Positions 1 to 64,000 of a stretch of 64,000 bases of DNA are shown here, in pieces; within the stretch, counting starts at the first letter, position 1, and the number at the start of each line of letters is the position of its first letter. The notes beneath the pieces were generated by a model that saw only the letters and a program-made list of their open reading frames with translations, had not been told where the DNA came from and searched no databases. This stretch comes from Strigops habroptila (taxonomy: Eukaryota > Chordata > Aves > Psittaciformes > Psittacidae). A program made the position numbers and the translations under genes. The stretch covers positions 5,828,001 through 5,892,000 of the forward strand of contig NC_044278.2 of the NCBI RefSeq assembly GCF_004027225.2, written 5' to 3'.

Positions 1-2749
1 TAGCTTCAATCAGTACTATGTTTCACTAGATTTAAACCAGTTAATCAGGTATGCATAGTTCTGTAGCCATTTCCGAGCTATTCAGTTTCTCTTCAGGTTC
101 ATTTTTTTTTTACACAGTTGGCATCATTGTGTGATAAAAATTACCAGATGCATCTCCAAATTTAGCTTAGTACAGTCATCAAATATTGCAAGTGGCTATA
201 TTTCCTACATTACAATAGCAGAAATTGGTGCATAATTAGCCCTTTGTATAGCACAGTGGCAAGGAAGGAGATAGTACTAAGAAGCAGAAATGTACGAGCA
301 GATTTGGTGATGAATGTCTTGGGCAAAAAAGCCGAAGGACAAAAAAAAAGGAAAAAAATCAGTGAGACAAGGCATGTCTGCACAGCAGAGTAAGCTCCTT
401 TACCTAGTGTCTGGCAACAAGGCTGTGAGGAAGCTTTGGTTCAGCATCTCTGTAGGCGCAGTTCATATTGACTGAAATGCTGATCTTAACAGCTCAAGTT
501 CAGTATTGCCCTAATATGGCTGCTTCTCCTCTGAAGCAGAACAAGTGTGAGCAGAGGAGCTTTTGTCAGTATCCAGTTGTCCTCCCTGATCTGTCTAAAA
601 GCAGCAGGTTTAGAGACATGCTTAAGTGGTGTATGTATGTCTCAGCTTGGAGCATTTTGCTAAACTGTAAAACTATAAACTTAAAAGAGTAGAAGTTATC
701 CTAGTAAAACAGTAGGCTTAGGCGCAATGATTTGGCTGTGTACCTGCAGGTATTCCCTGAAGATGTAATTCAATTTTCATTTGTTGCACATTCAATGTAT
801 TTCTCATTTTGTTTGTGTAATGATTGATTTTGTGCTAAAGACTGGAAATCATGCTAAACTGAATATGATTATTTTCTCTTTCCACAGTATTAAAATCTTT
901 TGCAAAATAGAAAAAGATCCGGACCAGAGAGAATGCTGTCCTTTTCTTTATAGCAGAAGAATCAATTGATTTATCTGAACAAGGGATATGTTTACATCCT
1001 CCTCAAAAATAACAAAAAAACCAAACAAGAAGCTATGAAAAGCTTTGCTTTGTATTTTCCTTTACTGAGAAACTAGTGCCTGTGGCTTTCTTCATGCATT
1101 AAATAGGTAATATTGCTACCCATGAAGAGATGGAAAAGATGGTTTACTTGATGGTGGCTCCAACTCAAAGGCAGTGTCTTCAAAGCAATGTAGAATGTTA
1201 AGGGAAGAAACAAACACTTTACTTGCAAGTTTAGGAACTATATTTAACATAAACAGTGGATATATATCCCAAGGAATTTATTTTCAAGCAACTGGGAAGG
1301 AGGACTTCCTGCCTTATGCTACATCCAGTTGTTCACCACCGTCATAGTGTTAAAAGGGGTGTGACATAGCGCTGAGAACAGCTGATTCATTTGTGGTAAT
1401 TGCTCAAATGGGAGGCTGCTGTGTCTTCTGGGAAGGTGAAAGGAGAAGGAGGCAGTGTGAGTTCAGGTAGCTGGAGCTCAGTCTTTGGAGGTAAGAGAGT
1501 TGCTGTCAGGCTCCTGGACTTTAAGACATCCAAGTGACTGACACAGGATGCAACACGTGGACTTTGGGCTGTGTTTGGAATGAGCAGGGGCTTCTGGATG
1601 AAAAAGGCTGAATTTGGCAAGTAAAGAGCCTGAGTGTTTTCACTGTAGAACATAGGAATCGCATTGAGTGCTTGTTATGGTTATGAATGAGCTTCTTCGT
1701 ATGCCTGGTAAATGAAATAGTGGTACAAATCTCCTGCCATGACTCCATGCCATTATTGCTCATTTATTTGAGATGAATTCTGTATCTGCTTTGAGAAGAA
1801 AAGGGAAAGCAGAGAGGAGAGGAGGGGAAAGGGAGAGGAGTGAAAAAAACTGAGGAGAGAGGAGAGGAAAAGGAAAGGAAAGAGAAAAGAAAAAAGAGGA
1901 ATGAAAAAGAGAAAATGGAATAGAAGAAAAAAAGATGACAAAGTGACAATGTGGTTATTTGTGTTTTGATGAAGTTACTGGAAAATAGAAAACAAATTTA
2001 GTCTCTGTTTGGCAAATGGTAGTTAGGGAAATGAAATGGCAGTGGAACTATGAGACCATAAAACTGAATATTTATTCTGTGAGCTCCAGGCCTTGAGTTC
2101 AAGAAATGTTCATTCTTCACTTCTACCTATCTGCACCTGTAACACCTGTGAATGACAACTGTTCGAGTATTTCAGACCACTCAAGGCAGGACACAAACTT
2201 GGCTTTCTTAAATACGGATGAAACAGTCGCATGCGCTTTATTTTAACTTAAACATTACAGGAAAACTGCGAAAAAGCAATTTCTGACCATTTTATGCGAA
2301 TTAGACAAGTTAAAGGCAATCAAATTTGTTGCAAATATGTATCTGCTTTAATACTTTCTTTTAAGGTTTAAACACTGCAATATGCATTTATCATTTAACA
2401 TGAATTGTATTTTTCTATCTATAGTTTGAATAAAAGTTAGCTATACAGCTCTCTGAATGATTACTTAGTTACATAAAAATAATTCAATCTCTCTAAATAT
2501 AATTTTAATGTGTAATTTATCATATTTAATTGTATTTAATGAGGGCTTATCTGACATTACATTTAGGTGCATATGTGAGATTTTGCATATTTCAGTGATT
2601 TAGTCAGGTATGAAATTGGTAAAAATATAAATGAGTATAAATTCCATGTGAGCAATCAAAATACAGATTTTATCCTTAATTATCTACTTTCAGGTGAAAA
2701 TATTTATCATTTCCTGCGAGGCTTGTTCAGTGTTGTTGGGGTGACCTTG
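1..2749. other. Gene-free AT-rich sequence
   Basis: No open frame here exceeds about 90 codons, and none has recognisable protein character. Apart from the purine tract near 1.8 kb I see no repeat family, RNA gene or splice-bounded exon. It is best read as intergenic or intronic avian DNA. Confidence 0.7.
1791..1936 (+). repeat. Purine-rich (GA/GGAAA) low-complexity tract
   Basis: About 145 bp is almost pure A and G on the plus strand, made of irregular GGAAA, GAGA and AAAG units. The pyrimidine-rich complement produces two spurious Phe/Ser/Leu-rich frames. Long homopurine tracts can form triplex (H-) DNA. There is no sign that this one is functional. Confidence 0.85.
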
Positions 2750-2785
2750 TGTCGCGGTTTAAGCCCAGCCGGTAACTCAGAAACC
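2750..2785 (-). mobile_element. Relic of an ERV LTR end
   Basis: Thirty-six bases match the plus-strand start of the LTRs at 17711, 46126 and 55442 (TGTCGCGGTTTAAGCCCAGC and onward to the ACTCAGAAACC stretch), after which similarity stops abruptly. It is a truncated LTR edge. By the polarity of the full provirus it is the U5 end of a minus-strand element. No matching right edge or duplication was found. Confidence 0.7.
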
Positions 2786-5700
2786 TTGGAAAGCTGGACT
2801 TTTCTGATGAAACTTGTAAAATTGTTTTCTTAATGTAAGTCACTTTGGGGTAATTAGGTGACAATGCAGTTGAACGTTATTTGTGTTTATGTAAAGAAAG
2901 TTAGCATTGCGTTTTGATCTACTTTGACTCTCAGTTCTCAATTAAGCATAAGGATAAACATGCGTGAATAGGAAAGTGTAGTTCCAGACTAGTGATGTTT
3001 ATTTATGATATAATAGCTGTAAAATGTTACAAACTCCTGCATGCCAAGGTATTCATATTAAATTAAAATGATATGAGTATGTGTGGTGAAATTAAAACTG
3101 AAATATACTGCTCACTGAATGCTAGTGTATCCCTGAGCATGTCCAGTAGGCAGGATACTCCGTAACATCACCAAAAGGTGTTCATTCTTTCTCTCTCTCA
3201 CTTCTGGATTTCTTTGAGCTTTAGCACCTCCTGTACTCATTTATTATGTATTTTGTAAGTTACTTAGATTTAGCATCAAGATGCTGAGCTACCCATCATT
3301 TCACTTACTCTTAGTCATCTTGTTATGCATCACAAATATTGAAATGTCTTGTTAATAAAGTAGTTGCTTATTTAGAATGTTAAAACTACAGATTATGTGA
3401 CAGTGGGATGCCCAGAAGGTAAAATCCATTAAAGATGTCTGTTTAAGGGAAAACTGAGGGTAGGATAATAAATTTTCATCTGTGTGTAGCCATCATTACC
3501 TCTTCGCTGTAAAGTCTGGGCTTCTCATTCGTCACACTTTTTAGCAAGGGTAGAAGAGGGATGGAGTAGAATGAATCATTGCAAGTTCCTATCAGCACTT
3601 CCCATTACAATGATCACAGCTAATGCTGCATTTAGGTCCTGCTGGGTGCTCCATAATTCTGCCAAAGAAGTCATGGATTCTGCTGAAACATGCAATTCCT
3701 ATGTTGCAGGAATATTTCAATATTTTACTTTGTTATGCATTGTAAAGTATCATTTTCCATTTTGAAACCATAACAACAGGACATTCTTAAATGCTAATAC
3801 TGTTAGTGTATGCATTGTAATCATTCTAGAGAGAATACAAATGAAAAACCTGAAAGTTTATCTAAGATAAATACTTCAAAATATTTAAGGAATACACTAG
3901 AATAAACACAACTGCAGAGAACATAAAATACAGAGTGATGTTCAGTAAAACATTTTGAAAATACAGTGTATTAAAAACTATTTTCAAGTTAAGTGCTGTT
4001 TCAGAAGAGTCTGCATAATTAGATACATGCAGAAGGCTTTTAAGGTGGTGATAGAATTATTCCATTGGGCCTGATGATCTCGTATGGACATTGCTGCTAG
4101 TAAGAACAAAAAAGAAGGAGATGCTGAAACACTCCATGAGACTGTCTTGTAGTTCCTAGAATCTGGATCTTTAACAAGAGCAGATCCTCATTCCTGGACA
4201 TGTTTTTTTCCTGCACTTATTTTTCTAAGAGGATCATAACAAAGGAGAAGGTGCTAAGAAAACTAGAGTTTTTTAAAATTAGCCGCACATGGGAGGTGAA
4301 CATATGTGATAGTTTAATACAAAATTCTCTGTGTGCTTTAAGAAACTCCTCTGAAAAACACCACAGCTAGTGTGAGATATTTGTGTTATTTAAAAAGACT
4401 TGTTCAGGTAAGTGCTCCTTTTGTAGCTTGGAGAACATACTGTAGGTGTGCTCAAAAAAATCTTCCATCCGTAAAATTGTTTGTGCACAAAGAAGACTGT
4501 ATAAAAGGAGATAGCACTGACCTTTTATTTTGCTTATGGCCTACAGACCCTAGTCATCAACATATAAATTAAGTATGTTGAAAGTGGTGTCCCACTCATA
4601 CATGACTGGATTTTATGAGTCGTGTCTGTTATGTCACTATTTAGCGCCGTTGATCGCTCTTTAATTTTGAGTCACTGTTAATAGAGATATGAGTTTGAAA
4701 CATTTCACATAGGCTGTACAGCTAAGGTAAGTGTCAGTGGTGTATGGAAAGATGTGGCAGGAGATTACCTGTGAGGGAACTTTTGCTGTGCAGTTTGTTT
4801 CGCCTGGCTTCATATTTACAGATCACTGGTCAGATGGTGAGTTACTTAAGATTGCTACAGCGCGTTTCCAGAAAGGGTGGAAATCAAGTGGTGGTTATCT
4901 GTCACTCTTTTGCTAAGGAGCATTCCACTAACATTCTTCCATGTTCTGGTTATTAATATTATTCAAGATACTATTTGTTTCCAAAGAGTCATTTCAGATG
5001 CAACACCTGGGATAGCCTAAGCTTAAGAAGGACATTTTTAAATGGTCATTTTAAGGGAATACACGATGCTTCATTTTACTCAGTTGCATTGAGCCTTATA
5101 GTTCATCAAGATGGCAAACCAAATGCTGGGTTCAAATAGATGTGTGTTTAGATAGGTTTGTATCAGAAATTTCACAGGAAAAAAGATGCTTTAATTTCTT
5201 ACCTATAGCTACAAAAAAACTTCTGTAGTACCTACTCAGGGATCACTACTCAGTTGAAGCTATGTTGAGTTATCTGTCCAGAGACAACCTGACCCTAAAA
5301 TATCTTCTTCATTATAGAACTCAGTGAAGCTGCTTTTTCTGTTTTCACCATGTTTTCTTGTTTTCTGAGGTTTTAAGGATGTTAAGGAGGAAAATAATGT
5401 TAAATCCTACAAATTGAAAGAATGATCTTACCTCCATTCTCTCTCTCTCACATACGTACACAAAGGCCTTGAATGTGTTCCAGTTTAGCGAAACGGTTAA
5501 AAAATATGAATGCTGAATAAATACGAATTTAAACACTGGAGTTAAAGCTGAAGAGCAAACAAAATATTTTTAGGACTTAATATGATTACGAATATCTTTA
5601 TGACTTTGACTTCAAAATCAGCATTGTATGCAAAGCTTCTAGCTGGATATTCATATTGTATCGCAGCATAAAGTGCTACAGTTATGTGTCTGAAGGAAAT

Positions 5701-6035
5701 AGCCATCCATGGAAAAATCCGAAAAACACTATGCCATACTATCTATCTCAGGTGTTTGACTCTTCTAATGTGGGTGACTGTCTCTGAAAACAAATGAGCA
5801 TGCAGAGAAGCCAGGTTGATGATCAAAAGATAATTAGCTTTGTAGATATTTGTAAGTAATAATTAAATTGGAGGATGTTGCACGTAGCACTGTATTAAAA
5901 GTAATAGGTAACCATCAAACTACCATAAAGGAAATTATATGCTGCTTTAGTATATTGTCTGTGATATGATTATTCTAATGATTGACTTACATATACCTCT
6001 TTCTTCTTATTCAGAAATGTTAAGGATTGACTCGA

Positions 6036-6139
6036 GTTTGTTTGTGGATTTGGGTTTTGGGTGGTTTTGTTTGTTTGTTTGTTTTTGGGGTTGTTAGGTT
6101 TTGGGGTTCGTTGTTTGGTTTTTGGGTGTTTTTTTCATT
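6036..6139 (+). repeat. G/T-rich low-complexity tract
   Basis: About 100 bp contains (GTTT)n followed by several runs of three or four G separated by T, with almost no A or C. This is simple-sequence DNA. The G runs could in principle fold as a quadruplex on the plus strand. Confidence 0.75.
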
Positions 6140-9100
6140 TTAAGAGATTTATTTTACAGTAAATGAATATTTGGTGGAGAAAATGCCTGTAAAAAATATT
6201 TTTGGAGTATTTCTTGGATCCAGCATGAATTTGACTAGAGGTTGAGGTCTAAAGATCTATCAGGCCCTAGATTCATGGTGGTGTTTTGAGGTGTATTTGG
6301 TTATTTCCATGTCAAACCCCCCTGTCCTAATGGTATAGGGAGGGATGGCATAAAAATACAGCCAGCAGCTGAGTCTGTCTGCCACAGCAATGAAACAGCC
6401 ACATATTTAGTGATTAGTGTGACTCACAGCAGTGACTACAACATGAATATCCCATGAAGTTCTCATAACCATTAAGTTAGTGGTTGCTTTTTGTTTTGTT
6501 CATGCTCTCCTGTTAAAGAAACCTTGAAAGATCTCTGTTTTGGCCAACGAAGAATAATGAGAAAAAAGAAGAAAAACCCTTAAAAAACCCAAACCAAAAC
6601 AAAAACCACCCATCCCAGTATTTTTCAGGAAAAAAAGGAAAGACTAGTCTAGTTTTTCAATAATTTCAACTTCTTACTTTCAACAGATAATATAAAATTT
6701 CTCTCTAGACACTATTCCGCAATAATTGCCAGTTTGGAATAATGAAAAACTGTCTAACTTTTTAAGATAAGAATTTCTGACTGAGCATAGTTACGATGTT
6801 TATTGTTTATTTTGTGGGGTTTTTGTTTTGTTTCATTTGATTTCTGTTTGGGTTTTTGTTTAGTTTGTTTGAAACTGTGGAACATGACAATCGGAAATGG
6901 TTCCAGCAGCTGGTTTTTCTGCATGAAAAATTCTGCCAGGTATAGAGTTCCATTCTCAGCCGTGAGGCTCTTTTAACCTTAAGAAACCAAATTGGTCTTG
7001 CTTTTTTGTGGTTTTGTTGTACATGTGCAACAGTCTCCTGCCTGTGTGATGTCTGTTTTAGCCTGTATTTTACTGGTGACACCTTGATAAATTCCAGTTT
7101 CTCTTGATTGTCATAACTGCTGCCCTTCTCCTTGTCTCTGCAGCACAACTAGTGATAGTACCCTTTTCTAGTTCTCATCTATAATCCTTACAAGGTTTAT
7201 TTGGAAACCATGCTTACAGTTAGTATTATCCAATATAAACTAAGCTGGTGTTCCTGGCTGAGCAGGCTTAAGTCTCTTTGTGATGAATATAATTGATAAC
7301 AGTCCTTGGGATAAAGTACCTCTGAAAAGACTGTCAGCTCAACTATATATAAGCACAATATGAGGTGAGGATTTGGGAAGAAGTTTGAAATATGGTTTTA
7401 ATCTCAGTTAACTGTTTACCTAAATATGTTCTTAACTGTTAAACCATAAAGTATGTCTAACGTATTGAGTTATGCAGGATGCCAGTATGTGCTGTGATTA
7501 TTTCACACATCAGAACTTCATTATTACTTACGTTTCTCTGGAGTATTTTGCATTTCTTTTGTTTATTTTTTATCATAACACTTCTGAGTCACAATATCTT
7601 CCTTTTGATCATTTCTGGACATACAGTAAATTAAGACAGGAATTCCTTTGGGATTTAGGTATAATCTCCATGATACAAACAAGGCTGTTAGGCATAGGTT
7701 ATAGTGATATTGGGCATCTCTAACCATGAGAAACAAAATCTAGATCTTCTGAATAATTATAATTTTGAACAGCCACACACCATAACTGTTTTCCCTTTAA
7801 TTTGTTCATCAGTGAGTGTCCCAGAACTTTACTGCACCTGTCCTATGAATTGAAAACCAGGGAATTTACATAAATACAGGTGACTTCTATATATATATCT
7901 GATGAACTCTTTTGGCTTTGATTTTGCAGCCCTACTAGGAGATGATAAGCCTTATGGCTTTTCTGCAAGTCAGAAGTCTAATACTCTGGGAACGGGAAAG
8001 AGCCAAAGTGACGGAAATCTTGTTCCCTCTCAATGACTGGCATATTTATTGTGTTATAGCAGCATATCAGACTCAAAGTCTCTAATGGCCATGCCTATGT
8101 GGAGCCAACAGAAGTTATACCAATTCTTCAGCCACTCTCCTTGACCTTCTTATTATCATGACTTCTATCCGGTCTGCAGAAGGATTGCAGCTAATTAGTC
8201 ATAGCAGTGTTACAGGTCACAGAGACGTTTACATTTTTGGTAGCAGATTGGAGAGAGGTTCAAGACCTCAGAGACGTAAGGATGTTTTAGACCACATGAA
8301 TACTATAGCTGATCTTGTGTCCTAAATACACACCATGTATGCTTTTATTTGCTAAAAGATCTTACAATTATATTTTATGTAGTCTCATGATAAATGAGGA
8401 GGGTTCGTTCTGGTAGATCCATAAGTTAAATGAGAATATCAGAATATGAGGTTTCCTTAAACAGTACTTCTCAAAGCTTGATATTTTACAGAAATCCACA
8501 AGAAATGGTAACCGTAGTGTGCCATGAGCACAAATCTGAAAATAAAAACACCTCTGAAAGCTGTAAAGATTTTTAGACTTTTTCTTGGGTTTGCTGGTGG
8601 GTTTTAAGATGATGTCATGATTTTTTATCTTTGTCAACTTCTTGAAATTGAATCTATTCATTTTCTTTCTCTCTCAACCTGCCTGGACTGATTCTGGCAG
8701 CTGGAAACAACTGAAGACGTTTTCCTCAGGTATCCTGTCAGTTTCCCAGCTTCCAAAACTGGAAGCAGAAGGACCAGGTTCTGTGAGCTTCTCTTCAACC
8801 CGCATCTTCCTTGTTCATCTTGCAATAATGACATCTCTCAGTCCAAAAATCTCAGATCTTAAAATATTCTGCTCTTTATTACCTGTGTTACTTGGGTTTT
8901 TTTAGGAAAAAGATAACTTTGAGAGATCTAACTACTCAAATGAGATTAAATAATGAGGGTGTTTCGCTTCTGGTGGTCATGGTGGCTTGCTTATGTATTT
9001 TTTAAATGTAAGGTCAGCCTGATTGTGAGAGTATAGTTCCCTTTACTCAAAATTGCTTAATCTGAGGGATGAATTACAGATGCTGTGTATTCTCCAATTT

Positions 9101-12100
9101 ATACTAGCTGTTTGTGCATCCTGTATGACTAAGTGGGGCTTGTCAAACACTTCCCCCAGTATCTATTACACTAGGGTGGCGAGGGCAGACTGACTCGCTT
9201 GAAGCTGTCAGCTCTGAGCTGCTCTGACAGCTCTGGCAAAAGTCCTCTTTTATGGCAGCTGTGAATGTCATCTGTTGTCTTTAAGCATGTTGTCACCATG
9301 GCTACTTAATGTTTAGGTGGAATATTGGTCTATACCTACAAAGGCTGTGCCTAAGCTATATAAAAATATATCTCTCTATATATACAAAATATACTTTTGC
9401 TTCTTCATACTTGGGTCAACTTTGTTTTTCTGCTTGCCCTCAAGGAACTAAATCGATAGTGTATGACACTCGGACACAGAAATGCAACAGCACAAGTTCA
9501 TCTCGCTTCCTCTTTATATTGTGCAGTATTTGGAGAGAAGCTGATAGCAGATGTCCTTCATCTAATCCTAATTCACTTTTTCATTGATTCCAAAAGTCTA
9601 CGGTATCTCAAGTTATTGAACACTTAAAATAGTCTATTTGGAGTTTTCTTTAGTTGTAATAAAAAAATGACAGTTTACAGGCCTTGCTACTTTTTAAAGT
9701 TTGAGTTGTTGAAAGAAAAGATAGAGAGTTTTTCCATCCCTTCAAACTTTGTGGATTTCTATCTGCTTCTGTAAGAACTAATAATAATAATTTTCTGTGT
9801 GAGAGGTGGATTTCATATTTGGTAATACAAATGGGACCATGGTATTCTCACAGTAAGGCATATTCTCAGAAGGAAGTCTGAACTAAAAAGACATTTCAAA
9901 AAGCTAAGACAAGCCAGAAATTTTCTATTTAAAGAGAAAATCTGTGCTCCCCAGGCATAAGACAGTTCACACTTAAAAAATGTCACCTCAGGGACTAGAA
10001 ATTGATTTCTTGATTTTTCCTAGTTGCCTTTCTAAGTTTGTGATACATGGCCTAACAAGTAGTTTTCTTGTAACAGGGAAGCATAGTAAATTTGTCATTA
10101 AAAAATCTAATCCCCAGCTAGCAATGAGCCAAGGAACATTTGAATATTTTCTTTATCATCTTGCAGTTTACTTTCCCTCGTATTGTAGATTTTGTGTAAA
10201 TTAGGAGAGAGAGTCATATGCTTAACTGAAAGACTGAGTCAGTAATTGAGGATTTCATTCTTTGTATCCTCTGGAAAGTCATCTATATTTATTATGCATC
10301 ACTACCATTAAACAGAGATGCTGAACTCGGCTTGGATCATGCTGTTTCATGCCTGCGTATAGCTCATTTGTTTGGCAGACAGCTGATTTACGTGATCAAG
10401 AGTGTTTTTAGCTTGCTGTGTAAATCTGTAGCTGGGGACCGTGACTTCTAATGGGTCTCTTTTCACCACAAGGACATGTCAGTATTTCTTCAGGTTTCCA
10501 TGTGCCATGCAGAGCTGGTCAGTGGATGACTTGGTGCATACCAAGAGAACCCACGCAGAGGTGCTGTACTGAAAATGTCTGAAAGGAGCAAGCCATAAAC
10601 CTGATTGAGTTGATTTTCCTGAAGGAAGTATTAAATCTGACAAGCTCGGTGATAATAATAATTAGCCGTCCTACTGGGCTGCTGGGAGGTTTAATTCATT
10701 AGTAGGTCTTACTCTTCCATGTGAGTGTAACTGTTGATTTTGTCTGGGAAATATACGCTGGCTCAAGTCAGAGGAGGATTAGATTGTATAGCTACAAATC
10801 AAATAACTGGGCAGAAACTACCTCTTGCAAACACAAACCCTTATAAAAACTTCTGTTGTAACATCAGTAAGAAAGTACAGTAGTTTCTCTGCTTGGAAGA
10901 CTCAGGATGTCACAAACAGTTTGAACTCCAGATCTATGGCATTGCTTTGAAATAAAACATGATAAAATAAGCGGAACACTTTTTCCCTTTTTTTAGCCTT
11001 GTAGGAGAACACTGCCTGCCTACTTTTTTTTTTTTTGGTAGGTATATGTGGTTAGAAATGATTGTGAAATATGATCTGTGGAAAGGTTTATTAGAATGTG
11101 TTAAAAAGCTGTCTGACTAAAACTTCCTTGTCTTGCTGAGCTTTGGGACATCTGCTCTTTTAACTCATGTACATATTTTCCTAGAAGCCAAAAATCAATA
11201 TGAAGCCCAAATGCAGTATTTTCTTTGTAGCAGGAAATGTTTACTTTGTTCTTTATTTCCGGCCTTATAAGAAGCTTTTGAAAGATGGCTTTTTCTTGTA
11301 TTTTTCAACAGTATGATAGCCTTGCAGATGCTGTTCTACTGAATTTTATTGCCAGCCTACCAATACAGGAAGGATCAGTTACTGAATAAACAGTATACTT
11401 GTAGTTTTTTCTAGAAACACCTCAACTTCAGCTCTGGAACTTTATTTTTAAAGGGAGTCCCAAGCTCAAACTATAGTAGAAGATTCATTCTTCTGAAAAT
11501 AATTTGATTCAATTACATTTGGCTTTATGGGCTGAATGCCATTCCACGGCCTTTTAATCCATCATGCCTGATTCTTTCACAGCAGCACATCACTACTCCC
11601 TGCAGCACCCCATGGTGTGGCACCTGCTATGTTGACTAGTATTTCTACCTTTCTCAGTGATTACATGTGAATGTAACGGTTGCATAAATATCCTAATTTC
11701 TTGGTGAGTGATAGCTCCTGTACCTTGTTGGTATGTTCTTTTTGTTCCTTTTTCTAAAGCCACAGCCAGACGAACTTGCTTTGATGAGAGAACATAGCAG
11801 TGTTCAAATGTAGTCAATGTCACTTAATGACTTTTATTTCCTGTAGCTTTCTGGTTTCTTTTGGAGAATGATGACCAGGTTTATCTTTAAAATAATGCCA
11901 TAAAACATTGTCCATCTCTCAGAAATTTAAACAAGGCATTCTGTGATGATATATACCTATTTCAAGGGGCTGTTAGTAGTGCAGATGTGATAGTGAGGGT
12001 GCTGCAAGGGTTTACTCTGAGAATTAACCTCACATATTATATGCAAAAGAGTAGTCTCCAATTACCATAGTCATAAACAGACTTTAAATTTAGATAAGTA

Positions 12101-13482
12101 AATACTCTTGGTTTATGTGCTCAAATTATTTGATAAACCTATGCACAGAATTTTATGAAATAATGTGCAAAATATGACCTTGTAAAGTAGTGTTAAGTGA
12201 TTGCTTTGGGGTTTTGTAACTTCTAATGAGAGCATTCTAGAACTTCCTACCGAACAGAATGATATAACAAAGTGTGTGGTTTCCATTGGCATTGTATTTT
12301 CAGCTTTTTGAACTGCCTACTATTGGACAATATTAATAAAAAATGTAACTGTCAAGTTGAGATCATGATTCAACACTGAAATCAGTGGATAATGCTCTGA
12401 ATGTTTTATTTATGTGGAAAAATGTTAAAACTCATTCTTAAGCTCCTTTGTTTTATACACATATTTTCCTGAGTGAGTGTTGATCTAAGTGTTTGGACTT
12501 CAGTCTACTGCAAGGAACAAATAATTGTGTTCATATATGTTGAAAAATAGATGTTTTTGTGGTTTACTGCTTTAAGTTGTTAGTGTCTCAGGTAAAGACT
12601 TTTAAAATGTGATTTATTTTAATAGCATCACTTAACATGATTTGATCTCTGTAGGAAGAAGACAGTTCATTACTGAGCTCTCTACTTCTCAGCTGGCTCC
12701 ACCACTTTACAGCACAGTACTGTTTATTTTTTTACTAGGTCATTGGATTCCACAGTAGGTTATACTTCTGCTAAACAGCTTGGCCTCCTATGGAGACAAA
12801 ATCTGTGACCTTCTAAGGCTTCCTAGCTTTGGAGATGTCAGGTCTACATTAAAGAATAACTGTTTAATCAGAAGAAGATTTTCACTGATGAAGTGTTAGG
12901 ACATACAGATTATTCCAAGGAAACTTCTAATCTCAGCACTTCACAGGAAAATACTTAGCAAAATATTGTTGAAAAAAATACATATTTTTATGTAGACTAC
13001 TGACATGAAACGGGTCCTTCCTGTAACTCCAGTGCCATTTGTAGGTCCTGAGGCTAATTGTATTTTCACATTTGTGTGGAGTCACGGAAATGGAAGGAAA
13101 GATACTTCTTTTTCTTTCTTTTTGCAAGCTTCAACTTCTGTTCATCATATATTTTCTATGAGAGCTTTCAAATTTTACTATCTTCTTTTTTTAATGAAAA
13201 GACTGTTAAAAATCTTTTTCCTCACCACCTCCACAGTGTTGGTTGTGTTTTTGTGGGTTTTTTTGGTCTGTGGGGTTTGGAGTTTCGTTTTGTTTTGGTT
13301 TTTAAATAGAAAATAGCTTTTAATTAAGGAAAACAATGGGGAAACGGGAGTAAAATGATATCGCAGATTACATTCCTAAATTTTGTCTGCAGTGCTACGT
13401 CTTTTCTTTCCTACTTTTATATGACCCTTTCTAAAATATGCAGTAATTAGAAAGGGCGAAATTTAATTTCTTTGCCAGCATT

Positions 13483-13505
13483 GCATACAGATGTAATCTG
13501 TATGC
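13483..13505. repeat. Perfect 10-bp inverted repeat, 3-nt loop
   Basis: GCATACAGAT at 13483-13492 is followed by GTA and then the exact reverse complement ATCTGTATGC at 13496-13505. This could form a cruciform or, if transcribed, a short hairpin. No context suggests a microRNA: the stem does not extend much further. Confidence 0.8.
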
Positions 13506-16392
13506 TGTTGTAGATTTATGAAGTGGACACCTTTGTATTTACAAGGTATTATGTATAGCAATGTAATCCATCCTGTATTATCATGTATTTCCTTTATCAG
13601 CTGATGCCAATAATTAGAAGAGTTTTTTAACTTATCGGCTGGAAACTGACTCTATGAAATTGTGAGTTTAAGCTGCTCTTCTAATCTTCTTTACATCTCC
13701 AGTTGCTTTTTCATTTGCTGCATTATAGTACAAGCACATCTTTCTTAGATATTAAGTGATTTCACAGTAAAGTGCTTGAATAAGCAAGTACTTCTTAAAA
13801 ACCTTTTTAGAGAACCTTCTGCCTTTGAACTTTAGAAGTTGACTAACAAAAAATAAAGAAAACCTAAAAAACCAAACCCTAAGAAACAAAACCACAACCC
13901 TCAAATGCATTTCTTGGTTTTGCTGGTTTATGCTGTGGTAGGGCATTTGTCCACATTAATTGAAGAAATGCAAAAGCAGTAAAAATAGGTCCATCATCAA
14001 GCTGCTTTCCAGGTGACCAGCCCCCATCATATACTGGTGCATGAGGTGGTTCTGTTTTGCAGCTCTTCCTGAGAAGTATTGTGATGGTGCATTTTGGTAG
14101 TGTGTAAGGACAGCACTAAATGAGTCTGTTGCAAGACCATATTAGAATTTTTGCACATTTCTTCTGGAAGTTCTAATGTGGCTTCCCTGAGATGCGTAAA
14201 AAAGTGGATGTTTCCAAGGTTTTATACTAGTTGTTATTGCATTTTACAACAGTAATCTATGCAAAGGTGATCCTAAAAAATAAAGTGGAAAACTGAGATT
14301 ACCATAATAAGCTTAATAAAGGTATGAAAACAGTATTTCAAAGATGTTTGTAGAGAATTAACTGACATTTAGAAAATTAGGTAGAAAAAGAGTCTTATTT
14401 AATATTTAGATGTTATTTGAAGAAACATTCGATGTAAAGCAATTATAAACAAATGTGATTTAATCTCTGGAAATTGCTTCTCAGCCGTTTAGAGAAAACA
14501 CTGAACATGCAGCTAGATTGCCTGTTTAAGAAGTACAGTAACTTCAGTAGCTATTTAAGTTATTTATGTTCAGTGTACTGTAGCATACAGGAGTCTAGCA
14601 CTGAACATACTTAGACGCACACTTTTATGGAAGCAGTAGCCATGTGATAAGCACCATAAACATTTGCAACCATAAATGGTTATTAAGGCTTCCATATGTT
14701 TGGTTTTCCTCACGTGTGTTCTTTTTACTTCCCAGAAAGTTTTTCTCAGGACAGAAAAAGCCTGTCTTGGCTACCTGCTGCGACTCTCAGATGCTTGTTA
14801 AGGTGGAAAAGTGGCTCCGAATGACCTGCTGGGCATCCTATGATCAGAAACAAAAGCAATGAGTCTGAAACCAGGATTCACATGTGTATCCATCCACAGA
14901 CGGCCTGTGCAGCATGTGTGCGATACTTCTGGCATATCCTGGGAGCATCTTGCTTGCTGTGCGTGCCCAGGGACTTGGTCTGCTCATGCATAGTCATAGA
15001 GGATGATTTTGCCTTTGCTATCCGGAAAATAGCTTAGTAGAAATATGAACATCCTGTTAGGTCTTAAAATCTGCTCTATCTATCAATTCATAACTTAGAA
15101 AAGTTCTTTGGTAGTCCAAATCTCAGACATGTATCTTTAAATAAATGGCATTTCTTTATTTTTATTCAAGTAATCTGGTTAAGATTCATTTCTTGGTCTC
15201 TGTCCAAATATGGGGCCTTGTCCTGAAACTGTATCTGGAAAAGTTCCAATGTTTGGCTCGTTACAGATACTCTGTACGTAGAAAGACCATGGATCTAAAG
15301 TCTCACGTGTTTCCACTATATGGAAAACAAGGCTTTTTCTGGAAAGGAGTCTGCAAATAGTGCAGCCTGTGAAAGCTGTTCACTTTGCAAGCTTGCACAA
15401 ATGGAGAATCCCATAGCATGGTATAGTATGGTATGAAAAAGCTACATTGGGTATTTTCTAGGGGTTTTTTTCTGATTTAAAATGTCTTCAGGGATTATAT
15501 GAGAATGAAAATATTATCAATCAGTGTTTGATAAGACACTTTTTTATGCACAAAGGCTTGGGTATGGCTTCTCTTATTTCCTTTATTAGAGATTTGACAG
15601 GCTGAGATAGGAATAATAAATTCTGTCCTGTCATCGCTACTTCAAGGCTTAGAAGGCCGTCTTGTAAACCTAACTCACAGATGTAATTTTACTACAGTTA
15701 TCGTGAGAATAACGTTCAACTCATATGACCTTTTTAAGATATTCCAGAATGCTCAAAATCAAAGGGCTTTAAAAAAATAGTCATACTATGTACCAAATTG
15801 TACAAGGTACTGGCTTCCTGTCTCAAGTCATAACAACTGGAGAGAAATTGTATGTACATTATAGCAAAGCAATATTTACTTGCTAGAATAAATTATCTTT
15901 AAAATATATTTTTAAATATGGTTACAATGAACATACTTGACAATGATTACATGTCACATAATGATAATTTATAAAAGTGAAGGGTGTCAAATGTTCTGAT
16001 TAGGAATAACAGCACACATAATGAACAAAACAATTCATAATTAGTTTTGTTACCCATTTTTGCCTATTTTTTGACATTTCTACTGTGTCTCTGCATCACT
16101 TAATAAATGTGTCTGATTTTATTCAAGATCGTGGGGTTTTGCCTCAAAATAATTTTCCTCACAATGCAGGGAATACACAGGAAAATATATACTTTGTAAG
16201 GTGTTTAATGTCTAGTATTAGTGAGAACATAAGTAAAGAAAGGTTTATCTATCTTAGGGGTTTTTTCTGTTTCCTGTTTATATTTCATGTTAGTAGTTGG
16301 CACAACCTAGAGGATGTAGTTTAGTTGTTGGAGGTCAAATGAGATCCTGTTTAGGGAAGTTTAACCCTGTTTTGCCCAGTGCTAATTGCACG

Positions 16393-16495
16393 TCCCTAGG
16401 CAAGGCACTTTTTATCTCAGTTTTACAGACAAGAAAGGTTTTCGCCTATCTACCCAAAAGGGATGTTAGGAGGATTAATTTGTTAAAATCATGAA
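16393..16495 (+). repeat. MIR/CORE-SINE-like fragment
   Basis: The order of short blocks follows the 3' half of the ancient MIR family: a CTAGGCAAGGCACTTT block, then TCAGTTTTACAGA, then a GGATGTTAGGAGGATTAAT block. In MIR these correspond to the 'caagtcactt', 'cagtttcctcatctgtaaaa' and 'gttgtgaggattaa' blocks. It is diverged and partial. This was recognised by eye, not by alignment. Confidence 0.55.
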
Positions 16496-17705
16496 GATTT
16501 AAGCAAAAGCAAAGCATTGCTATTAATGTGGTTGACTCCAGTTGGAGTACAGGATCCTTAAGAGAACAAAGTCTTGAAAACTCAAGGCATATGCAGTTTG
16601 GCATTGCAGACCTAATCACAAAAACTCTTGCGGTCACATTTGAGAGGTTTAAGACTTTATCACTTCTTGGATTTGATTACCACCTTTGGACATTGTTGCT
16701 TTTAACTCCCAGTCCACCTATGGTGACTAGAGAACTGGTGATTTTAAGCTTCCCTAGAAAGTGGTTTAAGCTATTTTACTGTATTCTCCCACCCCAAGTG
16801 ATGAGTATTCATGTATTCACTGATTCATTCTTTCATTTGTTTATTCAGTTTCAGCCAGGGAGCTGCTACCCTGAAGAAGTCAAAGAGCAGTTTCTTGAGG
16901 TGCTTGAATTACACTGCAACAGTAAGTCTGACTGCTTTCTGTACTATTTACTTCATTTTGTTTAAAGGATACAGCCCATCCAATGTTGAACAGGGAAAGG
17001 TTAAAGGCATTGTCCCACAATGCTGTAAAGAGTGGTGCCCAGTCTTGCCACAGCTCTTTGTGGTTGCATGGCTACGGCTATCTGAAGGAAATTACCCCTG
17101 TGTAAGAGTCCGTCTTTATCTTTCTTGTCGCACTTTACTGTTGGTGACTAGCAGACTTTTGAAATAAAAACTTTCATTTATTAGGAAGACTTAATTGTGG
17201 CAAGCCTAAATTCTTTTGTGTATGTGAACTCTGGTCTGTGGTTTGGATTTTTGTTTACCGTCCTTCCCAGGTGTGCCGTATGAATAGTTTTCTCAGGTTT
17301 TCATCTGCCCTGGAAATTATCTGTGATTCCACTCTGCCCTCCAATACACTCTTTATTCCCTTTCCAGTGCCAGCTGACCAGGCTTTTTCCTTTAGCTGGA
17401 GTCAGGCACGCACACATTTAGTTCAAGCCAGTCTCAACATGGGCTGGCACAGCTCCATGAACCAGATCTGTCAAGCGGAGTAACCCAAAATAACCCACAG
17501 GATCTGTAAAGAGGTGAGGCTGAGAACAGCAATGCAAATGATGTACACAAATATTACCGAGTGTGGAAGCTTGCTCTATGGGAAGGTATCATTTGCTGTG
17601 GTACTGATGGTTTTTTGCACTCAGAGTGGTAATGGAATTGACAGACTTGAAAAACAGATCAATTAATTTTTGGCAAGGAAAAAGAAAAGCCACAAAGACC
17701 CCAAA

Positions 17706-17710
17706 ATAAT
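17706..17710. repeat. Left target-site duplication (ATAAT) of the solo LTR
   Basis: ATAAT sits directly before the TG of the LTR and is repeated directly after its CA at 18316-18320. A perfect 5-bp duplication is the footprint of retroviral integrase. Confidence 0.85.
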
Positions 17711-18315
17711 TGTTGTGGTTTAAGCCCAGCCAGTGACTCACCCTCCCCTTCTTCCCCCTCTCCAGGCAGGATGGGGAGGAGAATTGAAAGAATATCTCAA
17801 CCCCATGGGTTGAGATAAGAACAGTTTAATAATAACTAAAGTAGAATATACTAATAATAATAGTAATAATAATGATAAGAGAAATAATAAAGGGAGAGAA
17901 TATAAAACTAAAAGGGAAAAGGGGAGGGGGGTGGAACATAAACCGAAACAACAAACACAAGTGATGCACAATACAATTGCTCACTACCCATTGATCGATA
18001 CCCAGCCCAACCCAGGCAGTGATCAGTCCCTTCCGGGTGACTCCCCCCAGTCTCTATACTGGGCATGACGTGCTGTGGTATGGAATACCCCTTTGGCTAG
18101 TTTGGGTCAGGTGTCCTGGCTCTGCTTCCTCCCGGCTTCCCTTGCCCCTCCTCGCTGGCACAGCATGAGACTGAAAAGTCCTTGATCAGGGTAAGTGCTA
18201 CTGAGCAACAACTAAAACATTGGTGTGTTATCAGCATTGTTCTCAGACTAAACCCAAAACACAGCACTGCTGCTAGGAAGGAGAAAAAATAACTGTTCAA
18301 GCTGAAACCAGGACA
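17711..18315 (-). mobile_element. Solo LTR of the same ERV family as the 46-56 kb provirus
   Basis: This 605-bp element starts TGTTGTGGTTTAAGCCCAGC and ends CCAGGACA. It matches the provirus LTRs along its length, including the GATACCCAGCCC block, the CTATACTGGGCATGACGTG block, the CTTTGGCTAGTTTGGGTCAG block and the CTGAAAAGTCCTTGATC block. It also carries the AATAAT-rich stretch seen in the provirus LTRs. Flanks are ATAAT on both sides. No internal viral sequence is present, so the provirus was lost by LTR-LTR recombination. Strand is inferred from the polarity of the full provirus. Confidence 0.92.
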
Positions 18316-18320
18316 ATAAT
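18316..18320. repeat. Right target-site duplication (ATAAT) of the solo LTR
   Basis: This is an exact copy of 17706-17710, directly after the last base of the LTR. Confidence 0.85.
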
Positions 18321-19620
18321 GAATACTTCATTCTTTTGTTGTTGCCCCTAACATACCAGTAAAATAGTTACATGTGTGAGTTACAGTGATTAATTAGCTC
18401 TGACCTATCAAAACCAAAAAAAAACAAAACCAACCAAATCTTCATTCTTGGTAAGAGTTGATTAGGCTCAGGGACCTTGCATTGAGCTGTGATTTTGTTT
18501 CTACATGAAATTCAGGGTTTCAAACTGGTTATTGAAGTACTTAGTACTCCTGTGGGAGAATGAAAGGAAAGAGAAATAATTTTAATGCTTTTATTAGCAC
18601 AAAATGTTGCTTATGCACGAATAAGATCTCTGTGTCATTTAGAAAATCACTAAAGGTTTAGGGGTAAACCAGTATGGCTGTAAAGATACAAAATAAGAAG
18701 AGGTGGCTTTCCAGTACTACTTCAGGGTTTCTCCTTCAGCTATTGGTGATACTTGTGCAAAGAAGGGAGCAATTTTTCAGTAATGTATATGCAAACCACT
18801 GTGCCTGCTGTTTTTTAGGCAGAAAAATATGTCTTTGGCTGGTGTGTGTTCACTTTTCAGGCACCTGATCTCAAGGCCCAGAATTTCTTGAAGTTTGTGT
18901 GAAAATAAACAGACTTGAAGACGGTGGTGATGCATGGAGTGTCTTTCTGTGGGAAGTATGAATGTTTTTCCCTCCCAAATGTGTCAATGCTTTTTCTGGC
19001 CATACCTCTGAAAAAGCATTCTCAACCATCCACGCATACATATTTATTTTGGCTGTTTCATCAGTGCTCTGTAGTGAACGGCATCTCCCAGGAGCTGAGT
19101 TCCCATAGTAGGTAGATCCTGTTTACAGTCTTCAAGCTGCTGCTGGCCGCTGTTCCTGTCAGTCTCATCTTCTCACAGTATGGGTGATCTCCAGATATCA
19201 TGACTTGGGGTTTTTTAGTGTGTTTAAAATTATAAACAACAGAGTTTAAAGCATTTAGCTTAAATGGCTTGCAACTAACGTAAACTGCTACTTAAAAATT
19301 ACTAATCTATTGATATTCATATTCCATTCAAGTGAGAAAAATATTCTAATGCATAAAAGCACATATATAACAAAGATAGTGGTATAAGATACTTTTGAAT
19401 ACAGAATTAATAATTATCCTTTACTTTGGGTAAAGTGAGGAGCAGTAAGAACAGTATATTTTTAACTTTGGTGAAGAGAGTTTTGGTATTCCAGGCAGAC
19501 TATCAGTTAGGTTTCCTGAGGCATTTTATGACAATACTTTTATTTGTGCTTTGTTCAGAAAAAAAATCCCACATCATTATGTGCTAAGGAATGTTGCCTG
19601 AATGCAACAAAGTGTGATAA

Positions 19621-19660
19621 AGTAATCAGTCAAAGTTCTGAGTAATCAGTCAAAGTTCTG
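19621..19660. repeat. Exact 20-bp tandem duplication
   Basis: AGTAATCAGTCAAAGTTCTG occurs twice back to back with no mismatch, which implies a recent local duplication or replication slippage. Confidence 0.95.
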
Positions 19661-22600
19661 AAAATATGAAACTACTTGATCAAAAGTGTAAAACTTGGGG
19701 TTGTAACTCAGAGGTGCTTTAACTGTCCCCCTTTAACTATTGGGAAACCTGGCTTAGTTCAAATTCTCTGTTACTTCAACGATGCATTTCTGGTGTGTTT
19801 TCTTCTTTCACTGAATCTGGGCAACTTCAGTAGGAGTGGTATCGCTCCTGTGGGCCAGATACCATTACTCATTTTCTGGGTTTATGTGACTGCCCAATCT
19901 ATAGCAAAGAGACTGATGGAGTCCTGCTGGTCATAGGTGCTGCTAGCCATGGGAGGAATGATATCCGAGCCTCTTTCTGCAAAGAGATGATTAGTCCCTT
20001 TAAGCATAGTTCATTATTAGCGATTTTTGAATAGGGTTTGCTGATCACAGATCTGTTTGTTGCTTCATCCTTGCGTTATGTTTGTGTCTGGAAAGACTAA
20101 GGACCTGCACTTTGTCCCTGATGGGGATGCAACACCTTTTATGTTCCACAAAATGAATGGCTTCAGATAACCATAAGCTACACTAAAACCTTTAATTTAT
20201 GTTTGCTGAGATGAGGCTATGATTATCATAATAAATACAAGTACTAAGACCTTAGGCTCGCATCTATTCCTTCATAGCACACAATGAGAAAAGTTTGATA
20301 TGATCACAGTAGTCCAAATTATGAAGGAGAAACACTTCAGAATTTTTGCTAAGTTAAATTTGGTTGCAGCATGATGTACAATCATTGACCTTTTGTCCAC
20401 TATTTGAACACCTTCATTTCTCCACCAACATAGTCTCCAGCTTGCAGCAGCTGACCTTCAAGTAGTTATTCCTTGTCCATTACGCAATTGTGCCTAAGAA
20501 ATTTCTCCAGAAAACACCATAGACAGACATGCTGTGTGGTTGAGGGAGGAGTTGTATTGTCTGAAGTTGAGTGCATATGTTCATGTGTTAGCTTTAAAAG
20601 TCCAGATTCCTGCATCACAGCTCAGGTTAAACCTTGTTCATCTGATGTAATTTTTTTTTTCCTCCAATATTCTATTTTAATCTATTATTACTCCAAATTA
20701 ATTATAATTCATGCTGATTTTTCATTAACCAGCAATGGTACTGTTTTCTAAACATACTAATCTGTTAGTAATGTATTATTTAAATGTGAATCACAATAAA
20801 ATAAGCAAGTTTTACTGTACCTTTATTATTTATTTGCATATTAACAGGTATTTTGGGTTTTAATAGGCTTGTGATTTAGAAGTACTCTGGGAAGTGAATT
20901 AGTTTTAAAATAATTATCAGAATATACTGAGCATTTACTATTGATTAAATGATTTTGACTATTAGAAGGAAGAAGACACAATTTTTATTATTTCATAACT
21001 AGTGAATATCTTTTAATAAAGTACTACACCATTTAAAAATACTTAAAATACACTTAGTATGATATGCTGATTTTTTTATTTAGTAGTATTATAGTATGTT
21101 ACTATTCTAATGGCTGCAGCTCTGTTAGCATAGCAGAAGTTAATCGGGTTCTCACAAAATATTTATACATACATTGTCTTTTTTTTTTTAAATGAGAAAG
21201 TTTAGTAGCAAAATACAGAAACACGCCATGGCAAAATATTAAATCCTTACATCTGTTTTCTAGCATTACCTCCCTTTGTATTACTAAGAATCTGCAAGGC
21301 ACCAAGCAGATGTTTCTTTCTAACATTATAGCACGGTTATTTTTCAAGTGGCTTTTTAGCACAGATGTTTCCATGTATATGTACACCTTTCATTTGCTAA
21401 TACTGTTTTTCCTGTGTAAACAGCAGATTGCATTGCGGATGCCTTTTTGATGAAAAGACAGTGAACTCCTCAAGAAGCACGTTCTCAAGTGAGGCTTTTC
21501 TTTGTGTTCTTAGTGGTACTTCTTTTTCCTGCTCAAGTGATGATTGTTATCAGTGTTAAGTTATGGACTGTATCTGGCTCTCTGGTGCCTTCCTTTTTCT
21601 GAAGCACAAAGCAGTCTGGATCATTCCAAGGTCCAAAGTGGCGAAACTCAAGCATGCATTTAATGTTACTTAGCTATTTGAGAATCACAGAAAGCAGTAA
21701 ATCTAAACTATATTCATATTAGACACATACCCAAAAGCTGTGGACAAATGCTTTCTTCCTCTTTCCTCCACCTTCAGATTGCACTGCTCTCCCCATGGTA
21801 TCTGTGGATTAACTCTTTTTGTCTTGTTCATCACCTCATAAGGTTTTTCTTTCATGTCATTTCTGCCAGGCAATGGACTCAGGCTAAGTGTTTGTATTAA
21901 TCTGTGGGAATCAGTGTGAGGTTCAACTGGGGGTCTAAAATACTGTGCCTCTCTTTTCCTAATATATTAAACAAATGGTGGGATAGAGGTGGCAATTATG
22001 GACTAGCTTCATACAAGTAAATGCATATTTTTGTATATGACAAGGTAAGGAATATATCATCTGTTACACTGAGAGTCACCGGAGAAGAGTGAGTAAATCT
22101 GTAGTGTGTAGCTCACATCTAGCTTGCTTGGAGTGCAGCACTTAAATGCACAGCTGTCTGCACCAGTCCGTGCAGACAAAAGCATAAACTCTTGGGACTG
22201 TATAATGGAACTTGCTTGCCAGATTTTTTTCTAGGTAAGTGTGCCATTATCATAAATTCGATCTTACTGAACTTAAATTATAGGTAGGCTCACTTCTTTT
22301 TGTGTTGTATAGATATTTCTCTTTTTGTACATACAGAAGGTAAGTTTAAGGTTTGAGTTGCTATGTCTTCATCAGAAATGAATACAAATATGAAGTCGAA
22401 ATGTTTAGTATACCTTCTGTCTATATTTAGAGGGAAATTAAAATTAGATGGAAACATTTCTTGTCTTCTTTGGTGTTTGTAAACTAAATGGGAATGTACT
22501 AGACCAATAAAATTTTGCAGAGAATGTTACAATAGTGATATATTTCCTTTGCATCTGTATCTAAAAAAGAAGTAAATCAGTGAACTATTTTTGAAGTACT

Positions 22601-22970
22601 TTTTCATGTTTTCCCTAGTGTATAAACTCCATGATGAAAATGATTTTTTTCAATCACTGCTACAGCAGCTTCATGTATTTCACTAACAATTGCTTTTCAC
22701 CTTCGATAAAACTGCAGGAAAACCTCAAGTATGAAATAATTCCTCCCAGTATATGGTAGGACATTTTTAAACTCTTAAATTCTGTGGTAATTTCATGGTA
22801 GATGTGAAATCTTTGTTCTGTTCCCTGTCACTCCCTCCCCCCAACATTTTCAATTTTTAACTCATTGTCAGCTTTTTCTCTGTCTCCTCAGGCATTTTAA
22901 ATGGAATAGCAGAACTATGAGCATTAATAGAAATCAGAATTTGAAGGTGCATTCGTAGCAACCAGAGTTT

Positions 22971-22994
22971 GAAGACGTATTCATAAACGTCTTC
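22971..22994. repeat. 8-bp inverted repeat with 8-nt loop
   Basis: GAAGACGT at 22971-22978 pairs with ACGTCTTC at 22987-22994 across the loop ATTCATAA. It is a small hairpin with no assigned role. Confidence 0.7.
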
Positions 22995-25900
22995 TGAAGA
23001 TAGGAAATATTAGAGAAATAATTTCCTAGTGGACACAACAGTATATTGAAATTATTTAATCACTTTAAATCAAATCCATGCATAGTAAAGAATATGGCAC
23101 ATTTTTGCACAAAAATATACTAGCCTGGCAGAATTTCATAGTGTATACCTTATCCACAGTGATGTATTACTGGGCTATCTTATCAGATGCATAAGGGCCT
23201 GTACAGCTGAAGTATGACATAATAGTCCCTAGTTTCTAATATGGTAGGGTTACTAGGCAACTGCTAAGAAATCTGTTACTTTACCAGTATTAAAGTAACA
23301 CTTTCTGAAGCTTCAGATTAATTTTAGCTATTTCCAGGTTAGATTTAGATTTCCAGATCTTCTTTTCTCCTAATTTATTGTGTATTTCTTGCACCTAATT
23401 TTGCAAAGTCTGTGCATTTCTACCCATGAGTTAGAACATTCACTTCAAGAACTATTCGAAAAAGTGTTGGATGAATAAAGGAAAGAGCAGTAAGCTTGAT
23501 CCATGTCTTATTATATACACCTTCAAGTACCCCCTCTGCAAATCAGATTAGGCATGTGATTTCTCCTGGCTTCTTAAAACTTTAATTTAGTTTCTAAGGT
23601 CTGATCCTTAACTACTAAGATCTTTCCTATGAAACTTTTATCTAAGTTAAAGGTCATTTTGGAAGAAAACGTAGATAGAAAGGACCAAGGCCGGCTACTG
23701 ATGTGCCAGCGTGCTCTTGCTTTAGGTCACCAAGGTATGTAGCAAGTTGGCAGAAGAAACTAAACTGAGTGCACACCATGATGAGGAGTGCAAGCTATAC
23801 ACGTGAAAATAAAACTTTTGTGTTGAGCATGGAAGTAACAGAACAAATAAACAGGAGCATTCAAAAATTAATTTCTACTTTATTAAGACCAAAAAGACAG
23901 ATTTTCTGATTTCTTTTGCATTTCTTGATGTTCAGGAAAACTATTTAAGTATCTAATGATAGGCACTGTAAGGCATAACTGAACTATGCAGAGACAGGAC
24001 AGTATTTGTCCTTAACAGTCTGCAACTTCTCATAATATAGAAAATGGCAAGGTATTTAATGAAGCTCTCCTGTGCATCTTATACAGTACAGTTTTCATTT
24101 CACTTTTGGATGGTAACAGAGTGTTCCTTTCCTGAAGGCAGCTAAAGTATGGTATAGTAAATGGATCAGTTACCTGTAGTTGGCTAGCTAACATCTAGTA
24201 TTTGAAAATGTTGACCATGCTAGCTATTTTTCATGTTCAGAAACACTTATTTGAAGTATTTATCCATATCTGTTCTTGATCAAGCTGAGATCAAGCTCCA
24301 TGCACGTTTTGTATGGCCAGTGACAAGTCTGTAGCTCTTGAAGTTTAATGTTATTGGTGTTTGAATTCTGGCCTCATATTCCGAAGTCATGATCTGCATC
24401 TATCTCATCTCAGTCTAAGCTCTAAGTGCTTGTAGACGGTTCTGTGTTCCCAGATACCTTATTTTTGCCCAGCTAGCCTCATACATACATCATATTCTCT
24501 GGAGAGAGCAAGACAGGAGTATTGACAGAGTCATTTGGTTTTCTAGCAGACGGAAGAAACAGGCAAATCGGGCCAAACTTATAATTTTAGCAGTTCTTCC
24601 ACATCAAGTACTTATGCTTCTCCTTTTACTGCTCCCAAGGCTGTTCCCACTGCCAGCTATGTTCTTAATTCTCCAGTAAGTGAAAGAGGAGCATAGCTGG
24701 ATTAACAGTAAGCCAAGGAAAAGAAATGGTGAGAAACTTGTTCTGCTTTTTTAGAAAATAAAGACTGTCCAGGTTCCAATTTATGTGAATTTCCATTGAA
24801 TGCTATTGGTTGATACTAAATAAAAAGCTATCGTTAGGTACCCAGTTAATTTCTCTGATTTCCTGGGTTGAGAGGATGTCATGGATTTTCTGCAATCCGG
24901 TTCAGCAGATTGGCTTATATTGGTGCAAAAGATGTGTCAGATCAGTAATTGTTCGTGATCAATGTGCTGAAATGATAACAAAGATAAAAGCTTGGTGAGT
25001 TTATTGGCTAGGAAATAGGTATGGGCTTCTTTGGGTGTACTGCCTTGGGTTTTTTCTCTTGCAGGAACTACAGTCCAACTTTCTGTGAAGTGACTATATT
25101 GATTATTTTGTCTTGGGCATAGGACCAAACTAACTACACTGATGAGTATCCTGAAAATCATTAGTAGTAAAATCTGTTTTCACAGCATTATATCAAGTTA
25201 TAGAGGTTTCAGATGATTGGTTCACTGCCAAGACATGCCTCTCAGCTTTGTTGTTGACATTGTGACTTACTATAGAAGCAAATACTTACTCTTCTAAGCA
25301 TCCATTCCTTTTCTTGCATCCAAATATTGCTATGAGTAGCCACATAAAGAGAAACTGCCATCTACTCTAGCTGACTGGGAGTTCCATTTCCCTTTTCTGT
25401 TCTTCCTCTTTAACATTTTTTTCCTCATAATGTGGGTTACAGCTTAATTCAGTTACTTAATTCAGTAAAAAAACAAACAAACCAACCCAAAAACCCCAAC
25501 AACTTTCTGAAAATGAAGAAAGTGAGCCACAGGCAGCAGAGCTGTTCAACAGAATTCCAACTGCCACCACCACCGCTTCTGGCATCATGTGTGTGTATTT
25601 TCTATTTATCTTCTCTGTGAATATTTTGGTTCAGAGAGGAAACCTAAGAAATTCTTAATTTTCTCTTCACCTCTCTGTCATGACTCCTGTCAGTAAGAGC
25701 AGGGATGCCCAATAGGTTCCAGTATCAGGTCCAGCAACTGTGTTCACTGACAGGGAAGAGAAATGGTGTAGGTAGCCAGGCAAGCTCAGCACTCATTGTG
25801 CACTAGTCAAGGACATTCAACAGAGTGAACAAAAGCAGAACTCAGGTAAACATGAGGAAATTGAATTGTTCTCAAACCTTATACCAACTTTATACCTGCC

Positions 25901-26205
25901 TAAAATTTTTCTTTAACTGTTTTCAAACTAAAGTGTTTTTTGATATTGTTTCATTGCTTTTAAAATGCTTTTAGACACACGTGATGTGATTCAACTTGTG
26001 CGGTTCTTATAACTTGCTCTGTTTCTCTTGCACTGATATAAAGAGAGCTCTGAATGTTAAAAATACATAGATATATACAGGGAATAGCATATTAGAGATA
26101 CCTGCTGCTTCTATGTGAAAACAGTATTTCCCTTTAGGGGAGCTATCTTGTTAATACCCTCCATTTTGGGGTGTGCCAGATTTACTTGATAGAATTGTAC
26201 ATTTA

Positions 26206-26286
26206 TAAAAACAAAAAAAAAATAACCCACACACCAAACCCCCCCCCCAAAAAAAAACCCACACCCAAAAAATAAAACAAAAACCC
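26206..26286 (+). repeat. A/C-rich low-complexity tract with C9 run
   Basis: The tract consists of (A)n, CCCACAC, a run of nine C, (A)n and AACCC units, and is almost free of G and T on the plus strand. Its complement is the G/T-rich type seen elsewhere in the window. Confidence 0.8.
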
Positions 26287-29200
26287 TGAGAATCTTTCAA
26301 AAGCAAAATCTTTCTTTCATCAGAAATGTCATTCAAAGAATTCCAGAGGGCTGAAGCCTCTCTGTACCATGCTGTAGCAGAGCTCCTTAGCAGTGTCTCC
26401 AGCAGCTGGGAAGCTTGTTTTCTCGACTGTCAGTCACGGGACTAAGCTGCAGTGGGTTGTTACTTGATCACTAGGGTAACAAGCTGGAAAATGCTAACTG
26501 TTTTTGCTGCTACACAGGTTAGGTTCATGTCTTTCTGCTGTTAGACCGGTGTAGCCACTGCATCTGTTTGCTTCCTTCTCTGTTTACCTTCTTCCCTGCA
26601 GGACCTGTAGGTTTGATATAAAGCTAGGAAGGAAATAGAGCCCAAACTCTGCTGGAGAGAAATCCTGTTGAGTTGTCTTATTTAACTTAAATTTTTTGTG
26701 GGGGTGGGAGAAAAAGGAGGAAGTTGCTAAAACAGTTCATACTGTTCTATGTTCACATAGATCCCTGGCAGTCTGTTCTCCAGACCTGGAGGTTCAAAGG
26801 GAAACATCAGGAGGAACACCAAGAAGACAGAACAAGGGAGGTCCTTACTACAGTAAATAAATGAAAATTAGAATGTTTCTATAGTTCCCATATAGTATAG
26901 TTTCTATATAGTGCTGGGAGGCTACTTACCTGATCAGAATAGAGAAAGACCTTTTTTTCCATCCATGAAGATGCAACAGAATAGGTAAGCTGTATTCTTT
27001 GATCCACTTCATTTACAGAAAATATATTTGGAAGTGAAATAGTAATCTGAGAATTCAGTTTTAATTAGTAAATCTTTAGAGGTCTCCTGGGAATGAGACA
27101 GGAAAGGATGTAAACTTCAAGCTAAAGGCAATACAGGGGCTTATTGAAGAACTGTTTTCAATTTCCCATGAACTATGTAGTCTTTGTTAAGACAGACAGT
27201 TCCTTTCATCTAGTTCTGTCCATCATCAAACATCAGCAAACTTCATTTACAGTGTGCACCGATTGTGTTTTTTCCCACAGGAACAGAATACTATGAGAGT
27301 ACAGACATCACAGAAACAGAACTTACTATTAGAGCTTAACTTTATTTTTTAGTGTATCAGAGTTAGTCTCAGGCTGTGTTTGGATATATGATCTTCTATC
27401 CCTTTGTTGTGCTGTAAAGCTTTTATATTTATGCAAATGTGGCTACATGGACAGTGAAAATGGGAAGTTTAACATCCCCATTCCCCTCTGTCACAGATAG
27501 GGAACTCTGAGATGTTTTACTGCATATTTAATGTTATTTCTAATAAACTGAAAGTCCCTATTTTAATCGTATTTGCATATGCAGTGAGAGTCTACATAAT
27601 GAAGTGAAAGCATAGATCTGCATGGATTCGATGTGCTTTAATTAGGCATTTCCTGACAATCTTGTAATTTTTCAGTACTGTAAATCTAAGGAGGGTAGAA
27701 TGTGAACAGAGGCAACAAACTTGACAATGATTTTACTGGGAGAGTGTATCCTTTTAAAAGTTGGACCATCTGAAAGTTCTGAAGAAACTTGAAAAAATAG
27801 TTTAAATCCCTGTTTTAAAAGGATGATTTTATTTTTCACACATGAATGGTATCACATTGAATGAGAAAAAGAGATGCTATTCTTTTCACAAGTTGACAAA
27901 CTGTTTTTACATACTTCGACCTGGACCTATCAGCTGTGAGCATCTCATTTGAGATACAGCATACTCTCAATTGACATTAGAGCAAAAGATATCCAAGGAT
28001 CTTCACATGTTTAGAAGATCAGTCCCTGAAGTACTGATATATTGGTTAACCTTTTCCTTCCTGATGAAATCTTGTACATTAAACAACGTTTTCCTTTCAG
28101 TAGTTTTCTTTATTTCATCTCTTTAAATACAACAAATCTTGATATACAGAGAATAGCCAGGAGATCACTGCATCCTGTATAGTATCACTTGAAATTAATT
28201 AGACATCAAGCCTCAATTAACTATACTTAAATTGGCCAATTCATTTTCTCTGTGAAGGAACCAAAACGTTTTATGTATGTTGCATGTAGGTCATTGTTCA
28301 TTTCTGCTTTGGCTGCAGAATCAGCTAATGCAGACTGTCTCTGATCTCAAGCTTCATTCAGTCTTAGCATAATTTAGTAACTTGTTGTCTAAGAGACTGT
28401 GCGCTGTAACTAGGACTTTCCCTACAAATAGTTTTAAAGTACTTTAATGATGCTTTTCTACTCCTAATGCTAATCTCTGAGTTCCACTGAGATACTGCTA
28501 CTTGTACAGAAAAAAAGAAAAGTTATGTTCCCTCTGCATTATATACAAACTAAAACAGGAAAAGGACACAACGGGTAGAAAACCATTTGGTTTTCAAGTG
28601 TCTCTTCTAGTACAGGGTGACTAGGATGGGGTATAGTGAAAAATAAAAAAGGAAAAATTCATACAAAATCTCTTTCCTTTAGAACTCCTTATTTTCAACT
28701 ATTCCTGTAACCAGTTCTCTTCAATCCAGAAGCACAAACTAATATAATGACATGTACTCCATTTTAGGGTAAAGAAGAAATGGAGGAAGAGCTATCAACT
28801 GCAAGACTAAATAGCCGTTAACTGCATAAATGAACATGTATCCATATAATATGTAATTCATATGTATCACCAAAGCAGAGAATATTTGCAGCAACCAGCA
28901 GTGGTCGTGGTTTGTAATTACAGCTTCAAGAAACAGAGGAGCCTGTATTAAAGGTCTGGTGACTGATTATTGGAGATTTTTCACATACTGGGTAATCACC
29001 TGGCTACTAAGAAAGCGAGAAACATCCCTCTGTGTTTAAAAACACAAATTTGTCCCAATTCTGTTTAAATATATATTTGTTCCAATATGAAACTAAAATA
29101 TATTTTAAAGTCTTGAAAGATTTTATTTTTTTTTTTTTCTTTTGAGCAACTCTAATCCACACATTCAAAATATGCAATGAGCATTTCGTAGGTGCTGAAG

Positions 29201-31820
29201 GTGTCAGCCTCTCCCCTCACATTTTTACCCATGCTATTCTCCAGAGATAACTTGGTAGCTGCCAGGGAAATTTAAGACTTATCCTGTTTTCCACTATGAA
29301 CCTCGTGGTGTTATAATGACAAAATTTATGCTGATCTCTCTTTCATTAATTGTTTTTTAGATATTTCTTAGGCCAAATTATAATGGTTAATGGCTTATTA
29401 AAAAACTCATTCTTTAATATATTTATATTTTGTTATTGTCAGAGCAGGAACTTTTTTTTCTTCAGCTTCTTTAGAGAGGAACTGTGACTCGGTCTGTTTC
29501 ACCTAAAAAACTTTCCACTTCCAATCCCAAAGTAGCATAAATTATACTCAGTTTTCCTTGGTTTCTGCCCATAAATTATGTAGCTCTGTCTCCGTATATT
29601 TAATTTTAATAAGGTCCCCTTACAAACTATTGGGAAGAGATGTTTCATTATTCTAGTTTCCTCAGGTATTTGATGAAGCAAAATAATTGTCCTTCTGACT
29701 TAAAAAAAATACCCTGCCTGTCAACAGGTCAGTGTTTCATATTCTACAGAAGTCAAGGTGGAACCTGTTAATGAACACAGTGTCTCACAACTGAGCCTGC
29801 TTGATGATGTTCTTTAGGAAGAGTCACCTCATGAAAAGAGAGATACTGTTCTTAAAAGGATCTGGAAATCTTGCTGTGACATTATTAAAATAGTCTATTT
29901 TTACAGGAGGGTCAAGTTGGAACAGCTCTGACGGTATGTCTGTGGCAGTCATCTTACAATGAGCACAGTAGGATAGGAAATGTCTCTTTGACTTCAATCC
30001 CATTAATAACCTTCCGCATGAGGGAGGTCTGCCAGAGGGTCTGTAATAGATTGCTTTTAGCATTGTTTTCTATTACACCTGTCATTAGCTTGTGAGACTT
30101 GAGATCACAAGGTCTTTTCAGCATATCTCAGATAGGTAACTGACATGCAATTTGGGGGGTTTTTTTGTTTTGGATCTTGTTTGCTCCATTAATAGCAGGG
30201 TCTTTAAAAATAAAATCTTTTGCTCCTGCTCAAAATAAGCATTAGGCCACAGAAAGGACTTGGTTCAAGAGTTGCCATCTCTGATAGTTTCATGTATTTT
30301 TGGCATCAAATAATAAGGCTTTAAAAATGTGAATTATTGCTGTTAAATGTTCATAACTTTTAGCTCGATGGTTCAGCAAAAGTGCAAATGTGGATGTCCC
30401 TAGAAGTTGTTAATAATTAATGCCTTTTTTTACAAAAACGTTAAAAATTGGCTTGAATTTATTAAAATCTACCCCAACTTTAAAGCTATCTTTTTGGCAG
30501 CAATCTGATCCAATATGACCAAGAACGTGGAGACTAGTTTTGTGATAAAAAGCCTCTGTTAATAATAGTGTGCGCTCTTTAAATTGCCAGATAAGAAATA
30601 CTGCTAGAATATTAAAATTTTTAACACTGCCTGCTGTCACACACTTTTAGGACTTTGATTGTTGCAACTCATTTAACTTTTTCAATTAGATTCTGCTGTC
30701 TCAGGAGATGGTAAAATGCTGGTATTAAGACATTATTCCATGGATTATCTCTGTCCATCGTTCTTCCCTGCTATTACATTGCCTTTAATTAAGCATTGTA
30801 CCTTTTATCAAGTGTTTTTGTGTTCCTCTAACCGCACCAGTTTGAAGTGCCTCAGCAAAACACAGATCTAATTCCCCAGTTCTTCCAGCTTTGGATCACC
30901 TTATATCTCCTTCATACCAGCTTCTAATACCCAAGGCCCCTCAGTTCTTCTGAATCTACTCCACAGTCTCTGCTCTCCCATCTTTAAGCTTGTCTTCTCC
31001 TTCTCCTCATAGGTGACCACATCTTCATTTGTGGCCTCTTTCCAGCCTCTTCGGACCCCTCCCATCCACTCTGCTATCATCATGATCCCATTGACTGAAA
31101 TATCCTTCCTTTACAATCCCCACTTCCTTCCATGCTCCATCCTTAACTTCTTCCAGCCTGATCACCTCACACACCTTGGACCCTACCCACCAATCCAAAG
31201 CTTCTCTGGTATATATAACTGCTAGGCACTTTCTCTTGCTTGTGGCTGATTTCCCCCTCTTTCATATCCACTCCCCCCAGATGCTGCTGCTACAACATGT
31301 ACTCCAGAACCAAATGCTTTCTTCTTCTTCCTTAGCTGGCTACATCTGCTTCCACACCTTAAAAGAACAATTCATGGAGGAGGGCAGGATGAAAAATAAA
31401 CAAGAGCTCTGCCTTATATGCAGTCCATTGTCTAGCATTATAAATCTGATAGGCATACATAACAAATCCAGTCAGTTCCTAGTATAAATGCCATGTTAAG
31501 AATACAGAGAAAAAAATATTGTAATAACGTTAGAATAACAGCTAACTGTGAAGGATGTCACACAGGGGAAACCTGCTGCACATACCTTCAGCAGTGCTGC
31601 CTCACTATCTTCTCCCTGATCTCAACTCCTTTTAGGAGTGCAAGGAGACTGCTGCCTACTAGAGACACTACTGGAGCAAACTGGTGATTGTTGTAGATGT
31701 TGCGCAACTGATTCTGAATTGCAAATCGTTCATCGTCAGGTAGATCATGCTGGGAGGTTGCATCTTTTTCATACCCTTTCCCATGGTATGTATAGAAAAT
31801 AGTTGAATGATTGCAGCTTT

Positions 31821-31846
31821 TTTATTATTATTATTATTATTTTATT
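31821..31846 (+). repeat. (ATT)n microsatellite
   Basis: Six to eight near-perfect TTA/ATT triplets. Simple repeat. Confidence 0.85.
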
Positions 31847-33734
31847 CCCAAGTTGAACTTTTAAAAATGTATCTTTTTTGCCCAATATTCCTTCTCAACC
31901 TGTGTAAAGTAATGGCTTATTAATTTATTTGTTTGAAAGCTAAATCCTTCTATTGTTTTGTTCTTTTTTTCTTTATTAGAACCTAGGACAAGAATGTAAA
32001 AATGTCTCTGCTGCTGGGTCATCTTTGATGTGGACACATTTTCATCTCTGTACCCATTCTCCATTCTTAACTCATCTGAAGTGTCAAGTTTTGTCACACC
32101 CCCACGAGGTTCCCAACATCCTAAATTGACAAGTATATTGAAATTGGTGAGTCTCGATAGCATGAAGAAGGGAGAGAAAAATGTTATTTTGGGTATCCTG
32201 TTTTGCTTGTGCAGTGAATCTCCAACTTTGGAAAGACCTTTCTGTGTAGTCTCTTGTAACTGCTCTCTGGGACAGCCTTTTGAATTGCATTAGATTATCT
32301 AAATTCAACTTACTAGTGCTAACCTGAAGCATTTTCTTCTGTTTCATCCACAAGAACAGTTTGAAATCAAAGTACTTTTCATCTAGTGTTTGTATGAAAG
32401 GCATTTCTAACAGCTTTAAATTATTCTAACTGTATTTCCTTATGAAATTACAGCTTAACAAATTATTCCATAGCCTGAAATTTGTTTCACAGAACAACAC
32501 TTCTTGCTGTATTCCCGTGTGTCATGGTGGTTTTTCTTTCCTCTGCTATCTTGATGTAGATACATACTACCAAAGATCCCCAGAAGACACTATGACAGTC
32601 ATCTAAACCTTTGTATTTTAGAATTATTTTTAAGGAATTGTTTAATGCATGTGCCTTGACTTGACTGCCCCAGTGGCGTCACACTAAAATAAAAGGGGAA
32701 GTAGTTTCTTGACTTGATTTTGTTGATCATCTTTGGTATAGTCTCACTTGCCTGTCAAAATAAGTTGATTTTTTTCATAATTTATATGTGCCTGTGATGT
32801 GAATGTCAAGAACCTCGAATCAGGTAAGGTACCAAAATTGTCCTGGATTCAGTGGAGCAGCTTCTCCTTTCAGCAGAAATATTTCTCACAAAATTTGTTT
32901 AAAGGCACAGAGAAGTTCTTTCTTCCTATCTCGCTTTCCTCGATGATAAATTGTTGCTTTTCCTTCGGAGCAGATAGCTACATAGACAGATAGCAAGCAT
33001 GCAAGCAAAAGGGTTTTGTGGCCTTGAAATCTTCTTCACTTATAGGAGCTTTAAAATCAAACATCGTTAATGCTCTACCTTTCTAATCCCAGACTGAAAG
33101 AGTCTTCTGTTCTAAGAAACAGCCCAATCCTTTCTCAGTCTTTTTGCTATCCTGCCATCTTTATCGAGGCTCATCAGTGGTAGGACTTGACCTTTTTATA
33201 GTGAATGACTGATACAGATAATGCAGGACCAGGCTATGAGGGACTTAAAAAATGAAGACAAAAGCTTATGTTTGTAAAATAAAATGAAAGGGAAGCAATG
33301 AAGAGATGACAAAGACAAAGCACAGGGCTTACGGAAATGATCTCTTGAGCAGTGTTTTCTGGAGGAATATTGATTGTGTGAGATTGCATTTGTCAAGGCC
33401 AAAAGGAAAGGGTTGCAGCTATTGATATATGATGAAACTTTAGACAAGCACTTTACCTGTGAAGGCAAGATAGGAAAGCTGTGTCATAAACACCCAGTAA
33501 AGAACTATCTGCAAGTTTTCAACAGAACATGAGAATCTAGAGTCAAAAGTGTCACCCTGAATGACTTGCAGGGTGTTCTCCACAGATCAAAGATAATGGA
33601 AGGGTTTTAAGGAAGAAGAGTAGCAGTAGAAGAGTTACTAAAGGATTGTTGTCTGGGACTTGAAATGAGGACCTGAGGTGTAATGCAGGGTAATGATGTA
33701 CAGCACCAAATGTTGGTGTATCTGCGTTCTAATT

Positions 33735-33880
33735 GTTTAGTTTCCAGCTCTGCAACAGGCCTCCTCTGGGCTCTTTGATAAGGCATTCAACTTTTCTGTG
33801 TCTTTGTTTCCCCATCTGCCAATGAATGATAAAAATCTAGTTCACAGGTGCATTGTGTGGCTCCGTTAATTAATATTTTG
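33735..33880 (+). repeat. MIR/CORE-SINE-like fragment
   Basis: Blocks appear in MIR order: a CTCTGGGC/GGCATTCAACTTTTCTG stretch (MIR 'gggcaagtcacttaacctctctg'), then GTCTTTGTTTCCCCATCTGCC (MIR 'cctcagtttcctcatctgt'). These are followed by AATGATAAAAAT, TTCACAGG and GTTAATTAATA in the expected positions. It is old and diverged but fairly long. Recognition is by eye. Confidence 0.6.
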
Positions 33881-36800
33881 AGGGGGTTTTGCAGTCATCA
33901 GATGGCACAGCTATAGGAATGCTAAAGCTATTAGTTGGCAATCATGACTAAAACCAAGAAACACAGAAAAGGCCTTGCTCTCTAAAGTTCTATATACTTA
34001 ATGTAAATTATTTTGTGATATATATCAAAGCAACATAATAACCTGGGACCAGAATAAAAGAAGATTGAACTGCCCCAAAAGGCAGAAGAGCACATAGCAG
34101 GATAAACAAAAGCACATGAGCAGGCAAGACACATAACTAAGTTTTAAAGACAGTGGCAGCTAGCCAGTGCCTGGTTAGGCATTTGTGTAAATCCCATGAC
34201 ATGCCTAGCTTCATCTTCAGATGTCTCAGTGCATCTGCAAATCTGGCCCACACATCCCAAACCACCGACTCTGAGGCAGTTTGAATGTCCTCCATAGCTG
34301 TTTGGGAGCTCATCCGACTCTGTTCTCGGCCCTGTGGGGTTCACTGTTGTGAAGCCTCTGAACCTGAGGTGACGATGGTGAGGAGACCTTTGAAATGAGC
34401 TTTGAACTTGAAATGAATCTCTGTTTGCATAAGAGGGGGCATTGTTACAGAAGTGAGAGGGAAAGTGGCATTTTGCTGCTTCCATGTCGTTCCAGCACGC
34501 TCAGGGGCTGGTGCCAGGATGGAGGCATAAGCTTTTTGTTCGAACTATGGGCAGTCTTTAGCATTGGGTATATATATAAAAAAAAAAACCCATAAAGTGC
34601 ATCTGATTTTTCTTTCACTACCAGCATGATGATGACAGCAAATTCTAGAATAAAGAGAACACTTAAAAAATTGTCTAGAAAAATTAGGACATACAAAAGG
34701 ATGCATCATTCATTAACAGCAAAAATACCTGACAGAAAGTGCTCCTAAATACTAATGCACCTAGACAAAACCTAATGTCACGTTTGAGCTGAAGGAGGCT
34801 GCTGGCCACAGCAGGATTAGTCACAAATAATATGGAATGTAAAATAAATGTTCATAGTATGCAAAAATGCATAAATAAGATTTAAAGTAGCTAAATTTCT
34901 AGAGAAATCAAGGAGAGTGGGGGAAAAAAAAACACACAGTTATACGGATGTCATACAAGTCCTGCTCACATTCTGGATTGATTGATTTATAAATTTTAAG
35001 GATTTTAGGTGTTGATAGAATGTCCATCCCCTTCAATCATTTTAAAGGGTTTATTGGGAAATACAGAGATACATAGAAATGTATTTTAACCCTGTGTTGC
35101 TATGGCTTTTATTTGTGCTTTCCTTTCTTACCATCTTTGATCTGATTTATTTCCTCTAGCATCTTTCTCCCAATTCTAAATCCTTATTTCCAGTAATTTA
35201 TAGTGCAATATAATTATGAAAAGAATTTTAAGACTGATGTTGTGTTTTGGTGGTTGTGGCTGTTTAACATATCAGCCTGTTCTGTTTGGATTTACTCTTC
35301 TGTACACAGTTCTGTAAGGAGTAAATTTTCTGCTTCTTGACAGTTGGTAGTAACCTGTATTTCATGTATGATCCCGTATGATTTACTCCAGCATCAGACA
35401 TTAAGTGAACAAAACAAGTTTTTGTTAACTGATTACTGGGGCAATCAATATTTCACAACTTTGACCACAAAATATCTGGAGGAAGCAGAACTGGAGCAGG
35501 GTGAAATTGCTGGTTTGGTACCAGAGCAAGAGTAGAAGATGGTAGAACCAGGGTTTCTTAAGGAGGGCAGGGAAACCAGGGCCAGGGAAGGTGGGGTAGA
35601 GCAAGGCTACAAGGCTGCAGTGAGGCTGCTCATCTCCAGCTCATGGCAAGGCTTTGCACAGAGGAGTGCTTGCTGTTTGATGGCTTCATTTAGAAGCAAA
35701 GGGAGCTGGCAGCATCAGCAGCCAGGCGGGGTTGCCTGGGAGGACAAACTCCCCAGCAGCAGCCTGAGGAATGATTCACATCCAGGGAGCAGGAGACAAG
35801 GAGAGGCATGTAATTTGACAGATTGATATAGCACCCGTTAATTAAACTCTTTATCTGGAAAGCAGATTCTTTTCTTTCTGTTGTCAGACGTACAGTTTAA
35901 TCCTTCCCTGAATTCAAGTACAGTTGATGCAAGTTGGGCTCCCCTCGCACCTTGTTTAATCTGTCTGACATTCAATGTTTTCTCTTAACTTTTCTTTATA
36001 GGCCCTGTCAGTGTCCACAGGACTGGGAGTATTGTTCCTGGAAATGAATGTAGGATTAGAGAATAATGTTCTCTGTTTAACAGATTTCCTGTATTTGCCA
36101 GCAAATTAAACATAGCTTTGTGCTGTGGGAGACACGCTGGAATCTCTGTGGTATCAAGCTTCCAGCACTCAGATGAGCTACTGGAAATAAAAGCATGATT
36201 CTACATCAGCATGTTGACACCTTGTTTTGGCTGATCAAACAGCAGTAAAACTCACAGCTTCAAGGTAAACTGTGTCTGCCAAAACTACCTGAAGTTCATA
36301 AGAGTAATTAAGTTCTAAACCCAGAAGAATAATTAAAATATGCAAAACATCTATTGATCTTGAGCATCTGGTGACTTGTCAGTAACCACAGCCACTAAAC
36401 CAGCCTGCTTTAACATACTGTTAATTTGCAGTCTTTGATTAGATAGATTTTTTTGGTATGTATCCATAAAACTACAGGGATCAGCCCTGCCATTCATTAT
36501 ATTCCCTTTAATAAATGACCTCAGTTTTGTATCCCAGCAGGGAGGTTTGCAACAGTAAATGTTCCTGTCAATTGAAAATTGATCTTTTCCGTGGGATGTT
36601 GCAAAAGATTAAGCAGGTATCTTTAGGCATGAGGCTCAGGTCACCTCCATCCTGTAAGCAGCATGTGTGGGTTTATTTTGGGGTTGTTTTTTTTTAGATC
36701 TGCGGCTCCAACCAAGAGCAGTGTCTCTGAGACCACTGGATTTTACCTCTTCTACTAACTTTGAAATTAAAATTTAACTCACAAGGTAGATAGATACATT

Positions 36801-39800
36801 AAAAATAGTCTGAGTGGAATATAGATGGATAATGACTACACTTGCATCAAGACGAAGAGGAAAATACCTTTTTCTATTAAGATGTTTCATTGCTTATTGA
36901 TCTTTGCAACATTTTTTTTTTTCCTCAGCCTTAAAATCTACCACAAAACAACTGGCCTTTTTTTTTTTAAATAACGTAGATAATTTCTGTTTTGATGGAC
37001 TAGAAGCATAGGACCGGGTCATGCCCTGTTAAATTCCATCGGTGGCAGCAGAGTACAACAGGCAAAATACCTGTCAAAGTACGGTTTTCAAGTCTGAATA
37101 AACTATACGATAAAAAAGCCACCAAACCACCACAACAATGAAAGAACTTATGCACAATGTGGTTATCTGGAAATTGACTTGGTTGCAGATTGAATTACAA
37201 TTTGAGCTTGGGTACAAGTTCATAGAAGGGCAGCTCAAGCTCACAAGACCTCAGAAAAATTTTAGGTCTATTGAAGATATTTTGCTCATGAAGCACTGCA
37301 ATATTTGAAAATGTCTGGCTTTACTTTAGAGAGACATCCAGAGATCTCTCTTTTCAGCTGCGTTGCTTTTTGAGTGGAGCATGTTCACTTGGTGCAAATG
37401 GAAATCCTGAGTCCTGAGATTGGTTGCATTAAGCCCTGCAGAGCGAAACCACTGGGCATTGCAAGCTCAGAAGTTAGTGTGCACCTCAGACCCCTGTATC
37501 AGAAGGGTCTGAGATGCACCTTCTGTCCAGGCACATGCAGGAGGCACTGTCAGTCATATTTGCAATACTTTTTGCAAATGTCCATACAAACTTGACTCCT
37601 GCATCCCACTGTGTAGTGTGGGGGTAATCTATTATTTAACACTTTAAACTCTGGCAATGATCATGCCCATGGTACTGGGTTTGCTTTTGAGACACGTACT
37701 TTGAAAGGTAGGATTTAGTTCTGAAACTGCTGCAAGGCAGAGGTTGAAGCAGTGACAGAGCCACTGTTTGTTTCGATCTTCTCTAGGCTCACTTAACTTT
37801 ATTAGTTTAATACTGATATGCATTAGATGAGTTGCTTATTAGATCAGGTGAAATGCTAGAGTTTGTTTCCTCTTATGAAGGGACTAATTCTCTTAAACCC
37901 TTCCATTTCCAAATCGTATACTCCTTGACCGTTTTTAATTCAAGGCAGCTGTATTAATTCTTTCTGTGGCAGTCCTCTGTGCTGCAATTACAGCATTAGC
38001 ATTGAGCTTTTCAGACTTGATAGCAGATTCTAATTTTATCCCATCTGGTTTATTGTGAGGATTTTTTTTCATGCCTGGAGGTGGCTTTTCGTTAATAATT
38101 TCTTCCATGCAAGATTGCTAGTAGGAGCTTAAAAGGCTTTCTTTGCTGCAAAGACCAACTGCTGGTTTCTTCTCCACCAAGACAATGTATCAGCAGTTCT
38201 CTGGATAAATTGTCTAGAAGAAAACCATTTGGAAGCTCTTGCCAAGCTAGAGAGGTTGTTAGCTTTTGATCTCCTTTCTTAAATAATATCACTGCAAAGT
38301 TGCCCTACCATACTGGCATTAGATCTCTACTGGGCTATCTACTTGAAAAGAAAGATGACAGAAAGATCCTTTGTTCATTTACCAAAGTGAAATAAATAAA
38401 ATGTCTTCAAAATTAAGGCCTCAGGTATTCATGTGAACATCCCATTGCAGGCACTAAGGTGTGTGTGTACATGTGAAGAAACAGATGGGTCCAGCTGCCA
38501 AGTGGGAATGAACAGGAAAGGAAGGCATAGTTAAAGAAAAAAAATCACAGTTTTGCTTCTCTACTTAAGTTTTAGAATCCTTCTGAGACTTATATTTTAG
38601 CTTTGCACTTGTGTTGACCGTGGCATGGCTGGCAGTACAATAAGATGTTTAAAGAAGACGAAGTGGCTTAGCTGAGGTTTAGGCTCCTAATGTCCCTAGA
38701 AAGTCACATAAATGATAATAAAAGAATTTTGTGAAAGTCATTATTTGAAAGTTAACGTCTTCTAAATGCTTTTATGTGGTGTCACTGATGCCCACTCTAA
38801 ATGTATAGTTTCTGGGAACTACCATACAGTCTTCAGTTGTCCTTGTGAACTTGCAAGGTCCATAGGTCTATGAACTTTGTAGGATGCTAACAATTCATTG
38901 CACTAGATTATACCTCGCAAGGCTGCGGGTAAACATTAGGAAGTGGCAATAATTTCCAGCCGTTTTTGTCAATATTAGCAAATTGGAAAATAACTATATA
39001 GCCATACATGCAAGTCTACACATACAAGACATACAGTCTTGACTTTTGCCTCACTCTGATGTACTTTTGATATATTCTTTAGTTGTGTTGACTTTTAGGC
39101 AGTGTTTACAACCTAAAATATACATACTGGCTATAGGAAGCAGTATGTGCTTGTGAATTTTTTAAACACAGATTTAATATTTCTGTTGTGGCCTTGCCAC
39201 AGGATGTATTGTAGTACGTGTCCTAGAAGTGTATATACACACTGGTATTTAAGCAGTTTGGACATCAGTAGAGTTGGGCCGCTCTACCAGTTAAAGTGAT
39301 TGTTATAGCTTTAACTAGGTATAGTTAAGGTTATGATTGCATTTTTTTATACATATTTCAGATGCTGCTTGCCTCACTGTCAGTAAAACTAAACATATCC
39401 AGAACCTATCTTCAACATATGGGGGAGTAGGTCACAGCTTGATCCAGACTTTATGACTCAGTCAAAGCAAATTCCTGTTCATCTAGAGAGTCTTTGATAT
39501 TTTCGAAAAGACTTCTCCATTTCAGATAGCTGGTACTGTAAAAATATTTTAGATTGTTATTCAACAGTTATATGCTCTTTGGGAGTTTGAAATAAACCGC
39601 AGAAGTTATTGCAGTTTGTTCTTTATATTTTTTGTGGATTCTTAAACGCTCCGAGTTTCTCCCTGGTTCTCCCAAGTTGAACTGTAGCTACCAAAACAAT
39701 ATTGCAATATTCCTTACCTCTTGGATCGAGTCCCAGCATAACTATAATAACTCCACTGGCTTCTGCGGTTTCACTGTACAAATCTGTTCACCCTGAATAT

Positions 39801-42800
39801 GAAGTTCTTAGTGAAAGCTTAGATTCCCCCCCCCACTTTTTTTTTTTTTTGACAAGGGAGTGCATCTTACTGCAAATGATGTAATTTCTGCTTTTCCTTA
39901 CATATATTTCTGCCTATATTTTTTGAATAGTTTTATCTAGTCTTAATAATTCTTTTCTATGAACTTTATAATGTCTAAGCTCCTGCAGATGGATGCCCAT
40001 TCCTCCCCTTTCTCCCCCACCCCCATATTATTTAGGCTTTGGTACATTAAACCTCGTTCAGAAATTAGTAACTCAGGTTTATTTATTTATTTGTTTGTTT
40101 AGTTTGCAACTGAGGTGCTCAAAATAAACGTGGGTCAAAATAACATATGCTTTTTTTACCACATAGGTCTGCCAGTATGCTATAGGTATACCATAGCTAT
40201 TCTAGTTGATTTGAAATTATTCTCTCTATGCTGTCACCTGAAAAACTGCATTTAAGGTTATCATTCATTTAATCCCTTCATGCATGTTTTTGAAATTAAA
40301 TTTTAGCTTTCTTCCAGCCATATGTTGAGTCACCCCCTTGTCATGTTTTCCCACTAATGTTGATGTTGCAATGTAATATCTTTCTGAACCGAAGATTAAA
40401 TTATTTAATATATCTAATATCTATCAACACATGAAAGCAACCACCAAAGCCTATGGTATCCCAAAAGTATCTGTCCTCCAGCTCAGTCAATAGATTGTCA
40501 TTTATCATTATACAGTTTAGCCAGATTTCCATTAATGTGAGATCACTTCTTTTCTGAGCTAATTTTGAATTAATTTTTTTTCAGCTAAGTTTTTGTGTGG
40601 CACCATATCAAATGTTTAGCAAAATCCAGAAATACTACATTCACTGTCTTCACTTTGTCACTGATTATGTTACTGTCTCTCTTCACACTTTAATCCTCTT
40701 CCAAGTTTGCATCTAATACAGCATACATTTTCATGGTAGATAATGAGCATGTTTCTTTAATGAAATATTTCAATTTGGCAACAGGTGGTCAAGCATCTAT
40801 TCCACTGACACAAGGAAAAGCTGTCTTGACTGGAAAATAAGTCTTCTGTATGTAAAATACAATACCTGCCATCTCAAATCGGACAGAAAATGCCCTGAGT
40901 ATGTGACTTTAGCAGTGGCTCTATACCCAAATTACATCATGTGCATAGCTGTTTTATTTAGGGTTTTTCCTGTATATTGGCAGCTGCTAAATAAAAGCCG
41001 TTTCAATTTCCTTTTTTTGCTGATTGAGTGGTTAGCTCTAAGTCCAGTTCCTAAACAGCATCTGGCACTTTTTCTGCAGCTATAAAATATTTAAAAATAA
41101 GGTGAACCACTTTTGGTAAGCCTGTTACTTGAAACCCAAAGGGAATTCCGGAGTCTATAGCAACCTTTATTATCTCTCTGCCAGTGCAGCACATCCAGTA
41201 ATATGAGACTGTCTCCTCTGTTAATATCAAGCAGTCAGAGAGAAACAGAAGACCCTTGTCACCTGGTACAGCATCCTGCCCTAGCTTTAGATTGACAGAT
41301 ACGAAGGGTTTCCTGATTAAGCAGAATTCTAAGCAATTACAGCTGAGATGCACGACCTCGCCGTGCTGTCGTATTTTTTGCAATGGATCAAAGCATGACA
41401 GGTTGTATATGGGCTAGAAAATAAACTTCAGAAAGAGGCTGGCCACCGTGGAAGCTGAATTACATAAGCTGAGTCATTTGCTGGTACGCTGCTATTCAAA
41501 AGCACCGGGAATTAATTTAATAGCATTGATTTTAATGTTATTGAAAAAGCCCAAGCCCTTTGATTGTTTACTGTTGTGAAGGCAGTTGAGGCATACACTA
41601 GTGGTAGAGGTAACAAAAATGATACATCCGGAAACAGAGAAATAGCATTAGGTGCTTGCTGCAGCAGCAGCAGGTACTTAGAGTGACAAGAGACTGGGGA
41701 GAGAAGATTCCCCTCTCAGGCAAAAAGTACATAGGCAGTGTGTCTCTAAAACTCTATATTCAGCATTGGCACAGTGTTGCCTGCTGAGAAAAATTCTTAG
41801 ATGTAACAGCACAGGATGGAGAAGGTTAGATTTAATAAAATGTTTATTTCTGTTTGCAAAGAGCGCAGGCCTGATGCTCAGCTGGAGTAGGCTGGCATGG
41901 CTCCATTGAACTAGAGTTGCCAGTTTTAGGGATGTATTGATGCTCTCAATACTTTCGTGCTTTTCTAAAACATCTCTGTAGAGTTTTATGTGCTATTCCG
42001 GCTTTTACCTTCTGGTCCTTGCAGTTTTGCTTGTCTCAGAACAGGTTGCCTTGTCCCCATTATCTCTGAAGGGAAAGTGAGGCTACCCCTCACAAAGATG
42101 GCAATTCTTAAGGCTTAAATATAGTTATCTGTCTCCTCTGTGATTCTTTCAGACTCCCTGCACTGAGATAACTGCTGCACTGGCACAGAAAGAAGGCTGC
42201 AGCAATCCATATGTGTTAGTGCATATGACACTCTCGAGGGTATGACAGGGTTTCAGATTCATCAGATACATAGCTGGCCCGAAGCTGAAAGGAAAGGGTC
42301 CGGGGACAACTAGCCTGATGTATATCACTTCTCCTGTCGTATTTTCCATGTCATACCTTTGGAAAGCTTTGGGCATAGGTATTGCCCTTGGAAACTGTTA
42401 TCTATCACTGTGCTACAGACTTTATCTGTTGGCTGATAGGAATATGGTAAATTAGTTTTTAAGCCTTGCATATAAAATATAATTTAAAGTTCTCAAGATT
42501 CAGTCTTAAAGTCAATAGAGAAAATGGAAAAAATCATTTAAAGTCAGCAAGTTGAAGATTCTTCTTTATTTTCCTAATATGCTTTCAGGTGCACTATAAA
42601 GGCTTTGAAAGTGCTGGTTAGGGGCTTAGGGCATGCATTCATTTCTCTCTCGTGTGTTTTCTAATGTCCTCCTTTACAGGAAAAAAACTCGGCATTAAAG
42701 TCATTATGCCACTTCACTGTAGACAAGACAAGTGATTCAGAGGTTTATTAACCCCTTGAGTAACCTAATGGCATATAGTATTTCCTGTAAAAATGGACAT

Positions 42801-45800
42801 TTTAAAACAGAAGTTTTGGCTTTCCCATGAGAAACACTGTGTTTCACTATCATGCTGCCATGGAAAGGTTCAAGATGATGATAACTGTAAAAAATGTGTC
42901 CTCAGGGGGGTAGCACTCGGCAGTTTATTTAGCACAACTTTTTATTTATAGTGATACATGGTGAAAAAGTAAATATACAGCAGCTATGCCATTCCTTTGT
43001 GTATGGGTGCATATATATCAGAGGGGGACAAAAGAGGAGACAGTATAGGCTGCTGTCTGGATAACTATCATATTGCCTATTGAGGTGAGAAAATACGAGG
43101 CAGTGTGAGTAATGAATGAATACCCGAGTGCATTTGTGTGTGCTATTTGTATGAATGCTTTGTTTTGTTGAGTTTATGTTTTGAGGAAAAGAAACAAATG
43201 AAAGGGGGGAAGAGGAAGGAAAGGCATATGAAAAAATAGAGTTATGCTGCTGTACCACACGAAAGTCTTATGATGCAGGTACATTAAGAAAGTAAAAATT
43301 CTTAAGACCACAATGCAAAGACAAAACGCAGTTTAGTAGACTGCCAGCATAACAAGAAGAGAAAGAGTGCTGAAATCAAAATCTGCCACAACTCAAAAAC
43401 TGGTAGCTCTGCCAGCCTCCCTGGTACTACTCTCCATGCCTTTCCCCATGACTGGTGCATGGACCCATGTTCCTTCCTGCCCTCTCCTGCCTGCAGCCAA
43501 CCCACATCATTCAGACCACATTAAAAGAAAAATCAACCTCCATGCCTAATAAGCATTTCGTGTGCTTAAATGCCAGCTCTGGTCTCATCCTAGTAAAATT
43601 TATAGCAGCCTGCCTTCTGCTTGAACCGATCATCTCTCAGAAACAGTTTAAAAGTGACTTCCGGTCCAGATTGAAGATGGAAATCTTGCTCCAGCGGCCT
43701 TTGAGAAGACTATTTTCTGTGCTGAAACAGCTTTTTAACACAAAATAACATAGGAAAATAACATAGGAAAAGCTTTTACCTTTCTCGACCAGAGGCAACA
43801 TGCAAACAATATGCGGAAGATGCATAGTGTGTGTCTGTATGTCTCCATTTAAAACATACTTTCAAGTGCTTTATGAAACACTTCTAAATATCTCTGAAAC
43901 GTCTAAATATATATCATATATATATTTACATCTCTTTTTTAATCTTTTCAGTTATAAATGCTCAAGTTAAAAAAATCATAGCTAACATGATTTTAAACAC
44001 TTCTGAGATTAAGTTTTTCATTTGCTTGAGTATGTTGAGTATATTAAAAGAAAAAACATTGCTCACTGGGAATGCAGAGTACCACTGTCATACAGTAGTG
44101 AAATTGGTCCTTTTTGTAAGTGATTTTGAATGGGGGAAGGTGGATGACATTTTTTTTACAGGTATTGAATCTTGCCCTGTTCAAAATCTGTAAGAACCTG
44201 TTAAGAATTTTTCTTGTTGAACACTGTAGGAAGGAATGTAGATGTTGGGGAGGATCTTCAGTTTACTGAAGAAATTTCATGGACTATAGGCTTTTGATAT
44301 TGTGCTATTGTAGGATTCTCTTGGCTATCTGATAAAACTGTGTTCAGTAAATATTATACTTTGCACATTTTTATGTTTGAGATGAAAAAAACCCCATCCT
44401 ATACACTTCCTACAAGTGTTTGAGATAATTTTTGTTTTTCCAAGAGTCATCTGGGAGATGCATGCAGCTTATTCAAGTCTTTGAAAATATTCACAGAAGT
44501 CATTTATTGCTTATTTTACAGAGAAATACAAGAAATCTCCCCCCCTTTCTCATTTTGATTGCTTCTTTTCCTTTATTATTATTCCCTTGTTGCACAGTTT
44601 TTTGAACTGCTATGAAATATAAAGCTATTTTTATCACAAAGGAATATACATAATGATATAAACCATATTTCAATTTATTTAGCCTTTTCTGGGATAAAGT
44701 CCAATTACAATCTTTAAAGTATACCCTAGCTGATATTACTCTTCCACAGAACTTTCAAGATACATTTTCTCATACTTATTTGAATATTGTATTTTGTCTT
44801 TTTGCTGATTTAAATATTCTGCAAAATAGATCCACTATTGTCAGTCACTGCTGTGTAGTTACCATATATATTTATGCCCAAGTTGTCTTTTCCATTTTTA
44901 ATCATCTTATCTGTGCATTGAACATTCACATTTTCATGAAACTGAACTCTTTACACATCACCATATATATTTGGGTTTTGTTCATGCTCTGTGTTTTTAA
45001 ATGACTTAGAATACTTACAGTTACACTAAACTTGAACCTAGTGAAGTACTTAGCCAGGAGATTAATTTTCAGCACTCAGAGCTGAGATATTTTGATGTGA
45101 CAGTTCACAGGAGTATTCTGCCAGGTGGAGGCAAAACCCATCACTGTGAAACCCTGAGGCAAACGTGGGTGCCTTCTAATGCTTGTGACAATGAAGAGCT
45201 GCCCACCTAATGTTTGTGTTGTTTCTTTAGCCTATAAAACTCTCCAGGGGGTAAAGAGAGGTTGAAAGACCTTTTTCCACCCCTAACAGCATCCATCTCC
45301 TGCTCCCCAGCTGCTGGGTGGGCATTACCCATATTCTCAGATAATACCGCAGCTTCTCTCCACCGTGGATCTAACTTCAGAAGCTGAGCACTAATAGGAA
45401 ATGTTTTGATTGTCACCATCTAAAACTGCAGCCCTGGGCCTGGCCAGTGACCTCAGGCAGCACAGTGGGAAGGCAAGGCTCAGCCTGCCAGCCACATCCA
45501 TCAGCGCGTGCGTCGGGGATCCATGCCAGGAGGAACGTGTTCCCCCTTTGCTTCGGGAGGCAGCAGGAGAGTCGTCTGTCACTCAGTCACAAGGAACTCA
45601 AGCTGTCTTTAAAGGCTTGGTGGTAAGGCCTTAGTTATTTAATACCTCAGTGCATTTTAAAGAATGTGTTAGTTTTGCGGTTCAGTTTTGGGGAGTAAGC
45701 AGGTGAGTGAGCGAGATGTCATACCAGGCAATTGCATGGCTCACATCAGTCTTTAGATGTATAGTCTTGCTCAGACACTTGCTGGTGAACAGTCTGTCTG

Positions 45801-46120
45801 CCTTTCTGGTGTTACTTGTGGTGGCTGTTCCTACCATGCCTGATATTTTTTTATCTAACAGGAGAGACATCAGCTTTTTACAGTATACATTAATTCTGTC
45901 CCAGATATCTTCCAGTCTCCGTTCCTGACTTTTCACAACTGAAGATACTTAGAGTCAGAACAAATAAGAAACTGATGGAAAAGCAGTTCAAGACTGTCAT
46001 GCTGGTCACACTAAATTTTGGCATTATGTGGTTTAGCAGACAGTTGAGTCAGGTCAGTAAAGCGAGGTACAGGCTGGGACAGAGATGTAGCCAGGTAGAT
46101 TTTACCATGAGGTGTGTCCT
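33881..46120. other. Gene-free sequence left of the provirus
   Basis: No coding exon could be supported. Several minus-strand frames of 75-113 codons (around 34.1-34.7, 41.05-41.38, 42.15-42.38 and 42.93-43.26 kb) have no domain, signal peptide or codon pattern that would set them apart from chance. The 45.2-45.6 kb part is locally more GC-rich. Stretches at 37.9-38.06 kb and 41.46-41.57 kb have the even composition typical of conserved non-coding elements, which cannot be tested here. Confidence 0.6.
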
Positions 46121-46125
46121 AGGAG
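46121..46125. repeat. Left target-site duplication (AGGAG) of the composite provirus
   Basis: AGGAG lies directly before the TG of the left LTR and recurs exactly at 56012-56016, directly after the CA of the right LTR. Because both LTR edges are complete, this marks the whole 46126-56011 block as one integration unit. Confidence 0.9.
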
Positions 46126-46689
46126 TGTCGTGGTTTAAGCCCAGCTGGTAACTCAGAACCACGCAGCCACTCGCTCAGTTCCCCCTTCTTCTTCCCCCCG
46201 CTATCGGAGGGATGGAAAGGAGACTGGATAAAATGTAAATTGCATGGGTTAAGAGCAGCCCAGTAACTAAGGTAAAATAAAAAGCCACTACTGCTACCAC
46301 CAATAATAATAATAATAATAAGAGGAATAACAAGGGGAAAGAATACAATTGCTCAGTGCCTGCCGACTGATACCTGACCCGAGCAGCGATCTGGGACTTC
46401 CGGGTAACTCCCCCCAGTTTCTATACTGGGCATGATGTGCTGTGGTATGGAATACACCTTTGGCTAGTTTGGGTCAGGTGTCCCGGCTCTGCTTCCTCCC
46501 AGCTTCCCATGCCCCTCCTCACTGGCAGAGTATGAGACTGAAAAGTCCTTGATCGCAGTAACCATTACTGAGCAACAATGAAAAACATCGGTGTGTTATC
46601 AGCACTGTTCTCAGGCTAAAGTCAAAACTACAGCACTGCACCAGCTACTAAGCAGGAGAAAAATGACTGCTACTGCTGAACCCAGGACA
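46126..46689 (-). mobile_element. 3' LTR of the composite provirus
   Basis: This 564-bp LTR starts TGTCGTGGTTTAAGCCCAGC and ends AACCCAGGACA on the plus strand. It aligns throughout with the LTR at 55442-56011. By eye roughly one base in ten differs, many as C/T or A/G changes, plus small indels including an expanded AATAAT array near 46302. In viral orientation U3 begins at 46689. The divergence implies an old insertion or LTRs from two related parents. Confidence 0.93.
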
Positions 46690-47278
46690 GTATCAACCCC
46701 TTATTCCATACCATTAACGTCGTGCTCAGATCTCACATTTCTCAATATACCATCACATTTGTCTCCTATATATATACACATATATACACATATATATATA
46801 TGCAGACCCACACCAAGAGAGAGATATCATTCCTTAGTCCATGGAGCAATCCCTGTAGAGCTGCTGAATTCATCCAGTCCATGATGTCAGGCTCCATCTC
46901 TTCTAACAGTCTCTCAGGGCAGGAGGGACGGTGTGTAGTGTTGGATTGTCACCTGCTGATGACACCGCCGAACTCGTCTGGTCACTGCTGAGCTGGTCTG
47001 GTTTCATCAAAGTTCATTCTTTGTTGGGGTGATGATGGGAGGGAAGTCAGGGGCAGTCATTGGTGACCTGAGGACAGTTCTGCTGCTGCTGCCAGCTTGT
47101 TCCATGACTTAATTCTCTGCTGATGATCGTGACAGCATATTATCTTCTGTTCAAAACCCACAGTTCTGGAGATGGGCATCTAGCTGGTGGGCTATAAAAG
47201 TGTTGTATAGCAGGCAACAGCATATAATTGAGTTCATTGGCTGTTTTCCCCCAAAATCAAATCCCCTTGAGGTACACA
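46690..47278 (-). mobile_element. Viral 3' region between pol and U3 (no env recognised)
   Basis: In viral sense this lies between the integrase stop and the 3' LTR. It holds a TA/CA-rich tract (about 46766-46801) and, next to U3, a purine-rich GGAATAAGGGG that could be the polypurine tract for plus-strand priming. No envelope-like frame, signal peptide or fusion peptide is visible. Two pieces of this region recur beside the captured host DNA (48764-48836 and 53665-53796). Confidence 0.7.
46766..46801. repeat. TA/CA microsatellite
   Basis: Alternating TATATACACA units give way to a (TA)n run. The same tract, in a different state, occurs at about 53756-53792 in the displaced copy of the viral 3' region and lies at a recombination junction there. 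Confidence 0.85.
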
Positions 47279-48763
47279 TCAGACTTCCCTATCTTCCCGC
47301 ATTACCCACCAAGTACCTCTGGGTCCCTGAGCAAAAGCAATCCCACGACTGGGTTTGCCTTTACCTGAAGCAGCAATAACCCAGACTGCTTTCCCAAGCA
47401 GACTCGTTATGTGCACCACAGGAACTTTATCCCCCTCTACGATAGGTGAAAGTTCTGATTGGGCTGGGCCAGCCCTGTTGGCAGATCCCCTCGTGTTGAA
47501 CGACCAGGTGGCTTTTGGTCAGTGTGTATCCCAGTGTTTGAAAGTCCCACCACCCGTTGCTCTCAGTGTAGTTTTTAACAGCCCATTGTACCGTTCCATT
47601 TTCCCAGAGGCTGGTGCATGACAGGGGATGTGATATACCCACCCAATGCCATGCTCTTTGGCCCAAGTGTCTATAAGCTTGTTCTGGAAATGAGCCCCAT
47701 TGTCTGACTCAGTTCTCTCTGGGGTGCCGTGTCGCCACAAAACTTGTTTCTCAAGGCCCAGGATAGTGTTCCGGGCAGTGGCATGGGACACAGCGTATGT
47801 TTCCAGCCAGCCGGTGGTTGCTTCCACCATGGTAAGCACATGGCGCTTGCCTTGGCGGGTTGGTGGGAGTGTGATATAGTCAATGTGCCAGGCCTCCCCA
47901 TACTTGTACTTCAGCTATCATCCTCCATACCAGAGAGGCTTTAACTGCTTGGCTTGCTTAATTGCAGCACATGTTTCACATTCGTGAATAACCTGGGCAA
48001 TAGTGTCCATTGTGAAGTCCACCCCTCGATCACGAGCCCATCTAGATGTTGCATCTCTGCCTTGATGGCCTGAGGTGTCATGGGCCCACCGGGCTAAAAA
48101 TAATTCACCCTTATGTTGCCAATCTAAGTCCATCTGAGCCACTTCAATCTGAGCAGCTTTATCCACTTCCTGGTTGTTCTGGTGTTCCTCAGTGGCCCGA
48201 CTCTTGGGTACATGAGCATCTCCGTGGCGTACCTTCACCACCAGGTTCTGCACCCGGGCAGTGATCTCTTCCCACAGGGCAGCAGCCCAGATGAGTTTGC
48301 CTCTGCGCTGCCGGTTGCTCTGCTTCCATTGCTGCAACCACCCCCACAGGGCATTTGCCACCATCCATGAGTCAGTACAGAGAGAAAGTGCTGGCCGCTT
48401 TTCTCGTTCAGCAATGTCCAAGGCCAGCTGGATGGCTTTCACCTCTGCAAACTGACTCGATTCACCCTCTCCCTCAGCAGGTTCTGCACCTTGTTGCAGG
48501 GGACTCCATACAGCTGCCTTCCATCTCCGACGCTCTCCCACACCATGGCAGGACCCATCAGTAAACAAGGCATATTGGCTTCTCACTTTCTGGCAGTTCA
48601 TTCTATGGTGGGGCCTCTTCAGCACGCATCACCTCCTCCTGTGGTGACATTCCAAAATCTTTGCCCTCTGGCTAGTCCATAATGACTTCTAGAATTCCTG
48701 GACGACTGGGATTTTCTATTTGAGCTCATTGTGTAATTAGTGTGGCACACTTACTCCATGTTC
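47279..48763 (-). pseudogene. Broken ERV pol: RT end, RNase H, integrase
   Basis: Read on the minus strand from 48763, this begins with the end of the RT connection, then an RNase H domain (48625 onward) with the acidic residues visible in TDGSC, the Glu of the SQFAEVKA segment and TDSW. An HHCC integrase zinc finger (His-His then CETC) follows. Two adjacent in-frame stop codons (47918-47920 and 47915-47917) interrupt it. The same frame then continues into the integrase core with its Asp, Asp (ESDNG) and Glu (GKMERYNG) region. Another in-frame stop lies at 47519-47521, and the C-terminal domain runs to a final stop at 47279. It could not make an active enzyme as it stands. The first 593 bp (48171-48763) duplicate 53797-54388. 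Confidence 0.88.
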
Positions 48764-48836
48764 TATCATTCCTTAGTCCATGGACCAATCCCTATAAAGT
48801 AGCTGAATTCATCCAGCCCATGATGTCAGGCTCCAT
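48764..48836 (-). mobile_element. Displaced piece of viral 3' region downstream of TTLL3
   Basis: About 73 bp match 46825-46896 (blocks ATTCCTTAGTCCATGGA, GCTGAATTCATCCAG and ATGATGTCAGGCTCCAT). In viral sense it directly follows the captured TTLL3 gene (its stop codon is 9 bp away) and is joined at about 48763 to the second RT/RNase H copy. Confidence 0.85.
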
Positions 48837-48845
48837 GTCAGGCAG

Positions 48846-49745
48846 CTAAGAGGTTCTGCCCACCGGCTTTGGCACCACGGGAGGCTTGGGGTCTGTAGGG
48901 GTCTTGCTGACCATACGTGGCTTGGAGACCCCTGGAGGCTTGGGCACCACTGGCGGCCTGGGCGCCACAGGAAGCTTGGTGTCCTTAAGTGGCCTAGAGA
49001 CCACTGGAGTCCTGGGCACCACAGGAGGCTTGGGCACCACAGGAGGCTTGGGCACCACGGGAGCCTTGATGTCCATAAGTGGCTTGGAGACCACAGCAGC
49101 CCTGGGCATCACAAGAGACTTGGTGTCCATAAGTGGCTTGGGCACCACTGGAGGCCTGGGCACCAGAAGAGGCTTGGTGCCCATAAGTGGCTCGCAGACC
49201 ACTGGAGTCCTGGGCACCACAGTAGGCTTGGTGCCCATAAGTGGCTTGGGCACCACTGGAGGCCTGGGCACCACAGGAAGCTTGGTGCCCGTAAGTGGCT
49301 TGGGCACCACTGGAGGCCTGGGCACCACAGTAGGCTTGGTGCCCATAAGTGGCTTGGGCACCACTGGAGGCCTGGGAACCACAAGAGGCTTGGGCAGCAG
49401 AGGACACATTGGGAACAGAGGAGGCTTAGGGAACATAGGAGCCTTGGGCACCACAGGTGACTTGGGCACCACAGCAGGCTTGGGCACAAAAGGTGTCTTG
49501 GGCACCACAGGTGACTTAGGCACCAGAGTAGGCTTGGGCACAAAAGGTATTTTGGGCACCACAGGTGACTTTGGCACCACAGGAGGCTTTGGTACCAAAG
49601 GTGGCTTGGGCACCACAGGGAGGAGAAGAGGCAGGAAGGTGGGGACTTTGGCCCGTGGTTGTTGCTCTTGCAGCTTGGGCTTCATTAGCGAGTAGCCTTC
49701 CACTGCCAGCTCCAGCCCCATGTATGGCGGCATGGTCACCATTGC
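48846..49745 (-). CDS. TTLL3: TTLL3 copy, exon 10: C-terminal Pro-rich repeat tail
   Basis: The acceptor CCCTGCAG|GCA joins in phase to exon 9, giving ...IYKEAMVTMPPYMGLELAVE, which matches the 'IYKQPAVEVPQYVGIRLLVEG' join known in TTLL3. The exon then enters a tail of about 260 residues built from PVVPKP-type hexamers and is closed by TAG at 48846-48848. The frame is open throughout. The extreme repeat tail is unlike mammalian TTLL3 tails, so it is either specific to this lineage or expanded in this copy. Confidence 0.85.
   Translation of the reverse strand, partial: AMVTMPPYMGLELAVEGYSLMKPKLQEQQPRAKVPTFLPLLLPVVPKPPLVPKPPVVPKSPVVPKIPFVPKPTLVPKSPVVPKTPFVPKPAVVPKSPVVPKAPMFPKPPLFPMCPLLPKPLVVPRPPVVPKPLMGTKPTVVPRPPVVPKPLTGTKLPVVPRPPVVPKPLMGTKPTVVPRTPVVCEPLMGTKPLLVPRPPVVPKPLMDTKSLVMPRAAVVSKPLMDIKAPVVPKPPVVPKPPVVPRTPVVSRPLKDTKLPVAPRPPVVPKPPGVSKPRMVSKTPTDPKPPVVPKPVGRTS
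48858..49617 (-). repeat. Coding 18-bp / 54-bp tandem repeat in TTLL3 exon 10
   Basis: The basic 18-bp unit encodes variants of PVVPKP. In the middle part (about 49080-49370) three units form a 54-bp, 18-residue higher-order repeat ending PLMGTK or PLMDTK. Since all periods are multiples of three, long open frames also appear by coincidence in other frames on both strands. Confidence 0.9.
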
Positions 49746-49756
49746 CTGCAGGGAGA

Positions 49757-50390
49757 CATGGAATAACTGGGTTGGAAAGAGCTTTAGATCATCAAGTCCA
49801 ACCCTTACCCAGCACTGCCAAGGCCACCACTACCCCATGCCACTGAGGGCCTCTTCTACAGGGTTTTGAACCCCTCCAGGGACAGTGATTCCACCTCCTC
49901 CCTGGGCAGCCTGTTCCAGTGCTTGACCACCCTTTGGGGAAGAAATTGTTCCTAACATCCAGTCTAAACCTCCCCTGGGGCAGCTTGAGGCTGTTTCCGC
50001 TTGTCCCATCCCTTGTTCCTTGGGAGCAGAGACCAGCCCCCTCCCGGCTCCATCCTTCTGTCAGGCAGTGGGAGAGAGCGAGAAGGTCCCCCCTGAGCCT
50101 TCTCTTCTCCAGACTAAACCCCCCCAGGTCCCTCAGCCGTTCCTCATCACACTTGTGCTCCAGGCCCTGCACCAGCTCCGGTGTCCTTCTCTGGCCCCAC
50201 TCCAGCACCTCAATGTCTCTCTTGTAGTGAGGGGCCCTGAACTGAACACAGGATTTGAGGTGCAGCCTCGCCAGTGCCCAGTACATGGGGACAGTCCCTG
50301 CCCTGGTCCTGCTGCCACGCTGGTGCTGATACAGGCCAGGATGCTGGTGGCTTCTTGGCTGCCTGGGCACGAGCTGCTCACGCTCAAGTG
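49757..50390 (-). mobile_element. CR1 LINE 3' end within the last TTLL3 intron
   Basis: On the minus strand this reads as a 5'-truncated CR1 tail. It contains the conserved block equivalent to ACTGGAACAGGCTGCCCAGG and runs on to the AGTGCTGGGTAAGGGTTGGA stretch before the 3' end near 49757. It lies wholly between exon 9 and exon 10, in the sense orientation of TTLL3. It may have been in the parent gene before capture, which makes it a marker for finding the donor locus. Confidence 0.9.
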
Positions 50391-50423
50391 GGGAGTGGGG
50401 GCTCAGAGCCCCCCCAAACCCAC

Positions 50424-50860
50424 CTCTTTGTAGATGAGCTCAAAGGCACCGGTGGAGCAGCCGGGGTTCTCCCTGTGGTCCAGGACCACGCGCAGCGTGT
50501 CACGCAGGACGGCGGCGCAGAGCCGTCGGGTCACCACCGAGCAGGGCTCCAAGCTGGGACCGGCATTGATCTCCAGCAGCCAGGGCTGGCAATCCTCCCT
50601 GAATATGAAGTCAGCTCCATAGAGCTCGAAGCTGCCCTTGCGGCCCTCCACCAGCTCCTGGGTGCCGCGCAGGGCAGCCACCACCACCTCCTTCATGCCG
50701 GGCACAATCAACTTCTCCCAGGCCTCTGTGTGCCCCGCTCGCTGCAGGTACAGCTGGAACTGCTGGCTGGACCAGATCAGGTTGCGGGGCAGTTTGGGGT
50801 GCCAGCCCCCAGACAGCCTCCAACCGCTTCTGGACGGCGACATTGCAGAGGTGCCGCGAG
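50424..50860 (-). CDS. TTLL3: TTLL3 copy, exon 9 with +1 frameshift
   Basis: 437 bp (ACGCCAG|CTC, AAAGAG|GTGGGT). The first part encodes RHLCNVAVQKRLEAVWG. A run of five C on the plus strand (50806-50810) has one base too many for the frame that follows. After it, in another frame, come WSSQQFQLYL, VPGMKEVVVAAL, ELYGADFIFRED and WLLEINAGPSL. Without correction translation stops at 50611-50613 and loses the catalytic C-terminal part. Confidence 0.88.
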
Positions 50861-50938
50861 CTGGCGTGGGGAGAGCAGGGACGGGTCAGCGGGCTGCCAG
50901 GGTGCCGGGTGTGCGGCGCTAGAGCGAGGGGCACTCAC

Positions 50939-51176
50939 CGGTGCAGGGAGAAGGGCCGGGAGCAGAAGCGCACGTAGCTGTCCCGGTAGAACCAGATGGT
51001 GAGCGGGTTCCAGTCGGTCACCAGGAACCATTGCCGCAGGTCGAACTTGTTGCCCAAGATGAGAAGCGGCCGCTCCACGTACTTCTGCACCACCCATTGT
51101 CCCGGCTGCAGCGAGGGTGCTGTGCATTTCCCCGCCAGCTCCAGCACCTCCTCCAGCCGCGCCGAGCAGGTGATGC
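50939..51176 (-). CDS. TTLL3: TTLL3 copy, exon 8
   Basis: 238 bp (CTCACAG|GCA, ACCG|GTGAGT). It encodes [20 protein letters not shown] and then [20 protein letters not shown] with [11 protein letters not shown]. This is the most conserved block of TTLL3, with the QKY(I/V)ERPLL and KFDLRQW motifs intact. Confidence 0.92.
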
Positions 51177-51260
51177 CTGTGAGGGGGGACACACGGTGCC
51201 GGTGAGACCCCTCCTCACCGAGGAGCCTGTGCCCAAACCCCCTTTTCCCCTTGGCTTCAC

Positions 51261-51409
51261 CTCTACCGCGGGACTGGGCTCCGGGCTTGAGAATCCAGAG
51301 ATTGCGGACGCCCTCCATGCGGAGCTGGGGCAGCTGCGCCTGCAGCTGCTGCAGCAGGGGCCTGCACTTCTCCCGCTGCAGGACGCTGGGTGCCAGCCTG
51401 GCCTGCTCG
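51261..51409 (-). CDS. TTLL3: TTLL3 copy, exon 7
   Basis: 149 bp (CCTGCAG|CGA, AGAG|GTGAAG). It encodes [15 protein letters not shown] and then [17 protein letters not shown]. The Lys and the Gly-rich SRGRG are the nucleotide-binding elements of the tubulin ligase ATP-grasp fold. Confidence 0.9.
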
Positions 51410-51491
51410 CTGCAGGGTTGTGACACGGGGGGCTCAGCACCAGCCCTGCCATGCTGTGTGCCCCCCCCACCCCGTCCCGCCCCGCATGCAC

Positions 51492-51660
51492 TGCACCACG
51501 TGGTAGTACTCCCGCAGCAAGTAGTCCCAGTTGGCATCGGAGATGGGGAGCATCGGGGGGGCACGGTCGATGTCCCTGTGCTCCAGCCTGTCCAGCTGCA
51601 TCCTGCAGATCTGCAGCGTGGCCTCCAGCAGCTCGGGGAGCGATGAGGGTGCTGGACCTG
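51492..51660 (-). CDS. TTLL3: TTLL3 copy, exon 6
   Basis: 169 bp (CCCGCAG|CAG, GTGCA|GTGCAT). It encodes a helical stretch ([20 protein letters not shown]) and ends with [12 protein letters not shown]. Joining to exon 7 restores a VVHE junction as in TTLL3, which supports the non-canonical-looking donor. Confidence 0.85.
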
Positions 51661-51829
51661 CTGCGGGTGGCGTGGGCTGAGGGGCATGGCTGCTGCCGAC
51701 CCGGGGGAAGCGTGGCTTTGGGTGCGTCAGGGTCCCAAGCCACAGCCTCAAGCAGAGGTGCAGCCCACAGCCGTGGCCCTGAGCCTCAGCTCCTCACCAT
51801 CCCCACCAGGCCCATCTCCACACACTCAC

Positions 51830-51928
51830 CTGCCCCCTTGCCAGGTCGCTCCATCACCCCTGGCATGTCCCCAGCCTTCTCCACAGCCAGTTTGAGCAGG
51901 CTGCGAGCCGCCGTCAGGTGGAAATCCT
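51830..51928 (-). CDS. TTLL3: TTLL3 copy, exon 5
   Basis: 99 bp (TTTGCAG|AGG, CAG|GTGAGT). It encodes [20 protein letters not shown], matching the 'EDF.LTAARN.LKLVV' segment known from TTLL3, followed by a variable linker. Confidence 0.88.
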
Positions 51929-52026
51929 CTGCAAAGGATTCGAATCGTCCTTACGCCGTCCTGCCCAGGACACGGGGGGACCTGGGACGTGGCAGAGGGG
52001 GCAGAAGGGCAACAGCCCCAGCTCAC

Positions 52027-52141
52027 CGATGAAGGCTTGGCGCTCGTCCTTAGCCCCCAGCCGGTAGCACCGTGGGAAGAAGGTGCTGGGATCGGCTCGG
52101 TGGAACCCGGGCTGGTTTTGCAGGTTGACGCACAGCCCCGC
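52027..52141 (-). CDS. TTLL3: TTLL3 copy, exon 4
   Basis: 115 bp (ACACAG|GCG, ATCG|GTGAGC). It encodes [20 protein letters not shown] and then [17 protein letters not shown], the signature FFPRCY region of the glycylase subfamily. Confidence 0.9.
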
Positions 52142-52235
52142 CTGTGTGCATGGACAAGGGCGGCAGTCGGTGCTGGACCCACCGCCGCCCCTGTTCGTCC
52201 CCAGCACCGCGTCCCCGGCATCTCCAGGCTCTCAC

Positions 52236-52364
52236 CTTGGTGGTGAAGGCTCCGACGCCGGTGAAGTGGTTCACCACCTGGTGGTCCTGCAGCAGCCAAT
52301 AGTCGACCGCGTCGCAGTGGCTGGTCCAGATGAAGGTCGCCATCTGGTCCCGCACCATGGAGGA
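52236..52364 (-). CDS. TTLL3: TTLL3 copy, exon 3
   Basis: 129 bp, in phase (CCCACAG|TCC, AAG|GTGAGA). It encodes a segment with FIWTSHCDAVDYWLLQDHQ and VNHFTGVGAFTTK, matching the conserved FIWTT...INHY..AGSFTTK stretch of TTLL3/TTLL8. Confidence 0.88.
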
Positions 52365-52475
52365 CTGTGGGAGGGACAGAAGGGGCCTGGAGTGAGCTGT
52401 GGAGTCCCCATCCCACCCTCACCGCCAGGCCCAGGCTGTGCCCTGCCGAGTCCAGCCCTGGCCCTCTCCACTAAC

Positions 52476-52814
52476 CATGATGTCATGGATGCCATCGGGG
52501 TTCTCGTCATACCACTGGTCCTCCTCCTCCTTCTCTTCCTCCTCCTCCTCAGGAGGCTCCGGGATCCCTACTGCAGGCTGAGCCCAGCAGGATGCCGACC
52601 CTGGCTGTGGATGCAGCGTTGCCTGCCACTGCTCATCACCGCTGTCCTCCTCATCTTCCTCATCCTCCTCCTCCAGCAGCTTCTGGGTGTCCTGCTGCTG
52701 CGCCGAGCGGCTGCCCACCCTGACGGTGTTGGAGAACTTCTCCACCCAGCCCCGTGCCCGCAGCAGGTTGCGGATGACGAGGTAGGGGCCCTGCACCGAG
52801 AAGATCTTCTTCTC
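52476..52814 (-). CDS. TTLL3: TTLL3 copy, exon 2
   Basis: 339 bp, in phase at both ends (CCCCAG|GAG, ATG|GTTAGT). It encodes EKKIFSVQGPYLVIRNLL, then RARGWVEKF, then an acidic linker with runs of Glu/Asp, ending DGIHDIM. The same order (basic start, acidic linker, 'GxHxLM') is known in vertebrate TTLL3. Confidence 0.85.
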
Positions 52815-52873
52815 CTGGGGAGGGACGCGAGCACTCAGCCATAAATGCAATAAACACACATCCATGGCATGTT

Positions 52874-52890
52874 GGGGGGGGGGGGGGGGG
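52874..52890 (+). repeat. G17 homopolymer in TTLL3 intron 1
   Basis: Seventeen consecutive G. Such runs are hard to sequence and often carry length errors, which is relevant to trusting nearby single-base indels. Confidence 0.9.
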
Positions 52891-52910
52891 AGGGTGTGAT
52901 CGGGCCCCAC

Positions 52911-52993
52911 CTTGATGGCCTCCTCCACCTGCTGCCTGGCTCTCTTCAGCAGCTCCATGCTGACCGAGCGCTGCTGCTTGGTGCTGGCAGGAG
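52911..52993 (-). CDS. TTLL3: TTLL3 copy, exon 1 (first recognised)
   Basis: The acceptor is a pyrimidine-rich ...TTGGCAG before 52993 and the donor is AAG|GTGGGG after 52911. The exon encodes a Lys/Arg/Gln-rich helix ending VEEAIK, which precedes the KKIF motif in TTLL3 proteins. The best start is the Met at 52956-52958, placed like the known short-form TTLL3 start. Because an acceptor precedes the exon, an upstream exon or read-through from ARPC4 is also possible. Confidence 0.75.
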
Positions 52994-53535
52994 CTGCCAA
53001 GAACAAGCCAGGCTGAGCTGCTGGCCCCGTGTCCCCAGCCCCACGCAGGGGGGAACAGCAGAGCAAGGGGGGAAGGCACCCACCTTTCTGCTCCAAAGTC
53101 TGCCCAGCACAGTACGCACCACCTGAGAGCTCTGTGCCGGAGTCCCGGCTGATCTACCCCCCCAGGGGTGCCTCACAGGGCCCGAAGACCCCACTCGGCC
53201 CCATAACACCACCAGTAACGTCGCCTGCTCTTGCGGTTGTTTGCCAAAGAGAGGTTGACTCCTTCCAGCAATAGCCTGAGGGCGAGGGGGCTGCAGCCCC
53301 CCCTCAGCATGCTCTGGGGATCCCAAACCCAGCACTTCCCCAGCAAAGGGGGCACAGGCACCCCGGGGCGTCCTCCCGCCCGGTCCCCAAGGGGGGCTTG
53401 GGCACAATGGCACTGCTGTCCCATAGGTGGGACTGGGGGGCTCTGGCCGTTAGAACCACACTGGCTTGGAGCCCCCCACCCCGCTCCCAAAATCCCACCA
53501 GGAGGGATCCGCCTCCTCCCGTTCCAGAGCCTCAT
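52994..53535 (-). other. Captured intergenic/intron DNA between ARPC4 and TTLL3
   Basis: About 540 bp of GC-rich sequence lies between the ARPC4 homology and the first recognised TTLL3 exon. No further exon was recognised. In mammals the two genes are adjacent in the same orientation and produce read-through transcripts, so this is probably the compact intergenic interval, which may include TTLL3 5' UTR or promoter. Confidence 0.6.
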
Positions 53536-53658
53536 GTTTTTAAGGAGTTGCTCTGCCATGATGCAGGCCCTGCTGTTGACAGACAGCTTCATCTCGCTGA
53601 TCTCCTTGTCGATCTCCTCCATGGAGTGGATGACAAAGTCCACCAGCTTGTGCTTGTT
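53536..53658 (-). pseudogene. ARPC4: Piece of the last coding exon of ARPC4
   Basis: ARPC4 is the p20 subunit of the Arp2/3 actin-nucleating complex. The minus strand encodes [20 protein letters not shown], then SEMKLSV, then a diverged end finishing LLKNM. This matches the ARPC4 C-terminus almost residue for residue, but with several replacements and a lost stop (the frame runs on past KN). ARPC4 is nearly invariant among vertebrates, so these changes show loss of constraint. The upstream exons are absent: viral U3 bases are fused directly to the exon. ARPC4 lies just upstream of TTLL3 in vertebrates, which fixes the identity of the captured locus. Confidence 0.87.
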
Positions 53659-53664
53659 ACAGCC

Positions 53665-53796
53665 GAACCCAGGACAGTATCCACCCCTTACTCCATACCA
53701 TTCACGTCACGCTCAGATCCCATATTTTAAAATGTTCCATCGCTTTTTGTCTTATACATATATATACACACACACATACGTGCACACACACAAGTT
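53665..53796 (-). mobile_element. Displaced viral 3' region plus first U3 bases, fused to ARPC4
   Basis: 53677-53796 matches the sequence next to the 3' LTR (about 46690-46805), including a purine-rich GGAGTAAGGGG and the TA/CA tract. 53665-53676 is the start of U3 (TGTCCTGGGTTC in viral sense). Loose U3-like similarity runs a few bases into the ARPC4 exon, so the junction may lie at short microhomology. At about 53796 the piece is joined to the interior of RNase H. Confidence 0.85.
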
Positions 53797-55380
53797 GATT
53801 GTTCTGGTGTTCCTCAGTGGCCAGAATCTTGGGTACATGAGCATCTCCGTGGCGTACCTTCACCACCAGGTTCTGCACCCAGGCAGCAATCTCTTGCCGC
53901 AGGGCAGCAGCCCAGATGGGTTTGCCTCTGTGCTGCCGGTTGCTCTGCTTCCATTGCTGCAACCACCCCCACAGGGCATTTGCCACCATCCATGAGTCAG
54001 TAGAGAGATAAAGTACTGGCCATTTTTCTCGTTCAGCAATGTCCAAGGCCAGCTGGATGGCTTTCACCTCTGCAAACTGACTTGATTCACCCTCTCCTTC
54101 AGCAGTTTCTGCACCTTGTCGCAGGGGACTCCATGCAGCTGCCTTCCATCTCCAACGCTCTCCCGCACCATGGCAGGACCCATCAGTAAACAAGGCATAT
54201 TGGCTTCTCACTTTCTGGCAGTTCATTCTATGGTGAGGCCTCTTCAGCACGCATCACCTCCTCCTGTGGTGACGTTCCAAAATCTTTGTCCTCTGGCCAG
54301 TCCATAATGACTTCTAGGATTCCTGGACGACTGGGATTTCCTATTCGAGCTCATTGTGTAATTAGTGCGGCCCACTTACGCCATGTAGTATAGGTTGCAT
54401 GATGTGTAGAGGAGACCCTGCCTTTGAACATCCAGCCCAGCACAGGCAACTGGGGTGCCAGGAGGAGCTGTGCTTCAGTGCCAATCACTTCTGAAGCAGC
54501 TCGAACCCCTTCATAGGCTGCCAGTATCTCTTTTTCAGTGGGAGTGCAGCTGGCCTCGGATCCTCTATATCTCCGGCTCCAAAAGCCGAGGGGTCTACCT
54601 CGAGTCTCCCCTGGAGCTTTCTGCCAGAGGCTCCAGGCAGGATCATTCTCCCTGGCTGCAGTATAGAGCATATTCTTCACACCTGCCCCAGTCCGGACTG
54701 GTCCAAGGGCTACTGCATGAACTATTTCTCATTTAATTTGTTCAAAGGCTTGTTGTTGCTCAGGGCCCCATTTGAAATCATTCTTCTTCCACATCACGTG
54801 ATAGAGAGGGCTTACAGTCAGACTGTAATTTGGGATGTGCATTCTCCAGAACCCCACAACACCTAAGAAAACTTGTGTTTCTTTCTTGTTAGTTGGTGGA
54901 GACATTGCTGTTATCTCATTGATCACATCTGTGGGGACCTGGCGGCGTCCATCTTGCCATTTTATTCCCAAAAATTGAATCTCCTGTGCAGGTCCCTTGA
55001 CCTTAACTCCGTTTTATGGCAAAACCGGCCTTCAGAAGGATTTGGATAATTTTCTTCCCTTTCTCAAAAACAACTTCTGCTCTATTGCCCCACACAATAA
55101 TGTCATCCATGTATTGCAGGTGTTCTGGAGCTTGCCCCTGTTCCAGTGCAGTCTGGATCAATCCATGGCAGATGGTAGGGCTGTGTTTCCACCCCTGGGG
55201 CAGTCGGTTCCAAGTGTACTGGACGCCCCTCCAAGTACAAGTGAACCATGGCCTGCACTCTGCTGCCAGAGGGTTTGAGAAAAATGCATTGGCAATATCA
55301 ATTGTGGCATACCACTTGGCTGCCTTTTTTTTTTTTAGCATTATAGCTGCACAATTTTTGCTGACCCAGTGGCAAGTTTG
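53797..55380 (-). pseudogene. Broken ERV pol: reverse transcriptase and RNase H (5' copy)
   Basis: In viral sense the RT begins abruptly near 55325 with the TIDIANAFF segment (first catalytic Asp), then LPQGW, then YMDD at 55102-55113. The thumb/connection region follows (about 54971-54351, in pieces separated by frame breaks or stops), then RNase H (54250-53797) with TDGSC and TDSW. RNase H is cut off before its end. Gag, protease and the N-terminal RT are missing: the RT starts about 90-110 bp from the PBS. The enzyme cannot be functional as encoded. 53797-54388 is duplicated at 48171-48763. Confidence 0.88.
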
Positions 55381-55415
55381 AATCAGACCAGACTGTTGTT
55401 ATCTCAACCCTTCGA

Positions 55416-55433
55416 GCCCCACGCTGGGCACCA
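55416..55433 (-). promoter_or_regulatory. Primer-binding site, tRNA-Lys type
   Basis: In viral sense, eight bases after the 5' LTR, TGGTGCCCAGCGTGGGGC is complementary to the 3' end of a tRNA. It differs by two transitions from the tRNA-Lys (CUU) complement TGGCGCCCAACGTGGGGC. The match continues into the T-arm (TTCGA on the plus strand). It would prime minus-strand synthesis. Confidence 0.75.
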
Positions 55434-55441
55434 AAAAGAAC

Positions 55442-56011
55442 TGTCGTGGTTTAAGCCCAGCCAGTAACTCAGAACCACGCAGCCGCTTGCTCACTCCCCC
55501 CGTCTTCCTCCCCCTGCTCCCAGAGGGATGGGGAGGAGAATCAAAACGATGTAAACCCCACGGGTTGAGACAGGAGCAGCCCAGTCACTAAGGTATAATA
55601 CAAAACCACTACTGCTACCACCAATAACAATAATGATAAGGGGAATAACAAGGGGAGAGAATATAATTGCTCAGCACCCACTGACCGATACCCAGCCCGA
55701 CCCAAGCCGCGGTCTGGGCCTTCCGGGTTACTGCCCCCAGTCTCTATACTGGGTATGACGTGCTGTGGTACGGAATACCCCTTTGGCTAGTTTGGGTCAG
55801 CTGTCCTGGCTCTGCTTCCTCCTGCTTCCCGTGCCCCTCCTCACTGGCACAGCATGAGGCTGAAAAGTCCTTGATCACAGTAAACATTACTGAGCAACAA
55901 TGAAAAACATCAGTGTGTTATCAGCACTGTTCTCAGGTTAAAGTCAAAACCACAGCACTGCCCCAGCTACTACTAAGGAGAAAAATGACTGCTACTGCTG
56001 AACCCAGGACA
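55442..56011 (-). mobile_element. 5' LTR of the composite provirus
   Basis: This 570-bp LTR starts TGTCGTGGTTTAAGCCCAGC and ends AACCCAGGACA on the plus strand. In viral (minus) sense U3 starts at 56011 and U5 ends at 55442, next to the PBS. Being upstream of pol and the TTLL3 copy, it is the natural candidate promoter for the whole unit. TATA and poly(A) signals are not clear by eye. Confidence 0.93.
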
Positions 56012-56016
56012 AGGAG
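56012..56016. repeat. Right target-site duplication (AGGAG)
   Basis: Exact repeat of 46121-46125, directly after the final CA of the right LTR. Confidence 0.9.
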
Positions 56017-56166
56017 AGACACAGTTAGCATTGCTCAGGCAACCACCTACGACTAAATATTAGGAGAATAATTTTCATTTGCCAAAACTAATCTAAACTT
56101 TGATGATGATGTTTAGGCTGAACCTAAATACAGAATTTTCAGCAGGTTCATACTGAGTGGGTTTGT

Positions 56167-56659
56167 TCATTTGCTGTCTTCCAGTGCAAAGTGGTTTTTG
56201 TTCTGTAAAAGGACCATAGGTGCCCAACTGTTCTGTTTTATTTTATCAAGCTGGAGTGCTTGATGTACCATATACATTTCCTGCCACATATTAAAAGCTG
56301 CTCTGAGCAACTGCTGTTCGCTGTCACTGTAATAACTAAGCCAACCAATATTAAACCTGGGATGTACAGGTGTAAAATCAATTGCTCTCCTTAAAGAAAT
56401 GTAGCAATATCTTCCAGTTTCATTTCTTATAGCAAAAAGGTCTGGTAGGTCAGTCCTATCCTCTTTCAGATTCACGACTGTGTATTGAAAATATTACTAG
56501 GCACTTGTTGTTCCCACCTACAGGCATAGAACTAAACATTTTTCTGGGAGCTTCTTGTTTGTGACGGTTATCCCAAAGAAATTTTTCACTGTAAGAATTG
56601 TGTTTTCTTCCTCCAAAGCATCTGGCACCATCTAATGATGGATTCAGGTCATCATCCAT
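56167..56659 (-). pseudogene. Unidentified coding relic, two overlapping frames
   Basis: A 67-codon frame starts at ATG 56657-56659 (MDDDLNPSLDG...), and a 102-codon frame ends at 56167 (...NHFALEDSK). They overlap between 56456 and 56475. Their combined amino-acid texture is protein-like: mixed hydrophobic and charged residues with a Trp/Tyr/Phe-rich stretch (FNIGWLSYYSDSEQQ) and a helical segment (AFNMWQEMYMVHQALQLDK). One frame change inside the overlap would join them. An acceptor-like TTTTCAATACACAG lies there, but no plausible intron fits. I do not recognise the family. It could be a decayed single-copy gene, a retropseudogene without visible tail, or a chance pair. Confidence 0.4.
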
Positions 56660-59600
56660 GCCTTATTTTTGTCTCACTTCCACCACCCTCATTTTCTGCT
56701 GAAGATCTGTATGAGGATGACAGCTCCATCTCCCACTCTCCTTTCTTCTTTGCTTTGCTAGTCCAGAGGTCAAGAGGGGTCCACCTCCCTGGTATGGTTC
56801 AGTAAGGGCTGTGGATCTATCCACACCAGGCACACACACCACTGTTACTGTGTATGTACAAATTATCTATACTGAAAACGCAAGTGCTGTGGTAACACAG
56901 CAGGAATGAAGGCATGACTAGTACATACAGCTGTCCCTCAGCTCCTCCTCTGCAGTGAAACTGTGGCGTATTAGCAGTAAACTGAAGGAGGCTCCTAGGT
57001 TCAAAGAGGTTTTCAATTATTTAACAATATGAGTTTGTTTAATGATCTGTCTGTTGGCTTCATACTGCTTTGTATTTTTCTGCCACCCGCATAAAATTCC
57101 TTTCTTCCTTGCTTGCTCACATGGCAGAGTCTCTAAACCACAGGAAAGATGACTCATAGAAGTCATTCTACATTTCTCTGTCCCCTTGTTTCCTGCCCAA
57201 ATAATAGCAAGTACTTTGGACCAAATTGAAGCTTTCAGGGTTTCTCTTCAAATTTTTCAAGTTTTTATTTACTACTGCTGAAGTTCCTTCATTTATGACT
57301 TGGGTTTTTCGTTTTGGTTTGGGGTTTTTTTTTGTGTGTGTTTGTTTGTTGCTTTTTGTTTGGTTGGTTCGGGTTAGGTTTTTTTAAGTGTAAAACTTTT
57401 TCTCAACTTCATTAAATCTGCAGAAATTCATATACATACACAAAAAGATTTATTGCTGGAACCAGAGTTTCAGAACAATCCTAAACTAAAAATATAGACT
57501 TTCTTACTCATATCTCTGCTTGAAATAAGAGCTTGGCAATAAAACTGTTTTCTTGATTCAGAAAAGAGTTCCAGCAGCAGTGGTAGTAGTTATAGTGACT
57601 CTGGAATTACAAATGCAGACCATGAATATACAGGAGCTGCACTGGGTTTTGCTGTTATAGCTGTGGGTTTAAATTATTTTTGTAGGGTTGCTGGAGGTTT
57701 GGGTGGGGTTATTTGCTAGCTTACTTGTTTGACTTTTTAGGAATATGGAACCATTATGGGAAGTTCTATGGTATGGATGAGAATTCCTTTATTTCTAGGA
57801 ATAACTAGAATTGATTTAACCTTCCAGAAATATTTATTCCTGAAATGCTAGGAAAAATGGCTGAGGCAAAAGAGAAAAGGGACAGGCCAGTCTATTAATC
57901 TTCATTGTGTTGCTTAGCCTAATAGATTGTTTTAGTGTTTCGGTCAGTTAGTTGCAACTAATCATGGAAAAGAAAGCCTATTAAAACCACAAAAAACCTA
58001 CAGAGCTTTGTTTTGTGGTGGACTGTCAGCTAGCAGTTGACAACAGCTAAGGTGACAGCTGCCAGTTCATTTTATAGGTCTTTGCTTTACCATTACATAC
58101 AGCTGGCTGGAAATGTTCTAGCCGTTGTTCCTTTGCTAACAGGTGTAATTTAAAGTTGGTCTTCTTAAGTCGTTTGTAACTGAGTTGCAGGCTGGTTTTA
58201 CTGTTTTTCTGCTAGGGAAAGAGCCTACTTAAACTGTGTGCTAAGGGTCAATTTTTGTGCATCTGTGCCTAAAACTTCTTCATCCCTCCTCCTTATTCCA
58301 TGCTTGAACTTTTCTGTAATAATATTGAATAGGGGTTTAATTTCTACTATTTTGGATTGTCTCTGGGGAGCGAGCTCTTCTGTGCTGCTGCTTCTTCTGT
58401 GCTGCTGCTTCTTTCTGTGTTGTTTTGCCATCTGCCCCTTCCTTCCCCCCACCCCAAATAATGCTTTTAAGCCCAGCTGTTAGTATCACCCAAAGATTGG
58501 TTTTTGAAGTCAAACAACAGAAAGTTTCTCTGAGCCTGTGAGCCGGGGTCAGTTATGGTGCTAAACAATTTTGATAATCTTAACATCCGATGAATTGAGA
58601 GTATTCTTTGAATGATCAGGATTCACTCAGTTTAGAAGCAGAAATAATCCCAAGTGACTAGCTGGGAATAGTCACAGCAATTATGAACAGTGCTAGGGAT
58701 TAGCAAAGGTGGAGTATTTAAAATCATTCAATTGGGTCCTGTAAATATATTGAAGACTTGCATAAATTATTCTTCATGACAATCACTATAAACTAGAGAG
58801 CTGTATGCTCAGAATTTCCCAGAAAGCAAAAAAAAAAGATCACCAACCAGAAAAAAAAAAGCAAAGACAGAGAACCAGAATTAGAATCTGGCTGAGATTA
58901 AATATTACTTCTGGTGCTGCAAGTCTTTTGGATAAGCATTAGATATGCAGTTCTAAAGATCAAGAGTGTTTAGTAATTAATGTACAGTTTTATGTATGCT
59001 TCCAGAACAAAACAGGCTTGTTTTGTACTTTCAGTATTTAACATTTTCATGAAATGTAAATGGTGATATTTATGAAAATCACAGAAATATTCATCCAGAT
59101 AGAGGTAAATTCACTTACAGTCTTTCAAAAATTAAACTACTTTCAGGTCACAGTGGTGCCAATAATAGCTTTACTCTAAGATATTCTGAATAATTCATAA
59201 GCATAAGAAGGACATTCTGACTTTTACCTAATCTAGCCTAAAAGATTAGGATCTAATAGGAAACTTGATAATATGCATTAGCCGTTTGTAATGGGGCAGA
59301 CTTGAAGACCCTGCCCAGGGACACAGGACTCCTCTTGAGTCATTCCGGTATCAGGTGCTTGAACTCTGCATGCAGATGCAAGGTAATTATCACTGAGTAA
59401 CAGAAGCAGGTGCTGTTATTGACCCTATTGAGGTTATAAAAAGGAGCTGGAGGTTTTTGTTGTAGAAACTAGTTTTTGGAGGGAAAGATTGTGTAAGTGT
59501 GGTTATAAGGTGATCTAATTTTGGGGAAGAGACTCAGGGTTTCTGTTTAATGGCTGCTCAGATTTTTAACTGTGACTTTCAGGTGATGCTGTATAAACCT

Positions 59601-61599
59601 GATAGCTTGTACCCATGATGGTATGGGAAGAAAACTTTTCTTTGTGTCAGTTACCAATGATATGGAACATATGAGTAGTCTGAGGTCTTCTTCCTTCTAC
59701 TGTGCAGAAACTTCAAGGAAAAAGGTAAGTGTGAAATGTGGTGGATGACTGAATGTATCAAACAAAATGCATGTGCATTTGGTGTTTCTGTAATTATGTA
59801 AGATGGGGAGTTTTATGAGATGTAAGCAGAGCATCTTTGGTTTTGCTAGTAATTAATAAGCTTGAAATATCTTAAAATATGTCTTTTGAGTAAAGCTACA
59901 TGGTTAATAAGTTAGAGAGTACTGTAATAAATTATAATAGACTCTTTTTTCCCCCATTTTGCTACTCTAGAGCTGTTCAGGCTGTCTTTCTTACTATGTC
60001 TGTGTCTTTATTGCAGTGATCGCATAGTCTATCTTTGTCTGTATATCTTAAGTGCTGCATGATTTGTTTTCATTTATGTGTCTTCCTCTATTGTTAATTA
60101 AGCTAAAAATAACACCTCTGGTTCACAATAGCTTTGCTGTTTTAATATCCATCTTTTCTTCTGCTCTGTCCCTAATCCGAACAATTGGGTGCCCTAAGGA
60201 AAAATAAAGAATCTCAGCTTTTGTAGGACTGATTTTTATTTGAAAATTGCCAGAGCACAAAATACTGCCTGTGCTGTTATAATAATCCATGCAGAAGGAG
60301 GCAGATCTTGGCTCCAGGGAAGGCCGACCTATTTAACAGAAAGATTGGCTAGCCCAAGGAAGCCATTTTTTAAGCAGATTGAGGTTGCTGTGATCTACAG
60401 GGATATGTGTGTTAGAGCTAATAAGTTATCACCTAACCCATGATGCTTTTCTCCTGATTGTTTTGTTTTAATTCCAGCAAAAGCCATGGAAAGTCCCCCA
60501 ACAGCGTCTGTTGCTGACCTGCTGGGTTTATGGCCCCAGGCAGCCAAACACTTCAAGCTACTCATTTCAAAATATATCACTGACAGCTTGGATGTGAGGA
60601 GAAAACTTAAAAGTTGTGAAGCTTGAGAGATGAGAGTGGCAAAGATGAAACACTAGTTAGAATTATGGGTTGTTTTCTCCACTTAGAGTAATTGAGTAAT
60701 TGCAACCTAGCCAAATCTATGCAATGAAAATAATTTGTCTCTACAGCAGACAGCTGTTGTCTTCATGCTCCTATGGTGGTACCATTTGTGTCGCACATGG
60801 CCACTCATGGCATTCTTGGGCTCCATTAAATTTGCCTTGAATATCACTGGATATGCAGTTCTTCCATGCTACCTGATCTAGCCTATATTTTGTTTCTTGC
60901 CTTTTAAATTGGCAGGAACTTTAAGGGCTCTAAACAAAACCAGTAATGTGGCCACCTGGTAGTGAAACAAATAATGGCTCATAAGAATCACCCCACCAGG
61001 CAACCCTTTGAAATTATGTACATTATTTCTGCTTCCTAGTTGAGAGATACAGCATTATCATGATGAGTCCTAATTATTTCATTAAGTTTTCTTCAATATC
61101 TGTTCGATCTTAAAAAAACTAATTATCAATTCCTCATTCTGTTAGTTAGTGCAAACCTACATAAATTATAAGAAAGAGCTACTCAGGTCATGACTATTTT
61201 TTCAAAGAGATCTACTATATAAAACTACTCTAAAAAAATAGCTGTGTTCAAGTCAGTGATATGGCTTTTTTCCATGAAGTGTATAAAATAAAATTATTAA
61301 AAAGGACTCACATTTAAAATCAGAAAAAGGCCTATCTACTTTCTTTACTGGAGTGTCAGGCAATGGTGTCGGTCATATGACAGTGTTATGTGAACCACAG
61401 AAAACATGTTGAATACTGTGGTGTTGTACCTAAATAGACTGTCACTTGAAAAGATGGGTTTTTTTGTTTGCCTTGCTTTCATGTTAAGATAGAGTTCATA
61501 TTTGAATAAAATAAGCACATGAGGGATTGTGCCATTTCTAAGCAAGGAAATCTTTAAGTATGTGTGGCTGTATGGAACACTGACTAATAAAATGGGGAA
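56660..61599. other. Gene-free AT-rich sequence right of the provirus
   Basis: No supported exon, RNA gene or transposon. It includes a G/T-rich tract (57300-57382), a duplicated 17-bp TTCTGTGCTGCTGC-type unit (58378-58411), two A-runs near 58.83-58.86 kb, and otherwise unremarkable sequence. Short frames, such as the Lys/Arg/Gln-rich one on the minus strand at 58.2-58.45 kb, are probably chance. Confidence 0.6.
57300..57382 (+). repeat. G/T-rich low-complexity tract
   Basis: GGGTTTTT, GGTTTGGGG, TGTGTGTTTG and GTTTGGTTGG units with almost no A or C, like the tract at 6.04 kb. Confidence 0.75.
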
Positions 61600-61800
61600 T
61601 GTGCCCCATCTACGAGGGTGCTGAGGCACTGGCACAGGGTGCCCAGAGAAGCTGTGGCTGCCCCATCCCTGGCAGTGTTCAAGGCCAGGTTGGACACAGG
61701 GGCTTGGAGCAACCTGCTCTAGTGGAAGGTGTCCCTGCCCGTGGCAGGGGGTTGGAGCTGGATGAGCTTTAAGGTCCCTTCCAACACAAACCATACTATG
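61600..61800 (+). mobile_element. CR1 LINE 3' end
   Basis: This 5'-truncated CR1 tail runs from about GGTGCTGAGGCACTGGCACA through GGTGCCCAGAGAAGCTGTGG, CTTGGAGCAACCTG and GGTTGGAGCTGGATGAGCTT to the ACCATACTATGAA end. It is short, as is typical of bird CR1 copies, and produces a spurious minus-strand frame of 149 codons. Confidence 0.9.
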
Positions 61801-64000
61801 AACGTGAAGGTGTTATTACATAATCATAAATTCAAAATTTATGTTAAGTAAAGACAACCAACTGTTTATATTTTGGCTCATCAGCTTCAGGTAAATTATG
61901 TATCAAATATTGGTCCTCTGTATCATTGCCAAAAATAACTTCGTGTGCCCCTAATGATAACTACCACTATTTGTGAGTACTACTACATTAAACCAAAATA
62001 GCTTCTGCTAATCAACTGCATTGAACATGCACAAGTTAGAAGGCTAATTAAAGTTACTATGAACTTCAGGAGAGGATTTTTATATCAGGAAAAGACTATG
62101 ACGATGAGGTACGACTGTCTCAAGTTCCCCTTTCCATATAGCAAAAGTTCTGAATAAGCCTAAACTTTTTCTCCATCCTTCTGGATCAACTGAACTGCAT
62201 GAAAGTGTGTGTACAAAGGAGCTTACTTTTTATACTGCTGAACAGTCAATCTAGGTATGCTGCTAAATTATTTTGTCTCATGGCTCGGGTCAGCATAATT
62301 AATACCATGTGAAAAGCTGGGTGACTTGTTGCAGGTACATGTTGGAGGTTTCAAATCAAGTGTCTAAAAACACTGCTATGAAATTGTGTGGTTTTTCATT
62401 CCATATGAGATGTAATGTTCATAGCTAATTTTTGTACTACTTTTGCTTAGGACTGCCTACGTATATGCATTGCCTAGTCAGCTTATAAGGTAATGCACTG
62501 TTATAAGCTGCTCAAAAAGAAACCACGCTGCTATACTAAGTGGTTATCTTACAGCATATGTTTTTGATTTAAAAACCACAAACAACAAAAAAACCTTCAT
62601 GGAACTTCCGAGGCATGTTATTTCAAAAACAGTTATTCAGTTTTTACGTAATTGTGAAGGATTTTGCAGTTCTAATAAATAAAACATAGGTATATTAAAA
62701 GCATATTAAACAGTTCTTCTCTTAAAAATTTAAAATGGTACTTTGTTCTCTGGACTCCTCCTGAGTCTGCATTAAGAAAAATAAAAGTGTTGTATAACAG
62801 TTTTACTGGTTTTACTGCAGCATATCTTAAAGTAATGACTTTGCCATATTTGTATGTGATGCATTAAGAAAATCCTCTTTCTTACTTCCGTGGATGCTTA
62901 TTCTGACTTAGAAAGGAGAGTTTCATTTGTCTTTGGTAATAATTGATTATTTTAATCAAGCAGGAGAGGATATTAGTCCAGAGTTCTAACTCTGTCTTCC
63001 TCTGTTACAAGGTAAAAATCATAGATGTGTCACTTGGTTTCAAAACGCAGATTTTTCTAATGCTGTGTTTTGTAGTGGATGATCTGGGTTGAAAATGCAG
63101 CTTTAAAGTACATGCAAGATGTAAGTATGTGTTCAGAGACAGGCTCTGCTGTTCCACTTCCAGCATTCATATCCTTCCTGTTACTAAACCTTTCTGCCAT
63201 ATGTCTCCTCATTTGTAGTCCTTGACTTGCCTTTTCCCATAGATATTCTAGGTGCCCACACAGGAAGGAAACTGCTCTGAGCTCCTGCTAACAGAGGTGG
63301 GGAAGGGGACTGGCTAATAAGCTTGTGATCATGACCAAGATTGCAGTACTTTCTCATGCATTGTGTAGGGTTTGACAGTGCTGAAATATATTGGCATGTT
63401 GTAAGCAAACAGGACAGAAGTTAAAACATGAATTGGGTGAAATGAGCTCTGTAAGGATCCCTCAAGGCCCTTTAACTGGCTTAAACAAATAAACCACACT
63501 AAACATGATGTCAAGAGGCACTGTTGAAGTAGAATTTGTTTATTCTTTTTCATTAGTCTGTTTTATGGAGTTCTTGGAAAAAATATCCTTGTGCCATGGA
63601 GGTTTTAAAGAATCAAGTTAACTATAATTCCAGCAGAAGGATGTCTGGCATGATGTCAGAAATGTGAATATGTCCTTGGCCTTATTTATATTTGCTTCCT
63701 TAATAACCAAGAATAAAAATGATACACAAGAAGGTACTTGTCATAGTCATCAGCAATGCAGGGGTGGAAAAAAAAAAAGGTGTCTATGAGGGGGAGTGGG
63801 ACCATGGCAACAAGGTCAGAATAATAGGGTGTACCAATAAGGGTTTAAAGTCAAAGCTGGGAAGAATTCAAAACTTGATAAAACTGACGAATGTGAGATA
63901 CATGGCTTTAAGGTCATCTTTAAAAGTATACTATTTATGCCTTTGTGATCATTACAAGGGTTTCCTTCCTGCGTGGGTGAATTGAGTACGTCATGTAAAC
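61801..64000. other. Gene-free AT-rich sequence to the window end
   Basis: Nothing recognisable. The 88-codon plus frame at 63719-63985 starts at an ATG and is Lys-rich, but shows no domain and no splice or promoter context. Confidence 0.6.

Follow-up and report, generated by a model that had tools for sequence, protein, structure and literature searches.

The window, by which we mean the whole stretch of 64,000 nucleotides analysed from Strigops habroptila (kakapo), contains a provirus on the minus strand at 46126-56011. Both its 5' LTR (55442-56011) and its 3' LTR (46126-46689) have TG...CA ends. The first-pass annotation had described two complete LTRs with a perfect AGGAG duplication at their outer edges, a primer-binding site, and pol fragments on both sides of about 4.8 kb of host DNA, all of which was confirmed, the primer-binding site as a putative one. 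The duplication lies at 46121-46125 and 56012-56016. The LTRs differ at 68 of 560 aligned sites (12.1%), and the left-to-right match is 85.7%. A primer-binding-site-like 23-mer is located at 55411-55433, and we take it to resemble the end of a tRNA-Lys. A putative polypurine tract (46690-46707) lies directly upstream of the 3' LTR, preceded by a viral non-coding stretch at the 3' end (46708-46900) that includes a TA/CA microsatellite, parts of which are repeated at 53655-53792 and 48764-48839.

The pol remnants, all on the minus strand, are distributed around the host block, with reverse transcriptase (PF00078) on its right, the integrase core (PF00665) on its left and RNase H (PF00075) on both sides. 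These three families scored above the Pfam cut-offs and PF17921 below. The integrase part spans 47519-48170, with the core domain inside the open frame 47519-47914; read in the window's own frame, 47519-48052 has three stops in 178 codons, the terminal stop included. The downstream RNase H copy (48171-48761) shows a 94.6% match to the upstream copy (53796-54386), with differences at 32 of 591 sites. The reverse transcriptase side (54387-55398) is broken; the RT domain is found in 55003-55398 and sub-threshold RT-RNase H matches in 54351-54728. Relatives of the viral RNase H are present in many birds. No gag or env family was matched by Pfam among the 11 frames scanned from the viral parts of the window, and there is no space for gag between the primer-binding site (55411) and the RT frame (55398). 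Loss of gag and env is common in old ERVs, and the element may still be one despite this lack. The upstream RNase H copy is joined to the microsatellite at 53793-53795. This join is taken as a probable secondary deletion, because another full copy of the element, C2a, retains integrase-side sequence there. A circle or a homologous insertion was considered as the source of the two RNase H copies and was dropped, as C2a has integrase-side viral sequence up to the junction.

The host block (48840-53655, minus strand) consists of a partial ARPC4 exon and the entire TTLL3 gene with introns, and its native counterpart lies within C11:35974291-35977453. Its virus-host junctions had been placed near 48,837 and 53,660; the junctions are real, but their exact positions are 48839/48840 and 53655/53656. 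On the right, the first 21 nucleotides of an LTR (53656-53676), preceded by another putative polypurine tract (53677-53694), are fused to the ARPC4 exon, and this fusion is the diagnostic junction of the family. On the left, a viral piece of 76 nucleotides (48764-48839) is joined to the 3' end of the block, and C2a has the identical join. The GC content falls from 0.635 in the host block to 0.498 in the viral parts and to 0.373 and 0.377 in the flanks.

The payload had been named as the end of ARPC4 plus TTLL3, and the gene model bears this out. The ARPC4 piece (53536-53655) encodes residues 128-167 and differs from the native sequence at 10 of 120 bases; the native exon starts at about residue 110. 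TTLL3 has ten exons (52993-52911, 52814-52476, 52364-52236, 52141-52027, 51928-51830, 51657-51492, 51409-51261, 51176-50939, 50860-50424 and 49745-48846) separated by GT-AG introns, and encodes the TTL domain PF03133, with a frameshift in exon 9 near 50829-50814. The last exon includes an 18/54-bp tandem repeat (48865-49616) encoding a P-V-V-P-K-type repeat. The last intron includes an interspersed repeat (49757-49895) with many genomic matches at 84-90%, presumably CR1. The TAG at 48846 was rejected as the native TTLL3 stop: it is absent from C2a, C13 and the native remnant, and several copies read on. The block is unspliced, genomic-type sequence, with introns and the interspersed repeat retained, and not a LINE-type processed retrocopy, which would be intronless with a poly(A) tail. 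The 5' join is not an LTR donor spliced to the ARPC4 acceptor either, as native ARPC4 puts it about 18 codons inside the exon. Among the matches listed for published bird proteins (120 of 1420), the motifs expected of a chimeric LTR-ARPC4 N-terminus were not found.

The genome search, in which all ten candidates were scored, revealed nine element-borne host blocks on six contigs in addition to the native locus. TTLL3 exon 8 is found at eight places, all of them element copies. The first-pass annotation had proposed a gene-carrying ERV and suggested looking for further copies with the same junction and different target duplications, and both were found. The 31-mer across the 5' virus-host junction occurs genome-wide at eight places including the window, on five contigs (three exact, the others with one to three mismatches), while the reversed control gave none. 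C2a, a second full copy 0.45 Mb from the window, has its own perfect target duplication, ATAGT. These further copies and the second full unit support the gene-carrying reading. Target duplications are testable in only three of the nine copies, and one of these, C7, is mismatched (ACAGT/ACACT, 4 of 5 matching, judged by eye). The element family predates the window insertion.

It is likely, at a probability of roughly 0.88, that an avian ERV captured once an unspliced block from an ARPC4 exon to the whole of TTLL3, and that the chimera then spread to nine places, at least partly via RNA. C7, the one spliced copy among the nine, lacks the introns around exons 1-5, and its further joins are at GT donors seen in C13; passage through RNA is therefore implied. 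Spread by segmental duplication or ectopic recombination at the DNA level instead of reverse transcription appears improbable. C4a and C4b, about 11.9 kb from each other, represent a recent tandem duplication, several element copies lack one end, and in the window copy and C2a the core is more recent than the LTRs, as would follow from an exchange between the two loci, all of which would fit such spread. However, the LTRs of the window copy and C2a are bordered by perfect 5-bp duplications, and the spliced C7 is bounded at both ends by LTR termini in unrelated flanks.

The LTR pairs of the window copy and C2a appear older than the host blocks between them. Between the two copies, divergence is 4.6% in the host introns and about 5% in pol, whereas within the LTR pairs it is 12.1% for the window copy and 13.2% for C2a. 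Two simple integrations are thus insufficient; the LTRs would have to have changed faster, or the core to have been converted later.

In C13, C2c and C26, which represent both sub-clades, the host block sits inside U3, with LTR base 21 on one side and LTR base 1 on the other. Their 3' junction, GGTCAC followed by LTR base 1, is identical, and on the host side it agrees with the native sequence. The oldest recognisable layout would be a pol remnant, a polypurine-like run, LTR bases 1-21, the host block, and finally an LTR starting at base 1, so that the host gene would have been within the U3 of the 3' LTR. A gene in that position would be duplicated into both LTRs by reverse transcription, and such passage in both LTRs is suggested by the layout; none of the copies seen is a provirus that has the host block in each LTR. 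Most likely, reverse transcription switched from the viral template to host pre-mRNA at LTR base 1 and resumed on the virus at LTR base 21. In an alternative route, a provirus upstream, since deleted, would have given rise to read-through RNA extending as far as a second LTR that had inserted on the downstream side of TTLL3. The window copy and C2a would represent a later sub-type, in which the host block is internal between ordinary LTRs.

Several independent captures of the ARPC4-TTLL3 locus, rather than one, are very improbable. In the unrooted nucleotide tree, the native sequence is placed between the two clades formed by the element copies, in the protein tree the TTLL3 of Eolophus groups among the element copies of kakapo, and the 3' ends vary among copies, with the GGTCAC/LTR join in three of nine; these observations would fit repeated capture. 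Against it, the 5' join is identical to the base at eight places, the odd TGTAAC included (C4a and C4b have G for the last C), and a common 3' join is found in members of both clades. An assembly artefact with chimeric joins has a very small probability. Although one assembly was examined, the junction is present on five contigs, and intron divergence between the copies is about 5-34%, with the highest figures from comparisons with C26, which aligns poorly, so that a single misplaced sequence does not account for them. There is practically no chance that ERVs inserted on each side of a native ARPC4-TTLL3 locus at the window site, a scenario raised in the first-pass annotation and matched by viral pieces of partly overlapping content on both sides, because the native ARPC4 exons are on another contig (C11), the block begins within an ARPC4 exon and has a GC content of 0.635 against 0.37 in its surroundings, one 5-bp duplication is common to the outer LTRs, and the identical junction is found at seven further places.

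Native ARPC4 on C11 shows 98% to a human query over residues 110-167. Native TTLL3 is broken; it lacks exons 4-9, and there are no sequence gaps there. The only unbroken TTLL3 copies found are element-borne. Two element-borne TTLL3 frames are open, with frames taken from the gene model of the window. Three older copies show dN/dS of 0.30-0.34 and no stops within the compared codons; a CpG-aware neutral simulation for them gave dN/dS of 0.67-0.69 and 8-10 stops. The TTLL3 frame was under constraint in element copies, suggesting that element-borne TTLL3 supplied function. It is conceivable, though somewhat doubtful, that a parrot retrovirus took over TTLL3: the gene would have entered an ERV's LTR, been carried complete and intron-bearing in both LTRs, and been selected for tens of millions of years before the original was lost, leaving the retrovirus-borne C4a and/or C13 as the only glycylase TTLL3 of the kakapo.

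Gene-carrying ERVs are already known, and it is the form in kakapo that is new. No description of an ERV-borne TTLL3 was found in the titles and abstract openings of the open-licence PMC papers listed. Host genes captured by retroviruses are typically encountered as spliced oncogenes, in viruses that are short-lived. In kakapo, a germline element carried a full intron-bearing gene, multiplied, kept it in frame in some lineages, and outlasted the native gene. This would make retroviral transduction a route to move and replace ordinary vertebrate genes, and raises the question of whether parrots express a ciliary tubulin glycylase from proviral loci.

Acute transforming retroviruses, such as Rous sarcoma virus, are recent viruses that carry essentially spliced oncogene sequence. 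As in these, the kakapo host gene lies between viral sequences after a chimeric RNA and recombination, viral repeats flank the insert, and identical junctions are found at independent integrations, as expected of a gene-transducing retrovirus. Unlike them, the kakapo family is old and germline and carries a tubulin glycylase gene, and its captured sequence is not spliced mRNA, as introns are retained except in C7. In double-copy retroviral vectors, the transgene is placed in U3 and reverse transcription puts a copy in both LTRs; the kakapo case is natural, and its both-LTR state is deduced. Plant LTR elements likewise carry and multiply genes inside the element, some under purifying selection; the excerpted sources on them mention neither U3 placement nor loss of the native gene, and do not contain the word intron. 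Excerpts of PMC4299795 describe crocodilian ERVs with captured genes, KIT-ligand in CrocERV29 and nectin3 in CrocERV31, and also name RSV and a walleye virus. The crocodilian captures are described there as mRNA, with KIT-ligand between pol and env and nectin3 in place of env, and in CrocERV29 the KIT-ligand frame is under purifying selection while the viral frames are broken (PMC4299795). As far as these excerpts go, the kakapo family resembles CrocERV29 and CrocERV31 as an ERV lineage with a vertebrate host gene in several copies, but differs from them in that its block is unspliced and intron-bearing and is in U3 in the oldest layout, and in that the native gene is broken.

The minus-strand provirus at 46126-56011 of the window (G000:C2:5828001-5892000) belongs to a gene-carrying ERV family that is real and mobile. 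It has an LTR at each end, AGGAG at both outer edges, and remnants of RT, RNase H, and integrase. These viral parts enclose 4.8 kb of GC-rich host DNA, which holds the ARPC4 exon, present from residue 128 onward, together with ten TTLL3 exons whose introns are of the GT-AG type. Another LTR of this family, at 17690-18330, has no other matched unit part beside it, and a 34-bp LTR-end fragment is at 2749-2782. An open frame of 108 aa (56167-56493, minus strand), just beyond the right LTR, has no Pfam match.

The search of the same genome (1.149 Gb, 89 contigs) with 50430-53655 as query gave 24 matches at ten places, and all ten candidates were scored. Besides the window itself, C7, and the native locus on C11, these are C2a (C2:6.335M, 94%), C13 (89%), C4a and C4b (85%), C12 (84%), C26 (82%), and C2c (C2:26.84M, 85%), all named by contig. 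As the ten include the native locus, nine host blocks lie outside it. With at most 3 mismatches allowed, a search for their 5' junction, where LTR bases 1-21 meet AAGCACAAG within the ARPC4 exon, detected 8 places, against 0 for the reversed control. In the ninth copy, C26, the ARPC4 exon is absent within the stretch compared. Native DNA at the junction point continues into the upstream part of the ARPC4 exon. C4a and C4b (G000:C4:78028799-78045904) are a tandem duplication, spaced ~11.9 kb apart, whose members differ at very few positions, and an inverted LTR lies near each. A database protein named TTLL3-like (P0001) matches C4a. The C12 copy adjoins a tandem array of same-family pol-LTR units without the host block (G000:C12:14574567-14579254).

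Target duplications were checked in three of the nine copies: the window unit, C2a, and C7. C2a (C2:6333618-6342946) has the window-type layout and the identical host-to-viral 3' join, and its perfect target duplication, ATAGT, is distinct from AGGAG. C7 begins at LTR base 1 with unrelated flank beside it, and after LTR base 21 it is spliced, joining the ARPC4 exon to two further stretches, then to TTLL3 exons 1-4 and to the first part of exon 5. It terminates in ten bases matching an LTR end, and its flanks are ACAGT and ACACT. In C13, GTGAGG, GTGAGG, and GTGGGT directly follow the ARPC4 exon and the two further stretches, respectively; thus, the extra C7 joins fall at donor sites. Because C7 is spliced and bounded by LTR termini, it passed through RNA.

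GGTCAC is the last host sequence in C13, C2c, and C26, and LTR base 1 comes directly after it. The host side of this join matches native C11:35974291, and native DNA continues past that point. In the unrooted nucleotide tree, C13 belongs to one clade and C2c and C26 to another, and for this reason the join looks ancestral. The host block in this layout sits within U3, with LTR base 21 on one side and LTR base 1 on the other, and in C13 the host-bearing LTR is followed by a PBS-like leader sequence. C4a/C4b and C12 have a second kind of host 3' end, and the window unit and C2a a third. Reverse transcription would put the host block into both LTRs. We infer such a both-LTR state; no provirus with the host block in both LTRs was seen.

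The native tubulin glycylase gene TTLL3 beside ARPC4 is lost. Next to the native ARPC4 exons (C11:35977332-35978238, minus strand), a remnant (G000:C11:35975335-35976094) retains parts of exons 1-3, with GTG as the start codon, and then jumps to 42 nt matching the end of window exon 10. Exons 4-9 are deleted in a stretch without N. Exon 8 used as query matched TTLL3 at eight places (nine matches, two in C2c), and each of these is an element copy. Four more matches, at 39-43% identity, represent different loci, presumably further TTLL genes.

Under the window gene model, TTLL3 frames are open in C13 (804 residues) and C4a (853 residues), both with an exon 8 nine bases longer than in the model. 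The SRGRG loop, which we take to be important in TTLL3, has Cys in C13 versus Arg in C4a and C12. C4b has one stop. Exon 9 is frameshifted in C12 and has a common one-base insertion in the window unit and C2a, and TTLL3 is decayed in C2c, C26, and C7. Integrase, read in the window's frame, has stops at 3/178 codons in the window unit, 1/176 in the downstream copy of C2a, 4/170 in C13, 3/129 in C2c, and 1/178 across two pieces in C4a. Integrase pieces near C12 are part of the neighbouring units without the host block. A long 18/54-bp coding tandem repeat (48865-49616) lies inside the last TTLL3 exon of the window unit; its length looks different in the C13 and C4a frames.

Pairwise NG86 analysis covered seven copies (21 pairs); it omitted C4b, which nearly duplicates C4a, every codon containing a stop or gap, and the frameshift-bearing start of exon 9. 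dN/dS was 0.30-0.34 among C13, C4a, and C12, 0.36-0.48 between these and the window unit or C2a, 0.60 between the window unit and C2a, and 0.38-0.84 in pairs involving C26 or C2c. The codon model for five copies (595 codons; C26, C2c, and C4b omitted) gave an omega of 0.36, and omega 1 was worse by 51.7 log units. Tip branches (0.36) and inner branches (0.37) did not differ; a finer split gave 0.57 for the window and C2a tips, 0.33 for C13, 0.29 for C4a, and 0.33 for C12.

Because CpG decay lowers neutral dN/dS, exons were also simulated at intron-measured rates, with 400 runs for each of five pairs. The neutral expectation for C13-C4a, C13-C12, and C4a-C12 was a dN/dS of 0.67-0.69 with 8.1-10.4 stops; neither the observed ratio nor a count of zero stops was attained in any run. 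Window-C13 showed 0.45 and zero stops against a simulated 0.67 and 8.3 stops; the ratio was as low in 1% of runs, and stops were as few in none. The window-C2a ratio lay within the simulated range (0.46-1.16), and 3% of runs had no stops, as observed. Indel events for C13-C4a, C13-C12, and C4a-C12 were 9/1046, 13/1488, and 7/1050 in introns, and 1/1763, 3/1763, and 2/1763 in exons. The dN/dS, stop, and indel results together indicate that the TTLL3 frame has been maintained along the older lineages; the beneficiary could be the element or the host.

The LTR pairs differ by 12.1% in the window unit and 13.2% in C2a, about equal to the LTR difference between the two units. Between the two units, the divergence is 4.6% in the host introns and ~5% in both pol and the host blocks. 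In U3 alone (~255 bases), the pair difference is 7.5% for the window unit and 14.5% for C2a. Faster LTR change may explain part of this mismatch between LTRs and core, and core exchange between the two loci, which lie 0.45 Mb from each other, would account for the remainder. At an assumed neutral substitution rate of around 2e-9 per site and year, rough ages are ~11 My for the window-C2a split and ~30 My for the older copies.

The comparison with other parrots used protein sequences only. Among the 120 matches listed, of 1420, to the C4a TTLL3 protein, identity is 68-88% for parrots and does not exceed 67% for other birds. In the protein tree of 30 rows, kakapo and parrot sequences fall on one side (100/100). 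Nestor groups with C4a (98/96), and Eolophus groups with the window unit and C2a (97/95); a separate clade holds six psittacoid rows. Grouping all kakapo element copies with Nestor, without Eolophus and psittacoids, was rejected (p-AU 0.012), in a test whose group was chosen after the tree was seen and includes long decayed rows. These patterns hint that the ERV family is older than the kakapo lineage. Should the Eolophus gene be native, however, either conversion or another capture would be required to account for the tree.

In kind, the family resembles the crocodilian ERVs with KIT-ligand and nectin3 (PMC4299795), in which an ERV likewise carries a host gene. What is new relative to that known kind is that a gene is carried whole and unspliced, that it sits in U3, and that the native copy has been lost.
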